A DNA stretch of 51,976 nt from Bacteroidota bacterium (GTDB lineage: Bacteria; Bacteroidota; Bacteroidia; Palsa-965), in the NCBI GenBank assembly GCA_003151415.1, contig PLXK01000055.1:23201-75176 (forward strand), read 5' to 3'. How positions within the stretch are numbered: the stretch's first letter is position 1; each line of letters begins with the position of its first letter. The notes beneath the pieces are model-generated. The model was not told the DNA's origin and searched no databases. It saw only the letters and a list, made by a program, of their open reading frames with translations. Positions 1 to 51,976 of this stretch are shown here, piece after piece. The translations under genes were made by a program, and so were the position numbers.

Positions 1-345
1 GAGGGGGTGAGGTGCTCCGGCGGGTACGGTCCATGAATGATGAGCTTCGCGTTTCGCGTTCACCTCACCCCCAACCCCTCTCCATGAAAATGGAGAGGGG
101 AGAAAAAAGAAAAAAACACAGGCTTCCTCCTCTCCATTTTTCATGGAGAGGGGGACCGAGGGGGTGAGGTGCTCCGGCGGGTGCGGTCCATGAATGAGGT
201 GCTTCGCGTTTCGCGTTCACCTCACCCCCGGCCCCTCTCCATGAAAATGGAGAGGGGAGAAAAAAGGGAAAAACACAGGCTTCCTCCTCTCCATTTTTCA
301 TGGAGAGGGGGACCGAGGGGGTGAGGTGCTCTGCGGGTGCGGTTA
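1..345. repeat. 157-bp tandem repeat with nested palindromes (two full copies plus a partial)
   Basis: Units begin at 1, 158 and 315 (GAGGGGGTGAGGTG...), a period of 157 bp; the third breaks off near 345 and the first may continue left of the window. Each unit is built of inverted repeats: GGGGGTGAGGTG at 3-14 pairs with CACCTCACCCCC at 61-72; CCCCTCTCCA (75-84) pairs with TGGAGAGGGG (91-100); a third hairpin uses CTCTCCAT/ATGGAGAG around 131-150. The copies differ by a few substitutions. This looks like an intergenic palindromic repeat, not coding sequence. Short ORFs across it are by-products. Confidence 0.85.
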
Positions 346-707
346 AAAAAAGGAAGAGGAAAACCGAGAGCCTGAAGTGTTGCCGAGCTAACGCATTTAA
401 TGTTTCTCCAATTAAAACGCAAACACAAAGAACCAGGACGAAACACTCTCCATGGCCCTCCATGTTCTCCTTGTCTCCAAGGTAAAATTGTTTTTTCTTG
501 ATGGAGCACGTTGTAAAATTGTTTTTTCTCCCCCCTCAAGAACAATTTCTCCCAATTTTTCTTAGAGTTTTCTAAGTCTTTCCTCGTAATTATCAAAAAA
601 TCTGCATTTGGACTGGAACAAAAAGGCACCCTCGAGGATTATATACATATGGAACAGCAATTGGAAAATGGGAATTGAAAAAAAATTCCACTCAGAATAA
701 AGCAACA
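346..707. other. Intergenic region with a 17-bp direct repeat
   Basis: No convincing gene. A 17-bp direct repeat, GTAAAATTGTTTTTTCT, occurs at 482-498 and 513-529, so its copies start 31 bp apart. The rest is AT-rich sequence leading into the repeat-protein gene at 708. Confidence 0.5.
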
Positions 708-1508
708 ATGAAAAAACAAATAAAGCGAATGTTTAAACCTTTTATGAAAATGTCAATTGAAAACACAAGGCTGCTGTCGATGAAAGTCTTTTGTTCCGAA
801 GGAAAAGGAACAATGTTCGGAAACAAGGGATCAACCTCATGGGGTAAGTTGGTTATGCCTTGTAAAAATGCGACTGCGTGCCGGAACGGAGTGGTTGTGT
901 CTTGTGTAAATGCAGCTGCCTGCCGGGTCGGAATGACTGCGACTAAGGACAAACTAATCGCGTCTTGTTCCATCGGTACTCCGTCTCAGAACAGAATCGT
1001 CGCGTCTCGTTCCGTTGTCACTCCGTCTCAGAAGAGAATCGTCGCGTCTTGTTCCGTTGTCGTTCCGTCTCAGAACAGAATCGTCGTGTCTCGTTCCGTT
1101 GTCACTCCGTCTCAGAACAGAATCTTCGTGCCTCGTTCCGTTGTCACTCCGTCTCAGAACAGAGTCTTCGTGTCTCGTTCCGTTGTCGCTCCGCCTCAGA
1201 ACGGAGTCGTGGTCTCTTGTTCCGCTGTCACTCCGTCTCTTTACAAAGTCATTGCGTCGCGGGTTGCTGTCACTCCGTCTCAATACAAAAGGATTGTGGC
1301 CCGGGTAACTGTCGCTCCGTCGTGGCACAGAGTCACTGCGTCTCGTGACAATGCGACTCCGTCTCATGACAAAGCCATTGAGCCTCTTGAAAGTTCCTTC
1401 TTGTCTTCTGAAATTCTGAAAACGGTGTTTTTGAAGACACGTCAGGCGAAAGCAATTATAAAGCGTGTTCACGATTCAAAAAAGAAAGGAGGAGCAATGC
1501 CCGGATGA
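708..1508 (+). CDS. Hypothetical protein made of 14-residue repeats
   Basis: I do not recognise a characterised family. The start is taken at ATG 708; an in-frame TTG at 675 is possible. After a basic N-terminus (MKKQIKRMFKPFMKM) the protein turns into about 13 copies of a 14-residue unit, from roughly nucleotide 850 to 1390. The best-conserved units read like TPSQNRIVVSRSVV, that is a 42-bp DNA repeat; outer units diverge (ACRNGVVVSC, TPSHDKAIEP). There is no signal peptide or membrane segment. Because 42 is a multiple of three and the unit lacks stops, other frames and the opposite strand are also open here. The chosen frame is the longest, begins before the repeats and ends beyond them. 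It lies 101 bp upstream of a fibronectin-III protein gene on the same strand. The function, and even translation, are unproven. Confidence 0.5.
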   Translation: MKKQIKRMFKPFMKMSIENTRLLSMKVFCSEGKGTMFGNKGSTSWGKLVMPCKNATACRNGVVVSCVNAAACRVGMTATKDKLIASCSIGTPSQNRIVASRSVVTPSQKRIVASCSVVVPSQNRIVVSRSVVTPSQNRIFVPRSVVTPSQNRVFVSRSVVAPPQNGVVVSCSAVTPSLYKVIASRVAVTPSQYKRIVARVTVAPSWHRVTASRDNATPSHDKAIEPLESSFLSSEILKTVFLKTRQAKAIIKRVHDSKKKGGAMPG

Positions 1509-1609
1509 TCCCCTTGGGCAGGGAGTTATGAATGATGAAAATTAAACAAACAATTAATTAACCGGCAGGTATTCCTCAAAGAAGGGAGCTTGCACAAAAC
1601 AAAAAACAA

Positions 1610-2233
1610 ATGACAACAATAAAAGTTAAAACAGTTAAAGCATCACTCAAAATGTCGAAAATGACATTTTTACAGTTGGTGGATTTTTCAAAACATGTGG
1701 TAACCTCTATGACAGGCAATGCCTATTTCACAACCCCTCTGCCGACGCTGGCATCCATGAATGCAAGCATTGCGAGTCTGGAAGCGGCCATTTTAGCAGC
1801 CAAGCCCAGTACCCCCACTGCAACAGCGGACAAGCACGACAAGAAGAAATTGCTTTATGAGGCAATGACCCAATTGGCTGCTTATGTTGTGGCTACAGCC
1901 AATCTCACTCCGTCGAATGCGGTAACCATCATCACAAGTGCCGGTTTGCTGGTGAAGGCCGCACCCAAACCACGTCCGGCAGGTTTTCGTTTAAAAGTGA
2001 TGGCTGTGCCTGGAGAAGTCTCGCTGTTTACCACAGCTGTAAAATCAGGCTCTTACAAATGGCAGTATACCACCACGCCTCTTGTAGATGCCAGCTGGCA
2101 GACGTTGGAAAACAATGTCGCGAAAATTCTGATTACCGGACTAACCAGCAGCACCCGCTATTATTTTCGTGTGGCGGTTATTAAAAAGTCGATCGGGCCC
2201 TGGAGTATGGTGATTGACATCGTAGTGCTTTAA
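1610..2233 (+). CDS. Fibronectin type III domain protein
   Basis: 207 residues without a signal peptide. Residues 1-115 are Ala/Thr-rich and look helical. Residues about 118-205 look like a single fibronectin type III sandwich: a WQY strand, an ITGLTSSTRYYFRV stretch typical of the FnIII F-strand, and a final WS near GPWSMVIDI. Such domains usually mediate protein or glycan contacts; no catalytic residues are visible. The gene follows the 14-residue-repeat gene and is followed about 60 bp later by a long imperfect hairpin with a T-rich end, so the two may be one short transcription unit. The role is unknown. Confidence 0.7.
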   Translation: MTTIKVKTVKASLKMSKMTFLQLVDFSKHVVTSMTGNAYFTTPLPTLASMNASIASLEAAILAAKPSTPTATADKHDKKKLLYEAMTQLAAYVVATANLTPSNAVTIITSAGLLVKAAPKPRPAGFRLKVMAVPGEVSLFTTAVKSGSYKWQYTTTPLVDASWQTLENNVAKILITGLTSSTRYYFRVAVIKKSIGPWSMVIDIVVL

Positions 2234-2292
2234 TTCATAAAAGCAAAGGTGTTTGACTTTGTGCCGAAGAAAATCCTGAAAGAATAAAGAAG

Positions 2293-2371
2293 AAAACAGC
2301 AGCAGCAGCGGACAGCAAACCGGCGGCCGAAAGGTAAACGGGTTTGTGGCTGCTGCCTGCTGTTTTTGTTT
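2293..2371 (+). terminator. Long imperfect hairpin, probable terminator
   Basis: AAACAGCA with CAGCAGC on the left (2294-2309) pairs with GCTGCTG and TGCTGTTT on the right (2349-2366), around a GC-rich loop, and is followed by a T-rich run. It lies 60 bp after the fibronectin-III gene. Confidence 0.5.
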
Positions 2372-2386
2372 CATCTATCGGCATAA

Positions 2387-2868
2387 AACACAGGTTGCGC
2401 CAGTGTCTTAAACGGAACATTGGACACGACCCGATTTTATACAGCAGTGAATAAGGGAGTAAGCTGGTCGGGCAGACATGGAATTCAGATTATGCAACCG
2501 CAACAACATTTAGCTGCGTTTCATTTCCAGGGGCTCTGGTTGGTTACGGAGGCGGGGGAGGCGGAGTAATTATCAAATACAATGCTTCTGCCGGAATCGA
2601 AAAATATTTGAATCCGTCCCTGCTGAAGATTTCTCCAAACCCCAATTCTGGCTTCTTCCAAATTGCAATGAAAAACCTGAATGGCCAAGCTAGAGAAATT
2701 TCTATTTGCGATCTCGTCGGCAAACAGGTTTTCCACAGCAAAGAAAACAACACCAGCAATAACGCAATAACCCAGGACATCGATCTGAGCGCTTCTCCGA
2801 AAGGCATATATATTGTGCAGGTAAAAGATGCACAAAGCGTATACGTAAGTAAAGTTGTTCTGCAATAG
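2387..2868 (+). pseudogene. Remnant of a T9SS-sorted secreted protein (C-terminal sorting domain)
   Basis: The last about 85 residues form a type A T9SS C-terminal sorting domain: SPNPNSGFFQI, then VGKQVF, then SPKGIYIVQV and a final KVVLQ. That domain targets exported proteins to the outer-membrane type IX secretion system. The reading frame continues upstream of the only candidate start (TTG 2608) to a stop at 2452. A further stretch that reads sensibly (TLDTTRFYTAVNKGVSWSG, from about 2387) lies in another frame and would join the sorting domain through one frameshift near 2470. There is no signal peptide or proper start, so this is the decayed 3' end of a larger gene. Confidence 0.75.
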
Positions 2869-2890
2869 CCGTTTGACTAATGGAAACCGA

Positions 2891-3067
2891 GTGAGAAAAC
2901 CAATACTCTTCCTTTTTGTTTTGGTGTTGGGTGTTTTCTCTTGCAAGGAAGTCCCAACTTATCCTAATTTTAAATGGCTGACTTATGGGGAAGCCTACAA
3001 ATCCTATCGGACAGATTTGTTCTCACCCCTGCTCCTGATCATCAGCAAAACCACAATCCCAGTTTAA
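2891..3067 (+). CDS. Short lipoprotein-like ORF (doubtful)
   Basis: A 58-codon frame from GTG 2891. It begins with a plausible lipoprotein signal peptide (VRKPILFLFVLVLGVFSC, lipobox Cys at residue 18), followed by about 40 residues without a recognisable domain. It starts 23 bp after the T9SS remnant and stops 150 bp before the efflux operon. It may be the start of a lipoprotein gene truncated in the same event that broke its neighbour. Confidence 0.3.
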   Translation: MRKPILFLFVLVLGVFSCKEVPTYPNFKWLTYGEAYKSYRTDLFSPLLLIISKTTIPV

Positions 3068-3216
3068 TTCCGCTGTCTTTACTGGATTGTGGCTAAAGAA
3101 ATTCCTGATATGTATCATTATCCCCTTAAATAACAGTCATTTTTTGATTTGTGAAATCAGAACACATTTGTATGGGAAAAGAGACTATTATTGCATATGA
3201 TAAACAGATATTCTAA

Positions 3217-4515
3217 ATGATGCTACGTCTTTGCAGGAAATGGTTCGGTTCCCTAAAGGTGGGGTGCTGCGTTTCGGCTTTGCTCGCTTTTTCAGGCCAT
3301 TTTTACGCCCAGCAAGCCCCGGTTTTAAACATCGATTCCTGCTACCTCTCTGCCCGGCAGCAGTATCCGATGATCAGACAAAGGGATCTGATCAACAAGA
3401 GCAGAGACTATACCTTGGCAAACGCCTCGAAAGGCTATCTGCCCCAACTGAACATCAGCGGACAGGCCACATACCAGAGTGCCGTGACAGAGATCAACAT
3501 CAAGCTGCCCGGTTTTTCCTTCCCCGAATTCAGCAAGGATCAGTATAAAGTGTATGCCGAGCTGGACCAGACCATTTACGATGGAGGAGCGATCCGCTAC
3601 CAGAAAGAGTCTGCCGAAGCCAATGCCGATATTTTGCAGAAAAATCTGGAAGTGGATCTCTATGCCCTGCGCGACAGGGTCAACCAGGTGTTTTTTGGAA
3701 TCCTGCTGCTGGATGAACAATTGAAACAAAACGACCTGCTGCAAAAAGACATCCAAAGCAGCATTGATAAAATGAGGCCATCCTATTTAAATGGTACAGC
3801 CACAATCGGCAATCTGGATGAACTGCTGGCCGAACTCCTTGTGCAGCAGCAAAACAGAATTCAGCTGACAGCCTCGCGAAAAACATTCCTGAGCATGATG
3901 AGCCAGTTTATCAACAAACCCCTGCCCGAAAATACGGTCCTGCAAATGCCCGGCACAAAGGCCGTTTCCGAAATCATCAAAAGACCCGAACTTTCGGTGT
4001 ATGACAGCCACAAAAAGAATTACGATGTGCAGGACAAAATCCTCAACGCCGCCAACCGCCCCCGCCTGTCTTTCTTTGTTCAGGGAGGCTACGGACGTCC
4101 GGCTTTGAATTTGTTCGACAACAATTTCGACACCTATTATATCGGGGGCCTTCGGTTCAGCTGGTCGCTCGGAACCTTATATACCCTGAAAGACCAGCGT
4201 CAGATTCTGGTTGTCAACAGGCAGACGGAAGATATCCAGAAGGAGACATTTCTTTTCAATACACATCTCAATCTGACCCAGCAGGAGCAAGACATGCAAA
4301 AGCTAAAAGAGATGATCGCCAAAGACCAGGAGATTATTGCCAAACGCATGTCGGTTACTTCAGGCGACAAGGCCCGGATGGAAAACGGCTCCATAACCAT
4401 CAGCGAGTTCATCATTCAGCTCGATAAAGAAGATCAGGCGAGACAAAGTCTTCTTTTGCACCAGGTTCAAATGCTGCTGGCGCAATACAATTACCAAACT
4501 ATTTCAGGCAATTAA
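3217..4515 (+). CDS. TolC-family outer membrane efflux protein
   Basis: 432 residues. A signal peptide ends near residue 32 (LLAFSGHFYAQQ), and two long alpha-helical repeats follow, the layout of the trimeric TolC/OEP channel that spans the outer membrane and periplasm. Gln/Leu/Asn-rich coiled-coil stretches and an aromatic beta segment (FFVQGGYGRPALNLF) fit the family. It is the first gene of an efflux set with a HlyD-type adaptor (4839), two ABC ATPases and two ABC-2 permeases, all on the same strand, and presumably supplies their exit duct. A second TolC protein at 18837 belongs to the RND pump. Confidence 0.9.
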   Translation: MMLRLCRKWFGSLKVGCCVSALLAFSGHFYAQQAPVLNIDSCYLSARQQYPMIRQRDLINKSRDYTLANASKGYLPQLNISGQATYQSAVTEINIKLPGFSFPEFSKDQYKVYAELDQTIYDGGAIRYQKESAEANADILQKNLEVDLYALRDRVNQVFFGILLLDEQLKQNDLLQKDIQSSIDKMRPSYLNGTATIGNLDELLAELLVQQQNRIQLTASRKTFLSMMSQFINKPLPENTVLQMPGTKAVSEIIKRPELSVYDSHKKNYDVQDKILNAANRPRLSFFVQGGYGRPALNLFDNNFDTYYIGGLRFSWSLGTLYTLKDQRQILVVNRQTEDIQKETFLFNTHLNLTQQEQDMQKLKEMIAKDQEIIAKRMSVTSGDKARMENGSITISEFIIQLDKEDQARQSLLLHQVQMLLAQYNYQTISGN

Positions 4516-4838
4516 CAGATGAAGAATTTCAGCAAACTAAGAAAGAATGAGTGAATATGCATATACCAATAAACTGAAAGATGAATGCCATTACAGAAAA
4601 ACAAAGGTTTAAACGGATGTCCGGCCGAGGCAGCGGGATGGCAATGGCGGCCGTCGGTGCAGTGTCGGTTGTGCGGGAGGAATCAGGCCGTCTTGACCTT
4701 TTGATTCTTTTCCTTCAAGGGAAAAGAACAAACAAAAGATTGAACGGATTTGAGAATCTGATTCGAAACTCATTCATCAATATCTGCAATAGGCTTGAAC
4801 AGTATTGCTTTGCCAGTGTCTAATTAATATACATACAA
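4516..4838. other. Intergenic gap inside the ABC efflux cluster
   Basis: 323 bp between the TolC and HlyD genes. An 80-codon frame (4581-4823) is present, but its product is Arg/Gly-rich without domain, signal or usual composition, so I do not call it. No terminator or TAnnTTTG box was seen. The long spacer may hold a second promoter. Confidence 0.4.
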
Positions 4839-5735
4839 ATGAAACCTTCAGCTTATCTCATACCCCTGACACTTGGAACGCTTCTGTTTTCCTGTAAAAG
4901 CTCCACCATGGATTCTGATGCTGCCGGATCTTTCGAATCCGTGGAAACCATTATATCCACCGAAGCCTCCGGAACCCTCATGCAGTTCAATGTGGAAGAA
5001 GGACAGACCTTGCAGGTGGGGCAGTGGATCGGATATGTGGACAGCATCCAGCTTTATCTGAGAAAAAAACAACTCGAGGCGCAGATCGCCTCCACGCTCG
5101 GCCAGAAACCCGATATCCCCGTTCAGCTGGCCTCCCTGCAAACCCAGCTGCAGGAAGCCGAAAAGAATCAGACCCGCACGGCCAATCTGTTTAAAGCCAA
5201 TGCCTCCACACAACAGCAACTGGATGACATCAACAGCCAGGTGGAAACATTGAAAAAACAAATTGAGGCCATGCGGTCCTCTCTGGGCATTACGTCAAAT
5301 ACACTCAACCGCGAGGCAACACCGCTGCAGCGCCAGATTGATCAATTGAGCGACCAGCTCGTCAAATGCCGCATTATAAATCCCGTTCGCGGCACCGTGC
5401 TGAGCAAATATGCGCAGGTGCACGAAGTGGCGAGTCCCGGAAAAGCCTTGTACAAGATTGCTGCCACCGACACGCTTATTCTGAGAGCCTACATCACCGG
5501 TACGCAGATTTCGCAGATCAAGCTCGGACAAAAAGTAAAAGTCCAGATCGATGACGGCGAAAAGAAATTACGAACCTACCCGGGCACGATTTACTGGATA
5601 TCGGACAAGTCGGAATTCACACCCAAAACCATTCCAACCAAAGAGGAACGCGCGGATCTGGTGTATGCAGTGAAAGTGAGGGTGCCCAACGATGGATACA
5701 TCAAGATAGGAATGTACGGACAGCTGAAATTGTAG
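4839..5735 (+). CDS. HlyD-family membrane fusion lipoprotein of the ABC efflux system
   Basis: 298 residues. A lipoprotein signal peptide has lipobox LLFSC with Cys19. A biotinyl-lipoyl-like half (SGTLMQFNVEEGQTLQVG, about 45-62), a coiled-coil hairpin (residues 70-150), the second lipoyl half (CRIINPVRGTVLSKYAQ) and a beta-barrel domain follow. This is the adaptor that links an inner-membrane pump to TolC across the periplasm. It lies 4 bp before the first ATPase gene, the same order as E. coli ybhG-ybhF-ybhS-ybhR, and is probably translationally linked to it. Confidence 0.88.
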   Translation: MKPSAYLIPLTLGTLLFSCKSSTMDSDAAGSFESVETIISTEASGTLMQFNVEEGQTLQVGQWIGYVDSIQLYLRKKQLEAQIASTLGQKPDIPVQLASLQTQLQEAEKNQTRTANLFKANASTQQQLDDINSQVETLKKQIEAMRSSLGITSNTLNREATPLQRQIDQLSDQLVKCRIINPVRGTVLSKYAQVHEVASPGKALYKIAATDTLILRAYITGTQISQIKLGQKVKVQIDDGEKKLRTYPGTIYWISDKSEFTPKTIPTKEERADLVYAVKVRVPNDGYIKIGMYGQLKL

Positions 5736-5739
5736 GTAA

Positions 5740-6654
5740 ATGAAAGCCATAGAAGTCAGCCATATTGTCAAAACCTATAACAAGGGCAAAACACTTGCTG
5801 TCGACGACGTGTCTTTTTCTGTGGAAAAAGGAGAAATGTTCGGTCTGATCGGACCCGATGGTTCGGGCAAATCCAGCATCTTCCGTATACTCACCACCCT
5901 GCTGCTGCCCGACAAAGGATCAGCCACGGTTGCCGGTCATGACGCGGTGAAAGAGTACAAAGCCATCCGGAGCATTGTCGGCTATATGCCCGGCCGCTTT
6001 TCCCTTTACCAGGATCTGAGCGTGGAGGAAAACCTCAGCTTCTTTGCAACGCTGTTCAATACCACCATCGAAGAAAATTATTCCCTGATCAAGGATATCT
6101 ATACGCAACTGGAGCCTTTTAAAACACGCCGGGCCGGAAAACTCTCGGGTGGAATGAAACAAAAACTGGCCTTGTGCTGTGCGCTGATCCACAAACCCGA
6201 AGTGCTTTTTCTGGATGAACCCACCACGGGCGTGGATGTGATGTCGAGAAAGGAATTCTGGGAAATGCTCAAACGGCTTCAGAAAGAAGGAATCACCGTG
6301 CTTGTATCCACTTCTTACATGGACGAAGCCAACATGTGCGACCGCATCGGACTCATCCAGGGCGGTAAACTGCTCAGGGTAAATACCCCGTCCAATATCA
6401 TCGGAGAATATCCCGACAGACTTTATGCATTAAAGGCCGGGGCTCCTTACCGCCTTTTGAAAGATTTAAGCGCTTACCCCGAAAGGGCCGACAGCTATTC
6501 CTCGGGCGCGTATGTGCATCTGCGTTTCAAAAATCCGGATCAGGGAAGTGAAGGCCGTTTACTCGAATACCTGCATTCAAAAGGACATGAAGATGTGGAG
6601 TTAAAAGAAACCGAAGCAACAGTGGAAGATTGCTTCATACGCCTGATGGAATGA
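5740..6654 (+). CDS. ABC transporter ATP-binding protein, YbhF N-half type
   Basis: 304 residues. Walker A GPDGSGKS at 38-45, signature LSGGM at 135-139 and Walker B LFLDE at 156-160 are present. The switch (H-loop) position reads TSYMDEA, with Ser192 where ABC ATPases normally have His. Beyond residue 215 there is an accessory domain. It overlaps the next ATPase gene by 4 bp (ATGA). In E. coli YbhF two such domains are fused; here they are separate proteins that should pair beneath the two permeases. Because the partner lacks a normal signature motif, this subunit probably contributes LSGG to the only fully competent ATP site. Confidence 0.9.
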   Translation: MKAIEVSHIVKTYNKGKTLAVDDVSFSVEKGEMFGLIGPDGSGKSSIFRILTTLLLPDKGSATVAGHDAVKEYKAIRSIVGYMPGRFSLYQDLSVEENLSFFATLFNTTIEENYSLIKDIYTQLEPFKTRRAGKLSGGMKQKLALCCALIHKPEVLFLDEPTTGVDVMSRKEFWEMLKRLQKEGITVLVSTSYMDEANMCDRIGLIQGGKLLRVNTPSNIIGEYPDRLYALKAGAPYRLLKDLSAYPERADSYSSGAYVHLRFKNPDQGSEGRLLEYLHSKGHEDVELKETEATVEDCFIRLME

Positions 6655-7403
6655 GTGAGACCAAAGAAGTGCTGATCCATGCTGATAAACTCAGCAAACA
6701 CTTTGGCGACTTTGTGGCCGTGGATGAAATTTCATTTGATGTATACAAGGGCGAGATTTTCGGTTTCCTCGGAGCCAATGGCGCCGGCAAAACAACCGCC
6801 ATGCGCATGCTCTGCGGACTGTCTACCCCCAGCTCGGGTCAGGCAACGGTGGCCGGGCTGGATGTGTACAGAAAACCGGAACAGATTAAAAAGAACATTG
6901 GGTACATGAGTCAGAAATTCTCCCTGTATGAAGACCTGACGGTGATGGAGAACATCCGCTTTTTTGCTGGCATTTACGGACTGAGCGATAAACAAATCAA
7001 GGAAAAAAGCGCGAATCTGGTCGGGCGTTTGGGATTGGAAAAAGAAGCAAAGAAATTGGTGGCCGGTTTGCCTTTGGGCTGGAAGCAAAAACTTTCTTTG
7101 TCCGTGGCCTTGCTCCACGAACCCAAAATAGTTTTCCTCGATGAACCCACAGGCGGAGTCGACCCGGTTACACGCAAACAGTTTTGGGACATGATTTATG
7201 AAGCCGCCGAAAGCGGAACCACGGTTTTTGTCACCACGCATTACCTGGATGAAGCGGAATATTGCAACCGCATTTCCATCATGGTGGATGGAAAAATAGA
7301 GGCGCTCGATTCGCCCGAAGGCCTGCGCAAAACCTATTCGGCCAAAAACATGGACGAGGTCTTTTATCAGCTCGCACGCAAAGCCACACGCCAGGCGGAT
7401 TAA
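6651..7403 (+). CDS. ABC transporter ATP-binding protein, YbhF C-half type
   Basis: 250 residues from ATG 6651, which overlaps the previous stop (an upstream in-frame TTG at 6630 would overlap more). Walker A GANGAGKT is at 41-48, Walker B VFLDE at 161-165, and the switch His197 is in TTHYLDEA. The signature is degenerate: GLPLGWKQKL at 139-148 replaces LSGGQ, a variant I associate with YbhF/RbbA-type ATPases. It should heterodimerise with the ATPase at 5740 and power the permeases at 7418 and 8521. Confidence 0.9.
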   Translation: MSETKEVLIHADKLSKHFGDFVAVDEISFDVYKGEIFGFLGANGAGKTTAMRMLCGLSTPSSGQATVAGLDVYRKPEQIKKNIGYMSQKFSLYEDLTVMENIRFFAGIYGLSDKQIKEKSANLVGRLGLEKEAKKLVAGLPLGWKQKLSLSVALLHEPKIVFLDEPTGGVDPVTRKQFWDMIYEAAESGTTVFVTTHYLDEAEYCNRISIMVDGKIEALDSPEGLRKTYSAKNMDEVFYQLARKATRQAD

Positions 7404-7417
7404 CACAACATTCAGCA

Positions 7418-8524
7418 ATGAAACAATTTATCACATTCGTCAAAAAAGAATTTGCGCATGTTTTCCGCGACCGGAAAACCCTGCTCATGCTTTTTGGCCT
7501 GCCTGTGGTGCAGATTGTTTTGTTTGGTTTTGCCCTGACCAATGAAATCAAACATGCCGATATCGCTGTGGTGGACAATGCCAGGGACATGGCTTCCGAA
7601 CAGATCATTCTGAAAATGGAAGGCAGCAGTTTTTTTCACGTGCGCAAGATGGTGATGGACCCCGGGCAAACCGAAGAAGTCTTCCGCCAGGGGAAAACAA
7701 AACTCGTTGTTATTTTCCCGTCAAATTTTTACAACGATTTGCTTCATTACAACAAAGCCAGGATCCAGATCGTGGCCGATGCATCCGATCCCAATACGGC
7801 AACCACGCTGGTGGCTTACATCACAGCCATTGTAAACGACTACCAGGCATCGTTGCCGGGTGGCGGACCCTTGCCATACGCCATTGTGCCCGAAGTGAGG
7901 ATGCTTTACAACCCCGATCTGAAAGGCGCTCCCAATTTTGTGCCCGGCGTTATGGCCCTGGTCTTGCTGCTTGTCTGTGTCATGATGACTTCCATTTCCA
8001 TTGTCAGGGAAAAAGAACTGGGCACGATGGAGGTGCTGTTGGTCTCGCCATTCAAACCCATCCTGGTTATCCTTGCCAAAGCGGTGCCCTATCTGGTGCT
8101 GTCGATGGTCAACCTGGCGGTGATTCTTTTATTGAGTGTCTACGCTCTGGATCTTCCCATCCGGGGCAGTGTGATTTTGCTGTTTATGGAAAGCACCCTG
8201 CTGATTATTACCGCGCTCTCGCTGGGCCTGCTTATTTCCACGGTTACCGAATCGCAGCAGTCGGCCATGTTCCTCTCGATGATGGGAATGATGTTGCCCA
8301 CCATTATGCTGAGTGGTTATATGTTCCCGATCGAGAACATGCCCAAAATTCTGCAGGTGATTTCGAATGTTGTTCCCGCCAAATGGTATTACATCATGGT
8401 CAAGGCGATCATGCTGAAAGGCCTTGGCTTCTCCTACATCTGGAAGGAGACGCTGATTCTGGGCGGCATGACCCTCTTTTTTCTGTTCATCAGTCTGAGA
8501 AATTTTAAAATACGGCTGCAATGA
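7418..8524 (+). CDS. ABC-2 type permease, YbhS-like
   Basis: 368 residues from ATG 7418, 14 bp after the ATPase stop; the frame is open further upstream but that part overlaps the ATPase gene. One N-terminal membrane segment (LLMLFGLPVVQIVLFGFAL) is followed by a large periplasmic domain (about 50-175) and five C-terminal membrane segments with the ABC-2 feature SIVREKELGTMEVLLVSP near residue 195. With its neighbour it forms the inner-membrane channel of a drug/ion exporter. Substrate unknown. It overlaps the next permease gene by 4 bp. Confidence 0.9.
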   Translation: MKQFITFVKKEFAHVFRDRKTLLMLFGLPVVQIVLFGFALTNEIKHADIAVVDNARDMASEQIILKMEGSSFFHVRKMVMDPGQTEEVFRQGKTKLVVIFPSNFYNDLLHYNKARIQIVADASDPNTATTLVAYITAIVNDYQASLPGGGPLPYAIVPEVRMLYNPDLKGAPNFVPGVMALVLLLVCVMMTSISIVREKELGTMEVLLVSPFKPILVILAKAVPYLVLSMVNLAVILLLSVYALDLPIRGSVILLFMESTLLIITALSLGLLISTVTESQQSAMFLSMMGMMLPTIMLSGYMFPIENMPKILQVISNVVPAKWYYIMVKAIMLKGLGFSYIWKETLILGGMTLFFLFISLRNFKIRLQ

Positions 8525-9639
8525 GAACGCTGAAATTTTTGCTTCAAAAAGAGTTCCTTCAGATTTTCAGGAACAAGGCGCTGCTGCCGATGATGTTCAT
8601 TGCGCCCATCATCCAGCTGCTCATCCTGCCTCAGGCGGCCAACTATACAATTAAGAACATCAACCTCTCGGTCGTTGACTTTGACCATTCCCCTTATTCG
8701 CGAAGACTCGCCGATAAGATATTCTCTTCCGGTTATTTTCATTCCTCCGGATATCCGGCCTCTGCTGCCGAAGCTATCCGCCTCATCGAAAAAGACAAGG
8801 CCGATATCATTCTGACCATTCCACTGGGTTTTGAAGACAAGCTCATCAAGGAAGGGAGCCAGAAAGTGGGCGTGCAGGTCAATGCCATCAACGGGGTGAA
8901 AGCAAGCGTCGGAAACAATTACCTGAGCAGCATACTGAGCGATTTCAACAACGACATACGGATGGAATGGCTGCAGCCTTCGCGGATAAGCAACCAGCCC
9001 AGCATAGAAATTGTTTCTTCTTACTGGTACAACCCCATGCTGACCTATTACATATTCATGGTTCCGGGAATTCTGGTTTTCCTGGTAACCCTGATCGGCG
9101 GGAACATGACGGCGCTTAATATTGTGAAGGAAAAGGAAGTGGGTACCATCGAGCAGATCAATGTCACGCCGGTGCGCAAGTCGCAATTCATTCTCGGAAA
9201 GCTCATCCCGTTCTGGATTCTGGGAAATGTCATTTTTACCGTGGGGCTGTTAATCGCCTGGCTGGTTTACGGCATTATTCCCCTTGGAAGCATACCCTTG
9301 CTTTATTTATTTGCGGGGGTATATCTGTTTGCCCTGCTGGGTTTTGGTTTACTCATTTCCACTTATTCGGAAACACAGCAGCAAGCCAATTCGATGATTT
9401 TTCTTTTTGTGATGATATTCAATCTGATGGGCGGTTTGTTCACCCCAATAGAAAGCATGCCTGACTGGGCGCAGGTGATTACGCACGTCATCCCCATTAG
9501 TTATTTTATTGAAGTCATGCGCATGATTGTTCTCAAAGGAAGCGGGATCAGGGATATCCTCTACCACATCGGCGTTGTGTTTTCGATGGGTATTATCCTC
9601 AATGGCTGGGCCATTCTGAATTACCGCAAGACAAGCTAA
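8521..9639 (+). CDS. ABC-2 type permease, YbhR-like
   Basis: 372 residues with the same layout as its upstream paralogue: one N-terminal membrane helix, a periplasmic domain, then a five-helix bundle beginning near residue 175 with NIVKEKEVGTIEQINVTPV. It starts on the stop of the preceding permease (ATGA), so equal production of both subunits is expected. It is the last gene of the operon; a strong hairpin terminator lies 20 bp downstream. Confidence 0.9.
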   Translation: MRTLKFLLQKEFLQIFRNKALLPMMFIAPIIQLLILPQAANYTIKNINLSVVDFDHSPYSRRLADKIFSSGYFHSSGYPASAAEAIRLIEKDKADIILTIPLGFEDKLIKEGSQKVGVQVNAINGVKASVGNNYLSSILSDFNNDIRMEWLQPSRISNQPSIEIVSSYWYNPMLTYYIFMVPGILVFLVTLIGGNMTALNIVKEKEVGTIEQINVTPVRKSQFILGKLIPFWILGNVIFTVGLLIAWLVYGIIPLGSIPLLYLFAGVYLFALLGFGLLISTYSETQQQANSMIFLFVMIFNLMGGLFTPIESMPDWAQVITHVIPISYFIEVMRMIVLKGSGIRDILYHIGVVFSMGIILNGWAILNYRKTS

Positions 9640-9658
9640 ACGAGAGATAATTTCAAGG

Positions 9659-9686
9659 AGCCCGAAGTTTTTTTCTTCGGGCTTTG
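9659..9686 (+). terminator. Intrinsic terminator of the ABC efflux operon
   Basis: AGCCCGAAG (9659-9667) pairs perfectly with CTTCGGGCT (9675-9683) around a T7 loop; the reverse direction is less T-rich. Confidence 0.85.
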
Positions 9687-9714
9687 CTGCTTCAGGGGGG
9701 CATGCCAAGTATAG

Positions 9715-9845
9715 TCAGGGCTAAAGCCCAATTGAGCCGATGAATTCTGACCCCATGCTAAAGTATGGGGGTGTTCCAATCCGCAAGCACCTGGCTTTAG
9801 CCATGACATCGATGCTCAGGCTTTAAGCATGCTGAAGCATTCGGC
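9715..9845. repeat. REP-like cluster of small hairpins with CTAAAG/CTTTAG cores
   Basis: Small palindromes follow one another: GGGCTAAAGCCC at 9718-9729, CCCCAT...ATGGGG around 9751-9770 with a GCTAAAGT loop, TGGCTTTAGCCA at 9792-9803, and TGCT...AGCA pairings within 9812-9840. Alternating CTAAAG and CTTTAG cores mean the first and third arms can also pair over a distance. This resembles REP/BIME-type repeats. No RAYT transposase gene is in the window. Confidence 0.6.
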
Positions 9846-9893
9846 TAATCCGAGGGCAGAATGAGACGTTTCAGAAGTTTTGTTTCCAGAGAG

Positions 9894-10631
9894 TCAGTTC
9901 CCCCTTTTATTCAGCATTTTAAAGGCCGTTTTGGGAAGAAAGCGGCTGAACTTTTCCAGACCTGCCGTTTGCCCTATGTTCATCACGTTTTCGCCCTTTT
10001 CCAGTTTTTCCAGAAAGAGCTTTGCGAATTTATCGGGAGGCATTTTGGCGATGGTGGCCTCTTTGCTTAACTCGGTGTCTACCACCGGAGGCAGGACTTC
10101 AACCACTCTGATTTTTAAGTTGGCCAGCTGATGCCGCATCGACATGGTTACAAAATGAACCGCCGCTTTGGAAGCGCAATACGTGCCCAGAAAAGCCATG
10201 GGCACATAGGCGAGTCCCGAGGAAATAACGACCACCACCGGCTCCGTTGATTTTTGAAGAAGGGGGAGCGCTTTTTTGGTCAGCTGTACCGGGGCCAGGT
10301 AATTGATTGCAATTTCCATTTCCATATTCTCCATCAGCTTTTTTTCGGAAGTGTTCACAAAATCGAACTGGCTTCCTTTTCCTGCATTGTTGATCAGCAG
10401 GTCTATTTTTCCGTATAATTTTTCAATGGCATCCATGGCCTTGCTTAAATCTTCTTCCGAAGTCACGTCGGCCGTTATGCTGGTGATTTCGGGAACAGCC
10501 GTTTTCAACGCCGCTATTTTGGATGCGTTGCGGTCGAGGGAAACAACGGTGTTGTGAGTGATCAGTTCTTTGACAATGGCCAGGCCGATGCCTGTGGCTC
10601 CCCCGGTTATGACTATAATTTTGTTTTTCAT
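9894..10631 (-). CDS. Short-chain dehydrogenase/reductase, DltE-like
   Basis: 245 residues from ATG 10631 (the frame is open further upstream but the Rossmann fold starts here, MKNKIIVITGGATGIG). Residues 8-15 form the glycine-rich NAD(P) loop, NNAG and the active-site YCASK (Tyr and Lys four apart) are present, and the length fits a classical SDR. The substrate cannot be told. It is the last gene of a minus-strand set with an RMD1-family protein and a PS-decarboxylase family protein, but 156 bp separate it from the nearest, so it may have its own promoter. Confidence 0.88.
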   Translation of the reverse strand: MKNKIIVITGGATGIGLAIVKELITHNTVVSLDRNASKIAALKTAVPEITSITADVTSEEDLSKAMDAIEKLYGKIDLLINNAGKGSQFDFVNTSEKKLMENMEMEIAINYLAPVQLTKKALPLLQKSTEPVVVVISSGLAYVPMAFLGTYCASKAAVHFVTMSMRHQLANLKIRVVEVLPPVVDTELSKEATIAKMPPDKFAKLFLEKLEKGENVMNIGQTAGLEKFSRFLPKTAFKMLNKRGN

Positions 10632-10787
10632 GAAAATGTATTTAATGGGTTTCAAACACGACGCGCTTTTTCTGTCTCGGCGGATAAATGTAGACAAAAT
10701 AAATGCTTGCCGAAAACCTGCCGAAGCCAAAACGACCGGATGATTGTGGACAATGAACAACGATTGGGTTTCGGCCGAAAGGCGGAG

Positions 10788-11594
10788 CTAAAAATGTTTC
10801 CCGATGAGCGCATTGAGCACTTCGAAAAAGATGAGAAAAATGATGATCAGTTCCATTTTGTTGCTGTCGCGGTGTTGCACCAGCTGGGCAAAGGTGCGCA
10901 GGTTGTTGTCAATGATCTTTAACATATACTCCACTTCCCGGAACCGGGTCTTCAGATTGAATATCCTGGAAAGGCCGGTATTGATTTGTGATAAGTATTC
11001 AATGTCCCAAACGGCATCGGGCGCATCCAGAAAATACAGATTGTCAATGATCCTGTTTTGTGTATTTTGTGTTTTGCCGATAAATTTCATCAGACTGGTT
11101 TTGGAAATGCTGAGCTTGCCTCTTTGCTCAAGTTCCTGTGTGAAGCGTGCCGTCTCTGCCAGGAGATTTTGCGAGAGATCGGTAAAATAGTCGAGCACAA
11201 CAGACTGGCTGACATTGAGCATCGCAATCTTTATGACCTCGGCATTGACTACGGGTACCTTGATGAAGTTGTAATCGAAGTTGAGTTTGTGATCCGGCCG
11301 CACTTCTATGACAAAATCTTCCTTGTACTCTTTGCCATGAATAACGGGCGATTCAATAAAAGGCTGTATGAATGCTATAAATTCCTGAATCTCTTTTTCG
11401 GAACAATCCGAAAAGGCGACTTCGCCGTAGTTTTGTACATAGATGAAAGAGGTGCCCCCCTTTTTGATGAACACTTCGGTGGCGGTACTGGAATAAACAG
11501 CTCCCCGATAGGCAGCCTTGAAACCGGTCAGGTGAATGTTCCTGCCCAGCTGATAAGCTATAATTTTGACTTTTTGTAAGAGCATCTCATTCAT
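10788..11594 (-). CDS. RMD1/Sif2 family protein (DUF155)
   Basis: 268 residues. The C-terminal half shows the family hallmark FLDAPDAVWD followed by the LNLKTRFREVEYMLKIIDNN-type helical stretch, and it ends in a hydrophobic membrane segment (ELIIIFLIFFEVLNALIG). Related eukaryotic proteins (yeast RMD1, human RMND1) are organelle membrane proteins, RMND1 being linked to mitochondrial translation; the biochemical role in bacteria is unknown. The gene starts 44 bp after the decarboxylase-family gene and is probably co-transcribed with it. Confidence 0.8.
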   Translation of the reverse strand: MNEMLLQKVKIIAYQLGRNIHLTGFKAAYRGAVYSSTATEVFIKKGGTSFIYVQNYGEVAFSDCSEKEIQEFIAFIQPFIESPVIHGKEYKEDFVIEVRPDHKLNFDYNFIKVPVVNAEVIKIAMLNVSQSVVLDYFTDLSQNLLAETARFTQELEQRGKLSISKTSLMKFIGKTQNTQNRIIDNLYFLDAPDAVWDIEYLSQINTGLSRIFNLKTRFREVEYMLKIIDNNLRTFAQLVQHRDSNKMELIIIFLIFFEVLNALIGKHF

Positions 11595-11638
11595 TATTTA
11601 ATCTCAAATCGCAAGACAGATACAGACTTTCAATGGTT

Positions 11639-12856
11639 TTATCTGTTGAACGAAATGGCCGGATAGGCCATGGCTATTTTGGCCCCCATCTTGTAATGCA
11701 TTGTTTTCTGGGCGGAGAAACAGACGTTGCTCGCCGATTCAAACAGGACGATGATATCAGAACCTCCAAACTGAAAATAGGACAACTCTTCGCCTTTGCG
11801 GACAGTCACGCCAACCTCGGCTGTCAGTATAACCGAAGAAACCTGGCACATGCCAATGGGCAAAATGGCCACGAGTCCGATAGGGGTGTCGAGTACAAAC
11901 AAACCGCGTGTTTGGGCGAACTGATACCCGGGAGTGTCGAACGAATCGTAATTTCTTTTCAGCTTCAAATTGTGTTTTCCTGGCTTGTCAGCCGAAGGTG
12001 TGGCTTCCACTTCCAGATAAACCTGGCCCTGGATGACCCGGGATTCAAGAACCCGGCCTCCCACGGGCGCATGCTGGCGGTGATAATCGGTGGGGCCCAG
12101 ATAGGAATGCATAAACATTCCGTTTTCAAAACGATCTTTGTACGGACTTCCTTCGAGAAGCTCGCTGATTTTCCAGTTGAGGTTCTTAACCGTTACATTC
12201 GAATCTTTGCGTATTTCCCATTGCCCGCCAAATGTGGAATCGGCTGGCATGACAATCACGCACTGGTCTTCAATTGCAGCAATTGGACGAAACCCCGGTT
12301 TGTAATGGCGAGCAAAAATCTGGTTGAATGTCTTCCATCCGCCGTGTGGACGGGTATATTCATTCATGTTGTAATAAACGGAAGCATACATGCTCTTCTC
12401 TGAAGCTTCGGTCAGGGATTCCGGAGAATCGAGAAATTCGCCAAGCGCATTGGCATACGCTCTCAGCCAGCTGGAAAAGGGAGTTAGTTTAGGGGCTTTG
12501 TTATAAGGAACAACTTTATTCTGCAATATCAAAAGCGACTCCTGATCTGCAATAAAATAAAAAGCGCACAAATGATCATTGATATTGTTTCCGCTGGAAT
12601 TTTCTGAAGGGACCCAATAAAGAAAAGCGTCCAGCCAATCCAGACAGGAAGCCAGATTTGTCACTTTTTCAAGAAGGGGCACATTTTTGCTGTGTGCCGC
12701 CTGAATGGCTTTTTCAAAACGGGCGCTCCAGTTGTTGACTTCAATCAGCTTAACGAGATTGCTGATTACGGGATGATACCTGGTTTTGTTTAAGAGTTGT
12801 TTTTTTTTCATAACAGGTGTTGTTAAGAGAGACAGAATCAGCTTGTTTTTTGACAT
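11639..12856 (-). CDS. PsiD-like decarboxylase of the phosphatidylserine decarboxylase family
   Basis: 405 residues from ATG 12856; ATG 12811 (MKKKQLLN) is an alternative. Residues about 30-180 look like the PSDC N-terminal domain found in fungal L-tryptophan decarboxylase PsiD and relatives. Residues about 200-400 are the phosphatidylserine decarboxylase core: DYHRQH at 257-262 supplies family Asp/His residues, and FGGSD with Ser366 matches the GS self-cleavage site that produces the pyruvoyl group. It lacks the N-terminal membrane anchor of true PS decarboxylases. The substrate could therefore be a soluble amino acid instead of phosphatidylserine. It is followed by RMD1 and SDR genes and diverges from a PAP2/sphingomyelin-synthase-like gene. 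Confidence 0.8.
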   Translation of the reverse strand: MSKNKLILSLLTTPVMKKKQLLNKTRYHPVISNLVKLIEVNNWSARFEKAIQAAHSKNVPLLEKVTNLASCLDWLDAFLYWVPSENSSGNNINDHLCAFYFIADQESLLILQNKVVPYNKAPKLTPFSSWLRAYANALGEFLDSPESLTEASEKSMYASVYYNMNEYTRPHGGWKTFNQIFARHYKPGFRPIAAIEDQCVIVMPADSTFGGQWEIRKDSNVTVKNLNWKISELLEGSPYKDRFENGMFMHSYLGPTDYHRQHAPVGGRVLESRVIQGQVYLEVEATPSADKPGKHNLKLKRNYDSFDTPGYQFAQTRGLFVLDTPIGLVAILPIGMCQVSSVILTAEVGVTVRKGEELSYFQFGGSDIIVLFESASNVCFSAQKTMHYKMGAKIAMAYPAISFNR

Positions 12857-13220
12857 CTTGTTCTTTTTTCGGTTGAATACACAAAGGGGTCTGGGCCGGA
12901 TGAAAAGTTTGAGCATACATAGGTACCCCGCTTTGCAGCTCATCGGGTGAGTATTCGGTGAAAGCGGAAATCGGCTAGCCCAAACCCGAAATCATCCGAT
13001 TGCCGGTGCCGCTAAAATCGACCGGACCTGTGGCCAGCAAAGACCAGGACTGAATGGCTAAGGCAGAGGGGTATCTGAATGGGGTTTTCCAGTTTCAGAA
13101 GCAGAAAATGCGGATATTTTCAATATATTTACCTCAATATAATCCCAGGACTTCTCCAACAGTGATTGATAAAACCGAAGGCGGTGATTTCAACATTCTG
13201 TTTTTAACCAGATAAAGTAC
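12857..13220. other. Divergent intergenic region
   Basis: 364 bp between two divergent genes; it must hold both promoters. I found no clean TAnnTTTG box for either, and no ORF or repeat. Confidence 0.4.
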
Positions 13221-13904
13221 ATGAAAGGAATCTTTCAGACAGTGTTTCCTTTTGAATCCGGCGACTTGAAAAAGAACTGGAGCGAAGCCTGGTGCAATCC
13301 GGCATTTCGGCTAAAGGCAATCCTTACCGCACTTATTCTTTTGACAATTGTCTGCACGGTTCCTGGTTTTTTCAGTTATATCCAGTCCCGCCCGGGTTTC
13401 AGGATGAATGATGTGGTGCTGAATTTCATTCCGGCAAAAGACGTTTCCTGGTTTATCTTTTCGCTGATATATCCCCTTGTCATTTTGACGCTGATCAATC
13501 TCATTCCTCAGCCGGCCTTGTTTTTAAAGTGCTTACAAGCTTATTGCATACTGATGCTGTTGCGTTTCTGCACCCTGCTGCTCGTTCCCCTGGAGCCTCA
13601 GTTGTCTCTGGTTCCTTTGCAGGATCCATTCATCGGCCGCTTCTTTTACAGCAATTCGGTAGTTACCAAGGACTTGTTTTTCTCAGGCCATGTATCCACC
13701 CTGTTTTTGGTTTTTCTTGCCAACCCGGTCCCCCGGCTGAGCAAACTGCTGCTCGCTTCAACCTGCCTGATTGCAGGTCTTATCATCGTGCAGCACGTAC
13801 ATTATACGATTGATGTTTTGGCCGCCCCCGCATTCGCCTGGCTGAGTTTCAAAATCGCGGGTCTTCACATCTTCGCCCCGAAAGAAAAGAACGTTTTCGG
13901 TTAG
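13221..13904 (+). CDS. PAP2-like, sphingomyelin synthase-related membrane protein
   Basis: 227 residues with about six membrane segments. The triad of this superfamily is visible: His157 in FFSGHVSTL, and His194 with Asp198 in HYTIDV. Upstream, an LRFCTLLLVPLEP segment and LQDPF match the conserved region that precedes the active site in sphingomyelin and inositol-phosphorylceramide synthases. These enzymes move a phospho-headgroup from a phospholipid to ceramide; simpler members are lipid phosphatases. Bacteroidota often make sphingolipids, so a ceramide-phosphoethanolamine synthase is possible but is an inference. Confidence 0.8.
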   Translation: MKGIFQTVFPFESGDLKKNWSEAWCNPAFRLKAILTALILLTIVCTVPGFFSYIQSRPGFRMNDVVLNFIPAKDVSWFIFSLIYPLVILTLINLIPQPALFLKCLQAYCILMLLRFCTLLLVPLEPQLSLVPLQDPFIGRFFYSNSVVTKDLFFSGHVSTLFLVFLANPVPRLSKLLLASTCLIAGLIIVQHVHYTIDVLAAPAFAWLSFKIAGLHIFAPKEKNVFG

Positions 13905-14016
13905 AGACCGCCGCCCGGCTTGTTTTGTCCAGTCTTCCTTTTCGGCATCCCCCTTACTTTTAACAATTTTTTTGTCATTCAAATAGTTCGCAATGTCAAC
14001 TGTTGTCAAAAACAAC

Positions 14017-14024
14017 TACATTTG
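14017..14024 (+). promoter_or_regulatory. Promoter -7 box and inverted repeat before the MarR gene
   Basis: TACATTTG fits the Bacteroidota TAnnTTTG box. It is preceded by the inverted repeat GTTGT-CAAAA-ACAAC (14002-14016), a plausible operator for the MarR repressor. No clear TTG -33 element lies at the usual distance. The box lies inside the longest frame, arguing for a start downstream at GTG 14044. Confidence 0.5.
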
Positions 14025-14043
14025 CGCCCAAGAACAGGGTATC

Positions 14044-14538
14044 GTGTCCGAGAACAAACAATTTCCAGCAGGCTTTCCTTTAGGCAGACGTTTCGGTTTG
14101 CTCATGCGTCTGTATTTTGGTGCGCTGACAAAAAAACTGGAAGCGCTGGACATCGACAGGCATTACTCCATCCTGATTCTTCTGGAAAGCTCCGAGCAGG
14201 ATTGCTGTCAACAGGACATTTCGAACATCCTTAAAATTGACAAGACATCGATGGTCCGCATGATCGATTATCTGGTGAAAAAAGGATATATAAAAAGACT
14301 CGTCAATCCCAAAGACAGGAGGGAACATCGGGTATGTCTGACTCCGAAAGCAAGAAAAACACTTCCCCGCATTCACAAGGCCATCGACGAACTCAACGAC
14401 ATTGCCACTTTGGGTTTGTCGTCCAGGCAGCTCAAAAGTTTTTATGATGGGCTGGACACACTGACCGACAATCTTGCCAGCGAACCGGGCCATACGATCA
14501 TCGTGAATTTTACAAAAGCAAAAGCAGCGCGAAAATGA
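14044..14538 (+). CDS. MarR-family transcriptional regulator
   Basis: 164 residues from GTG 14044; the frame is open from ATG 13993, but the promoter box at 14017-14024 makes that start unlikely. The winged helix-turn-helix is clear: QQDISNILKIDKTSMVRMID (recognition helix), LVKKGYIKR, then the wing VNPKDRREHRVCLT with the conserved DRR. It overlaps the RND adaptor gene by 4 bp, and such MarR proteins usually repress the efflux operon that follows and release on binding a small ligand. Confidence 0.9.
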   Translation: MSENKQFPAGFPLGRRFGLLMRLYFGALTKKLEALDIDRHYSILILLESSEQDCCQQDISNILKIDKTSMVRMIDYLVKKGYIKRLVNPKDRREHRVCLTPKARKTLPRIHKAIDELNDIATLGLSSRQLKSFYDGLDTLTDNLASEPGHTIIVNFTKAKAARK

Positions 14539-15596
14539 AAAAAGTAAGAACACCCCTTCTGATTATTGCTTTGCTGGCAATTCTTGTTGTGCTTAAACTG
14601 ACCGTGCTGTCGGACAAGACCCAGACTTCATCGGCGGCTAAACAAAACAAGCCGGCCCCCGGAAACGTAACGGTATATGTGGCCCTGGCGGGAAAATTCG
14701 ACACCAAAATAGAAACCACCGGAACCACCCTGTCTAATGAAGAGGTCGACCTCAAACCGGAAGCATCGGGTAAAATAGTTCAGTTGTTTTTCAAAGAGGG
14801 CGACAAGGTGACAAAAGGAGAACTTCTTTTGAAACTCAATGATGCCGATCTCGTGGCCACACTCAAAAAGCTGGAATTGCAGGAAAAACTTGCCGCTGAT
14901 AAGGAAGGCAGAGAGAAGAAATTGTTGAGCATCAAAGGTGTCAGTCAGGAGGAATACGATGCGGCACTCAATGCGCTTCAGGGAATCCAGGCCGACATGG
15001 AATACACAAAGGCCCAGGTTGATAAAACAGAAATGCGTGCTCCATTCGACGGAGTGATCGGATTGAAAAGTGTCAGCGAAGGCAGTTATGTTTCGCCTAC
15101 CGTGAAAATCGCCTCCATCCAGCAACTGGATCCCATTAAAATAGATTTCTCCATCCCCGAAAAATATTCAGGCATCATCCGAAAAGGAGATAAACTTCAT
15201 TTTAAAATCCAGGGTCAGCAAATCCAGTTCGACGGAACCATCTATGCCATTGAACCCAAAATCGATCTGGCTACCCGAACCCTTCAGTTGCGTGCTCGAT
15301 GCCCAAACAAAGACGGCCGGGTCTTGCCGGGTTCTTTCGCCAACATTGAATTGATTCTTCGTGAAACGAACAATACCATTCTCATACCCACAGAAGCGCT
15401 TGTTCCGGTGTTGAAAGGGCAAAATGTATTTGTTTATAAAAACGGCGTGGCCAGCTCTCAAAAAGTGGAAACAGGTGCCCGCACGGCAACCCAGATTGAA
15501 ATTACAAGTGGGTTGCAATCGGGCGATACGGTTATAACCACAGGCATCATGCAGCTCAAGCCAGGTTCGCCGGTCAGGATCGTGACAGCGAAATAA
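14535..15596 (+). CDS. RND efflux periplasmic adaptor (HlyD/AcrA family)
   Basis: 353 residues. An N-terminal membrane anchor (LLIIALLAILVVLKLTV) is followed by the first lipoyl half (VDLKPEASGKIVQLFFKEGD), a helical hairpin (about 110-160), the second half (MRAPFDGVIGLKSVSEGSYV), a beta-barrel and a membrane-proximal domain ending GIMQLKPGSPV. It joins the pump at 15693 to the TolC protein at 18837. The overlap with the MarR gene suggests the repressor is made from the same message it controls. Confidence 0.92.
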   Translation: MKKVRTPLLIIALLAILVVLKLTVLSDKTQTSSAAKQNKPAPGNVTVYVALAGKFDTKIETTGTTLSNEEVDLKPEASGKIVQLFFKEGDKVTKGELLLKLNDADLVATLKKLELQEKLAADKEGREKKLLSIKGVSQEEYDAALNALQGIQADMEYTKAQVDKTEMRAPFDGVIGLKSVSEGSYVSPTVKIASIQQLDPIKIDFSIPEKYSGIIRKGDKLHFKIQGQQIQFDGTIYAIEPKIDLATRTLQLRARCPNKDGRVLPGSFANIELILRETNNTILIPTEALVPVLKGQNVFVYKNGVASSQKVETGARTATQIEITSGLQSGDTVITTGIMQLKPGSPVRIVTAK

Positions 15597-15692
15597 GACG
15601 GGAAGAACGGCATCGGCAAAAGGGTATTGGGTTGAAAAATATAAAATAAAGCAGGTTGAGCAATTCCCTGCATCATTAACAGTTTTGAAGAG

Positions 15693-18600
15693 ATGAGTTT
15701 ATCTTCCATTAGTATAAAACGCCCGGTACTGGCCATTGTGATGTCGGTTGTCATCATCCTCTTTGGCATCATCGGGTATACCTATCTGGGAGTGCGCGAG
15801 TATCCTTCCATCGATCCTCCGATCATTACAGTCAGGACAAATTATACCGGGGCGAATGCGGATGTCATCGAATCGCAGATCACCGAACCTCTTGAAAAAT
15901 CAATCAACGGCACGGCCGGCATCCGCTCCATTTCTTCTTCCAGCAACCTGGGCTCAAGCATCATCACTGTCGAATTCAATATCACAGCCGATCTGGAAGC
16001 TGCAGCCAACGATGTGCGTGACAAAGTTTCGCAGGCCGTTAAATCTCTGCCGCTGGATATCGACGCCTTGCCCACGGTGACCAAATCGGACGCGAATTCG
16101 GATGCGATCCTGGCCCTGACCATTCAAAGCAACACGAAAAACATCCTGCAGGTAAGCGATTACGGTGAAAATGTGATTGCCGAGCGTTTGCAAACCATTC
16201 CGGGAGTCAGCAGCATCCAGATATGGGGACAAAAGAAATACGCCATGCGCATCTGGATGGACCCGACCAAACTGGCCGCCTATCACCTTACTCCGCTGGA
16301 TGTCAGACAGGCCCTTGACAGGGAAAATGTGGAACTGCCGGGCGGAAAAATAGAGGGAAACAAAACAGAACTCACCGTAAGAACGATTGGAAAATTCACT
16401 ACCGAAGAGAGCTTCAACAACATGCTCATTGTTGAGAATCAGGATAAGTCGATCAGGCTGAAAGATATCGGTTACGCTGTACTGGGTCCTGAAATCGAGG
16501 AAACAATCCTCAAACAATCGGGTACACCCATGATCGGCCTGGGGCTTGTTCCCCAGCCCGGGGCAAACTACATCGAAATTGCCGATGAGTTTTACAAACG
16601 CCTCGAACAGATTAAAAAGGATTTGCCGAAAGATTTTCAGCTCGACATTGCTTTGGACAACACTCAGTTTGTCAAAAATTCGGTGAAAGAAGTTCAGGAA
16701 ACCCTGCTCATTGCCATTGTGCTGGTGATTCTGATCATTTATCTGTTCTTTAGAGACTGGCTCATTGCTTTCCGTCCACTCATTGATATTCCGGTATCGC
16801 TTATCGGCGCTTTTTTCATTATGTATTTCATGGGCTTTTCGGTGAATGTACTCACCCTTCTGGCCATCGTTTTGGCTACCGGGCTTGTGGTGGATGACGG
16901 AATTGTGGTGACCGAGGTGATTTACAAAAAAGTGGAGAAGGGGATGAAACCCCTGGAGGCGGCTTACAAAGGATCGGAGGAAATATTCTTTGCTGTTATT
17001 TCCACATCCATCACTTTGGCGGCCGTGTTTATGCCCGTTATTTTCATGCAGGGGTTTGTGGGACGTTTGTTCCGCGAGTTTGGTGTGGTGGTGGCGGGGG
17101 CCGTGCTGATTTCCGCGTTCGTCTCCCTGACCCTCACCCCGATGCTCAATGCGAAGCTTATCAGGAAGAATGAAAAGAAAAGCCGTTTCTATACACGCAC
17201 CGAGCCCTTTTTTGTGGGAATGGAAAACATGTACCGCAATGCGCTCGCTGCTTTCATGAAGAAGAGGGAGTGGGCCTATGTCATTATTGCGGTTGCCACA
17301 GTGATGATCTTTTGGATTGGTAAATATCTCCCTTCAGAACTCGCGCCTCTCGATGACCGGAGCCTGATGCGAATATCCGTCACAGCACCCGAAGGAGCTT
17401 CCTATGAATACATGGACCATTTCATGGATAAAATCAGTAACCTCATTATCGATTCGATACCTGAAAAAAAGTCCTCATTGACCGTTACAGCGCCAAGCTT
17501 TGCCGGATCGGGTTCTGTCAATTCGGGGATAGCGCGTCTTGTGCTGAAAGACCCCTCGGAGCGAAAGCGTTCGCAGCAACAGGTTGCAGATTACCTGACC
17601 AGGGTGACCCGGCTTTTCCCCGAAGCAAAATCATACGTTATACAGGAACAAACCATCAGCGTGGGTGGCGGAGCCAAGAATGCACTGCCCGTACAATTTG
17701 TTTTGCAGGCCTCCAATTTTGAGAAGCTGAAACAGTTCCTCCCTTTGTTTATGGAAGAAGCATATAAAAACCCCGTCTTTGGCGGAGTGGTGGATGTGGA
17801 TCTCAAATTCAATAAGCCCGAGCTGGATGTCACCATCAACCGCGAGAAAGCCAAAGACCTGGGCGTTTCTGTTGCCGACATCGGCCAGACCCTGCAGCTT
17901 GCCTATAGCGGCGACCGCTTTGCTTATTTCAACCTCAACGGCAAACAATACCAGGTAATCGGACAAATGGACCGCGCAAACCGCGATGAACCGCTTGACC
18001 TCAAATCTGTGTATGTGAGAAACGGAAACGGGGATCTGATACAACTTGACAATGTCGTTGATGTCAGGGAAGAAAGCACCCCTCCCCAGCTCTTTCACTA
18101 CAACCGGTATATGTCGGCAACCGTAAAGGCTGGACTGGCCCCCGGAAAAACGGTTGGTGACGGCATCAACGCCATGCAGAAGATTGCGAAAAAGACACTG
18201 GATGAATCCTTCACCACCAGCTTAACCGGCGCCTCGCGCGATTATGCGGAAAGCTCTTCCAATATTGTATTTGCGCTTCTTCTTGCCCTGCTTCTGATCT
18301 ATCTGGTGCTTGCCGCGCAGTTCGAAAGCTTTATTGATCCCTTCATCATCATGCTCACCGTTCCGCTGGCTTTGGGAGGCGCTGTCTTGTCGCTGTGGTA
18401 CATGAACCAGACACTGAATATTTTCAGTGAGATTGGAATGATCATGCTCATCGGACTGGTTACCAAGAACGGGATTCTGATTGTGGAATTTGCCAATCAG
18501 TTGAAAGAAAAAGGGATGAGTATAAAAGAAGCGATCCACGAAGCCGCTGCTTCCCGTTTGCGGCCCATACTCATGACCAGTCTTGCCACAGCACTCGGTG

Positions 18601-18767
18601 CACTTCCCATTGCCCTTGCTCTTGGTGCCGGAGCGAAAAGCCGGATGTCTATGGGAACAGTGGTTATAGGTGGATTGATGTTCTCTCTTGTTCTTACGCT
18701 TTTTGTGATCCCGGCCATTTATTCATTCCTGTCCAGAGAAAAAAAGAAAGAAGATGAAATGCCATGA
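15693..18767 (+). CDS. RND multidrug efflux permease (HAE1 family)
   Basis: 1024 residues, full length for AcrB/MexB-like pumps. Twelve membrane segments and two large periplasmic loops are recognisable. The proton-relay residues are intact: Asp401-Asp402 in VVDDGIVVTE and Lys925 in GLVTKNGILIVEF. Early segment ATDLEAAANDVRDKVSQA-like sequence and the late AASRLRPILMTSLAT motif match the family. Drug-type substrates are more likely than metals because the Met-rich metal sites of CusA are not evident. Middle gene of a MarR-adaptor-pump-TolC operon. Confidence 0.95.
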   Translation: MSLSSISIKRPVLAIVMSVVIILFGIIGYTYLGVREYPSIDPPIITVRTNYTGANADVIESQITEPLEKSINGTAGIRSISSSSNLGSSIITVEFNITADLEAAANDVRDKVSQAVKSLPLDIDALPTVTKSDANSDAILALTIQSNTKNILQVSDYGENVIAERLQTIPGVSSIQIWGQKKYAMRIWMDPTKLAAYHLTPLDVRQALDRENVELPGGKIEGNKTELTVRTIGKFTTEESFNNMLIVENQDKSIRLKDIGYAVLGPEIEETILKQSGTPMIGLGLVPQPGANYIEIADEFYKRLEQIKKDLPKDFQLDIALDNTQFVKNSVKEVQETLLIAIVLVILIIYLFFRDWLIAFRPLIDIPVSLIGAFFIMYFMGFSVNVLTLLAIVLATGLVVDDGIVVTEVIYKKVEKGMKPLEAAYKGSEEIFFAVISTSITLAAVFMPVIFMQGFVGRLFREFGVVVAGAVLISAFVSLTLTPMLNAKLIRKNEKKSRFYTRTEPFFVGMENMYRNALAAFMKKREWAYVIIAVATVMIFWIGKYLPSELAPLDDRSLMRISVTAPEGASYEYMDHFMDKISNLIIDSIPEKKSSLTVTAPSFAGSGSVNSGIARLVLKDPSERKRSQQQVADYLTRVTRLFPEAKSYVIQEQTISVGGGAKNALPVQFVLQASNFEKLKQFLPLFMEEAYKNPVFGGVVDVDLKFNKPELDVTINREKAKDLGVSVADIGQTLQLAYSGDRFAYFNLNGKQYQVIGQMDRANRDEPLDLKSVYVRNGNGDLIQLDNVVDVREESTPPQLFHYNRYMSATVKAGLAPGKTVGDGINAMQKIAKKTLDESFTTSLTGASRDYAESSSNIVFALLLALLLIYLVLAAQFESFIDPFIIMLTVPLALGGAVLSLWYMNQTLNIFSEIGMIMLIGLVTKNGILIVEFANQLKEKGMSIKEAIHEAAASRLRPILMTSLATALGALPIALALGAGAKSRMSMGTVVIGGLMFSLVLTLFVIPAIYSFLSREKKKEDEMP

Positions 18768-18836
18768 CTCACAGATCACAAATAAACATGAATATCAGGG
18801 CATACCATGTGACCAATAAAAACAAAACAGATTCAC

Positions 18837-20141
18837 ATGAATAAACCATTCGCGCTACTGCTTGTCTTACTGCTTCAACTGTCTTTTGCAAAAGCCCAGG
18901 AACAACTGAGTCTTCAGCAGGCTGTTGAAATTGCACTGAAAAACAATTACTCGATCATCATTTCAAAAAACCAGGCTGAGATTACAAAGAATGATTTCAG
19001 CGCGGGGAATGCGGGTATGCTTCCTGTTTTGAGTCTGGCTGCAACCGGAAGCCGCTCGGGCAATGCCATCAAACAGAATTTTGCCACTGCACCGGAATTG
19101 GACCGACATGGGGTTCAGTCAAATACCGTGGTTATGGGCCCTGTGCTGAACTGGACAATCTTCGACGGCTTCAACATGTTTGCCACATACGACAAACTGC
19201 GGGAACTGAATGCCATGGGTGAATTGAATGCAAAAGTGCAGATTGAAAATACAATGGCGAAAATAATCGGAGCTTATTTTGATGTGGCGCGGCAGAAACA
19301 ATTGCTGGGAGCCCTGAACGAGGCCATCAGCATTTACGAGGAACGCCTGACCATAGCTGAAACAAAAAGCAATATCGGCAGCGGAACCGACGCCGATGTT
19401 TTGCAGGCGAAACTGGATCTGAATGAACAAAAATCAGCTCTGCTCCGGCAAAGGGTGGCCATTGCGAATTCAAAAGCGGCCCTCAATTTGCTTCTCTCCA
19501 GAGATATCGCCAGCGATTTTGACGTGAAAGATTCCATTGTCATCACCTATAAACCCAAATACGATGAACTGAAATCGACTGTTTTCAAGCAAAACAATGG
19601 ACTTCTGTTTGCCGAAAAAAACGAACGGGCGGCGCATTATGCCGTGAAACAAATGGTTGCGCTGCGCTATCCGCTTTTGGCGCTGAGTGCGAATTACAAC
19701 TTCGCGCGCACCGAAAACGCGGCGGGTTATATTTTGCTGAATCAAAGTCTGGGGCTCAATGCCGGATTCACGGCTAGCTGGCTGATATTCAACGGGACCA
19801 ATACAAACCGGCAGATCAAGGACGCGAGGATCAACGAACAAAACACCGAGCTTCAATACAAGGAATTGCACAATGAAGTGGAAACAGGACTGGTCACGGC
19901 TTTTAATAATTTCGGGAACGCACTGGAAGTATTGAACCTGGAAGAAGACAACATTGTTCTGGCCCGGAAAAATGTAAGCATTAACCTGGAACGTTTCCGT
20001 CTAGGATATGTTACCTCTTTGCAATTGAAAGACGCCCAGAAAAGTTTTCTGGATGCAGAAAGCCGTCTGGTATCCGCGCGCTACGATGCAAAAGTATCGG
20101 AAACCGAGCTGATGCGGCTCAACGGCGCTTTGGTGAAATAA
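18837..20141 (+). CDS. TolC-family outer membrane protein of the RND pump
   Basis: 434 residues: signal peptide ending LSFAKAQ (residue 21), then two OEP repeats (SLQQAVEIALKNNYSI is the typical first helix) with long coiled coils. It follows the pump gene by 69 bp and completes the tripartite system. It is distant in sequence from the other TolC protein at 3217, so each pump seems to have its own channel. Confidence 0.92.
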   Translation: MNKPFALLLVLLLQLSFAKAQEQLSLQQAVEIALKNNYSIIISKNQAEITKNDFSAGNAGMLPVLSLAATGSRSGNAIKQNFATAPELDRHGVQSNTVVMGPVLNWTIFDGFNMFATYDKLRELNAMGELNAKVQIENTMAKIIGAYFDVARQKQLLGALNEAISIYEERLTIAETKSNIGSGTDADVLQAKLDLNEQKSALLRQRVAIANSKAALNLLLSRDIASDFDVKDSIVITYKPKYDELKSTVFKQNNGLLFAEKNERAAHYAVKQMVALRYPLLALSANYNFARTENAAGYILLNQSLGLNAGFTASWLIFNGTNTNRQIKDARINEQNTELQYKELHNEVETGLVTAFNNFGNALEVLNLEEDNIVLARKNVSINLERFRLGYVTSLQLKDAQKSFLDAESRLVSARYDAKVSETELMRLNGALVK

Positions 20142-20412
20142 GCGCAGCTGCCCACCTGGAGCCCCGAAACGCTTTGATTGTAACACTCCTGCATTAAGCG
20201 TTCATTACCAAAACATCATCAATCCTCTTTTTTATGAAAAGGCAGATTCTTTCGTGCTGTTGCAAAACCATTGCTGCTAGCGGAAATTGAGGCATCCTTT
20301 CCGTGAAAACCGCTGTTTATCAACAAATCCATGTTGATGAGAACGCTGAATTTTACAAGGCGGTAATCTTTGTATAAACTGAATGTCCAACCTTTACGGA
20401 AACATTCAGGGC

Positions 20413-21234
20413 ATGAAGACAACTTACAAAACCATCGTGATTTCGGATGTGCATCTCGGAATCAAAGACTCAAAGGCAAAAGAACTTGTCCGTTTCCTCA
20501 AGGAACATCAATGCGAGAAACTCATTCTCAATGGCGACATCATCGACGGCTGGCAATTGAAGAAGTCGGGCAGCTGGAAAAAGAAACACACCAAATTCTT
20601 CAGAATCATTCTGAAGGCCATGGAGAAACAGGACATGAAAGTGGTTTACCTGCGCGGAAATCACGATGATTTTCTGGAACAAATTCTGCCCCTGGAAATC
20701 GGCAATTTCTCCATTGCCAATGATCACATACACGAGTCTTTCGGAAAGCGTTATTACGTCATTCATGGCGATGTTTTCGACAGTGTCACCACGAAATTTC
20801 CCTGGCTGTCCAGGCTGGGCGATGTGAGTTACACATTCCTGTTGTGGATGAACCGCAATTACAACCATTACCGGGAACGAAGGGGACTTCCGTATTATTC
20901 CCTTTCGCAGGCCATCAAACTGAAAGTGAAGTCGGCAGTATCTTTTATCTCGGGTTATGAAAATCAATTGTCCGATGTAGCCGGCAGAAAGAAATGCGAT
21001 GGCATTATCTGCGGCCACATTCACCAGCCGGCCAATAAAATGATCGGTGACATACATTATCTGAATTCGGGTGATTGGGTGGAGTCTTTGACTGCATTGG
21101 CTGAAACACATAACGGCGAATGGAAAATCATTTATTACAAGGATTGGCTGGCTGAAAAAGAGACAATGAAAAATGTGGAAGACGGACTTGGCCAGGAAAT
21201 TCCATTGAAAAGGCTAATTCCGGCGTTCCGATGA
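20413..21234 (+). CDS. LpxH-like metallophosphoesterase (UDP-2,3-diacylglucosamine diphosphatase family)
   Basis: 273 residues from ATG 20413; ATG 20383 would add ten residues. All calcineurin-type metal motifs are present: SDVHLG (Asp12, His14), GDIIDGW (Asp42), GNHDD (Asn83, His84), HGD (His118) and GHIHQP. LpxH hydrolyses UDP-diacylglucosamine to lipid X in lipid A synthesis. The distance from E. coli LpxH and the neighbours (glycosyltransferase and lipid kinase, one operon) leave room for a related lipid-phosphate substrate. It overlaps the next gene by 4 bp. Confidence 0.85.
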   Translation: MKTTYKTIVISDVHLGIKDSKAKELVRFLKEHQCEKLILNGDIIDGWQLKKSGSWKKKHTKFFRIILKAMEKQDMKVVYLRGNHDDFLEQILPLEIGNFSIANDHIHESFGKRYYVIHGDVFDSVTTKFPWLSRLGDVSYTFLLWMNRNYNHYRERRGLPYYSLSQAIKLKVKSAVSFISGYENQLSDVAGRKKCDGIICGHIHQPANKMIGDIHYLNSGDWVESLTALAETHNGEWKIIYYKDWLAEKETMKNVEDGLGQEIPLKRLIPAFR

Positions 21235-22373
21235 AGCGAAATAAAAAAGTCATTCTCGTTGTGCAGGGCGAGGGTCGCGGCCACATGACACAAGCCATCT
21301 CCATGGCCGAAATGCTTGCCCAGGATGGAATAGAAATTTGCGCTGTGCTTGTCGGCTGCAGTTCAAAAAGGGTCATCCCCGCATTTTTTCACGAAAAGAT
21401 CAAAGCCCCTGTAACCCAATTTCATAGTCCGAATTTTGTAACGGATAAGAAAAACAAATCCATCCGTTTCGCGGCATCTCTTTTTTCCAATCTCAGGCTG
21501 TGGCCGGTGTTTTCCAAAAGCCTTGGTTTGATTGATCAGACGCTGAAAAAGCATGAACCCGATGCCGTCATCAATTTTTACGACCCTCTGATCGGCCTGT
21601 ATTATTTGTTCAACAAACCGGCCATTCCGCTGCTGTGTATAGCGCATCAATATCTTTTTCTGCATCCTTATTTTGATTTCCCCAGCGGCCACCGCATGGA
21701 CAGGATGGCCGTCAGGCTCTTTTCCAGACTCACGGCCATCGGCGCGGACAAAAAACTGGCGATTTCCTTTTACCCCATGGAGGATTTCAGCGCGAAAAAC
21801 ATTTCGGTTGTTCCGCCCCTGCTTCGCCAAAGTGTTTTTGAACAGGAAGTCTCAAGCCGGAATTATTATCTGATTTATCTGCTCAACAGCGGATACCGCG
21901 ATGAGATTATTGCCTGGCACCAAAAGAATCAGCACATCGAGGCGCATTGTTTTTGCGACATGCCAGAGACATACGAAACCCTGCGCTACGGTGAGAACCT
22001 GTATTTCCACAAACTTGATGACGCCAAGTTTTTACATTTTATGGCAGGCGCCAAGGGCCTGGTGAGCACAGCCGGTTTCGAATCGGTTTGTGAAGCCATG
22101 TATCTGGGTAAACCTGTTTTTATGGTTCCCGTTGAAGGGCATTTTGAGCAGTTCTGCAATGCCCGGGATGCCTGCAAAGCGGGAGCGGGAATATTCGACA
22201 CGTATTTTAATCTCGACGCCTTTGTTGATTACGTGAGCTCCTGCGAAATCGATCCTTTGCCTTTCCGCAACTGGTTGAAGGATTCCAAAACACTGTTTCG
22301 GGATGAAATCCACAAAATACTGGATATGCAAAATGTCCCGGTCTCCAATTTCACTTTGGCATTGAATACCTAA
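21231..22373 (+). CDS. GT-B glycosyltransferase (family 28/MJ1255-like)
   Basis: 380 residues. The N-terminal glycine loop GEGRGHMTQA and the C-terminal donor-site segment (GLVSTAGFESVCEAMYLGKP, then PVEGHFEQFCNA) match MurG/UGT-like transferases. No signal peptide; peripheral membrane action is likely, since partner genes encode an LpxH-like hydrolase and a lipid kinase. A glycolipid or lipid A-like acceptor is inferred only from context. Confidence 0.82.
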   Translation: MKRNKKVILVVQGEGRGHMTQAISMAEMLAQDGIEICAVLVGCSSKRVIPAFFHEKIKAPVTQFHSPNFVTDKKNKSIRFAASLFSNLRLWPVFSKSLGLIDQTLKKHEPDAVINFYDPLIGLYYLFNKPAIPLLCIAHQYLFLHPYFDFPSGHRMDRMAVRLFSRLTAIGADKKLAISFYPMEDFSAKNISVVPPLLRQSVFEQEVSSRNYYLIYLLNSGYRDEIIAWHQKNQHIEAHCFCDMPETYETLRYGENLYFHKLDDAKFLHFMAGAKGLVSTAGFESVCEAMYLGKPVFMVPVEGHFEQFCNARDACKAGAGIFDTYFNLDAFVDYVSSCEIDPLPFRNWLKDSKTLFRDEIHKILDMQNVPVSNFTLALNT

Positions 22374-22386
22374 AACGAAACCGGTT

Positions 22387-23274
22387 ATGATCCGCAAGAG
22401 AAAGAAAATAGCCTATGTCATTAACCCGAACGCGGGGCTGATGAACAAAGAACAGATCATCGTTCAGATCAAGCTTCATTCGCCCTCGGCTCTGGATTAT
22501 GAAATCATTCTCTGGGAGACGCCCGAACAGGGTAAGGAAATCACGAAAAGAATAGTTGACGAGGGATTTTCAATAGCCGCCGCTGTAGGGGGTGACGGTA
22601 CGGTCAATGAAGTTTCCAAAGCTCTGGTGGGTACGGATGTTGCCCTGGCAATCATCCCCATCGGTTCGGGCAATGGCCTGGCAAGGCATTTGAAAATTCC
22701 TTTAAACGTCAGAAAGGCATTGGAGCTTATTACCTGGGGGGAAGAAAAAAAAATAGACAGCTGTTTCATCAATGAAAAAGCTTTTTTCTGCACCTCCGGA
22801 ATCGGTTTCGATGCGCACATCGGCAAATTGTTTGCAGAAAGCAGAAACAGGGGTTTTTCAACGTATGCCAAAATAACCATTGCCCAATTGTTCAGATACG
22901 AATGCGCCGTTTATAATCTGACTTTTGACAAGAAGCAGATTCAAAGAAAAGCCTTCCTGATCACCTTTGCCAATGCCTCCCAATACGGAAACGATGCCTT
23001 CATTGCTCCGCGGGCTTCGGTGGGTGACGGACTGATTGATGTTTGCATCCTTAAACCCTTTCATTTCTGGGACCTGCCGGCCCTGGCCTGGAAGATGTTT
23101 CACAGGTCGATAGACAAATCCGATTTTATGGAAACGTTTAAGGTAAGCGAGGTGGATGTTGAAAGGACAAACACCGGCCCGACCCATTACGATGGAGAAC
23201 CCGGAACAATGGGTTCCAGTCTCCGCATACGCATTCTTCCCCGCTCTCTGCGGGTGATCACTCCGACTCACTGA
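22387..23274 (+). CDS. Diacylglycerol/sphingosine kinase family lipid kinase (YegS-like)
   Basis: 295 residues. The nucleotide-binding motif GGDGTVNEV is at about 64-72, followed by PIGSGNGLARHL and the C-terminal beta sandwich with DGLIDVCIL. The family phosphorylates diacylglycerol, sphingoid bases or related lipids with ATP. It lies 13 bp after the glycosyltransferase gene and closes a three-gene lipid operon. Its stop codon lies inside a terminator hairpin shared with the convergent gene. Confidence 0.88.
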   Translation: MIRKRKKIAYVINPNAGLMNKEQIIVQIKLHSPSALDYEIILWETPEQGKEITKRIVDEGFSIAAAVGGDGTVNEVSKALVGTDVALAIIPIGSGNGLARHLKIPLNVRKALELITWGEEKKIDSCFINEKAFFCTSGIGFDAHIGKLFAESRNRGFSTYAKITIAQLFRYECAVYNLTFDKKQIQRKAFLITFANASQYGNDAFIAPRASVGDGLIDVCILKPFHFWDLPALAWKMFHRSIDKSDFMETFKVSEVDVERTNTGPTHYDGEPGTMGSSLRIRILPRSLRVITPTH

Positions 23275-23289
23275 GAGCGCTCAGTTTTT
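23271..23289 (+). terminator. Terminator overlapping the lipid kinase stop codon
   Basis: CTGAG-AGCG-CTCAG (23271-23284) followed by T5. The TGA of the kinase gene lies within the left arm, and the convergent gene ends a few bases later. Confidence 0.65.
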
Positions 23290-23959
23290 ATTTCTGAATG
23301 GGATGGACAGCATTTTCTCTGACAGATTTATTCACTTCCGCCAAAACCAACAGGATACAAGCACTCAGCAGGGCCGCAAAGAAGCACCAGACCGAAATCA
23401 CAAATCCACCATAGAAGACGCGGCTGAAAATGAATGATCCAAGAAGAGCAAAACCTAACAGGGACATTGTTTTTTTACTGGAAATAAAAGGCGGGAAAAC
23501 AGTGGCCAGAAAATAGAAAGCGGTACCTACAGGAATTATACTGTTCGGATAATCCAGCTCATAATGGATGTGGTGAAGATTGACTACAGCCCTGACATTG
23601 AAATTCAGAATGCACCAGGCCAGATAAACGGAAACAAAAGCCCCGATAAAAAGTACATAAGAAAGGTATTTCTTCCGGCGACTGTCTGTCTCCATCAGCA
23701 AAATGGATAAGGGCACCCACACGGGCCAGATAACCTGGGCAAAAAACAGAAACATGTATGTCATAGCGTGGCTTACTTGTTTGGCTGATGGGTCTGACAA
23801 GGTCAGCCAGAGCACTCCTTCCGAAAACTGCTGTACCCCGAAAAGAAAGGGAATGGCCGCAAAAGCCATTTGAGACCGTTTTGCCTTGGCGATTGTTGCA
23901 ACACCGATGGCAGTGAGCACAGTACCCGAAACAAAACTCGCTGTTGCTGAAAAACACAT
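23288..23959 (-). CDS. DUF6629 family membrane protein
   Basis: 223 residues with about seven membrane segments. The N-terminus MCFSATASFVSGTVL is the hallmark of DUF6629, and FLFGVQQFSEGVLWL follows. The function is not known to me. It is a single gene, convergent with the lipid kinase. Confidence 0.8.
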   Translation of the reverse strand: MCFSATASFVSGTVLTAIGVATIAKAKRSQMAFAAIPFLFGVQQFSEGVLWLTLSDPSAKQVSHAMTYMFLFFAQVIWPVWVPLSILLMETDSRRKKYLSYVLFIGAFVSVYLAWCILNFNVRAVVNLHHIHYELDYPNSIIPVGTAFYFLATVFPPFISSKKTMSLLGFALLGSFIFSRVFYGGFVISVWCFFAALLSACILLVLAEVNKSVRENAVHPIQK

Positions 23960-24172
23960 ATTCTTTTATTTTATATTAAAAATGAAAAGGGGCAATCGCC
24001 AGGATATATTTTGATTCCATAAATAAATATTTCAGATAACAAATGTCTTCTATATTGATATTTTTCAAGCTGACAACAATCATGTGTTCCGGTAAGCCTT
24101 GTCATTAATCCATTCTTGAACGACAAAAACCCCGGCTGTTTTTGGGCCAAAACCCGTATCTTTACCTGATCC

Positions 24173-26338
24173 ATGACAAAGGCAGAGGAGATTTTCAGGC
24201 AAACGGACCAGATAGCAGGTCTGCAGGAACAGATACAGGCTTTAAACAAGGCTTCCTGGGAGATCAGACGTGCCTTGCCGAAAGATGCTCTTGAAATCTC
24301 GCTTCGCGCCAGGACTTTTTCGGAAAGTATAAATTACAAGGAAGGCCTGGCCTATTCTTACCGGAACTCCGGTACAGCCTACTTTTTATTGTCTCACTAC
24401 CACCAGGCCCTGATTGATCTGGAAAGGGCAGCCGCCTTTTTCGAATCCTCTCCCGACAGACAGGCCATGGCATCCACATTGAGATACATTGGCAATGTGT
24501 ATCAATCGATGAGTTTCTACGAACCCGCAATTGATTGTTACCAAAAAGCATTGTTGATTACAAGCAAGGAAAACAATGTAAAGGGCAGCGCCTATAACCT
24601 GTTGAACCTGGGTTACGTGTACGAGAAAATGCAAAAGCCCGGATTGGCGAAAACGTTTTTGCTCGAAGGCAAGAGAATGCTTGAAGAAATCAATGATGAG
24701 CTGGGACGCATCTATTTGCTCAACACCTTGGGTAATGTGACTTTTTCGGAAGGCCAGACAACGGAGGCTATAGCCTATATTCAGGAATCGCTTGATCTTT
24801 CCACAAAGATGAACTTTGTTCCCGGAATGGCCCTGGCCCGGAAAAGCCTCGGGATGTCGTTTTTGATGATGGACAAACACCAGCAAGCCTTAACCGAACT
24901 TTATGAAGGACTTCGTCTTGTTATGGAATCGGGCGAAACGGATCTGATCGCCGACATTCTTCGCCTTTTGAGCGAGACCTATGAGAAGAAGGGAGAATAT
25001 CCGCAAGCTCTGAGGTTTCACAAATTGTTTGAGTCCAAAAAAAGTGAGCTCAAGGAAATGAGTCAGACCATATTGATGAATGCCTTCCGGATGAAATCAG
25101 AAGTGGAACGCTCCCATCTTGAAAAGGAACAGTACAAAAAGGAAAACAAGGAACTCGAAAAAGCACGGAAGGAAATTGAACTCAAGAACAAGGAACTTGA
25201 ACGGTTTTCGATTGTTGCCAGCGAAACGGAAAACGTCATTTTGATCCTGGATCCGGACGGAACACTGGATTGGGTCAACCCCAGTTTCGAACGTGTCAAC
25301 GGATACACCCTGAACGAGTATAAGGAGAAGTACGGGCATACCATTTACGAGGCCAGCAACAACCCCGACATACGGAAGATCATTGACGAATGCATCGCCA
25401 GCAGAAAGGCCGTTTATTATGAATCGGCCAATACCCTGGAAAGCGGTAAAGTCATCTGGGAGAGTTCCACCTTAACGCCCATTTTCAATGAAAAAGGAGA
25501 ACTTAAGAAACTCATTATTATTGATACCGATGTGACGCGGAAAAAAAACAATGAGGAAATAATTAAAAAGAAAAACAAGGACATCACCGACAGCATTATT
25601 TACGCAAGACATTTGCAGGAAGCGATTCTGCCACCGCAGGAAAGCATTACAACCATTTTTCCTGAATCATTTATCTTATTCAGACCCAAAGACATCGTCA
25701 GCGGCGATTTTTACTGGTTCTCGGCAACCGAAGAGGTGGGTTTCCTGGCTGCGGCAGATTGCACCGGCCATGGAGTACCGGGTGCGTTTATGTCGGTTAT
25801 CGGCAATGAGCTTTTGAACATCAGTTTGCACGATCCTTCTGTGCGTGCCCCATCGGCAGCGCTGGGTATTCTGGACAGTAAAATCAAGGGTGTGTTCCGC
25901 AAGGGAAGAAAAGAAACACTCGCTCAGGATGGTATGGACATCGGCCTGCTTGTCTGGCATTTTAAAGACAACCTCATTCAGTTTTCGGGAGCGAAAAGAC
26001 CCCTGATTTTAATCCGCAACAATGAAGTCTCCGAATACGCCGGCGACAGGTATTCCATCGGAGGCAAGAATGCGGATTCCACGAAAACATTTACCGATAA
26101 AACATTTACCGCACAAAAAGGAGATATGCTTTATCTGTTTACAGACGGTTATTCGGACCAGTTTGGGGGCACGGCAGGTAAAAAATTCATGCACCGGCAA
26201 TTTGTAAAATTGTTGCTTCGCGTTTCTTCGCTGCCTCCCGAAAAACAAAAATCGGAAATCCAGAAAGCGTTTGAATCCTGGAAAGGCAAACAGGAACAGG
26301 TGGATGACATCCTGATTCTGGGCATCAGGATTCCCTGA
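24173..26338 (+). CDS. TPR-PAS-SpoIIE phosphatase signalling protein
   Basis: 721 residues, apparently cytosolic. Residues about 10-290 are TPR-like repeats (YRNSGTAYFLLSHYHQALID, LRYIGNVYQSMSFYEPAIDC). A coiled coil at about 290-345 leads to a PAS domain (about 345-460, VNPSFERVNGYTLNEYKEKY) with a C-terminal PAC part, then a second coiled coil and a SpoIIE/PP2C phosphatase (about 490-721) with metal ligands in GDFYWF, DCTGHGVPGAFMS and TDGYSDQFGG. Such phosphatases usually act on anti-sigma-factor antagonists; no such partner lies nearby. A TATCTTTA box sits about 15 bp before the start. The 3' end overlaps the convergent homoserine dehydrogenase gene by 14 bp. Confidence 0.88.
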   Translation: MTKAEEIFRQTDQIAGLQEQIQALNKASWEIRRALPKDALEISLRARTFSESINYKEGLAYSYRNSGTAYFLLSHYHQALIDLERAAAFFESSPDRQAMASTLRYIGNVYQSMSFYEPAIDCYQKALLITSKENNVKGSAYNLLNLGYVYEKMQKPGLAKTFLLEGKRMLEEINDELGRIYLLNTLGNVTFSEGQTTEAIAYIQESLDLSTKMNFVPGMALARKSLGMSFLMMDKHQQALTELYEGLRLVMESGETDLIADILRLLSETYEKKGEYPQALRFHKLFESKKSELKEMSQTILMNAFRMKSEVERSHLEKEQYKKENKELEKARKEIELKNKELERFSIVASETENVILILDPDGTLDWVNPSFERVNGYTLNEYKEKYGHTIYEASNNPDIRKIIDECIASRKAVYYESANTLESGKVIWESSTLTPIFNEKGELKKLIIIDTDVTRKKNNEEIIKKKNKDITDSIIYARHLQEAILPPQESITTIFPESFILFRPKDIVSGDFYWFSATEEVGFLAAADCTGHGVPGAFMSVIGNELLNISLHDPSVRAPSAALGILDSKIKGVFRKGRKETLAQDGMDIGLLVWHFKDNLIQFSGAKRPLILIRNNEVSEYAGDRYSIGGKNADSTKTFTDKTFTAQKGDMLYLFTDGYSDQFGGTAGKKFMHRQFVKLLLRVSSLPPEKQKSEIQKAFESWKGKQEQVDDILILGIRIP

Positions 26339-27545
26339 TGCTTTCCATGGCACACACAAACACCTTGCTTTCTTTGTTTCCTTTGAGCATAAACAGCGAA
26401 CGAAGGTTTACCCGGGCCACGATATAATTGGTATGTGAGGATCGGTATTCTTCTTCAATGCTGATTATTTCAATGCCCTTCAGTTCGGCTTTGTCTTTGA
26501 AGCGGATATAGACACGGATGGAAAAATCATTGTCAAGCAAATGGCCGCCCGCGATCTGATCACTTCCATTGATTCTCTTCTTCAGTTTTTTGTAAGCATA
26601 TTTATAATTGTACGTCAAGGCAGAAATATCCGAAAGTACGGCGCTTCCGGTGGGGTGGCTTCCGGCGCCTTTTCCGACAAACGTCTGCTTACACGAAAAA
26701 GCCCCTTCCACTTCCACTCCGTTGTATTCGTAAATGACATTGTAGAGTTCATCCGTCTTCTCGACAAAATGCGGCATCACGTAAACATGGAAGCCGCCGT
26801 TTGATTTGTATCCCATGCCAAGGAGTTTGATGCGAAGGCCCTTTTCCCTGGCATAGACGATGTCGTCGAAAGTGATGTTCTGAATGCCCAGGTTGAGCAC
26901 CATTTCGGGTTTCAGAACGACACCGAAGGAATGAACCGTGAGCAAAATGGTTTTGTATAAAGTATCATAGGCCGCCACATCCAGCCAGGGATTGCTTTCG
27001 GCAAAACCATTGCTTTGCGCATCGGAAAGGATTTCCTGATAGCCTTTGCTTTCCAGTTCCATGCGGGAGAGGATATAGTTGCAGGTGCCGTTGAGAATGC
27101 CCCGGAAACTGCTGAGCAATTCATTGTCATAATATTCCTCCAGGTTACGGATAATCGGAATGCTGCCACCGGCTGACCCCTCATAGATAAGAGCCGCATT
27201 GTTTTTTATCTGAAGCCTGTACAGCTCCTCAAAATTTTCTGCAAGCATTTTCTTGTTGGCGGAAACGACATTGAGGCCATTGTTCAGCGCTGCGCTGACA
27301 ATCTTGAACGCCTCGGCGGCATCATCAATCAGCTCGACAATCACATCGAGGTTGTTACGCCGAAGAATATCTTCCCGCTCATACGTAAAATAAGACATGG
27401 CAATTTTGCGTTTTTTGCTGCTGTCTTTCACGCAGATCTTTTCGATGTTGGCCTTGAGACTTTGACTTTGGTTCAAGACGTCATAGAGCCCCTGACCCAC
27501 ACACCCAAAACCAAATAAACCGATTGAAATTTCCTTTTCCGACAT
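26325..27545 (-). CDS. hom: Homoserine dehydrogenase
   Basis: 406 residues. N-terminal Rossmann loop GLFGFGCVGQGLYDV (9-23), then the family stretches SANKKML and EGSAGGSIPIIRNL, and GTCNYILSRM with the catalytic-domain signature. It reduces aspartate semialdehyde to homoserine, the branch to methionine and threonine. No N-terminal aspartokinase is fused; the short C-terminus may be an abbreviated ACT-like region. It is the last gene of the sulfur operon, 57 bp after cysH, and supplies the carbon skeleton that receives sulfide. This fits control by Met and Cys. Confidence 0.9.
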   Translation of the reverse strand: MSEKEISIGLFGFGCVGQGLYDVLNQSQSLKANIEKICVKDSSKKRKIAMSYFTYEREDILRRNNLDVIVELIDDAAEAFKIVSAALNNGLNVVSANKKMLAENFEELYRLQIKNNAALIYEGSAGGSIPIIRNLEEYYDNELLSSFRGILNGTCNYILSRMELESKGYQEILSDAQSNGFAESNPWLDVAAYDTLYKTILLTVHSFGVVLKPEMVLNLGIQNITFDDIVYAREKGLRIKLLGMGYKSNGGFHVYVMPHFVEKTDELYNVIYEYNGVEVEGAFSCKQTFVGKGAGSHPTGSAVLSDISALTYNYKYAYKKLKKRINGSDQIAGGHLLDNDFSIRVYIRFKDKAELKGIEIISIEEEYRSSHTNYIVARVNLRSLFMLKGNKESKVFVCAMESIRES

Positions 27546-27602
27546 GCTGAAGTGATTAATGATTTGTTTGAGTTTGCTGGTGCATTGCTTTCATGTGCTT
27601 GT

Positions 27603-28250
27603 CTATAAATGCAGACCACATTCCGTTTTTGATTTATTGATCCATCTTCCTTCCCTTGAATTTCCCCGGGTTGTGCAATGCGTGCATCCAACCGAATGAT
27701 ATCCCGAAACTTTAAGAGGATGTTCTGGCAAATGGTTGATTTGAATATAACGGTTCACGTCTTGTTCTGTTTGATCCAAAAGGGGATAGAATTTCAAAAT
27801 ACCGTTGCGTTCTTCAAAAACCGGAAGCTCGCTGCGGAAAGCGTTTTGCGTTTTCATCAGGCCCGAAACCCAGACATCGAATGCGGGTTTGATTGTTTCC
27901 AGCGGTTCAACCTTGTTTACACTGCAGCACAGATCCGGGTCTTTTTCCCAAGTCCTGTCCGTTTTTGTAAAGGCGTTTCGCCAGGCATCTCCTTTGAGTT
28001 CGATGACATTGAGGGGAAAGGATTCGGAAAGCAGTTTTTTATAAGCCAGCGTTTCCGGAAAGTGGTATGTCGTATCCAGGAAATGGATGGCTTGTGAAGG
28101 CTGAATGCGGTTGAAAAGATGAAGTAAATAGATGGCGGTTGTTCCAAACGAAGAGGTCAGCAGGATTTTTGAAAAGTCCGTGTATAGCTTGGCAATCCTC
28201 TCTTCCGGATTGAGTGGGGTGTATTTCCTGTTTAATTCCGCTGTGCTCAT
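27603..28250 (-). CDS. cysH: APS/PAPS reductase, 4Fe-4S type
   Basis: 215 residues. The iron-sulfur ligands CC (108-109) and CTHC (189-192) mark the assimilatory APS-reductase type, and the catalytic Cys211 sits in the C-terminal TECGLHL. The PP-loop region SSFGTTAIYLLHL is near residue 33-45. It reduces activated sulfate to sulfite with thioredoxin. It lies between the siroheme-synthase/TauE fusion and homoserine dehydrogenase. The ATP sulfurylase genes (cysDN) are not in the window. Confidence 0.92.
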   Translation of the reverse strand: MSTAELNRKYTPLNPEERIAKLYTDFSKILLTSSFGTTAIYLLHLFNRIQPSQAIHFLDTTYHFPETLAYKKLLSESFPLNVIELKGDAWRNAFTKTDRTWEKDPDLCCSVNKVEPLETIKPAFDVWVSGLMKTQNAFRSELPVFEERNGILKFYPLLDQTEQDVNRYIQINHLPEHPLKVSGYHSVGCTHCTTRGNSREGRWINKSKTECGLHL

Positions 28251-28289
28251 TTCTGTTTTTTTATTTTGTGTGCGCTTTTTCGCTGGCCA

Positions 28290-29807
28290 TTACCGGGATA
28301 AACTCAGAAAGGCTAAAATAAGTATTCTCAAGCTAACAAGAATCACCAGTGTTCCAACAAGGATGAGTCCGGCCCGGATCGGAATCTTGTTTGAAAAATA
28401 AATGGAAAGCGGTGCCGCAAGCATGCTTCCGATGATAAGCCCGAACATGATCTGCCAGTGCTGAAGGCCGATAAGGGAAATAAAGGTCAGGGTGCTTATG
28501 ATGGCGACAAAAAATTTGGCCAGATGTGAGGAGCCTACGGCATATTTCAGATTGCGTCCCCCGGCAATAAGAGAAGTCGTGACAATGGGCCCCCAGCCAC
28601 CGCCGCCAACGGAATCCAGAAATCCGCCGGCAGCGGCGACGGGAACAATTTTCCGGATCTTTTTGGCTTTGGCGGCGTTTCTGTTTAATGCCCGGAAGAC
28701 AATAACGGCGCCCAGAAACAGGGTGTACAAAGCCACCAGGGGCTTGACCAGAAGAATGTACTCTTTGCTGATCAGAGACACCACAAGAGCGCCCGCAACA
28801 GCACCAAGCGCGCCGGGCAGAACGAGTTTTCGGAAAAGTTTCAGATTCACATTCTTGTAGCGCATGTATACCAGCGAGGATGAACCTGTGGTAAAGATTT
28901 CAGAAGCATGCATGCTGGCGCTGGCTACGGCAGGTGTAATTGCCGGAATACCCAGACTCAGCAAAAAGGTGGTCACACTCACTCCATAGGCCATCCCCAG
29001 TGCACCATCGATCATCTGGGCCACAAACCCTCCGGCCATATAGAGGAGCAAATGACTGTCGGTGTTGTTGTAAATGGCGGAAGTCAGATTCCTCAGGCGT
29101 TCGGCAGTTAAAAAAGAGAACAAAAGATGACCGGCAAACATCAACAGAATGACAACAAGCGAATAAAAAGAGGCAACGCGCACACGTTTCAAAACGTTCC
29201 GTCTTTTGTCTGTTTTGTTTTCGACAAGAAGAGACGTCAGGGCATTGAGGCGTTTCATTTTTTCAGAAAGATCGCCTTTCAGGTCCCTGCGGATGGAGGA
29301 AAGATTTTCAAGCACTTCCTGGGTTTCATCCGGAAACACATCATCCAGCACTTCCCTGAATCTTTTGGCCATTGTGGGCGATTTGCCGTTTGTGCTGATG
29401 GCGATTTTCAGATCTCCCCGGCTCACGACAGCACCCAGGTAGAAATCGCACAGATCGGGCGTGTCGGCAATGTTCACAAGCAGCCGCTGTTGCCGCGCCT
29501 CTTTTTTGATCCGTTCTGCAAGAAGCCTGTCGCCGGTTGCGCTGATCACCAAATCCGTCTGGTCGAGGTCTGTTGTTTGGTAAGGCTTTTGTTTCAGAAC
29601 AAGACGGGGATAACGTTGTTTCAGCGCGATTATTTCCGGAGAAATACGGGATGCAACCAAAACCACCTGCGTGTCGGGGCTGTTGGAGAGAACGGCTGTA
29701 ATTTTCTCCAATGCAATTTTCCCTCCGCCAACAATCAGAACGCGAAAAGCCTCCATCTTCAAAAAGACGGGAAACAATTTGTTATGTCCTGTATCTGTGT
29801 CTGTCAT
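28290..29807 (-). CDS. Fusion of siroheme synthase (precorrin-2 dehydrogenase) and TauE/SafE (TSUP) transporter
   Basis: 505 residues. Residues 15-200 are a Met8/CysG N-terminal-like precorrin-2 dehydrogenase/ferrochelatase: VLIVGGGKIALEKI, then VNIADTPDLCDF (Asp115 matches the family's catalytic Asp) and ISTNGKSPTMAKRFRE. Residues about 211-505 are a TSUP permease with eight or so membrane segments and the typical AAGGFLDSVGGGGWGP. One half makes siroheme for the sulfite reductase; the other may move sulfite, sulfate or another sulfur compound. The frame is continuous, so fusion by sequencing error is unlikely. It sits between cobA and cysH, where both activities belong. Confidence 0.88.
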   Translation of the reverse strand: MTDTDTGHNKLFPVFLKMEAFRVLIVGGGKIALEKITAVLSNSPDTQVVLVASRISPEIIALKQRYPRLVLKQKPYQTTDLDQTDLVISATGDRLLAERIKKEARQQRLLVNIADTPDLCDFYLGAVVSRGDLKIAISTNGKSPTMAKRFREVLDDVFPDETQEVLENLSSIRRDLKGDLSEKMKRLNALTSLLVENKTDKRRNVLKRVRVASFYSLVVILLMFAGHLLFSFLTAERLRNLTSAIYNNTDSHLLLYMAGGFVAQMIDGALGMAYGVSVTTFLLSLGIPAITPAVASASMHASEIFTTGSSSLVYMRYKNVNLKLFRKLVLPGALGAVAGALVVSLISKEYILLVKPLVALYTLFLGAVIVFRALNRNAAKAKKIRKIVPVAAAGGFLDSVGGGGWGPIVTTSLIAGGRNLKYAVGSSHLAKFFVAIISTLTFISLIGLQHWQIMFGLIIGSMLAAPLSIYFSNKIPIRAGLILVGTLVILVSLRILILAFLSLSR

Positions 29808-29864
29808 AAAAAGAGGATAAAGCGAAAACCCACTTTATAGCGGTTTGTCTCCGGCTTTTGTTAT

Positions 29865-30635
29865 TTAATTCAGCAGGTATTTCCAGTCTTTCAGATTCTT
29901 TGGAAAATCCCTGTGGTTTTTCACAACGTCTCCGATAACAAGGATTGCGGGACTTCCGATGCGTTCATCTTTTGCAATATCCAGAATGGTATCGATTGTA
30001 CCGATGGCCATATTTTCAGAAGGAAGAGACCCGTTCTGAATGATGGCAATGCCCGTATCCTGTTTTTCATGTTGCAGATAGAGTTCCACAATTTCTTCGA
30101 GTTTGGACAGGCCCATGAGTATGATGACCGTTGCCGAAGACTGGACAGCGAGCTTCAGATCTGCCGAAAGTTTTCCGGCCCCGGTTGTACCGGTAATGAC
30201 CCAAAAACTTTCGTTTGTTCCTCTGTGCGACACCGGGATTCCTGCCAGACCCGGTACGGCAATGCAGCTGGAAATGCCGGGAATGTATTCCGTTTCGATA
30301 TTGAACTGTTCGGCGTACAGAACCTCTTCATGACCACGGCCAAAAACAAAAGGATCGCCTCCTTTCAGGCGGACAACATGGCCATATTCAAAGGCAAAAT
30401 CGATGACCAGCGCATTGATCTGATCCTGTGAGTAGGCATGTTTGTTTTTTCTTTTGCCCACGAATATTTTCTTTATTCCCAGAGGCACATATTTGAGTAA
30501 TTCGGCATTGACAAGCGCATCGTACAAGACGATGTCTGCGGCAAGAAGCGCCTGAACACCCTTGACGGTGATCAGATCGGCATCGCCGGGGCCTGCTCCG
30601 ACAAGGGTAAGTTTGGGGCTGATAGTTGTTTTCAT
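29865..30635 (-). CDS. cobA: Uroporphyrinogen-III C-methyltransferase
   Basis: 256 residues. SAM-dependent tetrapyrrole methylase motifs: VGAGPGDADLITVKG (12-26), VRLKGGDPFVFGRG and PGISSCIAVPGLAGIPVSHR. It methylates uroporphyrinogen III twice to precorrin-2, the substrate of the next protein in the operon. In E. coli this activity is fused to the dehydrogenase in CysG; here it is separate and the dehydrogenase is fused to a transporter instead. Confidence 0.93.
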   Translation of the reverse strand: MKTTISPKLTLVGAGPGDADLITVKGVQALLAADIVLYDALVNAELLKYVPLGIKKIFVGKRKNKHAYSQDQINALVIDFAFEYGHVVRLKGGDPFVFGRGHEEVLYAEQFNIETEYIPGISSCIAVPGLAGIPVSHRGTNESFWVITGTTGAGKLSADLKLAVQSSATVIILMGLSKLEEIVELYLQHEKQDTGIAIIQNGSLPSENMAIGTIDTILDIAKDERIGSPAILVIGDVVKNHRDFPKNLKDWKYLLN

Positions 30636-30688
30636 TCGCGATCGGTGTTTGTCGAACCAAAATCAATGCGGCAATCTCTGTGGCCGTA

Positions 30689-32827
30689 CTAATCTTCTTT
30701 CGGGTTCTGTTTGAAATGTGTTTCGTTTTCCTTGTCTTGCCTGCTCCTGAAGAGCTCAGCATCTTTCAGGAAAACCTCCAGTTGGGCGCAATAGATTTCG
30801 GCGAATTCCCGTCCGGCTTGTTCCTGATTGATTTGAAGCACAACAGCTTTGAATGTTTGAGGGAAATCAAACAATCCGCTCTCCACAAAATGCTTGTCAA
30901 AATCGGTGATGATGCCGATCTGCGTGTTGCAATGCACATCTCTGGTCAGCAGCAAGGCTTTTGCCGCATGGATGAAGGAAGCGTAAACATGATAAACGGC
31001 ATCCGGGTAAGCAGCCGACTCAAGCGCTTCTTTGGCCAGTGTGAATTTTTCCCGGGATTCCAACAGAAGCGTTGAAACCAGATCGATCATGACCCCGGCA
31101 CATTCACCAACACCGATTTCGGTTTTGAATTTGTTCTGCTGTCCCCAGTCCATAAAATCTTCAGAAACAAGCGTGCTGTTGTCGGCGAGAGGTTTTAACA
31201 GCTGATAAAAATAATCTTTGCCCCTGAAATCATAATAATCATTGAAGCCCTGGCTTGTCAGTGCATGACGGCTGAAATCATCCAGAAGCAAACGCAGAAC
31301 AGCAGGGCCGCGCTTGCTCGGGAATTTAATTATTTTATCTGCTGTTCTTCCCAGCCCATTGCCCAGCGGGCCTCCGCCGAGAAGCAACTGGAGGGCGGGA
31401 ACAACATTCGCACCTGCCTTTGACGAGCTTCCGTGCAGGCCAATCTGGGCAAGACCATGTTGTCCGCAGGAGTTCATGCAGCCGCTGATTTTTATTTTAA
31501 TGTCATTGTTGTAAATGAGATCCGGATATTCCTCGTGAATTACTTTTTCAAGTTCGGCCGCAATTCCCGTGCTGCTCGAAATGCCCAGATTGCAGGTGTC
31601 GGTTCCGGGACAGGATGTAATATCGGCCACACTATTAAAACCCGGAACCGCAAGCCCGATTGCATCCAGTTCACGGAAAAGGGAAGGCAAAGCTTCTTTC
31701 TTTACATATTTCAAAAGGAAACCCTGATTGACGGTGATCCGGATATCATCGGCTGCATATCTTCCTGCGATTAAAACAAGTTCACGTGTTTTTTCGGAGC
31801 GGATGTTGCCAAGAGACACTTTGATGTACACGCCAAAATATCCCTGTTGTTTTTGTTCAAAAACATTCGTCTGTAACCAGGCGTGATAAGCGGCTGTGTT
31901 TTTTATCTTGAATGTGGTAAACACGGTATTGGTTTCGGCCCGTTTCACAGCAGCAGGAGTGCTGTCAATGGGAAAGGAAACCTGGTACAATGCCTTTTCT
32001 TCTTCCTCTGCCAGACGCAGCAATTCGGGCAAGCCTGTTTTGGCAAGTAAATATTTGAGACGCGCCTTGTGCCTGCTGTTTCGTTCTCCGTAACGGTCGA
32101 ACACGCGGATGATGGCTTCGGTAAAGGGAATGATCTTGTCCTCGCGCAAAAACTCAAAGGCTGTCTGGGCAAGCAAGGGCTGTGCACCGAGACCGCCCCC
32201 AATGAGCACTTTGAATCCGCGGATCATTTCGCCCTTGACAATATTTACTTTGGGTATAAAACCCAGATCGTGAATAAAGGTGAAAGCAGAATCTTCATCG
32301 CTGGATGAAAAAGCGATTTTGAATTTCCTGCCCAGCTCCTGTCCGAACGGCTTGCGCAGAAAATACCGGAAAACAGCATCGGCGTAGGGTGAAACGTCAA
32401 AGGGTTCTTTTGGATCGATTCCTGCTGCGGCAGAGGCGGTGACGTTTCTGACGGTATTGCCGCAGGCCTCGCGAAGGGTGATGTCATCTTCTTCCAGCCT
32501 GGCCCAGAGCTCGGGTGTTTTGTCCAAACTGACGTAATGCACCTGGATGTCCTGACGCGTTGTGAGATGGAGATTTCCGTTCGAGTATTCATCCGAGATG
32601 TCTGCCAGCCTGAGCAATTGCCTGCCGGTGACCTTTCCGAAGGGAAGTTTGATGCGGATCATTTGCACGCCTTGCTGTCGCTGACCATAAATGCCCCGGG
32701 CCAAACGAAGTGAACGGAATTTGTCCTCATTGAGGGAGCCTGTTCGGAAGGCGCTTATTTTCTTTTCAAGCTCAACAATGTCTTTTTCGACAAGCGGGTT
32801 TTCAAGTTCTGTACGAAAGCTTTGCAT
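30689..32827 (-). CDS. Siroheme sulfite (or nitrite) reductase with HEPN-like C-terminal extension
   Basis: 712 residues. Two ferredoxin-like half-domains (IRIKLPFGKVTGRQL near 58 and VSLGNIRSEKTREL near 337) and two siroheme/4Fe-4S domains follow the family plan. The cluster ligands are Cys406, Cys412, Cys450 and Cys454 (SCPGTDTC and GCMNSC). After about residue 575 comes an extra 135-residue helical domain (SREKFTLAKEALESAAYPDA and after) that looks like HEPN. Context with CysH, CobA and the peroxiredoxin makes sulfite the likely substrate. It lies 23 bp after the peroxiredoxin gene. Confidence 0.9.
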   Translation of the reverse strand: MQSFRTELENPLVEKDIVELEKKISAFRTGSLNEDKFRSLRLARGIYGQRQQGVQMIRIKLPFGKVTGRQLLRLADISDEYSNGNLHLTTRQDIQVHYVSLDKTPELWARLEEDDITLREACGNTVRNVTASAAAGIDPKEPFDVSPYADAVFRYFLRKPFGQELGRKFKIAFSSSDEDSAFTFIHDLGFIPKVNIVKGEMIRGFKVLIGGGLGAQPLLAQTAFEFLREDKIIPFTEAIIRVFDRYGERNSRHKARLKYLLAKTGLPELLRLAEEEEKALYQVSFPIDSTPAAVKRAETNTVFTTFKIKNTAAYHAWLQTNVFEQKQQGYFGVYIKVSLGNIRSEKTRELVLIAGRYAADDIRITVNQGFLLKYVKKEALPSLFRELDAIGLAVPGFNSVADITSCPGTDTCNLGISSSTGIAAELEKVIHEEYPDLIYNNDIKIKISGCMNSCGQHGLAQIGLHGSSSKAGANVVPALQLLLGGGPLGNGLGRTADKIIKFPSKRGPAVLRLLLDDFSRHALTSQGFNDYYDFRGKDYFYQLLKPLADNSTLVSEDFMDWGQQNKFKTEIGVGECAGVMIDLVSTLLLESREKFTLAKEALESAAYPDAVYHVYASFIHAAKALLLTRDVHCNTQIGIITDFDKHFVESGLFDFPQTFKAVVLQINQEQAGREFAEIYCAQLEVFLKDAELFRSRQDKENETHFKQNPKED

Positions 32828-32850
32828 GTGTCTGTGTTTTTTCGGGTGCG

Positions 32851-33483
32851 TTAATTGGGTTGGGGCGTGGTTCGCAGGTAAGGCTTAATGAGCGTGAAGC
32901 CTTTTGGAAACAAAGCCGGTACGTCTTCGGTTTTAACGGAAGGGGCGATGACGACATCCTCGCCGGTCTTCCAGTTTGCCGGGGTGGCCACACTGTATTG
33001 AGCTGTGAGTTGCAGGGAATCGATGACGCGCAAGAGTTCATTGAAATTTCTGCCTGTGGATGCGGGATAGATAATGATCAGTTTTACCTTTTTATCCGGA
33101 TCAATGACAAACACCGAACGTACCGTGAATCTGTCGGATGCGTTGGGATGAACCATATCGTACAGATTGGCGATTTTGTAATCGGAGTCGGCAATAATGG
33201 GAAAGTTGACGGTGGTGTGTTGTGTTTCGTTGATGTCTTTCACCCAACCTTCGTGAGAGCTCAGCGGGTCGATGCTGAGTGCGATCACTTTCACATTTCT
33301 TTTGTCGAATTCGGACTTGAGTTTAGCCACCGTTCCCAGTTCGGTGGTGCAAACGGGTGTGTAATCGGCGGGGTGGGAGAAGAGCACTCCCCAGCTTTTT
33401 CCGAGCCAGTCGTAAAATGAAATAGGGCCTGCTGTCGATTCTGCTTTGAAGTCGGGTGCGATGTCGCCAAGTCGGAGTGTCAT
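32851..33483 (-). CDS. 1-Cys peroxiredoxin (Prx6/AhpC-TSA family)
   Basis: 210 residues with a single cysteine, the peroxidatic Cys45 in HPADYTPVCTTE. The Prx6-type C-terminal domain is present (LQLTAQYSVATPANW...). It reduces peroxides with an external thiol. It is the first structural gene after the double attenuator and is closely followed by the sulfite reductase, so thiol supply and peroxide defence would rise together when Cys or Met runs short. Confidence 0.92.
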   Translation of the reverse strand: MTLRLGDIAPDFKAESTAGPISFYDWLGKSWGVLFSHPADYTPVCTTELGTVAKLKSEFDKRNVKVIALSIDPLSSHEGWVKDINETQHTTVNFPIIADSDYKIANLYDMVHPNASDRFTVRSVFVIDPDKKVKLIIIYPASTGRNFNELLRVIDSLQLTAQYSVATPANWKTGEDVVIAPSVKTEDVPALFPKGFTLIKPYLRTTPQPN

Positions 33484-33538
33484 GTGTAAATTGTTTTTAG
33501 GTTTGATTTTATGTGAATTGTTTTTTTAATACTCTTTG

Positions 33539-33581
33539 AAAAAACAAAAGCCCTTCCTGCTTGTGGCGGAAGGGCTTTTGT
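33539..33581 (-). terminator. Attenuator terminator T2 (proximal to the sulfur operon)
   Basis: On the minus strand ACAAAAGCCCTTCC (33581-33568) pairs perfectly with GGAAGGGCTTTTGT (33557-33544) around a 10-base loop and ends in six T. It lies 20 bases after the stop of leader peptide 2 and 55 bases before the peroxiredoxin start, where it must be overcome to express the operon. Confidence 0.9.
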
Positions 33582-33625
33582 TTTTCTCCTGGATTTTATT
33601 TCAGGGATAGGCAAAAATCTTCCGC
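33566..33625 (-). promoter_or_regulatory. Predicted antiterminator AT2
   Basis: GCGGAAG (33625-33619) pairs with CTTCCGC (33572-33566), and TTTTG (33616-33612) pairs with CAAAA (33580-33576), 12 base pairs separated by a small internal loop. The left strand overlaps the last codons of leader 2 (R29 K30 I31 F32), directly after the Cys/Met codons; the right strand is the 5' arm of T2. The two structures exclude each other. Confidence 0.75.
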
Positions 33626-33708
33626 ATCTGCGTCTGCATGCAGCAGCACATCGGGTTCTTCATTGTCATGTTTGCAGTTGAGGTCATGGTTTGCATTTCA
33701 ATTGGCAT
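33601..33708 (-). CDS. Leader peptide 2, Met/Cys-rich (attenuator)
   Basis: 35 residues from ATG 33708 with eight Met and three Cys, nearly a third of the peptide. The control run is MCCCMQTQM (20-28), followed by RKIFAYP and a stop. The codons TGC TGC TGC lie at 33648-33640. It reads like a classical amino-acid leader peptide: followed by an intrinsic terminator (T2) and by an alternative antiterminator whose left strand would be exposed by a ribosome stalled at the Cys/Met codons and covered by one that reaches the stop. The ATG abuts the T-run of T1, so this leader is only made on transcripts that passed the first gate. A longer in-frame TTG start (33867) exists but is not needed. Confidence 0.8.
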   Translation of the reverse strand: MPIEMQTMTSTANMTMKNPMCCCMQTQMRKIFAYP

Positions 33709-33737
33709 AAAAAAAGGGCTTTCTTTCGAAAAGCCCT
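33709..33737 (-). terminator. Attenuator terminator T1 (distal)
   Basis: On the minus strand AGGGCTTT (33737-33730) pairs with AAAGCCCT (33722-33715) around a 7-base loop and runs into six more T, immediately before the ATG of leader 2. It sits 40 bases after the stop of leader 1. Confidence 0.88.
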
Positions 33738-33769
33738 GTGCGTAGTATATCTTTAGCAGACAGCTTTTC
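33728..33769 (-). promoter_or_regulatory. Predicted antiterminator AT1
   Basis: GAAAAGC-TGT (33769-33760) pairs with ACA-GG-GCTTTTC (33739-33728): seven plus three base pairs with a 2-base bulge. The left strand starts 7 bases after the stop codon of leader 1, within reach of a terminating ribosome; the right strand is the 5' arm of T1. Confidence 0.7.
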
Positions 33770-33776
33770 CTGTATA

Positions 33777-33845
33777 TCAGCAACACATCATACAGCACGG
33801 GGTGCTGTTGGTGTTTATTGAGATATGGAAAAACGCTGTATTCAT
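33777..33845 (-). CDS. Leader peptide 1, ending CCMMCC (attenuator)
   Basis: 22 residues from ATG 33845; the last six codons before TGA are TGC TGT ATG ATG TGT TGC, giving CCMMCC. Four rare Cys and two Met in the final six codons cannot reasonably be chance so close to a terminator upstream of sulfur genes. The ATG lies about 16 bases after the predicted transcript start. A perfect hairpin, ACAGCAC-CCC-GTGCTGT (33808-33792), covers the first two Cys codons and could serve as the pause hairpin that lets the first ribosome catch up with RNA polymerase. There is no Shine-Dalgarno sequence, as is usual in this phylum. Confidence 0.8.
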   Translation of the reverse strand: MNTAFFHISINTNSTPCCMMCC

Positions 33846-33864
33846 GTCGATTTGTATAACGGGA

Positions 33865-33896
33865 CAAAGATATTGTCTTTTTTTGTTAGAAAACAA
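33865..33896 (-). promoter_or_regulatory. Promoter of the attenuator and sulfur operon
   Basis: TTG (33896-33894), 21 bases, then TATCTTTG (33872-33865): a full match to the Bacteroidota TTG/TAnnTTTG promoter. Transcription should start near 33861, 16 bases before leader 1. The same TTG-N21-TAnnTTTG spacing is seen before the gene at 37351. Confidence 0.75.
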
Positions 33897-33960
33897 GGAT
33901 CGTCCGAAATATATTTCAGAACGCCCTGTTTCATTGGTGTTGAAGGCGGCATGGCCTGTT

Positions 33961-34368
33961 TCAGAAATTCCGGTGTTTTTCCACCCAATTGGTAATGTAG
34001 TGGATGATGGTTTGGGTGTCTGTGCCCGGAGGGAAAAGAGTCCCCACTCCCATCTCATTGAGTTTACCCATATCACCGGCAGGAATGATCCCTCCTCCGG
34101 TAAGGAGAACATCGGAGAGTCCTTTTTCCTTCATGAGTGTCATGATTTTTGGAAAGACCGTCATGTGTGCTCCCGAAAGAATGCTTATGCCAATGGCATC
34201 CACATCTTCCTGCAGGGCTGCATTGACCACCATTTCGGGTGTCTGGCGCAAGCCGGTATAAATCACTTCCATTCCTGCATCGCGCAGAAAAGAAGCGATG
34301 ACTTTCGCCCCGCGGTCGTGACCGTCAAGTCCGACCTTCGCAACAAGTACACGTATGGGCCTTTTCAT
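33961..34368 (-). CDS. Cobalamin-binding domain protein, small subunit of an acyl-CoA mutase
   Basis: 135 residues. The B12-binding motif DGHDRG (15-20, His17 as lower axial ligand) together with SGAH and GGGIIP match the C-terminal domain of methylmalonyl-CoA mutase and related isomerases, here as a stand-alone protein. The catalytic partner is not in the window. It ends about 65 bp before the sulfur-operon promoter on the same strand, so read-through into the attenuator is possible. Confidence 0.88.
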
Positions 34369-34732
34369 AATTATCGAATTGGTTTTATACCGAAAGAATA
34401 TGAGAATAAGATCATGTCCTTCGGCATATACATTCTAAGCCAATAAAGAATGAAAAACGTCTTCATTGACAAGGAACGGTTTTACAAAAATAAAATTAAT
34501 TCCCATCAGAGTGTGATGGGGTCAAAATAGATTGTTCGCTCAGATGAAGCCATCTTCGGGGATTCAGATGGGAAAAGGGCATGGAAGCAAAGGGTTTTTC
34601 AATAGCGGGACTTGCAGCAATGCGCGACTTGCCAGCGGCAGCCCTTCATTAACAGCAAATTGTTAATAACAAAGAACCGATTCTATCCGTTAAAACAGAC
34701 ACCTTCCTAACTTTGCTGAAGGCTGAAAAATA
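34369..34732. other. Divergent intergenic region with inverted repeats and a promoter box
   Basis: 364 bp without a gene. A hairpin CCCATCA-GAGTG-TGATGGG is near 34502-34520. A perfect inverted repeat ATTAACA-GCAAAT-TGTTAAT spans 34648-34667, about 40 bp upstream of the -7 box TAACTTTG (34708-34715) of the next gene, and could be a regulator site. Confidence 0.45.
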
Positions 34733-35008
34733 ATGGACAAGGAAACACAGAAAATAGTTAAAAAATATGCCAAGGCACTCATTGGCGGAACCCTGAGTGT
34801 GAACGACCTTTCTGAAAAGGAATTCAGCGGGAAGTCGCTGAGTGTTGCCGAGAAAACAGCCCTGGCCAATTTTGAAAAATACAGACTCGCCAGGCTCAAT
34901 GCCGTGACGGATGATATGGCTTTCCATGATCTTTACCGTCAGTTGCAGGTCATGGCCAATCTGGCTGACTATACCGAATTTCTAAAAGAAGAGTACGCCA
35001 GATATTGA
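34733..35008 (+). CDS. Small hypothetical protein
   Basis: 91 residues, charged and predicted helical (KKYAKALIGGTLSVNDLSEK, then YRQLQVMANLADYTEFLKEE). No signal peptide, membrane segment or known domain. A TAACTTTG box lies 17 bp before the ATG and a clean terminator follows, so it is a single-gene unit. Function not recognised. Confidence 0.7.
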   Translation: MDKETQKIVKKYAKALIGGTLSVNDLSEKEFSGKSLSVAEKTALANFEKYRLARLNAVTDDMAFHDLYRQLQVMANLADYTEFLKEEYARY

Positions 35009-35041
35009 TTCTTTTCAAGTAGAGACTTCTGATAAATAAAG

Positions 35042-35066
35042 AAACCGCTTTGGGCGGTTTTTTTTA
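35042..35066 (+). terminator. Intrinsic terminator
   Basis: AAACCGC (35042-35048) pairs with GCGGTTT (35054-35060), followed by more T. It ends the small gene at 34733; the convergent aldehyde dehydrogenase gene ends 45 bp later. Confidence 0.85.
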
Positions 35067-35109
35067 TTTATCAGGGTTTCATCCCGTTCGAGTCAGGATA
35101 AAAAAAGGT

Positions 35110-36558
35110 TTAATTTTTTATCTGAATGCAAATGTTCTTGGGCTCGGTAAAGAAATGCAAGGCTTCAAAGCCCCCTTCCCGGCCAACTCCAGAGCTCTTC
35201 ACACCTCCAAAGGGAGTGCGCAGATCGCGCAGCAGCCAGCAATTTACCCAGACAATTCCCGTGTGAAGCTTTCCGGAAAGGCGGTGGGCCCGGGTCAGGT
35301 TTTCAGTCCATACCGTGGCAGACAATCCATAGGGCGTGCTGTTTGCATAAGCAAGGGCTTGCTCTTCGGTGTCAAAGGGCATAATTGTCACAACAGGTCC
35401 GAAGATTTCTTCCATATTGGTTCTGCAGTCATAAGGCAGACCTTCGATAACGGTGGGGGCGATAAAATAACCGTCTTTGTTTTCTCCCTGAAGCACGACC
35501 CGCTCTCCCCCGCAGAGAATTTTTCCGCCCTCCTCTTTTGCAAGTTCAATGCAGTTCAGAATCTTTTCCATGTGTTGTTTGGACACAATGGCGCCCATTT
35601 TTGTTTTCTCGTCGGCGGGATTGCCTACAGTCATCTTCATGGCCTTTGCAACAAAATCTGTTTTGAATTTTTCATACAGACTACGTTCAACAAGGATGCG
35701 GGAGCCGCACAGACAAATTTGCCCCTGGTTGGCAAAGGAAGAGCGCATGGTGGTAGCCAGCATGTGGTTGTAATCGCAGTCCGCGAAAATGATATTCGGG
35801 TTTTTTCCTCCCAGTTCCAGCGAAAGTTTTTTAAACATCGGAGCGGCCACCCGTGCGATCTCGGCTCCGGTTTTTGTGCCGCCGGTAAATGAAATCAAAG
35901 GGATCTCCGGATGAGCGGCAATGACGCTTCCGACTTTGTGTCCGTAACCGTGAACAATATTCAATACTCCGGGAGGAAGTCCGGCTTCGATACAGAGCTC
36001 GGAAAGCAAAAAGGCTGTCATGGGCGTTATCTCCGAAGGTTTTGCAACCACGCAATTTCCGGCGGCAAGGGCGGGTGCGATTTTCCAGGAGAAAAGATAC
36101 AGGGGCAGGTTCCATGGCGAAATGCAGCCGGCAATGCCAACGGGGTTACGCAGGGTATAATTGATGGCCGTATCTTCCATGGCATGGGCCTCGGAGGCGT
36201 AATGCAGAATGCCGGTTGCATAGAAGTGAAAATTGGCAGAGGCTCTTGGAATATCCACCGTTCTGGCCAGAGAAACGGGTTTGCCATTGTCTTTCGATTC
36301 GGCTTTTGCCAGACGGTCCAGGTTTTTGTCGATCAGGGAAGAAATCTTCAGCAGGATGGCTGCCCGGTCATCTTTGGGTGTTACAGACCAGGCTGGAAAT
36401 GCGGCTTTGGCGGCATCAACGGCCAACTGCACATCCCGTTCGTCTGAATCGGGGATAAGCGAATAGACCTTTCCCACCGAAGGGTCGTAATTGTCGATAT
36501 ATGTTTTCCCGATCGGGTCTGTGAGCTGTCCATTGATATAATTCTGAAGCTTTTGCAT
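35110..36558 (-). CDS. Aldehyde dehydrogenase (2-hydroxy/aminomuconic semialdehyde type)
   Basis: 482 residues from ATG 36558. NAD-dependent ALDH features: PWNLPLYLFSWKIAPALAAG, FTGGTKTG, the catalytic Glu in LELGGKNP and the catalytic Cys in GQICLCG. The C-terminal stretch VWVNCWLLRDLRTPFGGVKS is typical of 2-hydroxymuconic and 2-aminomuconic semialdehyde dehydrogenases, which act in catechol meta-cleavage and kynurenine/tryptophan breakdown. No partner gene of such a pathway lies nearby, so the substrate is uncertain. The promoter box ends 3 bp before the ATG; the message is probably leaderless. Confidence 0.88.
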   Translation of the reverse strand: MQKLQNYINGQLTDPIGKTYIDNYDPSVGKVYSLIPDSDERDVQLAVDAAKAAFPAWSVTPKDDRAAILLKISSLIDKNLDRLAKAESKDNGKPVSLARTVDIPRASANFHFYATGILHYASEAHAMEDTAINYTLRNPVGIAGCISPWNLPLYLFSWKIAPALAAGNCVVAKPSEITPMTAFLLSELCIEAGLPPGVLNIVHGYGHKVGSVIAAHPEIPLISFTGGTKTGAEIARVAAPMFKKLSLELGGKNPNIIFADCDYNHMLATTMRSSFANQGQICLCGSRILVERSLYEKFKTDFVAKAMKMTVGNPADEKTKMGAIVSKQHMEKILNCIELAKEEGGKILCGGERVVLQGENKDGYFIAPTVIEGLPYDCRTNMEEIFGPVVTIMPFDTEEQALAYANSTPYGLSATVWTENLTRAHRLSGKLHTGIVWVNCWLLRDLRTPFGGVKSSGVGREGGFEALHFFTEPKNICIQIKN

Positions 36559-36561
36559 AGA

Positions 36562-36569
36562 CAAATTTA
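36562..36569 (-). promoter_or_regulatory. Promoter -7 box of the aldehyde dehydrogenase gene (leaderless)
   Basis: TAAATTTG on the minus strand, three bases before the ATG at 36558. With the usual spacing, transcription would start at or next to the A of the start codon. Confidence 0.55.
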
Positions 36570-36695
36570 CGTCATTTTTCGAAGCTTGCTTAACGGGGGC
36601 CTGAATAGCCGGCCGAAGCTGTTTCAGGGAAACAGGGAACCGGGGATGAATAAAGGGGAAAAGCCGGAAAAGGCAGCAAAAAAGGAAAAATCAGA

Positions 36696-36703
36696 TACTT
36701 TTG
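36696..36703 (+). promoter_or_regulatory. Promoter -7 box of the lipoprotein gene
   Basis: TACTTTTG matches TAnnTTTG and lies 26 bp before the ATG at 36730. It supports that start over the longer open frame that begins at 36553. Confidence 0.5.
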
Positions 36704-36729
36704 TGCTGTCTTATCCGTTTATCAGGCAA

Positions 36730-37200
36730 ATGAACCCTCTCAAATTTTTCCCAATCTCTTTTTTTGTCTTTTTGTTTTTTGTGGCGCCCGGATGCAAGAA
36801 AAGCCCTCCTGCCGTTACTTACAGCAATGTGACGATGAACATTTCCCTTGTCGATTACACTTTCGGACAGTATGCCGCCGGGGCCTGGACCACAGGAACC
36901 AAGATACGGATACGCTGTGCAGGGAACCTGGTTGACAGTCTGAACTCGTTGCTTGGAGGTTTTAATGTTTCTCAAAACGTGTCCGTCATGAACGGGTGCA
37001 ATGCCCATTTTCTTTTCCTGAGTCATACATTTAAAATTCAGAACGGGTCCATCAATTCGATGGAGTTTATTGATCAGGGAGTCTCCCGTCTTTCCTGCGA
37101 TGTGACGCCCTCCACGATTTACTTCTATTCGGTGAGCGACAGCACCACGACCTTTATATCCAATGCCGGATGCCCGATGTCGGTATTTGCGGCCCGCTGA
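36730..37200 (+). CDS. Hypothetical lipoprotein
   Basis: 156 residues from ATG 36730. Lipoprotein signal peptide MNPLKFFPISFFVFLFFVAPGC with the lipidated Cys22 (lipobox VAPGC). The mature part looks beta-rich (VTMNISLVDYTFGQYAAGAW) and contains several Cys. No known domain. It diverges from the aldehyde dehydrogenase gene. Confidence 0.7.
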   Translation: MNPLKFFPISFFVFLFFVAPGCKKSPPAVTYSNVTMNISLVDYTFGQYAAGAWTTGTKIRIRCAGNLVDSLNSLLGGFNVSQNVSVMNGCNAHFLFLSHTFKIQNGSINSMEFIDQGVSRLSCDVTPSTIYFYSVSDSTTTFISNAGCPMSVFAAR

Positions 37201-37300
37201 GCGGGTTTCATCCCCTGAGGCCTTAACTGGCTTCTTCAAATACGGTCCGGCATTTATCCGGAAATTCCCCAAAAAAGAAATCCAAAGGCAGGGCCGGGTA

Positions 37301-37332
37301 TTGCATAAATTAAATAAATCGGAGTATATTTG
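37301..37332 (+). promoter_or_regulatory. Promoter of the gene at 37351
   Basis: TTG (37301-37303), 21 bp, TATATTTG (37325-37332); start predicted near 37336. Confidence 0.65.
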
Positions 37333-37350
37333 GTTTCATTCCCCGAAACC

Positions 37351-37698
37351 ATGGCTGATTCAAAAGGAAAAAAGTTGCGGCATTCAGAGTCCAGGCAAAA
37401 GAAGAATGCTGACTTCAAATTCACAGAATCAAAAAGCCATATTGTCTTTACATTGAAACAAATTGTTGAAAACAACGAACCTATCCTTTTTGTGATACAC
37501 GATTCGGATGAGGCCGACTGGCAATTCCTTTCGGGTAAACCGGTATCGCAAAAAGATCTGGTCATTGTTTCTCTCGAAAGCCTGGTCAGCACCGATGGCT
37601 CACTGAACGATCTGGCTGATCTTCCTCAGGGTTGGTATGCAACAAGAAAGTCGGCCGGCGAGCCCTGGGACCGGAAAATGATCGACCAGCAGTATTGA
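37351..37698 (+). CDS. Conserved-looking hypothetical protein
   Basis: 115 residues from ATG 37351. A basic N-terminus (KGKKLRHSESRQKKN) is followed by a compact domain: HDSDEADWQFLSG, then LESLVSTDGSLNDLADLPQG and a final WYATRKSAGEPWDRK. I have the impression of a widespread small cytosolic domain of unknown function but cannot name it. Confidence 0.7.
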   Translation: MADSKGKKLRHSESRQKKNADFKFTESKSHIVFTLKQIVENNEPILFVIHDSDEADWQFLSGKPVSQKDLVIVSLESLVSTDGSLNDLADLPQGWYATRKSAGEPWDRKMIDQQY

Positions 37699-38018
37699 AC
37701 TTCCAAAAAAGCGCATGAAAATCCGTTTTCTTTTATTCTGATCTTGTATTATGCCGAAGAGATTTTTTATTTTCATCTCTATTCGATGAGGCATATGAAT
37801 TCAGCGAAGAAAAATTTCAGGATAATATTCCTCTCCTAAAAAGGGCTCCACCGTCATATTCCTTGCGTATAACTCAATGCTCAAAGTGTTTAACGAATAA
37901 TGAATATTGCCATATTCCTGTTTCGTAATTTCGTATTAAAGTTTTTAAGTCCGGTCAGCGCAGGACGTAACGGAAGGAAGAAAATGACCGGCAATGCGAT
38001 TCAGGAACATGCACGATC
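37699..38018. other. Intergenic region before the hybrid kinase
   Basis: 320 bp without a gene. An imperfect two-part hairpin is present: TATGCC/GGCATA (37750-37755, 37790-37795) around AGAGAT/ATCTCT (37758-37763, 37775-37780). Otherwise AT-rich. Confidence 0.4.
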
Positions 38019-39752
38019 ATGATGTGGAATATAGCATTTAATACGAATTATTTTTACACGGCTATCGGACTGATAACAATCCTGGGTTTGGGGATTTTGG
38101 TTTTTGTGCTGCTGGTGGCGGCCAAAACCAGGGTGAGAAAATATTTTCTTTTGAAGAGAAACCAAAGCCGGGATGAACTGGCCAGGGTGAAGGAACTGGT
38201 CAAGGAATCGGCCAGGGCGAAAGAACGTTTTCAGGCCAATATGAGTCACGAGATGCGCACACCCATGAATGCCATTGTGGGTTTTACAGACCTGCTTCGC
38301 AAAACAGAACTCAATGAGGAGCAGCAGCAATATGCCGACGCAATTAAGGTGTCTGCCGAAAATCTGCTCATCATCACCAACGACATTTTGGATTTTTCAA
38401 AACTAACCTCTGGCAGGATCGAGTTTGAGCAGATTCCTTTCCGGCCGGTACAGGTCCTTTCCGGCCTGACTGAAATGATGCTGCCCAAGGCCACCGAAAA
38501 AAACATCAATCTGCGGATTGTTTCCGATTCGGGTCTTCCCGATTATCTGATCGGAGATCCTTCCCGCTTAAACCAGGTCTTGCAGCATCTTACCGACAAT
38601 GCCATAAAGTTTACGGAAAAAGGAGAAGTACTCATTGGCGTGACTTTGCTGCAGGAAACTGCCGATGATATGGAAATTGAATTTTACGTCCAGGATACCG
38701 GAATAGGCATACCCGAAGATCTGCAGGGTTACATTTTTGATTCCTACAATCAGGTGCACAACGATGCAAGCCGAAAATATGGCGGAACAGGATTGGGGCT
38801 GGCCATTGTCAAACAACTCATTGAATTGCAGGGTGGACGTGTATTTGTTTCGAGCAAGCCCGGAGAAGGCTCCCGCTTTAGTTTCAGGATATTTTACAAA
38901 AAGCACTCGGCTGCTTCAGAGAATGCGGGTAAAATGACAGCCGATGCAGCAAATCTGGAATCGATGAAAGATCTGAACATTCTTTTGGTGGAAGACAATG
39001 TACTGAATCAATTGCTGGCTCGGAAAGTACTCAATAACTGGGGCTGGAAAGTGGAGGTTGCCGAAAACGGTTTGGTGGCCATTCAAAAACTGGAAGAACA
39101 GGAATTTGATCTGATTTTGATGGACATTCAGCTTCCGGAAATGAACGGTTATGAAGCCGCCCGGCACATCCGCAATAAAATGCCTTATCCCAAACAGCAA
39201 ACACCCATTATTGCCATGACGGCTCACGCCTTTTCGGGTGAGAAAGAGAAATGCCTCAAAGCCGGAATGGATGATTACATCTCCAAACCTTTTAATCAGG
39301 ATATGCTTCGTTCGAAAATCGTGGCTGTTCTTTCCTCAAAAAGAAAAGACGGAAACAGTGAGCCGATGCATTACCCTGTCAAAAGCACAGACAGCAATGC
39401 AAGCCCGAAACACATTGATCTTTCCTATCTCAAACAGCTTGCCGAGGGAGACAATGAATTTGTGGCCGAAATGATTGCCCTTTTTATAGAGCAAACACCT
39501 TCAGAGATTGAAAAACTGGAAATCTACCTGCTCAAAAAAGAATGGGGCGCCCTTCACACCTTGTCCCACAAACTGAGATCTTCGGTTTCCTTTGCCGGCA
39601 TTAAAGAGCTGGAGGAATGGCTCCTGGCCATTGAGGAGTATACCGAAAAAGGAACCCATCTGGATCAGATACCGGGTCTGGTCTCCAGGGTCAGGGAAAC
39701 CTGCTTCAAAGCCATCGGTGAGTTGGAGCAGGAGCTGAAATTCTTTCTTTAA
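38019..39752 (+). CDS. Hybrid histidine kinase with receiver and Hpt domains
   Basis: 577 residues. One N-terminal membrane helix (about 14-35) and no sensor domain, a short coiled coil, HisKA with His77 in [12 protein letters not shown], HATPase_c ([29 protein letters not shown]), a receiver with Asp369 in LILMDIQLP and a C-terminal Hpt domain with His517 in LSHKLRSS. All phosphorelay residues are intact. With almost no periplasmic part, the signal probably comes from a partner or the membrane. Three receiver proteins follow on the same strand and are likely partners. Confidence 0.92.
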
Positions 39753-39896
39753 ATTCCTTGGGTCTGTTCAAGATCTGCTTTTCTCTTCCTTTTTTCAACC
39801 TTGCTTTTACTTTGATCGGCGAAGCCCTGCCTGTTTCTACCGAAAGATATCATCGACACTGCTCTTCCGACGTAAAATCAACAAACGCTGAAGCAT

Positions 39897-40481
39897 ATGA
39901 AACCCATCCAAAGCATTTGTGTCTTTTTGGTAGACGATGATAAAATGTTTCAGGAATCTTTTGGTCATTACATCAGCCAGCAGACAAAAATCCCGGTTCG
40001 GATACTCACATTTGCAAACGGAGAGGACTGTGTAAATAATCTGCATCTCAAACCGGATGTTGTGGTGCTGGATTATATGCTGGGCATGGATGATGAAACA
40101 TCCATGGATGGAATCGAAACATTGCGGAAAATCCGTAAGAAAAGTCCGGAAACGGCAGTGATCATGCTCTCGGGCAGAGCCAATGTTGAAATCGTGGCCG
40201 AAGCCATGAAAGGGGGGGCTGTTGATTTTATTGAGAAAAACGAATCTGCCTTTTCGAAAGTGCAGCGTCTTATCGGCCAGGCCATCCAGTCTTTTCTTGT
40301 TCTTGGACCAACGGGCAATCATAACGACTGGATGAAAAACAATTCGGGACATGAGCAATCCAAAGCGCTTTTTTCGTATCCGAAATCACACATATTTTTT
40401 TCCCCGATTGTGTTGCCCGGTTCCGAAAACAAAAAATTCGTGCAGAGTAAAAAAAGAAAAAAAACGAGAACAAATACCTGA
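39897..40481 (+). CDS. Receiver protein with unassigned C-terminal tail
   Basis: 194 residues. The receiver occupies residues 5-130: FLVDDDKMF, phosphoacceptor Asp59 in VVLDYMLG, LSG and the Lys in FIEKNES. The remaining 60 residues have no DNA-binding or enzymatic motif and end in a basic stretch (SKKRKKTRTNT). It is a close paralogue of the next gene, probably a tandem duplicate whose tail has diverged. Confidence 0.85.
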   Translation: MKPIQSICVFLVDDDKMFQESFGHYISQQTKIPVRILTFANGEDCVNNLHLKPDVVVLDYMLGMDDETSMDGIETLRKIRKKSPETAVIMLSGRANVEIVAEAMKGGAVDFIEKNESAFSKVQRLIGQAIQSFLVLGPTGNHNDWMKNNSGHEQSKALFSYPKSHIFFSPIVLPGSENKKFVQSKKRKKTRTNT

Positions 40482-40508
40482 GCGGGCGTAAATCAATCTT
40501 GCAGAATC

Positions 40509-41024
40509 ATGCCAAATACGGAAACAATCTCGGTCTTTCTGGTGGATGACGACATCATGTTCCTGAAATCGCTGGAGCATCACCTTCAGCATAAACTCAA
40601 ACACTTTGTACAGATCAAACCTTTTCCAAGCGGGAAGGAATTCCTGAGCCACATCGACGAGAAGCCGGATATTGTTGTGCTGGACTATCTGCTTGATGGA
40701 GACGACACTTCTGTAAACGGGATTGACCTGCTTCGTAAAATAAAAGAAACGTCTCCCGAAACGGCGGTCATCATGCTCTCGGCCCAGGATCAAATGGAAG
40801 TGGCCATAGAAACAATTAAATACGGAGCATATGACTACGTTGTTAAAAATGAAAATGCTTTCCTGAAAACCCAAAACCTCATCCGCAATGCCATTACTTC
40901 CATTGCTCTCAGCAAACAAATAAAGAGTTATAACTTCTGGATCAAGGTCATTCTTTCCATTATCGGTCTGATGATTCTGGCGGCTATAATTATCGAAACA
41001 TTTTACAGAAACATTTTACATTGA
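40509..41024 (+). CDS. Receiver protein with C-terminal membrane anchor
   Basis: 171 residues. Receiver at 1-130 (FLVDDDIMF, Asp59 in VVLDYLLDGDD, MLSAQ, Lys in YVVKNENA), then a single hydrophobic helix (FWIKVILSIIGLMILAAIII) and a few residues. Receivers are normally soluble; a tail anchor would fix this one to the inner membrane near the kinase. It ends 2 bp before the next receiver gene. Confidence 0.85.
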   Translation: MPNTETISVFLVDDDIMFLKSLEHHLQHKLKHFVQIKPFPSGKEFLSHIDEKPDIVVLDYLLDGDDTSVNGIDLLRKIKETSPETAVIMLSAQDQMEVAIETIKYGAYDYVVKNENAFLKTQNLIRNAITSIALSKQIKSYNFWIKVILSIIGLMILAAIIIETFYRNILH

Positions 41025-41026
41025 AA

Positions 41027-41413
41027 ATGAAAAAAAAGGACCTGTCAGGAAGAAAAGTCATGATTGTTGATGACGACGACATGATTATCGGAGCTTTGAA
41101 ACATGATCTGATGCGGCAGGGCTATCAGGTTTTTACAGCAGGTAACGGATTGCAGGCTTTGGAGATAGCCAGAAAGGAAAAACTGGACCTGATCATTACC
41201 GATGTGTTCATGCCCGATTTCTCCGGGCTGGATCTGCTGAGCCTTCTCAAACAGTTTTACCTGTCCAACATCCCCGTTATTGTCATCTCCTCGCTGCATA
41301 AAAAGGATATTATTATGTCTTCCATCGGACTCGGGGCGGATGATTTTATTGAAAAGCCTATCGATTTTGATGAACTCAATCTCAGAATCCAGAAGCATCT
41401 GGGCGGTGATTAG
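41027..41413 (+). CDS. Single-domain response regulator (CheY-like)
   Basis: 128 residues from ATG 41027. Acid pocket DDDD (15-18), phosphoacceptor Asp59 in LIITDVFMP, and KP in FIEKPIDF. No output domain. It probably shuttles phosphate from the kinase at 38019 or acts on a protein target. It differs from the two preceding receivers in sequence style. Confidence 0.88.
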   Translation: MKKKDLSGRKVMIVDDDDMIIGALKHDLMRQGYQVFTAGNGLQALEIARKEKLDLIITDVFMPDFSGLDLLSLLKQFYLSNIPVIVISSLHKKDIIMSSIGLGADDFIEKPIDFDELNLRIQKHLGGD

Positions 41414-41808
41414 TTCAGAAAACGGTCCATTACTCTTCGGAATTCCTGCAGCACACCCGGGTTTGACAGAACCAAAATAAAAAACAAGCCATTTTCCGGA
41501 AAAGGTTTCTTCATATAGAAATGCCCGATTTTTCGAAAAAGTAAGGACGTTTATTTGAAAAAAGGCATAAAATCGGGCGGTTTTCATAGGTTCTTTTCGG
41601 AGAAATATTCCGCTTTTGTCTATAAGACAGATTTCGTCAATGAAATACCCCTAATCGTCTATGATTTTCTCCGGATCATCATCAAGATACTCTGAATCAG
41701 ACGCCTGTCATCCGAGTTTCCTTGTTTTTTTGCTAGGATTATTCCTTTCATTCGTCTATATTCGTATATAGAATTTCACACTTCTCACACATTAACAACA
41801 CACCGCAA
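41414..41808. other. Intergenic region with a 10-bp inverted repeat
   Basis: 395 bp without a gene. GCCCGATTTT (41523-41532) and AAAATCGGGC (41569-41578) form a perfect inverted repeat with a 36-base loop, followed by GGTTTT; this might end the receiver operon. The promoter of the T9SS gene should lie near 41750-41800, but no clean TAnnTTTG box was seen. Confidence 0.45.
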
Positions 41809-43734
41809 ATGAAAAAAACTACCTTGGTTGTCTTAGGATTGCTTTGTCTGCAAGCTGTCCGGGCCCAAACAACACCGAACAAAGTTTCTGATCAAACCAT
41901 TAAATATGAACGTCCCGAGGATATCCATTATCCCAACGGAGTGACATATTCTCATGCCACAAGCTTTGGCGAAACAAGACCTTTCAGGGAACTTGCAGCC
42001 GAACAGGGCCTGAAGAAAGAGACAGACATTTTTGACATGAAAGAGGCAGAAGATGCCGACAGAAAGGAAATGCGCAGACTCAAAGTATCCGCAAATCCAA
42101 ACGGTACAAAACCGGGCGAAGACCCTTCCGTTCAGGACCATCATGGTTTCAGAACATTGTCAGCCCCTGGTATCAATGTTGTCGGACAAACAGGGAGCGG
42201 TTCTCCGCTTGACCCTAACGGATCCTGCGGTCTTACGCAATATGTACAGGTGGTAAACAGTTTTTACCGCGTTTACAACAAGACCACCGGTGCGGCTCTG
42301 ATCAACTCCTTGAATCTGACCAATATCTTTGGCAGCAATTCCTTTTGTGATCCGGTTGCCTTGTATGATAAATATGCTGACCGCTGGTTCATCGGTATGC
42401 TGAGTTCTGTCAGCACCTCAGCAATGATTGCCGTATCGAAAACCAATGATGCTACGGGGGCCTATTACACCTGGACTTTTGATTACAAGTCAACAAATTC
42501 GGGAGGTATTGACTACCCCAAATGGTCTATCTGGCAGGATGGTTATTACCTGGGCATGAACCTGAGCACAGAAGAAATTTCTGTTTTCAACCGGGCACAA
42601 ATGCTTGTTGGAAATGCAGCTGCCGCTCAGATCACCTTGAAATCCCCTGTTATTCCTACAAACGGATTCTTTTGTCCGCTGCCAGCCGATGCTGATGGCG
42701 TACTACCTCCTGCAGGAACTCCCCAGTATATTTTCGCATTTGAAGATGACAACTGGTCGGGCGCATCAAAAGACCAGATTCACATCTTTAAAATGGTTAC
42801 CAACTGGACCACACCGGCCAGTTCTACTTTGGCTGAAGATGCCGCCGACGGATCTCCGCTGGCTGTGAACGCCTTCAATTCATACTGGAGCAATTATGGA
42901 ACGGAAATCACTCAAAAAGGAAGCACCCAGGGTCTGGATGCCATCCAGGGTATTTTTATGTTCCGGGCGCAGTTCCGTAAATGGACTGGCTACAATACTG
43001 TTGTTCTGAACAATGCCGTAAACATGGGATCCGGTCAGGCCGGTATTCGCTGGTACGAGCTTCGTCAGGATCAGTCAACAAGTAAATGGACAGTTTACCA
43101 ACAGGCTACTTATTCTCCCGATGCTACAGAAAATCGTTGGCTGGGAAGTATTGCCATGGATGCAAACGGAAGTATTGGAATGGCTTTTGCGGTATCAGGT
43201 CCTGGTGAGTATCCCAGTATCCGCTACACAGGCCGTTACTCGAGCGACCCCCTTGGTACATTTACATTTGCCGAGCAAACAGCCAAAGCCGGTGCAGGTT
43301 CTAAATCATCAAGTGGCGGTAACCGCTGGGGTGACTATTCAAACACGGCCATGGATCCTTCTGATGACATGACCTTCTGGCACACCAGCATGTGGTGCGG
43401 CAGCGGAGGTTCTGAGCAGACTCAGATCTTCAACTTCAAGATTCCTCAGTCAGTAGCTACAGGAATAACAGAAAATTCTGCAGCGCCTACCTATACTGTT
43501 TATCAGGATGGAGCTAGCAATCTTCTTGTAAAAGGAAGCGCCCTGTCTACAAATGATGAGATTGTTGTGGATTTGTTTGATGTTGACGGAAAACAAATTT
43601 CCGGTCAGAAAATCACTCCGGCAGCAAACCTGTTTGAGACAAACTTCAGCACAACTGGTCTTGCCAAAGGAACATACCTTGTGAGAATCGGAAATGTCAA
43701 TTTCCAGAAAGTCATTAAAGTTTCTCTGAACTAA
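41809..43734 (+). CDS. Secreted protein with T9SS type A sorting domain
   Basis: 641 residues. Signal peptide ends about residue 20 (MKKTTLVVLGLLCLQAVRAQ). The body (about 100-550) is rich in Trp, Tyr and Gly (YPKWSIWQDGYYLGMNLST, ENRWLGSIAMDANGSIGMAF) and resembles a beta-propeller-like exported domain, but I cannot assign a function. Residues about 565-641 are the T9SS C-terminal domain (VYQDGASNLLVKG, VDLFDVDGKQI, GLAKGTYLVRIG), so the protein should pass to the cell surface or medium. A strong terminator follows. Confidence 0.88.
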   Translation: MKKTTLVVLGLLCLQAVRAQTTPNKVSDQTIKYERPEDIHYPNGVTYSHATSFGETRPFRELAAEQGLKKETDIFDMKEAEDADRKEMRRLKVSANPNGTKPGEDPSVQDHHGFRTLSAPGINVVGQTGSGSPLDPNGSCGLTQYVQVVNSFYRVYNKTTGAALINSLNLTNIFGSNSFCDPVALYDKYADRWFIGMLSSVSTSAMIAVSKTNDATGAYYTWTFDYKSTNSGGIDYPKWSIWQDGYYLGMNLSTEEISVFNRAQMLVGNAAAAQITLKSPVIPTNGFFCPLPADADGVLPPAGTPQYIFAFEDDNWSGASKDQIHIFKMVTNWTTPASSTLAEDAADGSPLAVNAFNSYWSNYGTEITQKGSTQGLDAIQGIFMFRAQFRKWTGYNTVVLNNAVNMGSGQAGIRWYELRQDQSTSKWTVYQQATYSPDATENRWLGSIAMDANGSIGMAFAVSGPGEYPSIRYTGRYSSDPLGTFTFAEQTAKAGAGSKSSSGGNRWGDYSNTAMDPSDDMTFWHTSMWCGSGGSEQTQIFNFKIPQSVATGITENSAAPTYTVYQDGASNLLVKGSALSTNDEIVVDLFDVDGKQISGQKITPAANLFETNFSTTGLAKGTYLVRIGNVNFQKVIKVSLN

Positions 43735-43757
43735 AAGAGAGTCCACCTCTTTTCTTT

Positions 43758-43798
43758 AAGAACACGTCCTGCTGAAAAGCAGGACGTGTTCTTGTTTT
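43758..43798 (+). terminator. Strong intrinsic terminator
   Basis: AAGAACACGTCCTGCT (43758-43773) pairs with AGCAGGACGTGTTCTT (43778-43793), 16 perfect base pairs with a GAAA loop, followed by GTTTT. Confidence 0.92.
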
Positions 43799-43805
43799 AT
43801 GCAGC

Positions 43806-43834
43806 TTGTTTGTGCTGTAGCTTTCATACCTTTG
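43806..43834 (+). promoter_or_regulatory. Promoter of the lipoprotein gene at 43840
   Basis: TTG (43806-43808), 18 bp, TACCTTTG (43827-43834). Transcription would start about 2 bases before the ATG at 43840, nearly leaderless. Confidence 0.6.
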
Positions 43835-43839
43835 CTTCC

Positions 43840-44208
43840 ATGAAAAACAAAACGCTGAAATCACCTGCTCTTTTGCTTTGCCTGCTTTTACCGGTTGCCT
43901 TTGCCTGTAAATCAAAAAAAGCGGATGCAGGCATCTCCAATCCGGCGCCTGTTGCCGTCGTTGAAACCGGGAAAGCCCTGACGACCGGAAAGATTACGCA
44001 TGAATTTGCATCAACAGGCTGCGGAGCGGTTATCGTTGTTTCCAACCCGGGTGCCGATCCCATGATCCTGATTCCTTATCCCAAACTGACAGACTTCGAT
44101 GTGGATGGAAAAGAAATCAAATTTCATTACCAGCCTTTGAAAATAAAAAATCCGGATGGCTGTACCAAAGGGTTTCCGGCCCGGCTGAGCGATGTGGCCT
44201 GGAAATAA
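43840..44208 (+). CDS. Hypothetical lipoprotein
   Basis: 122 residues from ATG 43840. Lipoprotein signal peptide with lipobox VAFAC (Cys23), a short linker (KSKKADAG) and a compact domain with two Cys (STGCGAVIVV and NPDGCTKGFP) that could form a disulfide. Function unknown. A longer open frame to 43786 crosses the promoter and is rejected. Confidence 0.72.
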   Translation: MKNKTLKSPALLLCLLLPVAFACKSKKADAGISNPAPVAVVETGKALTTGKITHEFASTGCGAVIVVSNPGADPMILIPYPKLTDFDVDGKEIKFHYQPLKIKNPDGCTKGFPARLSDVAWK

Positions 44209-44264
44209 TATGCTCGTAGACCATCCTTCTTTTCTCAAGGAACCCCGTTCGTTTCTTTTCTCAG

Positions 44265-44272
44265 TAAATTTG
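44265..44272 (+). promoter_or_regulatory. Promoter -7 box of the flavoprotein gene
   Basis: TAAATTTG, 5 bp before the ATG at 44278; a leaderless or near-leaderless transcript is expected. Confidence 0.5.
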
Positions 44273-44277
44273 CCGGA

Positions 44278-45483
44278 ATGAAAAAATCAATTGCAATTGT
44301 CGGCAGCGGTCCTGCAGCGCTGATGCTTGCCGCCAAACTGGATGCCGAAAAATTCACGGTAAGTATTTATGAAAAGAATCAGGCGCCGTCAAGAAAATTT
44401 CTGGTGGCCGGAAAAGGCGGATTCAATCTGACCCATTCCGATCCGGTCAAAGAAATGATCGAAAAATATACACCTGCTGATTTCTTCAGACCCATCCTCA
44501 ATGCCTTTTCCAATTCCGATCTCCGGTCCTGGTTTTCATCCATCGGCATTCCCACATTCATCGGTTCCAGCAAAAGAGTTTTTCCGGAAAAGGAAATCAA
44601 GCCCATTGACGTGCTCAACGCGATTTTAAGCGAGTTGAAAAAGAAAGATGTTGCCCTTGTCAGCTCCTGCGAATGGAAAGGATGGAATGAAAACAAGGAA
44701 TTGCTGTTCAGAAAAAACAACATGGATCCTATTCAAAAGGCCGATATTCTGGTTCTTGCCCTTGGCGGTGGGAGCTGGAAAGTAACGGGATCGGATGGAA
44801 ACTGGACAAATTATCTTCAGGAAAAAGGTGTTGAGATAGTTCCGTTTCAGGCTTCAAACTGTGCCTTCGGTGTTCGCTGGACAAGGCCCTTTCTGGATCA
44901 GGCCGAAGGAAAAGCAGTGAAAAACAGTTCATTCACCTGTCTGGATAAACAAAAGAAAGGGGAAGCTGTCATCACCTCTTCGGGTATTGAGGGCGGGGCC
45001 ATTTACGCCCTGAGCCCGCAGATCAGAAAACAACTGGAAGAACAAGGCAAGGCAGAAGTTTTTTTGGATCTGAAACCGGCATTCACTCTGGCTGAGGTTA
45101 AAAATAAAGTGGAAGGGGGCAGAGGCACCAAATCGTGGACCAAACACCTGGAAGATCAGCTCCGGCTGGACAAGGTTAAAATTGCCCTGATCAAAGAAAC
45201 CGTAAGCCGCGAAGATTTCATGATTCCCTCACGGGTGGCTGCAAAAATAAAGAAACTTCCCTTGCACATTCATTCACTTGCTCCCATCGATGAAGCGATT
45301 TCCACTGTGGGCGGTGTTTCGCTTCATGCGATCGATTCAAAATTTGAGCTGAAACAAATAGCCGGTTGCTATGCCATTGGTGAAATGCTGGATTGGGATG
45401 CTCCAACGGGAGGGTATCTGCTTCAGGCCTGCTTCAGCATGGGAGCTTTTCTTGCAGAACATTTGAATAAGACAAAAGGCTGA
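44278..45483 (+). CDS. BaiN/HI0933-family FAD-dependent oxidoreductase
   Basis: 401 residues. N-terminal FAD loop IVGSGPAALMLAAKL (7-21), then RKFLVAGKGGFNLTHS, the family signature for the second glycine loop, LALGGGSW and the C-terminal FAD-binding GCYAIGEMLDWDAPTGGYLL. It matches the flavoprotein group named after Pseudomonas PP4765. The physiological substrate is unknown; related BaiN acts in bile-acid dehydroxylation. Confidence 0.87.
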   Translation: MKKSIAIVGSGPAALMLAAKLDAEKFTVSIYEKNQAPSRKFLVAGKGGFNLTHSDPVKEMIEKYTPADFFRPILNAFSNSDLRSWFSSIGIPTFIGSSKRVFPEKEIKPIDVLNAILSELKKKDVALVSSCEWKGWNENKELLFRKNNMDPIQKADILVLALGGGSWKVTGSDGNWTNYLQEKGVEIVPFQASNCAFGVRWTRPFLDQAEGKAVKNSSFTCLDKQKKGEAVITSSGIEGGAIYALSPQIRKQLEEQGKAEVFLDLKPAFTLAEVKNKVEGGRGTKSWTKHLEDQLRLDKVKIALIKETVSREDFMIPSRVAAKIKKLPLHIHSLAPIDEAISTVGGVSLHAIDSKFELKQIAGCYAIGEMLDWDAPTGGYLLQACFSMGAFLAEHLNKTKG

Positions 45484-45494
45484 GTCGGTCCGTT

Positions 45495-45776
45495 CTATTT
45501 TTTAGCCTTCATTGAACCGTCATAAAAATCGAGCGGCTTCTTTTTTATCCAGCCTACAAATTTCACGATATCTTCATTTTCAAGGATCTTTTCCATCGTG
45601 GAGTAACTGCGTGCCAGTTCTTTTTCATTGAACAAGGAATGCACCTTGGCATGACATACTTTGTGCATCAGCAAAACATTTTCTCCGGTTCCGCCCTGGG
45701 AAAGGGGGATGAGGTTATGCCTGACGATAGGGTCTGCAAGCTCGCGTCCGCAAAGCGGACAAGGGGTCTTTTCCAT
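45495..45776 (-). CDS. Small HNH nuclease-like protein
   Basis: 93 residues from ATG 45776 (MEKTPCPLCG). A zinc-knuckle Cys pair CPLC is followed by RHNLIPLSQGGTGENVLL and CHAKVHSLF, the layout of an HNH beta-beta-alpha metal site. Some such small proteins nick DNA; others have lost activity. It is convergent with the flavoprotein gene, with no mobile element or restriction gene beside it. Confidence 0.75.
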   Translation of the reverse strand: MEKTPCPLCGRELADPIVRHNLIPLSQGGTGENVLLMHKVCHAKVHSLFNEKELARSYSTMEKILENEDIVKFVGWIKKKPLDFYDGSMKAKK

Positions 45777-45939
45777 GAAACAAAGATTAAATTTTTTCAA
45801 AGATAAAGCTTATCAGGGAATAGTCCGGCAGGAAATGATTCCTTGCTGCCCCGGGTGCTTTCATCTATTTCATGGCCTCTTTATGGAATACCGGAGAGCC
45901 CGGCATCTCATGGGTAATTAAATACTAAAACCCGGAGTC

Positions 45940-48900
45940 ATGAAAAATGAAAACCCCCAAAAAGCACTCGGCATGGCATCGCTCAGTCTCGCACTTGTTT
46001 CGCTTGCTGCCTGGATGGTGCCTGCTGAATATTTTCATCCCCAGTCGGAAAATGAATTTATCCGCGCACTGAAGAAAAAAACGGCCAGCTATACCGAACA
46101 GCTGCCGCAGGATAAAGTCTATCTGCAATTTGACAAACCTTTCTACGAACCCGGAGAAACCATCTGGTTCGCTGCTTATGTACGCGATGGGCAAAGTCTC
46201 AAACCATCGGGCAAAAGCGACATTGTTCATGTTGAACTGCTCAATCCCAAAGGAACCGTTGAGCGCTCAATCAATCTGATTGCAAAAGACGGAATTGCAG
46301 CAGGTGATTTTTTTCTGGACAAAGAAACCCTTGGCGGAATGTATAAAGTAAGGGCCTACACCAACTGGATGAAGAACGAAGGAGAGGCCAATGTTTTTCA
46401 GAAAGACATCCAGGTGCAGGACATTGTTCTTCCGAATCTGAAAATGAAACTTGATTTTGAAAAGAAAGCATTTGGATCGGGCGATGAGGTTGTTGCCCGG
46501 CTCGATCTGCATACCAATGAAAACAAAGCGCTTTCGAACTACAAAATCAGGTTCACGGCCAGCCTTGCCGGAGAAAAACTGATCGACAAAGCTGAAGTGA
46601 CCGATGAAGAAGGAACACAATTCATTAAATTCAAACTTCCGGCCAAACTAAACACCAGCGACGGATTGCTCAATGTGTTGATTGATTACAACGGAAGTAC
46701 CGAAAGTGTTTCCCGTTCGATTCCCATTGTGCTCAATAAGATTCGGCTGGATCTGTTTCCCGAAGGAGGAGATCTGGTGTGCGGGGAAGAGAGCCGTGTG
46801 GCTTTCCGGGCTTTAAATGAATTCGGTAAACCTGCCGATATCGAGGGCCTTGTGCTGAATGACAAAGGAAATCAGGTGTCCTCTTTTTCAAGTTTCCACC
46901 AGGGCATGGGTGCGTTCAGCATCAATCCCCAAAATGGAGAAAAGTATGTGGTGAAAATTACGAAGCCCGAAGGCATCGGAGAAACATATGCCCTTCCGGA
47001 GGCCATGAGCAGGGGCTATGTGCTGAATGTGGACGGATCGAAAAACGGAGAGCTGGGCGTAGATATCAAAACGACCGAAAGGGAAGATCTTTCTCTGGTG
47101 GCGCAGGTTCGCGGTAAAATTTTCTACACCACAAACATTGAATCCAAACCCGGTTCCAACCGCCTTGTTTTTTCGACAAACAATTTTCCGATGGGCATTG
47201 CGCAGCTGACCTTGTTTGATGCAAAGGGAATAGCAAGAGCCGAACGTCTGGCTTTTGTCAACAACGATCGCCAGCTCAGCATCTCTGTGGCCACGGATAA
47301 GGATAAATATTTGCCAAGGGAGAAGGTGAAAATGACGGTAACGGTGAAAGATGAAAAAGGAATTCCGATGCCGGCACACCTTTCACTTGCTGTTGTCAAC
47401 GATCAATTGCTTTCTTTTGCCGATGACAAATCCGGCAATTTGCTCAGTCAGCTTTTGCTTGAACAGGACATCAAGGAAAAAGTGGAAGAGCCCGCATTTT
47501 ATTTTGACCGGAAGGAAACAAAATCCGGTATGGCTCTGGATTATCTGTTGATGACTGCCGGATGGAGACGTTTTGGCTGGGAGAAGGTAATGGACGGAAA
47601 CCTTCCAATACCGCAGTTTCAGGGTGAGCGGGCAATCGTTGCCGGCACGGTGCTGGATGCAAATACGGGCAAACCGCTGAAGAACGCCAGAATTAAAATA
47701 CTCAATGGTGTTGAATACGAAAGCGATGAGAATGGAAAATTCATTTTCAATAAGCTGGATCTTTCAAATCCGGTAAGTCTGACCTACTCTGCCGAAGGAC
47801 ATGCGGCTCAATCGCAAATGGTGCAGCAATACAATCAGGCCATGCTGGTGTATCTGTATGACAACACGGCTTATTACTCCCGTTCGTATTATCCCGCAAG
47901 CCGGGCGGGCGAGCAAAATATTCCCGCCGCGGCCATGGGAGCCGGCGGAGCTCCGGTACAGAACATGGAAGAAGCCAAATGGAAAAACGAGGATGATGTG
48001 GCGCAAATGCGTCCAAGGGTGCAGAACAAAAAAAGCGATAAGGCAGAAAGACATGTTCGCGAAGCTCTTGTGGATCAGGAGCGGACTCCTCAGGGCAATG
48101 CCGTAGTCAAAGAAAAAGAGAAAAAGGAAAAACACGATGCCGGATTTGGCAATGAATTGGCCAAAGTGATGGATGTGCGCGGCGACCAATTCAGAAAAGG
48201 AAATGCCGACAGCGGAAAACAACAGGCGGCCGGCACCCTCTATTACCGGGCCCGCCAGTTTGCTTCACCTGCATATACCGGCGAAGAAAATACAGAAACC
48301 CGCAGCGATTTCAGAAACACCATTTACTGGAACCCCGATGTGGATATCGACCGCAGCGGAAAGAAAACCCTGGAGTTTTTTGCTTCCGATGACATCACTT
48401 CCTTCCGTTCCACCATCGAGGGCATTGCTGCCGACGGAATGCCCGGAAGAGCCGAATCGGTTTTCTACACCCAACTGCCCTTTGTGCTGTCGACCAAAAT
48501 TCCGGTGGAGGTGGCCACGCAGGATGACGTGTCCATTCCGCTGACGCTGAAAAACAATACGGACAAACCATTGGGAGGTATTCTGACCATCACAGCCCCT
48601 AGCGGATTGAAAGAACTCGTGCACATTCCCGATGTTCAAACCCTCATGCCCGGAAAAGCGAAAACCATTTATCTCGATTACAAAGTACTGGATAAGATCG
48701 GCTATGGTGATTTCACCATTGCTTTCAAATCCTGCGGATTGGGAGATGCCTTCACACAAAAAATAAAAATTGCTCCCAAAGGGTTTCCTGTCAATACTTC
48801 ATTTTCAGGTCAGGAAGCGGAAAAAGAATACGGTTTCGAAATGGCGCATGTGGTGCCGGGTTCGGTAGTGGGTACATTCACGGCTTTCCCCAATGTGGTA

Positions 48901-50379
48901 TCCGATCTGATGAAAGGTGTGGAGGGCATTTTGCGCGAGCCATCGGGATGTTTTGAGCAAACCTCGATGAGTTCGTATCCCAATGCCATGGTGCTGGATT
49001 ATCTGAAGGCAACAGACAGCAAGGACGAGAAAGAACTGGCCTATGCCGGTAACCTGCTTGACAAAGGATACAAACGCCTGCTTACTTTCGAAACCAAGGA
49101 CAGGGGCTATGAATGGTTTGGTTCCAATCCCGGTCACGAAGCCCTGACTGCTTACGGACTGATGCAGTTTACCGATATGAAAAAGGTGGGCGAAGATGTG
49201 GACATGAAAATGATGGAACGCACGGCAGCCTGGCTCATCTCGCGCAAAGACGGCAAAGGAGGATTTCTGAGAAGCAGCGAAGCCGCCGATGCTTTTGGAA
49301 GAGCCAATGAAGAGATCACCAATGCCTACATTGTGTATGCTTTATCGGAAGCCGGTTTCAGGGATATCGGCAAAGAGTTTGAAAGTGCCTTTTCGAAAGC
49401 AATGAAAAGCGGTGACCCCTATCAGCTTGCCCTGGCAGCCTGCAGCGGGTATAACCTGGCCGAAAATGCAAAAGCCGACAAAGCCCTGGAGGCACTGGTA
49501 GATAAACAAGACAAGAACGGAAGCTGGACCGGGCTGGTGCATTCGGTAACCTGTTCCACGGGTAAATCGCTGACTGTCGAAACCACATCGCTGGCCATCA
49601 TGGCTATTCTGAAATCAAACGGTAAAAACCCATCTGTACTGACCGGCGGAATTCAATTTCTGGTGAGTGCACGAAGCGGCTCGGGAGAATTCGGAAACAC
49701 GCAGGGAACGATCCTTGCCCTGAAAGCGCTGACATCGTATGCCAAATACAGCCGCAAGACAGGAGAAGCGGGAACCGTACTTATTTATGTGGATGGAACC
49801 AAGGTCGCAGAAAAATCATACAAGGCCGGAGAGAAAGATGCAGTTGTCATCGAAGGTCTGGGTGTTTATCTGCAAGGCGAAGGCAAGCATGAAGTGAAGG
49901 TAAAATATACGGGCACAAAAACGCCCTTGCCTTATGCCGTTGCCGTGAACTGGAGCACCACCCTGCCTTCGAGCGCAAAAGAATGTGCCGTTGAACTGAA
50001 AACAAAACTGGCGGGCAAAAGCGCCAATGTGGGCGAAACAATGCGCCTTACAGCAACGCTGAGCAATAAAAAGAACGAGGGTATCCCCAGCACGATGGCG
50101 CTGATTGGCATACCGGCCGGCTTTACGGTTCAGCCCTGGCAGCTGAAAGAAATGCAGGAGAAGAAGGTGTTTGATTATTACGAAGTCAAGGGAAACAACA
50201 TTGCGATCTATTACCGTTGCATGGCTCCCAATGCCGTAAAGGAAATCAATCTCGACCTGAAAGCGGAAATGCCCGGCGAGTACGATGCACCAGCTTCCTC
50301 GGCTTATCTGTATTATACCAATGAATTGAAAAGCTGGAGCGGCACAGGACACATCACCATCCGTAAAAATTCGATCTGA
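45940..50379 (+). CDS. Alpha-2-macroglobulin family protein with thioester
   Basis: 1479 residues. N-terminal signal or anchor segment (about 10-28), then MG domains starting DKVYLQFDKPFYEPGETIWF, a carboxypeptidase-regulatory-like beta domain at about 566-625 (VAGTVLDANTGKPLKNARI), a charged low-complexity stretch at about 640-760 that could be the protease bait, and the macroglobulin segment DDITSFRSTIEG. The thioester motif CFEQ has Cys1004 and Gln1007 intact, followed by an alpha-toroid thioester domain and an extended C-terminal region. Bacterial members trap proteases in the periplasm. Its stop overlaps the start of the next gene by one base. Confidence 0.88.
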   Translation: MKNENPQKALGMASLSLALVSLAAWMVPAEYFHPQSENEFIRALKKKTASYTEQLPQDKVYLQFDKPFYEPGETIWFAAYVRDGQSLKPSGKSDIVHVELLNPKGTVERSINLIAKDGIAAGDFFLDKETLGGMYKVRAYTNWMKNEGEANVFQKDIQVQDIVLPNLKMKLDFEKKAFGSGDEVVARLDLHTNENKALSNYKIRFTASLAGEKLIDKAEVTDEEGTQFIKFKLPAKLNTSDGLLNVLIDYNGSTESVSRSIPIVLNKIRLDLFPEGGDLVCGEESRVAFRALNEFGKPADIEGLVLNDKGNQVSSFSSFHQGMGAFSINPQNGEKYVVKITKPEGIGETYALPEAMSRGYVLNVDGSKNGELGVDIKTTEREDLSLVAQVRGKIFYTTNIESKPGSNRLVFSTNNFPMGIAQLTLFDAKGIARAERLAFVNNDRQLSISVATDKDKYLPREKVKMTVTVKDEKGIPMPAHLSLAVVNDQLLSFADDKSGNLLSQLLLEQDIKEKVEEPAFYFDRKETKSGMALDYLLMTAGWRRFGWEKVMDGNLPIPQFQGERAIVAGTVLDANTGKPLKNARIKILNGVEYESDENGKFIFNKLDLSNPVSLTYSAEGHAAQSQMVQQYNQAMLVYLYDNTAYYSRSYYPASRAGEQNIPAAAMGAGGAPVQNMEEAKWKNEDDVAQMRPRVQNKKSDKAERHVREALVDQERTPQGNAVVKEKEKKEKHDAGFGNELAKVMDVRGDQFRKGNADSGKQQAAGTLYYRARQFASPAYTGEENTETRSDFRNTIYWNPDVDIDRSGKKTLEFFASDDITSFRSTIEGIAADGMPGRAESVFYTQLPFVLSTKIPVEVATQDDVSIPLTLKNNTDKPLGGILTITAPSGLKELVHIPDVQTLMPGKAKTIYLDYKVLDKIGYGDFTIAFKSCGLGDAFTQKIKIAPKGFPVNTSFSGQEAEKEYGFEMAHVVPGSVVGTFTAFPNVVSDLMKGVEGILREPSGCFEQTSMSSYPNAMVLDYLKATDSKDEKELAYAGNLLDKGYKRLLTFETKDRGYEWFGSNPGHEALTAYGLMQFTDMKKVGEDVDMKMMERTAAWLISRKDGKGGFLRSSEAADAFGRANEEITNAYIVYALSEAGFRDIGKEFESAFSKAMKSGDPYQLALAACSGYNLAENAKADKALEALVDKQDKNGSWTGLVHSVTCSTGKSLTVETTSLAIMAILKSNGKNPSVLTGGIQFLVSARSGSGEFGNTQGTILALKALTSYAKYSRKTGEAGTVLIYVDGTKVAEKSYKAGEKDAVVIEGLGVYLQGEGKHEVKVKYTGTKTPLPYAVAVNWSTTLPSSAKECAVELKTKLAGKSANVGETMRLTATLSNKKNEGIPSTMALIGIPAGFTVQPWQLKEMQEKKVFDYYEVKGNNIAIYYRCMAPNAVKEINLDLKAEMPGEYDAPASSAYLYYTNELKSWSGTGHITIRKNSI

Positions 50380-50807
50380 TGGGTGCGTTTTCAAATACGA
50401 GGAAGTACGATTGGCCGGGAAATGGATTCCGGTCAATCGTTATTCGCGCAGGTTTACTCTGCTCTGTTTTTCTTTTCTGTTCCTTATCTTGTTTTGCCGG
50501 AGCTTTGGAAACGGGCGGGGACAGCACAAAACAAAAGTATGCATCCAGCGATCCGCGTAACCCGGATTGCCCTTGTCACAAATACCAGCAGCAGGCCGAA
50601 AACGAATACCTCCAAATGCTTTCTGATGATTCAAAGTCAAAAGCAGAGGCCACGCATTTCCAGAAACTCCCCTTGGGGTCATTGGCCGGAACGAAAAACA
50701 GGAAACACTTCAGCTGGTTTAAATTCCACAAAAAAGGCCATTCATTCAGACAGGGCGGGGTCAAAAAACGGAAACCCAATTATAAGTCCTGTTTCAGCTG
50801 GCGTTAA
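50379..50807 (+). CDS. Small basic exported hypothetical protein, coupled to the macroglobulin
   Basis: 142 residues. The start overlaps the macroglobulin stop (TGATG), suggesting translational coupling. A signal-like segment (AGLLCSVFLFCSLSCFAGAL, about 24-43) is followed by a Cys pair (DCPCHKY), a charged helix and a strongly basic tail (KKGHSFRQGGVKKRKPNYK). No known domain. An overlapping frame (50383-50862) lacks coupling and a better composition and is rejected. Confidence 0.6.
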   Translation: MGAFSNTRKYDWPGNGFRSIVIRAGLLCSVFLFCSLSCFAGALETGGDSTKQKYASSDPRNPDCPCHKYQQQAENEYLQMLSDDSKSKAEATHFQKLPLGSLAGTKNRKHFSWFKFHKKGHSFRQGGVKKRKPNYKSCFSWR

Positions 50808-50861
50808 AATGCATTTTCCATCCTTCCTATCTCCATATTCGTCGAAGCATTCATTGAATTG

Positions 50862-50885
50862 AGCAGGAATAAGGCCTGCTTTTAT
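50862..50885 (+). terminator. Intrinsic terminator of the macroglobulin operon
   Basis: AGCAGG (50862-50867) pairs with CCTGCT (50875-50880) and is followed by TTTAT. Confidence 0.6.
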
Positions 50886-51270
50886 GGAAAAACGGCTTTG
50901 CTCTCCCTATTAGAGTAATTCACCGCAAGGAGGTTTTTGGGGATCCGGGGAAGATCAAAGAAATATTAGAAAATGCTTGCTTTTCATAATTAGATAGATT
51001 ACACTTGTTATAGAAATTTATTAACACACACGCTTTTACCGAGTACGATTTCCGCCACAAGTCCCGTTATCACTGAATCTCAAGTAATCTGTTAAGCCGT
51101 TTTCCTCCGGGAAAAATATGTTTGCCGCCACAGTTTAGTTCTTTACCGCCACACACACATTCTTGTTTTAGTTCCGGTCTGAATTCGTTTATTCTCGTTC
51201 TTTCATTCTTTGTCCCTTTATTTTTTCGACGCTGACCTTAGTAATTCACACAACTAATCACACAGGCCTC
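50886..51270. other. Intergenic region before the protease gene
   Basis: 385 bp, AT-rich, no gene. GCCGCCACA-like runs recur (TTTCCGCCACAAG near 51050, TTTGCCGCCACAG near 51120, TTTACCGCCACAC near 51142), a loose triple repeat that could be a binding site series. No clean TAnnTTTG box was found. Confidence 0.35.
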
Positions 51271-51976
51271 ATGAAAAGACACTTTACCCTCGCAGCACTA
51301 TGCCTCTTTACAGCATTCGGTGCATCTGCCCAGAAATACACACGACTGACGCAGAACAACAACCAGCAAACCATTCACATCGCGCAAGATCAGGCTTTGG
51401 AAATTCAACTTCCGGGTCAGCCTTCCACAGGTTACGGATGGTATGTGAAAAGTTCTTCCAAAAACAAAATGGCCAATGTAATCGAACAGGCCGGAGCCTG
51501 GGATTTCATCGCCAGCCCCACTGCCAAAGGTACCGGCGGAGAAGGCACTCAGATCATTCACTTTACTGCATTGGCTCAGGGCCAAACCGACATCGAACTT
51601 GTTTATGAACGCCCCTGGTTAGGCGAAACTTCGGCAACCGGTACCTATAAGGTAACCGTTGTTACCGCAGGCAAATACACCGGCATACCCATTCCTGTTT
51701 CTTCATCGACACAACAGACAAAAAAATCCAGCCCTTCTACCGCCGCCGCCACCGTTCCCGCAAGTTTTAGCTGGCTGAGCCAGGGCAGCATGACCCCGGT
51801 AAAAGATCAGGGACAGTGCGGAAGCTGCTGGTCTTTTGCTGCCAACGGTTCTTTTGAATCGGTGATCAAATACTGGGACAATGTTACACGCAATCTTTCC
51901 GAACAGTGGCTCATCAATTGCGATGCTGCCTGCAGCGGTTGCAACGGAGGATGGTGCCCCGATGATATGTTCCAGA
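51271..51976 (+). CDS. Papain-family cysteine protease with N-terminal chagasin-like inhibitor domain (partial)
   Basis: 235 codons visible; the gene runs off the window end. Signal peptide ends about residue 20 (FGASAQ). Residues about 25-135 carry the three chagasin (I42) loop motifs: QPSTGYGW at 50-57, GTGG at 87-90 and ERPWLG at 113-118. A Ser/Thr-rich linker (about 144-160) leads to the C1 domain: ASFSWLSQG, then DQGQCGSCWSF with oxyanion Gln180 and catalytic Cys186, LSEQWLINCD and CNGGW. The catalytic His and Asn lie outside. No usual I29 propeptide is seen; the inhibitor domain occupies its place, suggesting built-in latency until export. Confidence 0.85.
   Translation, partial: MKRHFTLAALCLFTAFGASAQKYTRLTQNNNQQTIHIAQDQALEIQLPGQPSTGYGWYVKSSSKNKMANVIEQAGAWDFIASPTAKGTGGEGTQIIHFTALAQGQTDIELVYERPWLGETSATGTYKVTVVTAGKYTGIPIPVSSSTQQTKKSSPSTAAATVPASFSWLSQGSMTPVKDQGQCGSCWSFAANGSFESVIKYWDNVTRNLSEQWLINCDAACSGCNGGWCPDDMFQ

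Follow-up and report, generated by a model that had tools for sequence, protein, structure and literature searches.

Putative serial leader-peptide attenuators rich in cysteine and methionine codons ahead of a sulfite reductase operon in a Bacteroidota bacterium

Two short leader ORFs rich in Cys and Met codons, each with an intrinsic terminator and a competing antiterminator, precede a sulfite reductase operon in the window (the whole stretch of 51,976 nucleotides of Bacteroidota DNA that was analysed). There is a strong case that they direct ribosome-mediated (Trp-type) transcription attenuation sensing Cys-tRNA, and possibly Met-tRNA, by means of two units in series, albeit in the absence of expression, ribosome-profiling or RNA 3'-end data. 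The anatomy of the units, their conservation, their placement and predicted switching, and some covariation, are shown by the analysis.

Both ORFs lie on the minus strand, between the genes for a B12-binding methylmalonyl-CoA mutase subunit (34368-33961) and a peroxiredoxin (33483-32851). Leader 2 (MQTMTSTANMTMKNPMCCCMQTQMRKIFAYP, followed by a stop codon; 33601..33708, minus strand), assigned by direct sequence reading and by homologues in relatives, runs from an ATG at 33708-33706 to a TGA at 33603-33601, giving the product MPIEMQTMTSTANMTMKNPMCCCMQTQMRKIFAYP, with 8 Met and 3 Cys in 35 residues. A second in-frame ATG, at 33696, is more likely to be the start, given that no gap separates the first ATG from the U-tract of terminator 1. 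The regulatory codons, Met-Cys-Cys-Cys-Met (33637..33651, minus strand, by direct reading), include Cys codons at 33648-33640 and form part of the motif MCCCMQTQM; this Cys cluster is conserved in the family, with synonymous TGC/TGT swaps.

Intrinsic terminator 2, including its six-U tract (33539..33583, minus strand, identified by folding), comprises a hairpin of -26.4 kcal/mol (33583-33542) and six T at 33544-33539. Its 5' arm, CAAAAGCCCUUCCGC (33566..33580, minus strand), is also the right arm of antiterminator 2, the left arm of which is GCGGAAGAUUUUUG (33612..33625, minus strand); both arms were assigned by duplex energy and alignment, and the left arm by constrained folding as well. The duplex formed by GCGGAAG.AUUUUUG (33625-33612) and the terminator arm (33580-33566) extends over some 12-13 bp, with an energy of -14.7 kcal/mol, and GCGGAAG begins at 33625, i.e. 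at the 15th base past the last Cys codon. The 178-nt leader 2 segment has a fold z of -4.2, none of 200 shuffles folding equally well. The initial annotation, made from sequence alone, had claimed a 35-residue leader of this Met and Cys content with the MCCCMQTQM motif, a strong terminator of its own with six T, pairing of GCGGAAG and TTTTG with the terminator 5' arm over 12 bp, and an antiterminator left strand beginning 15 bases after the last Cys codon; on the minus-strand reading and by duplex calculation, each of these held.

Leader 1 (MNTAFFHISINTNSTPCCMMCC, followed by a stop codon; 33777..33845, minus strand), assigned by direct reading and congener conservation, is separated from leader 2 by intrinsic terminator 1 (33715..33737, minus strand, by folding). 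The left arm of antiterminator 1, GAAAAGCU (33762..33769, minus strand), pairs with GGCUUUUC in the terminator 1 5' arm (-10.5 kcal/mol, p 0.04 versus shuffles), and the leader 1 segment has a fold z of -4.5. The -7 promoter consensus of Bacteroidota is TAnnTTTG; a pattern match to it, TATCTTTG (33865..33872, minus strand), lies about 20 nt before leader 1, and such a box is found at the same place in nearly all related leader-1 regions, where 0.03 would be expected per 60 nt. A pattern search found no TAnnTTTG box between the leaders in the tandem loci of G000 (so labelled, as are other genomes and, with L, loci), G001, G003, G004, G008 and L191. From this arrangement it can be inferred that the attenuators most likely lie in series on one RNA; the inference rests on box placement, the transcript itself not having been observed.

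The genes downstream, all on the minus strand, encode a 1-Cys-type peroxiredoxin (32851..33483; AhpC/TSA and 1-cysPrx_C domain matches), a NirA/CysI-like siroheme sulfite (or nitrite) reductase with a C-terminal HEPN-like region (30689..32827), a uroporphyrinogen-III C-methyltransferase (SUMT) of siroheme synthesis (29865..30635), a siroheme dehydrogenase (CysG N-terminal) fused to a TauE/SafE sulfite exporter domain (28290..29807), the phosphoadenylyl-sulfate reductase CysH (27603..28250) and a homoserine dehydrogenase (26325..27545). The HEPN match in the C-terminal extension of the reductase is borderline (22.1 bits against a cut-off of 22), and the siroheme dehydrogenase-TauE/SafE fusion is a single 505-aa protein. 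From gene content, the operon is inferred to serve conversion of sulfate to sulfide, supply of siroheme for the reductase, and entry to methionine via homoserine dehydrogenase.

In the proposed mechanism, when charged tRNA-Cys, and probably tRNA-Met, is plentiful, a ribosome would pass the Cys codons and reach the stop codon of each leader, where it would cover the antiterminator left arm, enabling the terminator to form and transcription to stop before the sulfur operon. Under cysteine shortage, a ribosome would stall on the Cys cluster with its front edge just short of the left arm, which, being free, would capture the terminator 5' arm, so that RNA polymerase would read through into the genes for the peroxiredoxin, sulfite reductase, siroheme synthesis, CysH and homoserine dehydrogenase. 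The presence of two units may give tighter repression or a graded response. That the leaders are translated, that ribosomes stall on them, which amino acid is sensed, which way the response runs and why there are two units are all matters of inference.

The switch was evaluated across a set of 29 leader modules with terminators. Compared with shuffles of itself, the segment from the last Cys codon to the terminator forms a stronger pairing with the terminator 5' arm (Fisher combined p 1.7e-20, a value overstated owing to the use of mononucleotide shuffles and related modules). The antiterminator starts 16 nt or less from the last Cys codon in 25 of 29 modules (15.8 expected, p 2e-4); in 24 of 29 (19 expected, p 0.02) it falls at least partly within the region that a ribosome at the stop codon would cover. 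When RNA up to the terminator loop, i.e. with the 3' arm not yet made, is folded under a 31-nt ribosome mask, the mean predicted capture of the terminator 5' arm is 8.9 nt with the ribosome at the first Cys codon, 8.5 at the last and 2.7 at the stop codon; 24/29 modules are predicted to switch by more than 2 nt between Cys stall and stop codon. For the window, predicted capture at the first Cys codon versus the stop codon is 12.9 versus 3.0 nt for leader 2 and 6.0 versus 0.1 nt for leader 1. Part of this contrast comes simply from masking any segment near the left arm, hence the importance of the placement control (the 25/29 and 24/29 above). In three second leaders (G003_L2, L191_L2 and L189), the left arm is predicted to stay exposed even when the ribosome has reached the stop codon.

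In an alignment of 11 second leaders, antiterminator pairing stands at 86%, compared with at most 58% for slid partners, and terminator pairing at 91%. Compensatory changes in the antiterminator (A-U/G-C and G-C/C-G) are present, but the covariation is modest, the helix being well conserved, and one alignment row (G009) is one base out of register. A search across the modules gave no consistent protector (1:2) hairpin enclosing the Cys codons (combined p 0.026), and the default state without translation is therefore unexplained by the model. An Rfam search of the window found no known riboswitch, T-box or leader at gathering score, and permissive thresholds yielded sub-threshold matches alone, mostly onto the terminator hairpin.

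A rival explanation is that attenuation is translational or Rho-dependent, as proposed for mycobacterial cys operons. In its favour are several metY and SUMT leaders with no recognisable intrinsic terminator, and the mycobacterial poly-Cys leaders, which lack one (PMC1262725; Canestrari 2020 as cited in PMC13236596). Against it, the leaders of the window and of its family each have a strong terminator, a U-tract and a matching antiterminator, and this possibility is considered very unlikely.

Conservation of both units is apparent within the genus. In two congeners, G003 and G001, whose peroxiredoxins are 84% and 83% identical to that of the window, both leaders, terminators and antiterminators are kept at the same places. 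Leader 1 ends in SNCCCMMCV and NTCCMMCI in the congeners and in STPCCMMCC in the window, and leader 2 ends in CMCMCCCMKIADAEFPDLT and MCCCMTMPQMRKIFSCS in the congeners. The N-terminal halves of the leaders have diverged within the genus and the Cys codons vary synonymously (TGCTGCTGC, TGTTGCTGT, TGTTGCTGC); thus, it is amino acid content, rather than bases, that is kept. In the family, three genomes (G004, G005, G008) have both leaders ahead of sulfite reductase and three more (G006, G007, G009) have at least one. Paired leaders are also present in 2/80 sulfite-reductase loci on genome contigs, ending in CGCCCMMCI and MCYMCCCCMRMRKGYVDR in L183, and in MMCCMMCI and MCMCFMCLRMRKDFTMRYCKS in L191. 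The initial annotation had named beforehand, as checks on its reading, conservation of the ORF and of the GCGGAAG/CTTCCGC pairing, as well as ribosome-masked folding. Relatives retain both the ORF and the pairing, the latter with compensating substitutions (CGGGAG/CTCCCG, CCGGAA/TTCCGG), and the masked folding switches as predicted; conservation, pairing and masked folding all support its view that a Met/Cys-rich peptide with a mutually exclusive structure around it is difficult to account for other than as an attenuator.

It has also to be considered whether the peptide is itself functional, e.g. in metal binding or redox sensing, with the terminators being ordinary. Cys- and Met-rich peptides are able to bind metals, and the first gene of the operon encodes a peroxiredoxin. 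By contrast, outside the Cys/Met cluster the leader peptides lack mutual resemblance beyond the genus, the first gene in most relatives is that for sulfite reductase, cysC or metY rather than peroxiredoxin, and a functional peptide would leave the antiterminators unexplained, all of which makes this proposal improbable in the extreme. Peroxiredoxin homologues in other families are mostly outside the operon and without leaders.

Leaders of this type, i.e. putative attenuator leaders, extend well beyond the family. Single Cys-rich leaders occur before sulfite reductase in Pedobacter, Mucilaginibacter, Pontibacter and others, and also before metX, SUMT, a homoserine dehydrogenase and an OprP-like porin. 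Most closer-type metY genes of the class have a Cys-rich leader, some doubled, and in the family of the window 7/10 cysC genes are preceded by a Cys/Met leader that has a terminator-like hairpin; no clear Cys leader was found for cysK/CBS-type genes within the family. With a criterion of three Cys in eight residues in the upstream gap, a Cys-rich sORF precedes 43/139 sulfur genes versus 29/390 other genes (p 1e-10). The latter figure, some 7% of unrelated genes, is what favours the view that the leaders are chance ORFs between unrelated terminators; against this, both units are conserved in position, codon content and pairing, and chance can be all but ruled out.

The metY leaders in Bacteroidia (L084, L085, L096, L102, L112, L113, L135, L143 and L151-L165) are often without a clear intrinsic terminator. 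The porin leader, at L225, has seven Cys (ending in SFRYCCCCCCC) and lies near a sulfite reductase gene, a location that hints that sulfate uptake may belong to the same regulon. At L127 (G004:C40), a 2-oxoacid:ferredoxin oxidoreductase alpha-subunit-like gene, which a sulfur sensor would not be expected to control, is preceded by an MCCCMMC leader complete with terminator and antiterminator. The raw excess of the exact MCCCM codon pattern in 395 genomes of the class (about 97 matches versus 7 for the reversed pattern) was given no weight because many matches are out-of-frame coincidences, repeatedly in ruvB-like genes; roughly twenty are sulfur leaders. A short Cys-rich ORF elsewhere in the window (MKRQILSCCCKTIAASGN; 20237-20293, plus strand), before a metallophosphoesterase-like gene, is probably a chance occurrence, since the TAATCTTTG box comes after the ORF.

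The extent to which Met, as well as Cys, is sensed is less clear. Across all leaders, some of which were found by a Met-containing pattern, Met makes up 37% of the non-Cys residues near Cys. In the 28 leaders found without reference to Met, it accounts for 42/147 non-Cys residues near a Cys (within two residues) versus 16/514 far from one (p 9e-18, odds ratio about 12). In 7/28 of these leaders no Met lies beside Cys; Cys is thus the constant element and Met a frequent partner. It may be that Met-tRNA is sensed besides Cys-tRNA, which would fit the targets homoserine dehydrogenase, metX and metY, but this is inferred, no response having been measured. The alternative, that Cys-tRNA alone is sensed and Met is incidental (reflecting spare starts, TG-repeat slippage or sequence freedom), draws support from Met-free Cys runs in distant lineages (CCCCCC, CCCC) and from other known sulfur leaders, which carry Cys alone (PMC8632094, PMC1262725). 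It is countered by the Met enrichment in leaders chosen by Cys content, by the recurrence of CCMMC and MCCCM in separate lineages, e.g. L183 and L191, and by the same methionine-related targets, such that the balance tips slightly against it.

In G001 and G003 a gene for tRNA-Cys(GCA) is located within the presumably attenuated operon, where it separates the peroxiredoxin and sulfite reductase genes; in G004 and G009 such a gene immediately follows the attenuator, and in G052 one belongs to the cysM-type operon. The loci with tRNA-Cys inside or directly after the attenuator are L010, L011, L048, L054 and L055. Another tRNA-Cys is encoded elsewhere in the genomes of G003, G009 and G052. A similarity search found no second tRNA-Cys in G001 and G004, though its absence is not proven, and the operon of the window has no tRNA-Cys. 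Neither these genes, nor the apparent location of both attenuators behind one shared promoter, nor the phylum-wide occurrence of such leaders at sulfur genes, had been recorded in the initial annotation. A bolder, and more tentative, joint reading is that of a Bacteroidota-wide leader-peptide sulfur regulon reading Cys-tRNA and Met-tRNA, with serial attenuators of the same logic on the sulfite-reductase operon and, in several species, tRNA-Cys inside the attenuated operon; stalling on Cys-tRNA shortage would then also raise tRNA-Cys itself.

As a mechanism this is textbook; what makes the case interesting is that the units form a serial pair, that Cys and Met occur together in them, and that such leaders are spread across the phylum. 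The control of sulfur assimilation in Bacteroidota is, to our knowledge, largely unknown; if the proposal is correct, a ribosome-based sensor of Cys, and perhaps Met, acting on sulfite reductase, cysC, metX and metY would fill the place of this missing phylum-wide control. The authors of a broad attenuator survey in 2010 (PMC2965389) wrote that they knew of no demonstrated case beyond Proteobacteria and Actinobacteria, other than their own new Firmicutes cases and an atypical ermC leader. Leader-peptide candidates before amino-acid operons in Flavobacterium psychrophilum and sORFs in 5' UTRs of B. thetaiotaomicron have been reported (PMC9723704, PMC7366714); the relevant main-text passages of these papers make no mention of a Cys/Met leader or of a sulfur operon. 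In the main texts of the open-licence literature searched, Bacteroidota leader peptides are mentioned in general alone, and an earlier description is not excluded; intrinsic-terminator cysteine attenuation would be brought to a phylum without a description in that literature.

The trp, his, thr and ilv leaders of E. coli are leader-peptide attenuators, those of thr and ilv sensing more than one amino acid. The units in the window resemble them in having a short ORF with codons for pathway amino acids, an intrinsic terminator, a mutually exclusive antiterminator and, as proposed, a ribosome position that decides between the two; of the features that define an attenuator, clustered cognate codons, an intrinsic terminator, an excluding antiterminator and (as predicted) stall/stop geometry are present. 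They differ in their Cys/Met codons, their sulfur operon, their occurrence in Bacteroidota, the presence of two serial units and the lack of a clear protector hairpin. The uORFC-8-2 motif, found upstream of cysS in Rhodobacterales, likewise combines a uORF carrying Cys codons in tandem with an intrinsic terminator downstream (PMC8632094). By contrast with the leaders here, it belongs to Alphaproteobacteria and a cysteinyl-tRNA synthetase gene, and has two Cys codons, a single unit and no reported Met; the leaders here fall outside this motif, the genes downstream being for sulfur assimilation in Bacteroidota, not cysS of Rhodobacterales.

Leader peptides with Cys runs are also known for cys/cbs operons of Mycobacterium, Propionibacterium and Bifidobacterium (PMC1262725; Canestrari et al. 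2020 as cited in PMC13236596). These are alike in placing a short Cys-run ORF before a sulfur-assimilation operon, and are cysteine-responsive in mycobacteria, but lack an intrinsic terminator, are translational or Rho-dependent, have the Cys run at the stop codon and are single. A precedent for a 5' leader that contains two consecutive leader ORFs, with attenuation-like control, is provided by Salmonella mgtCBR (PMC3641672), with the proviso that for the window a common transcript is inferred from the promoter box, not observed. The mgtCBR leader ORFs respond to different signals (ATP and proline). Unlike those of this Mg2+ transporter operon, both leaders in the window carry Cys and Met codons, a likeness of codon content rather than of measured response; if borne out, they would be a clear case of two same-signal attenuators in series.
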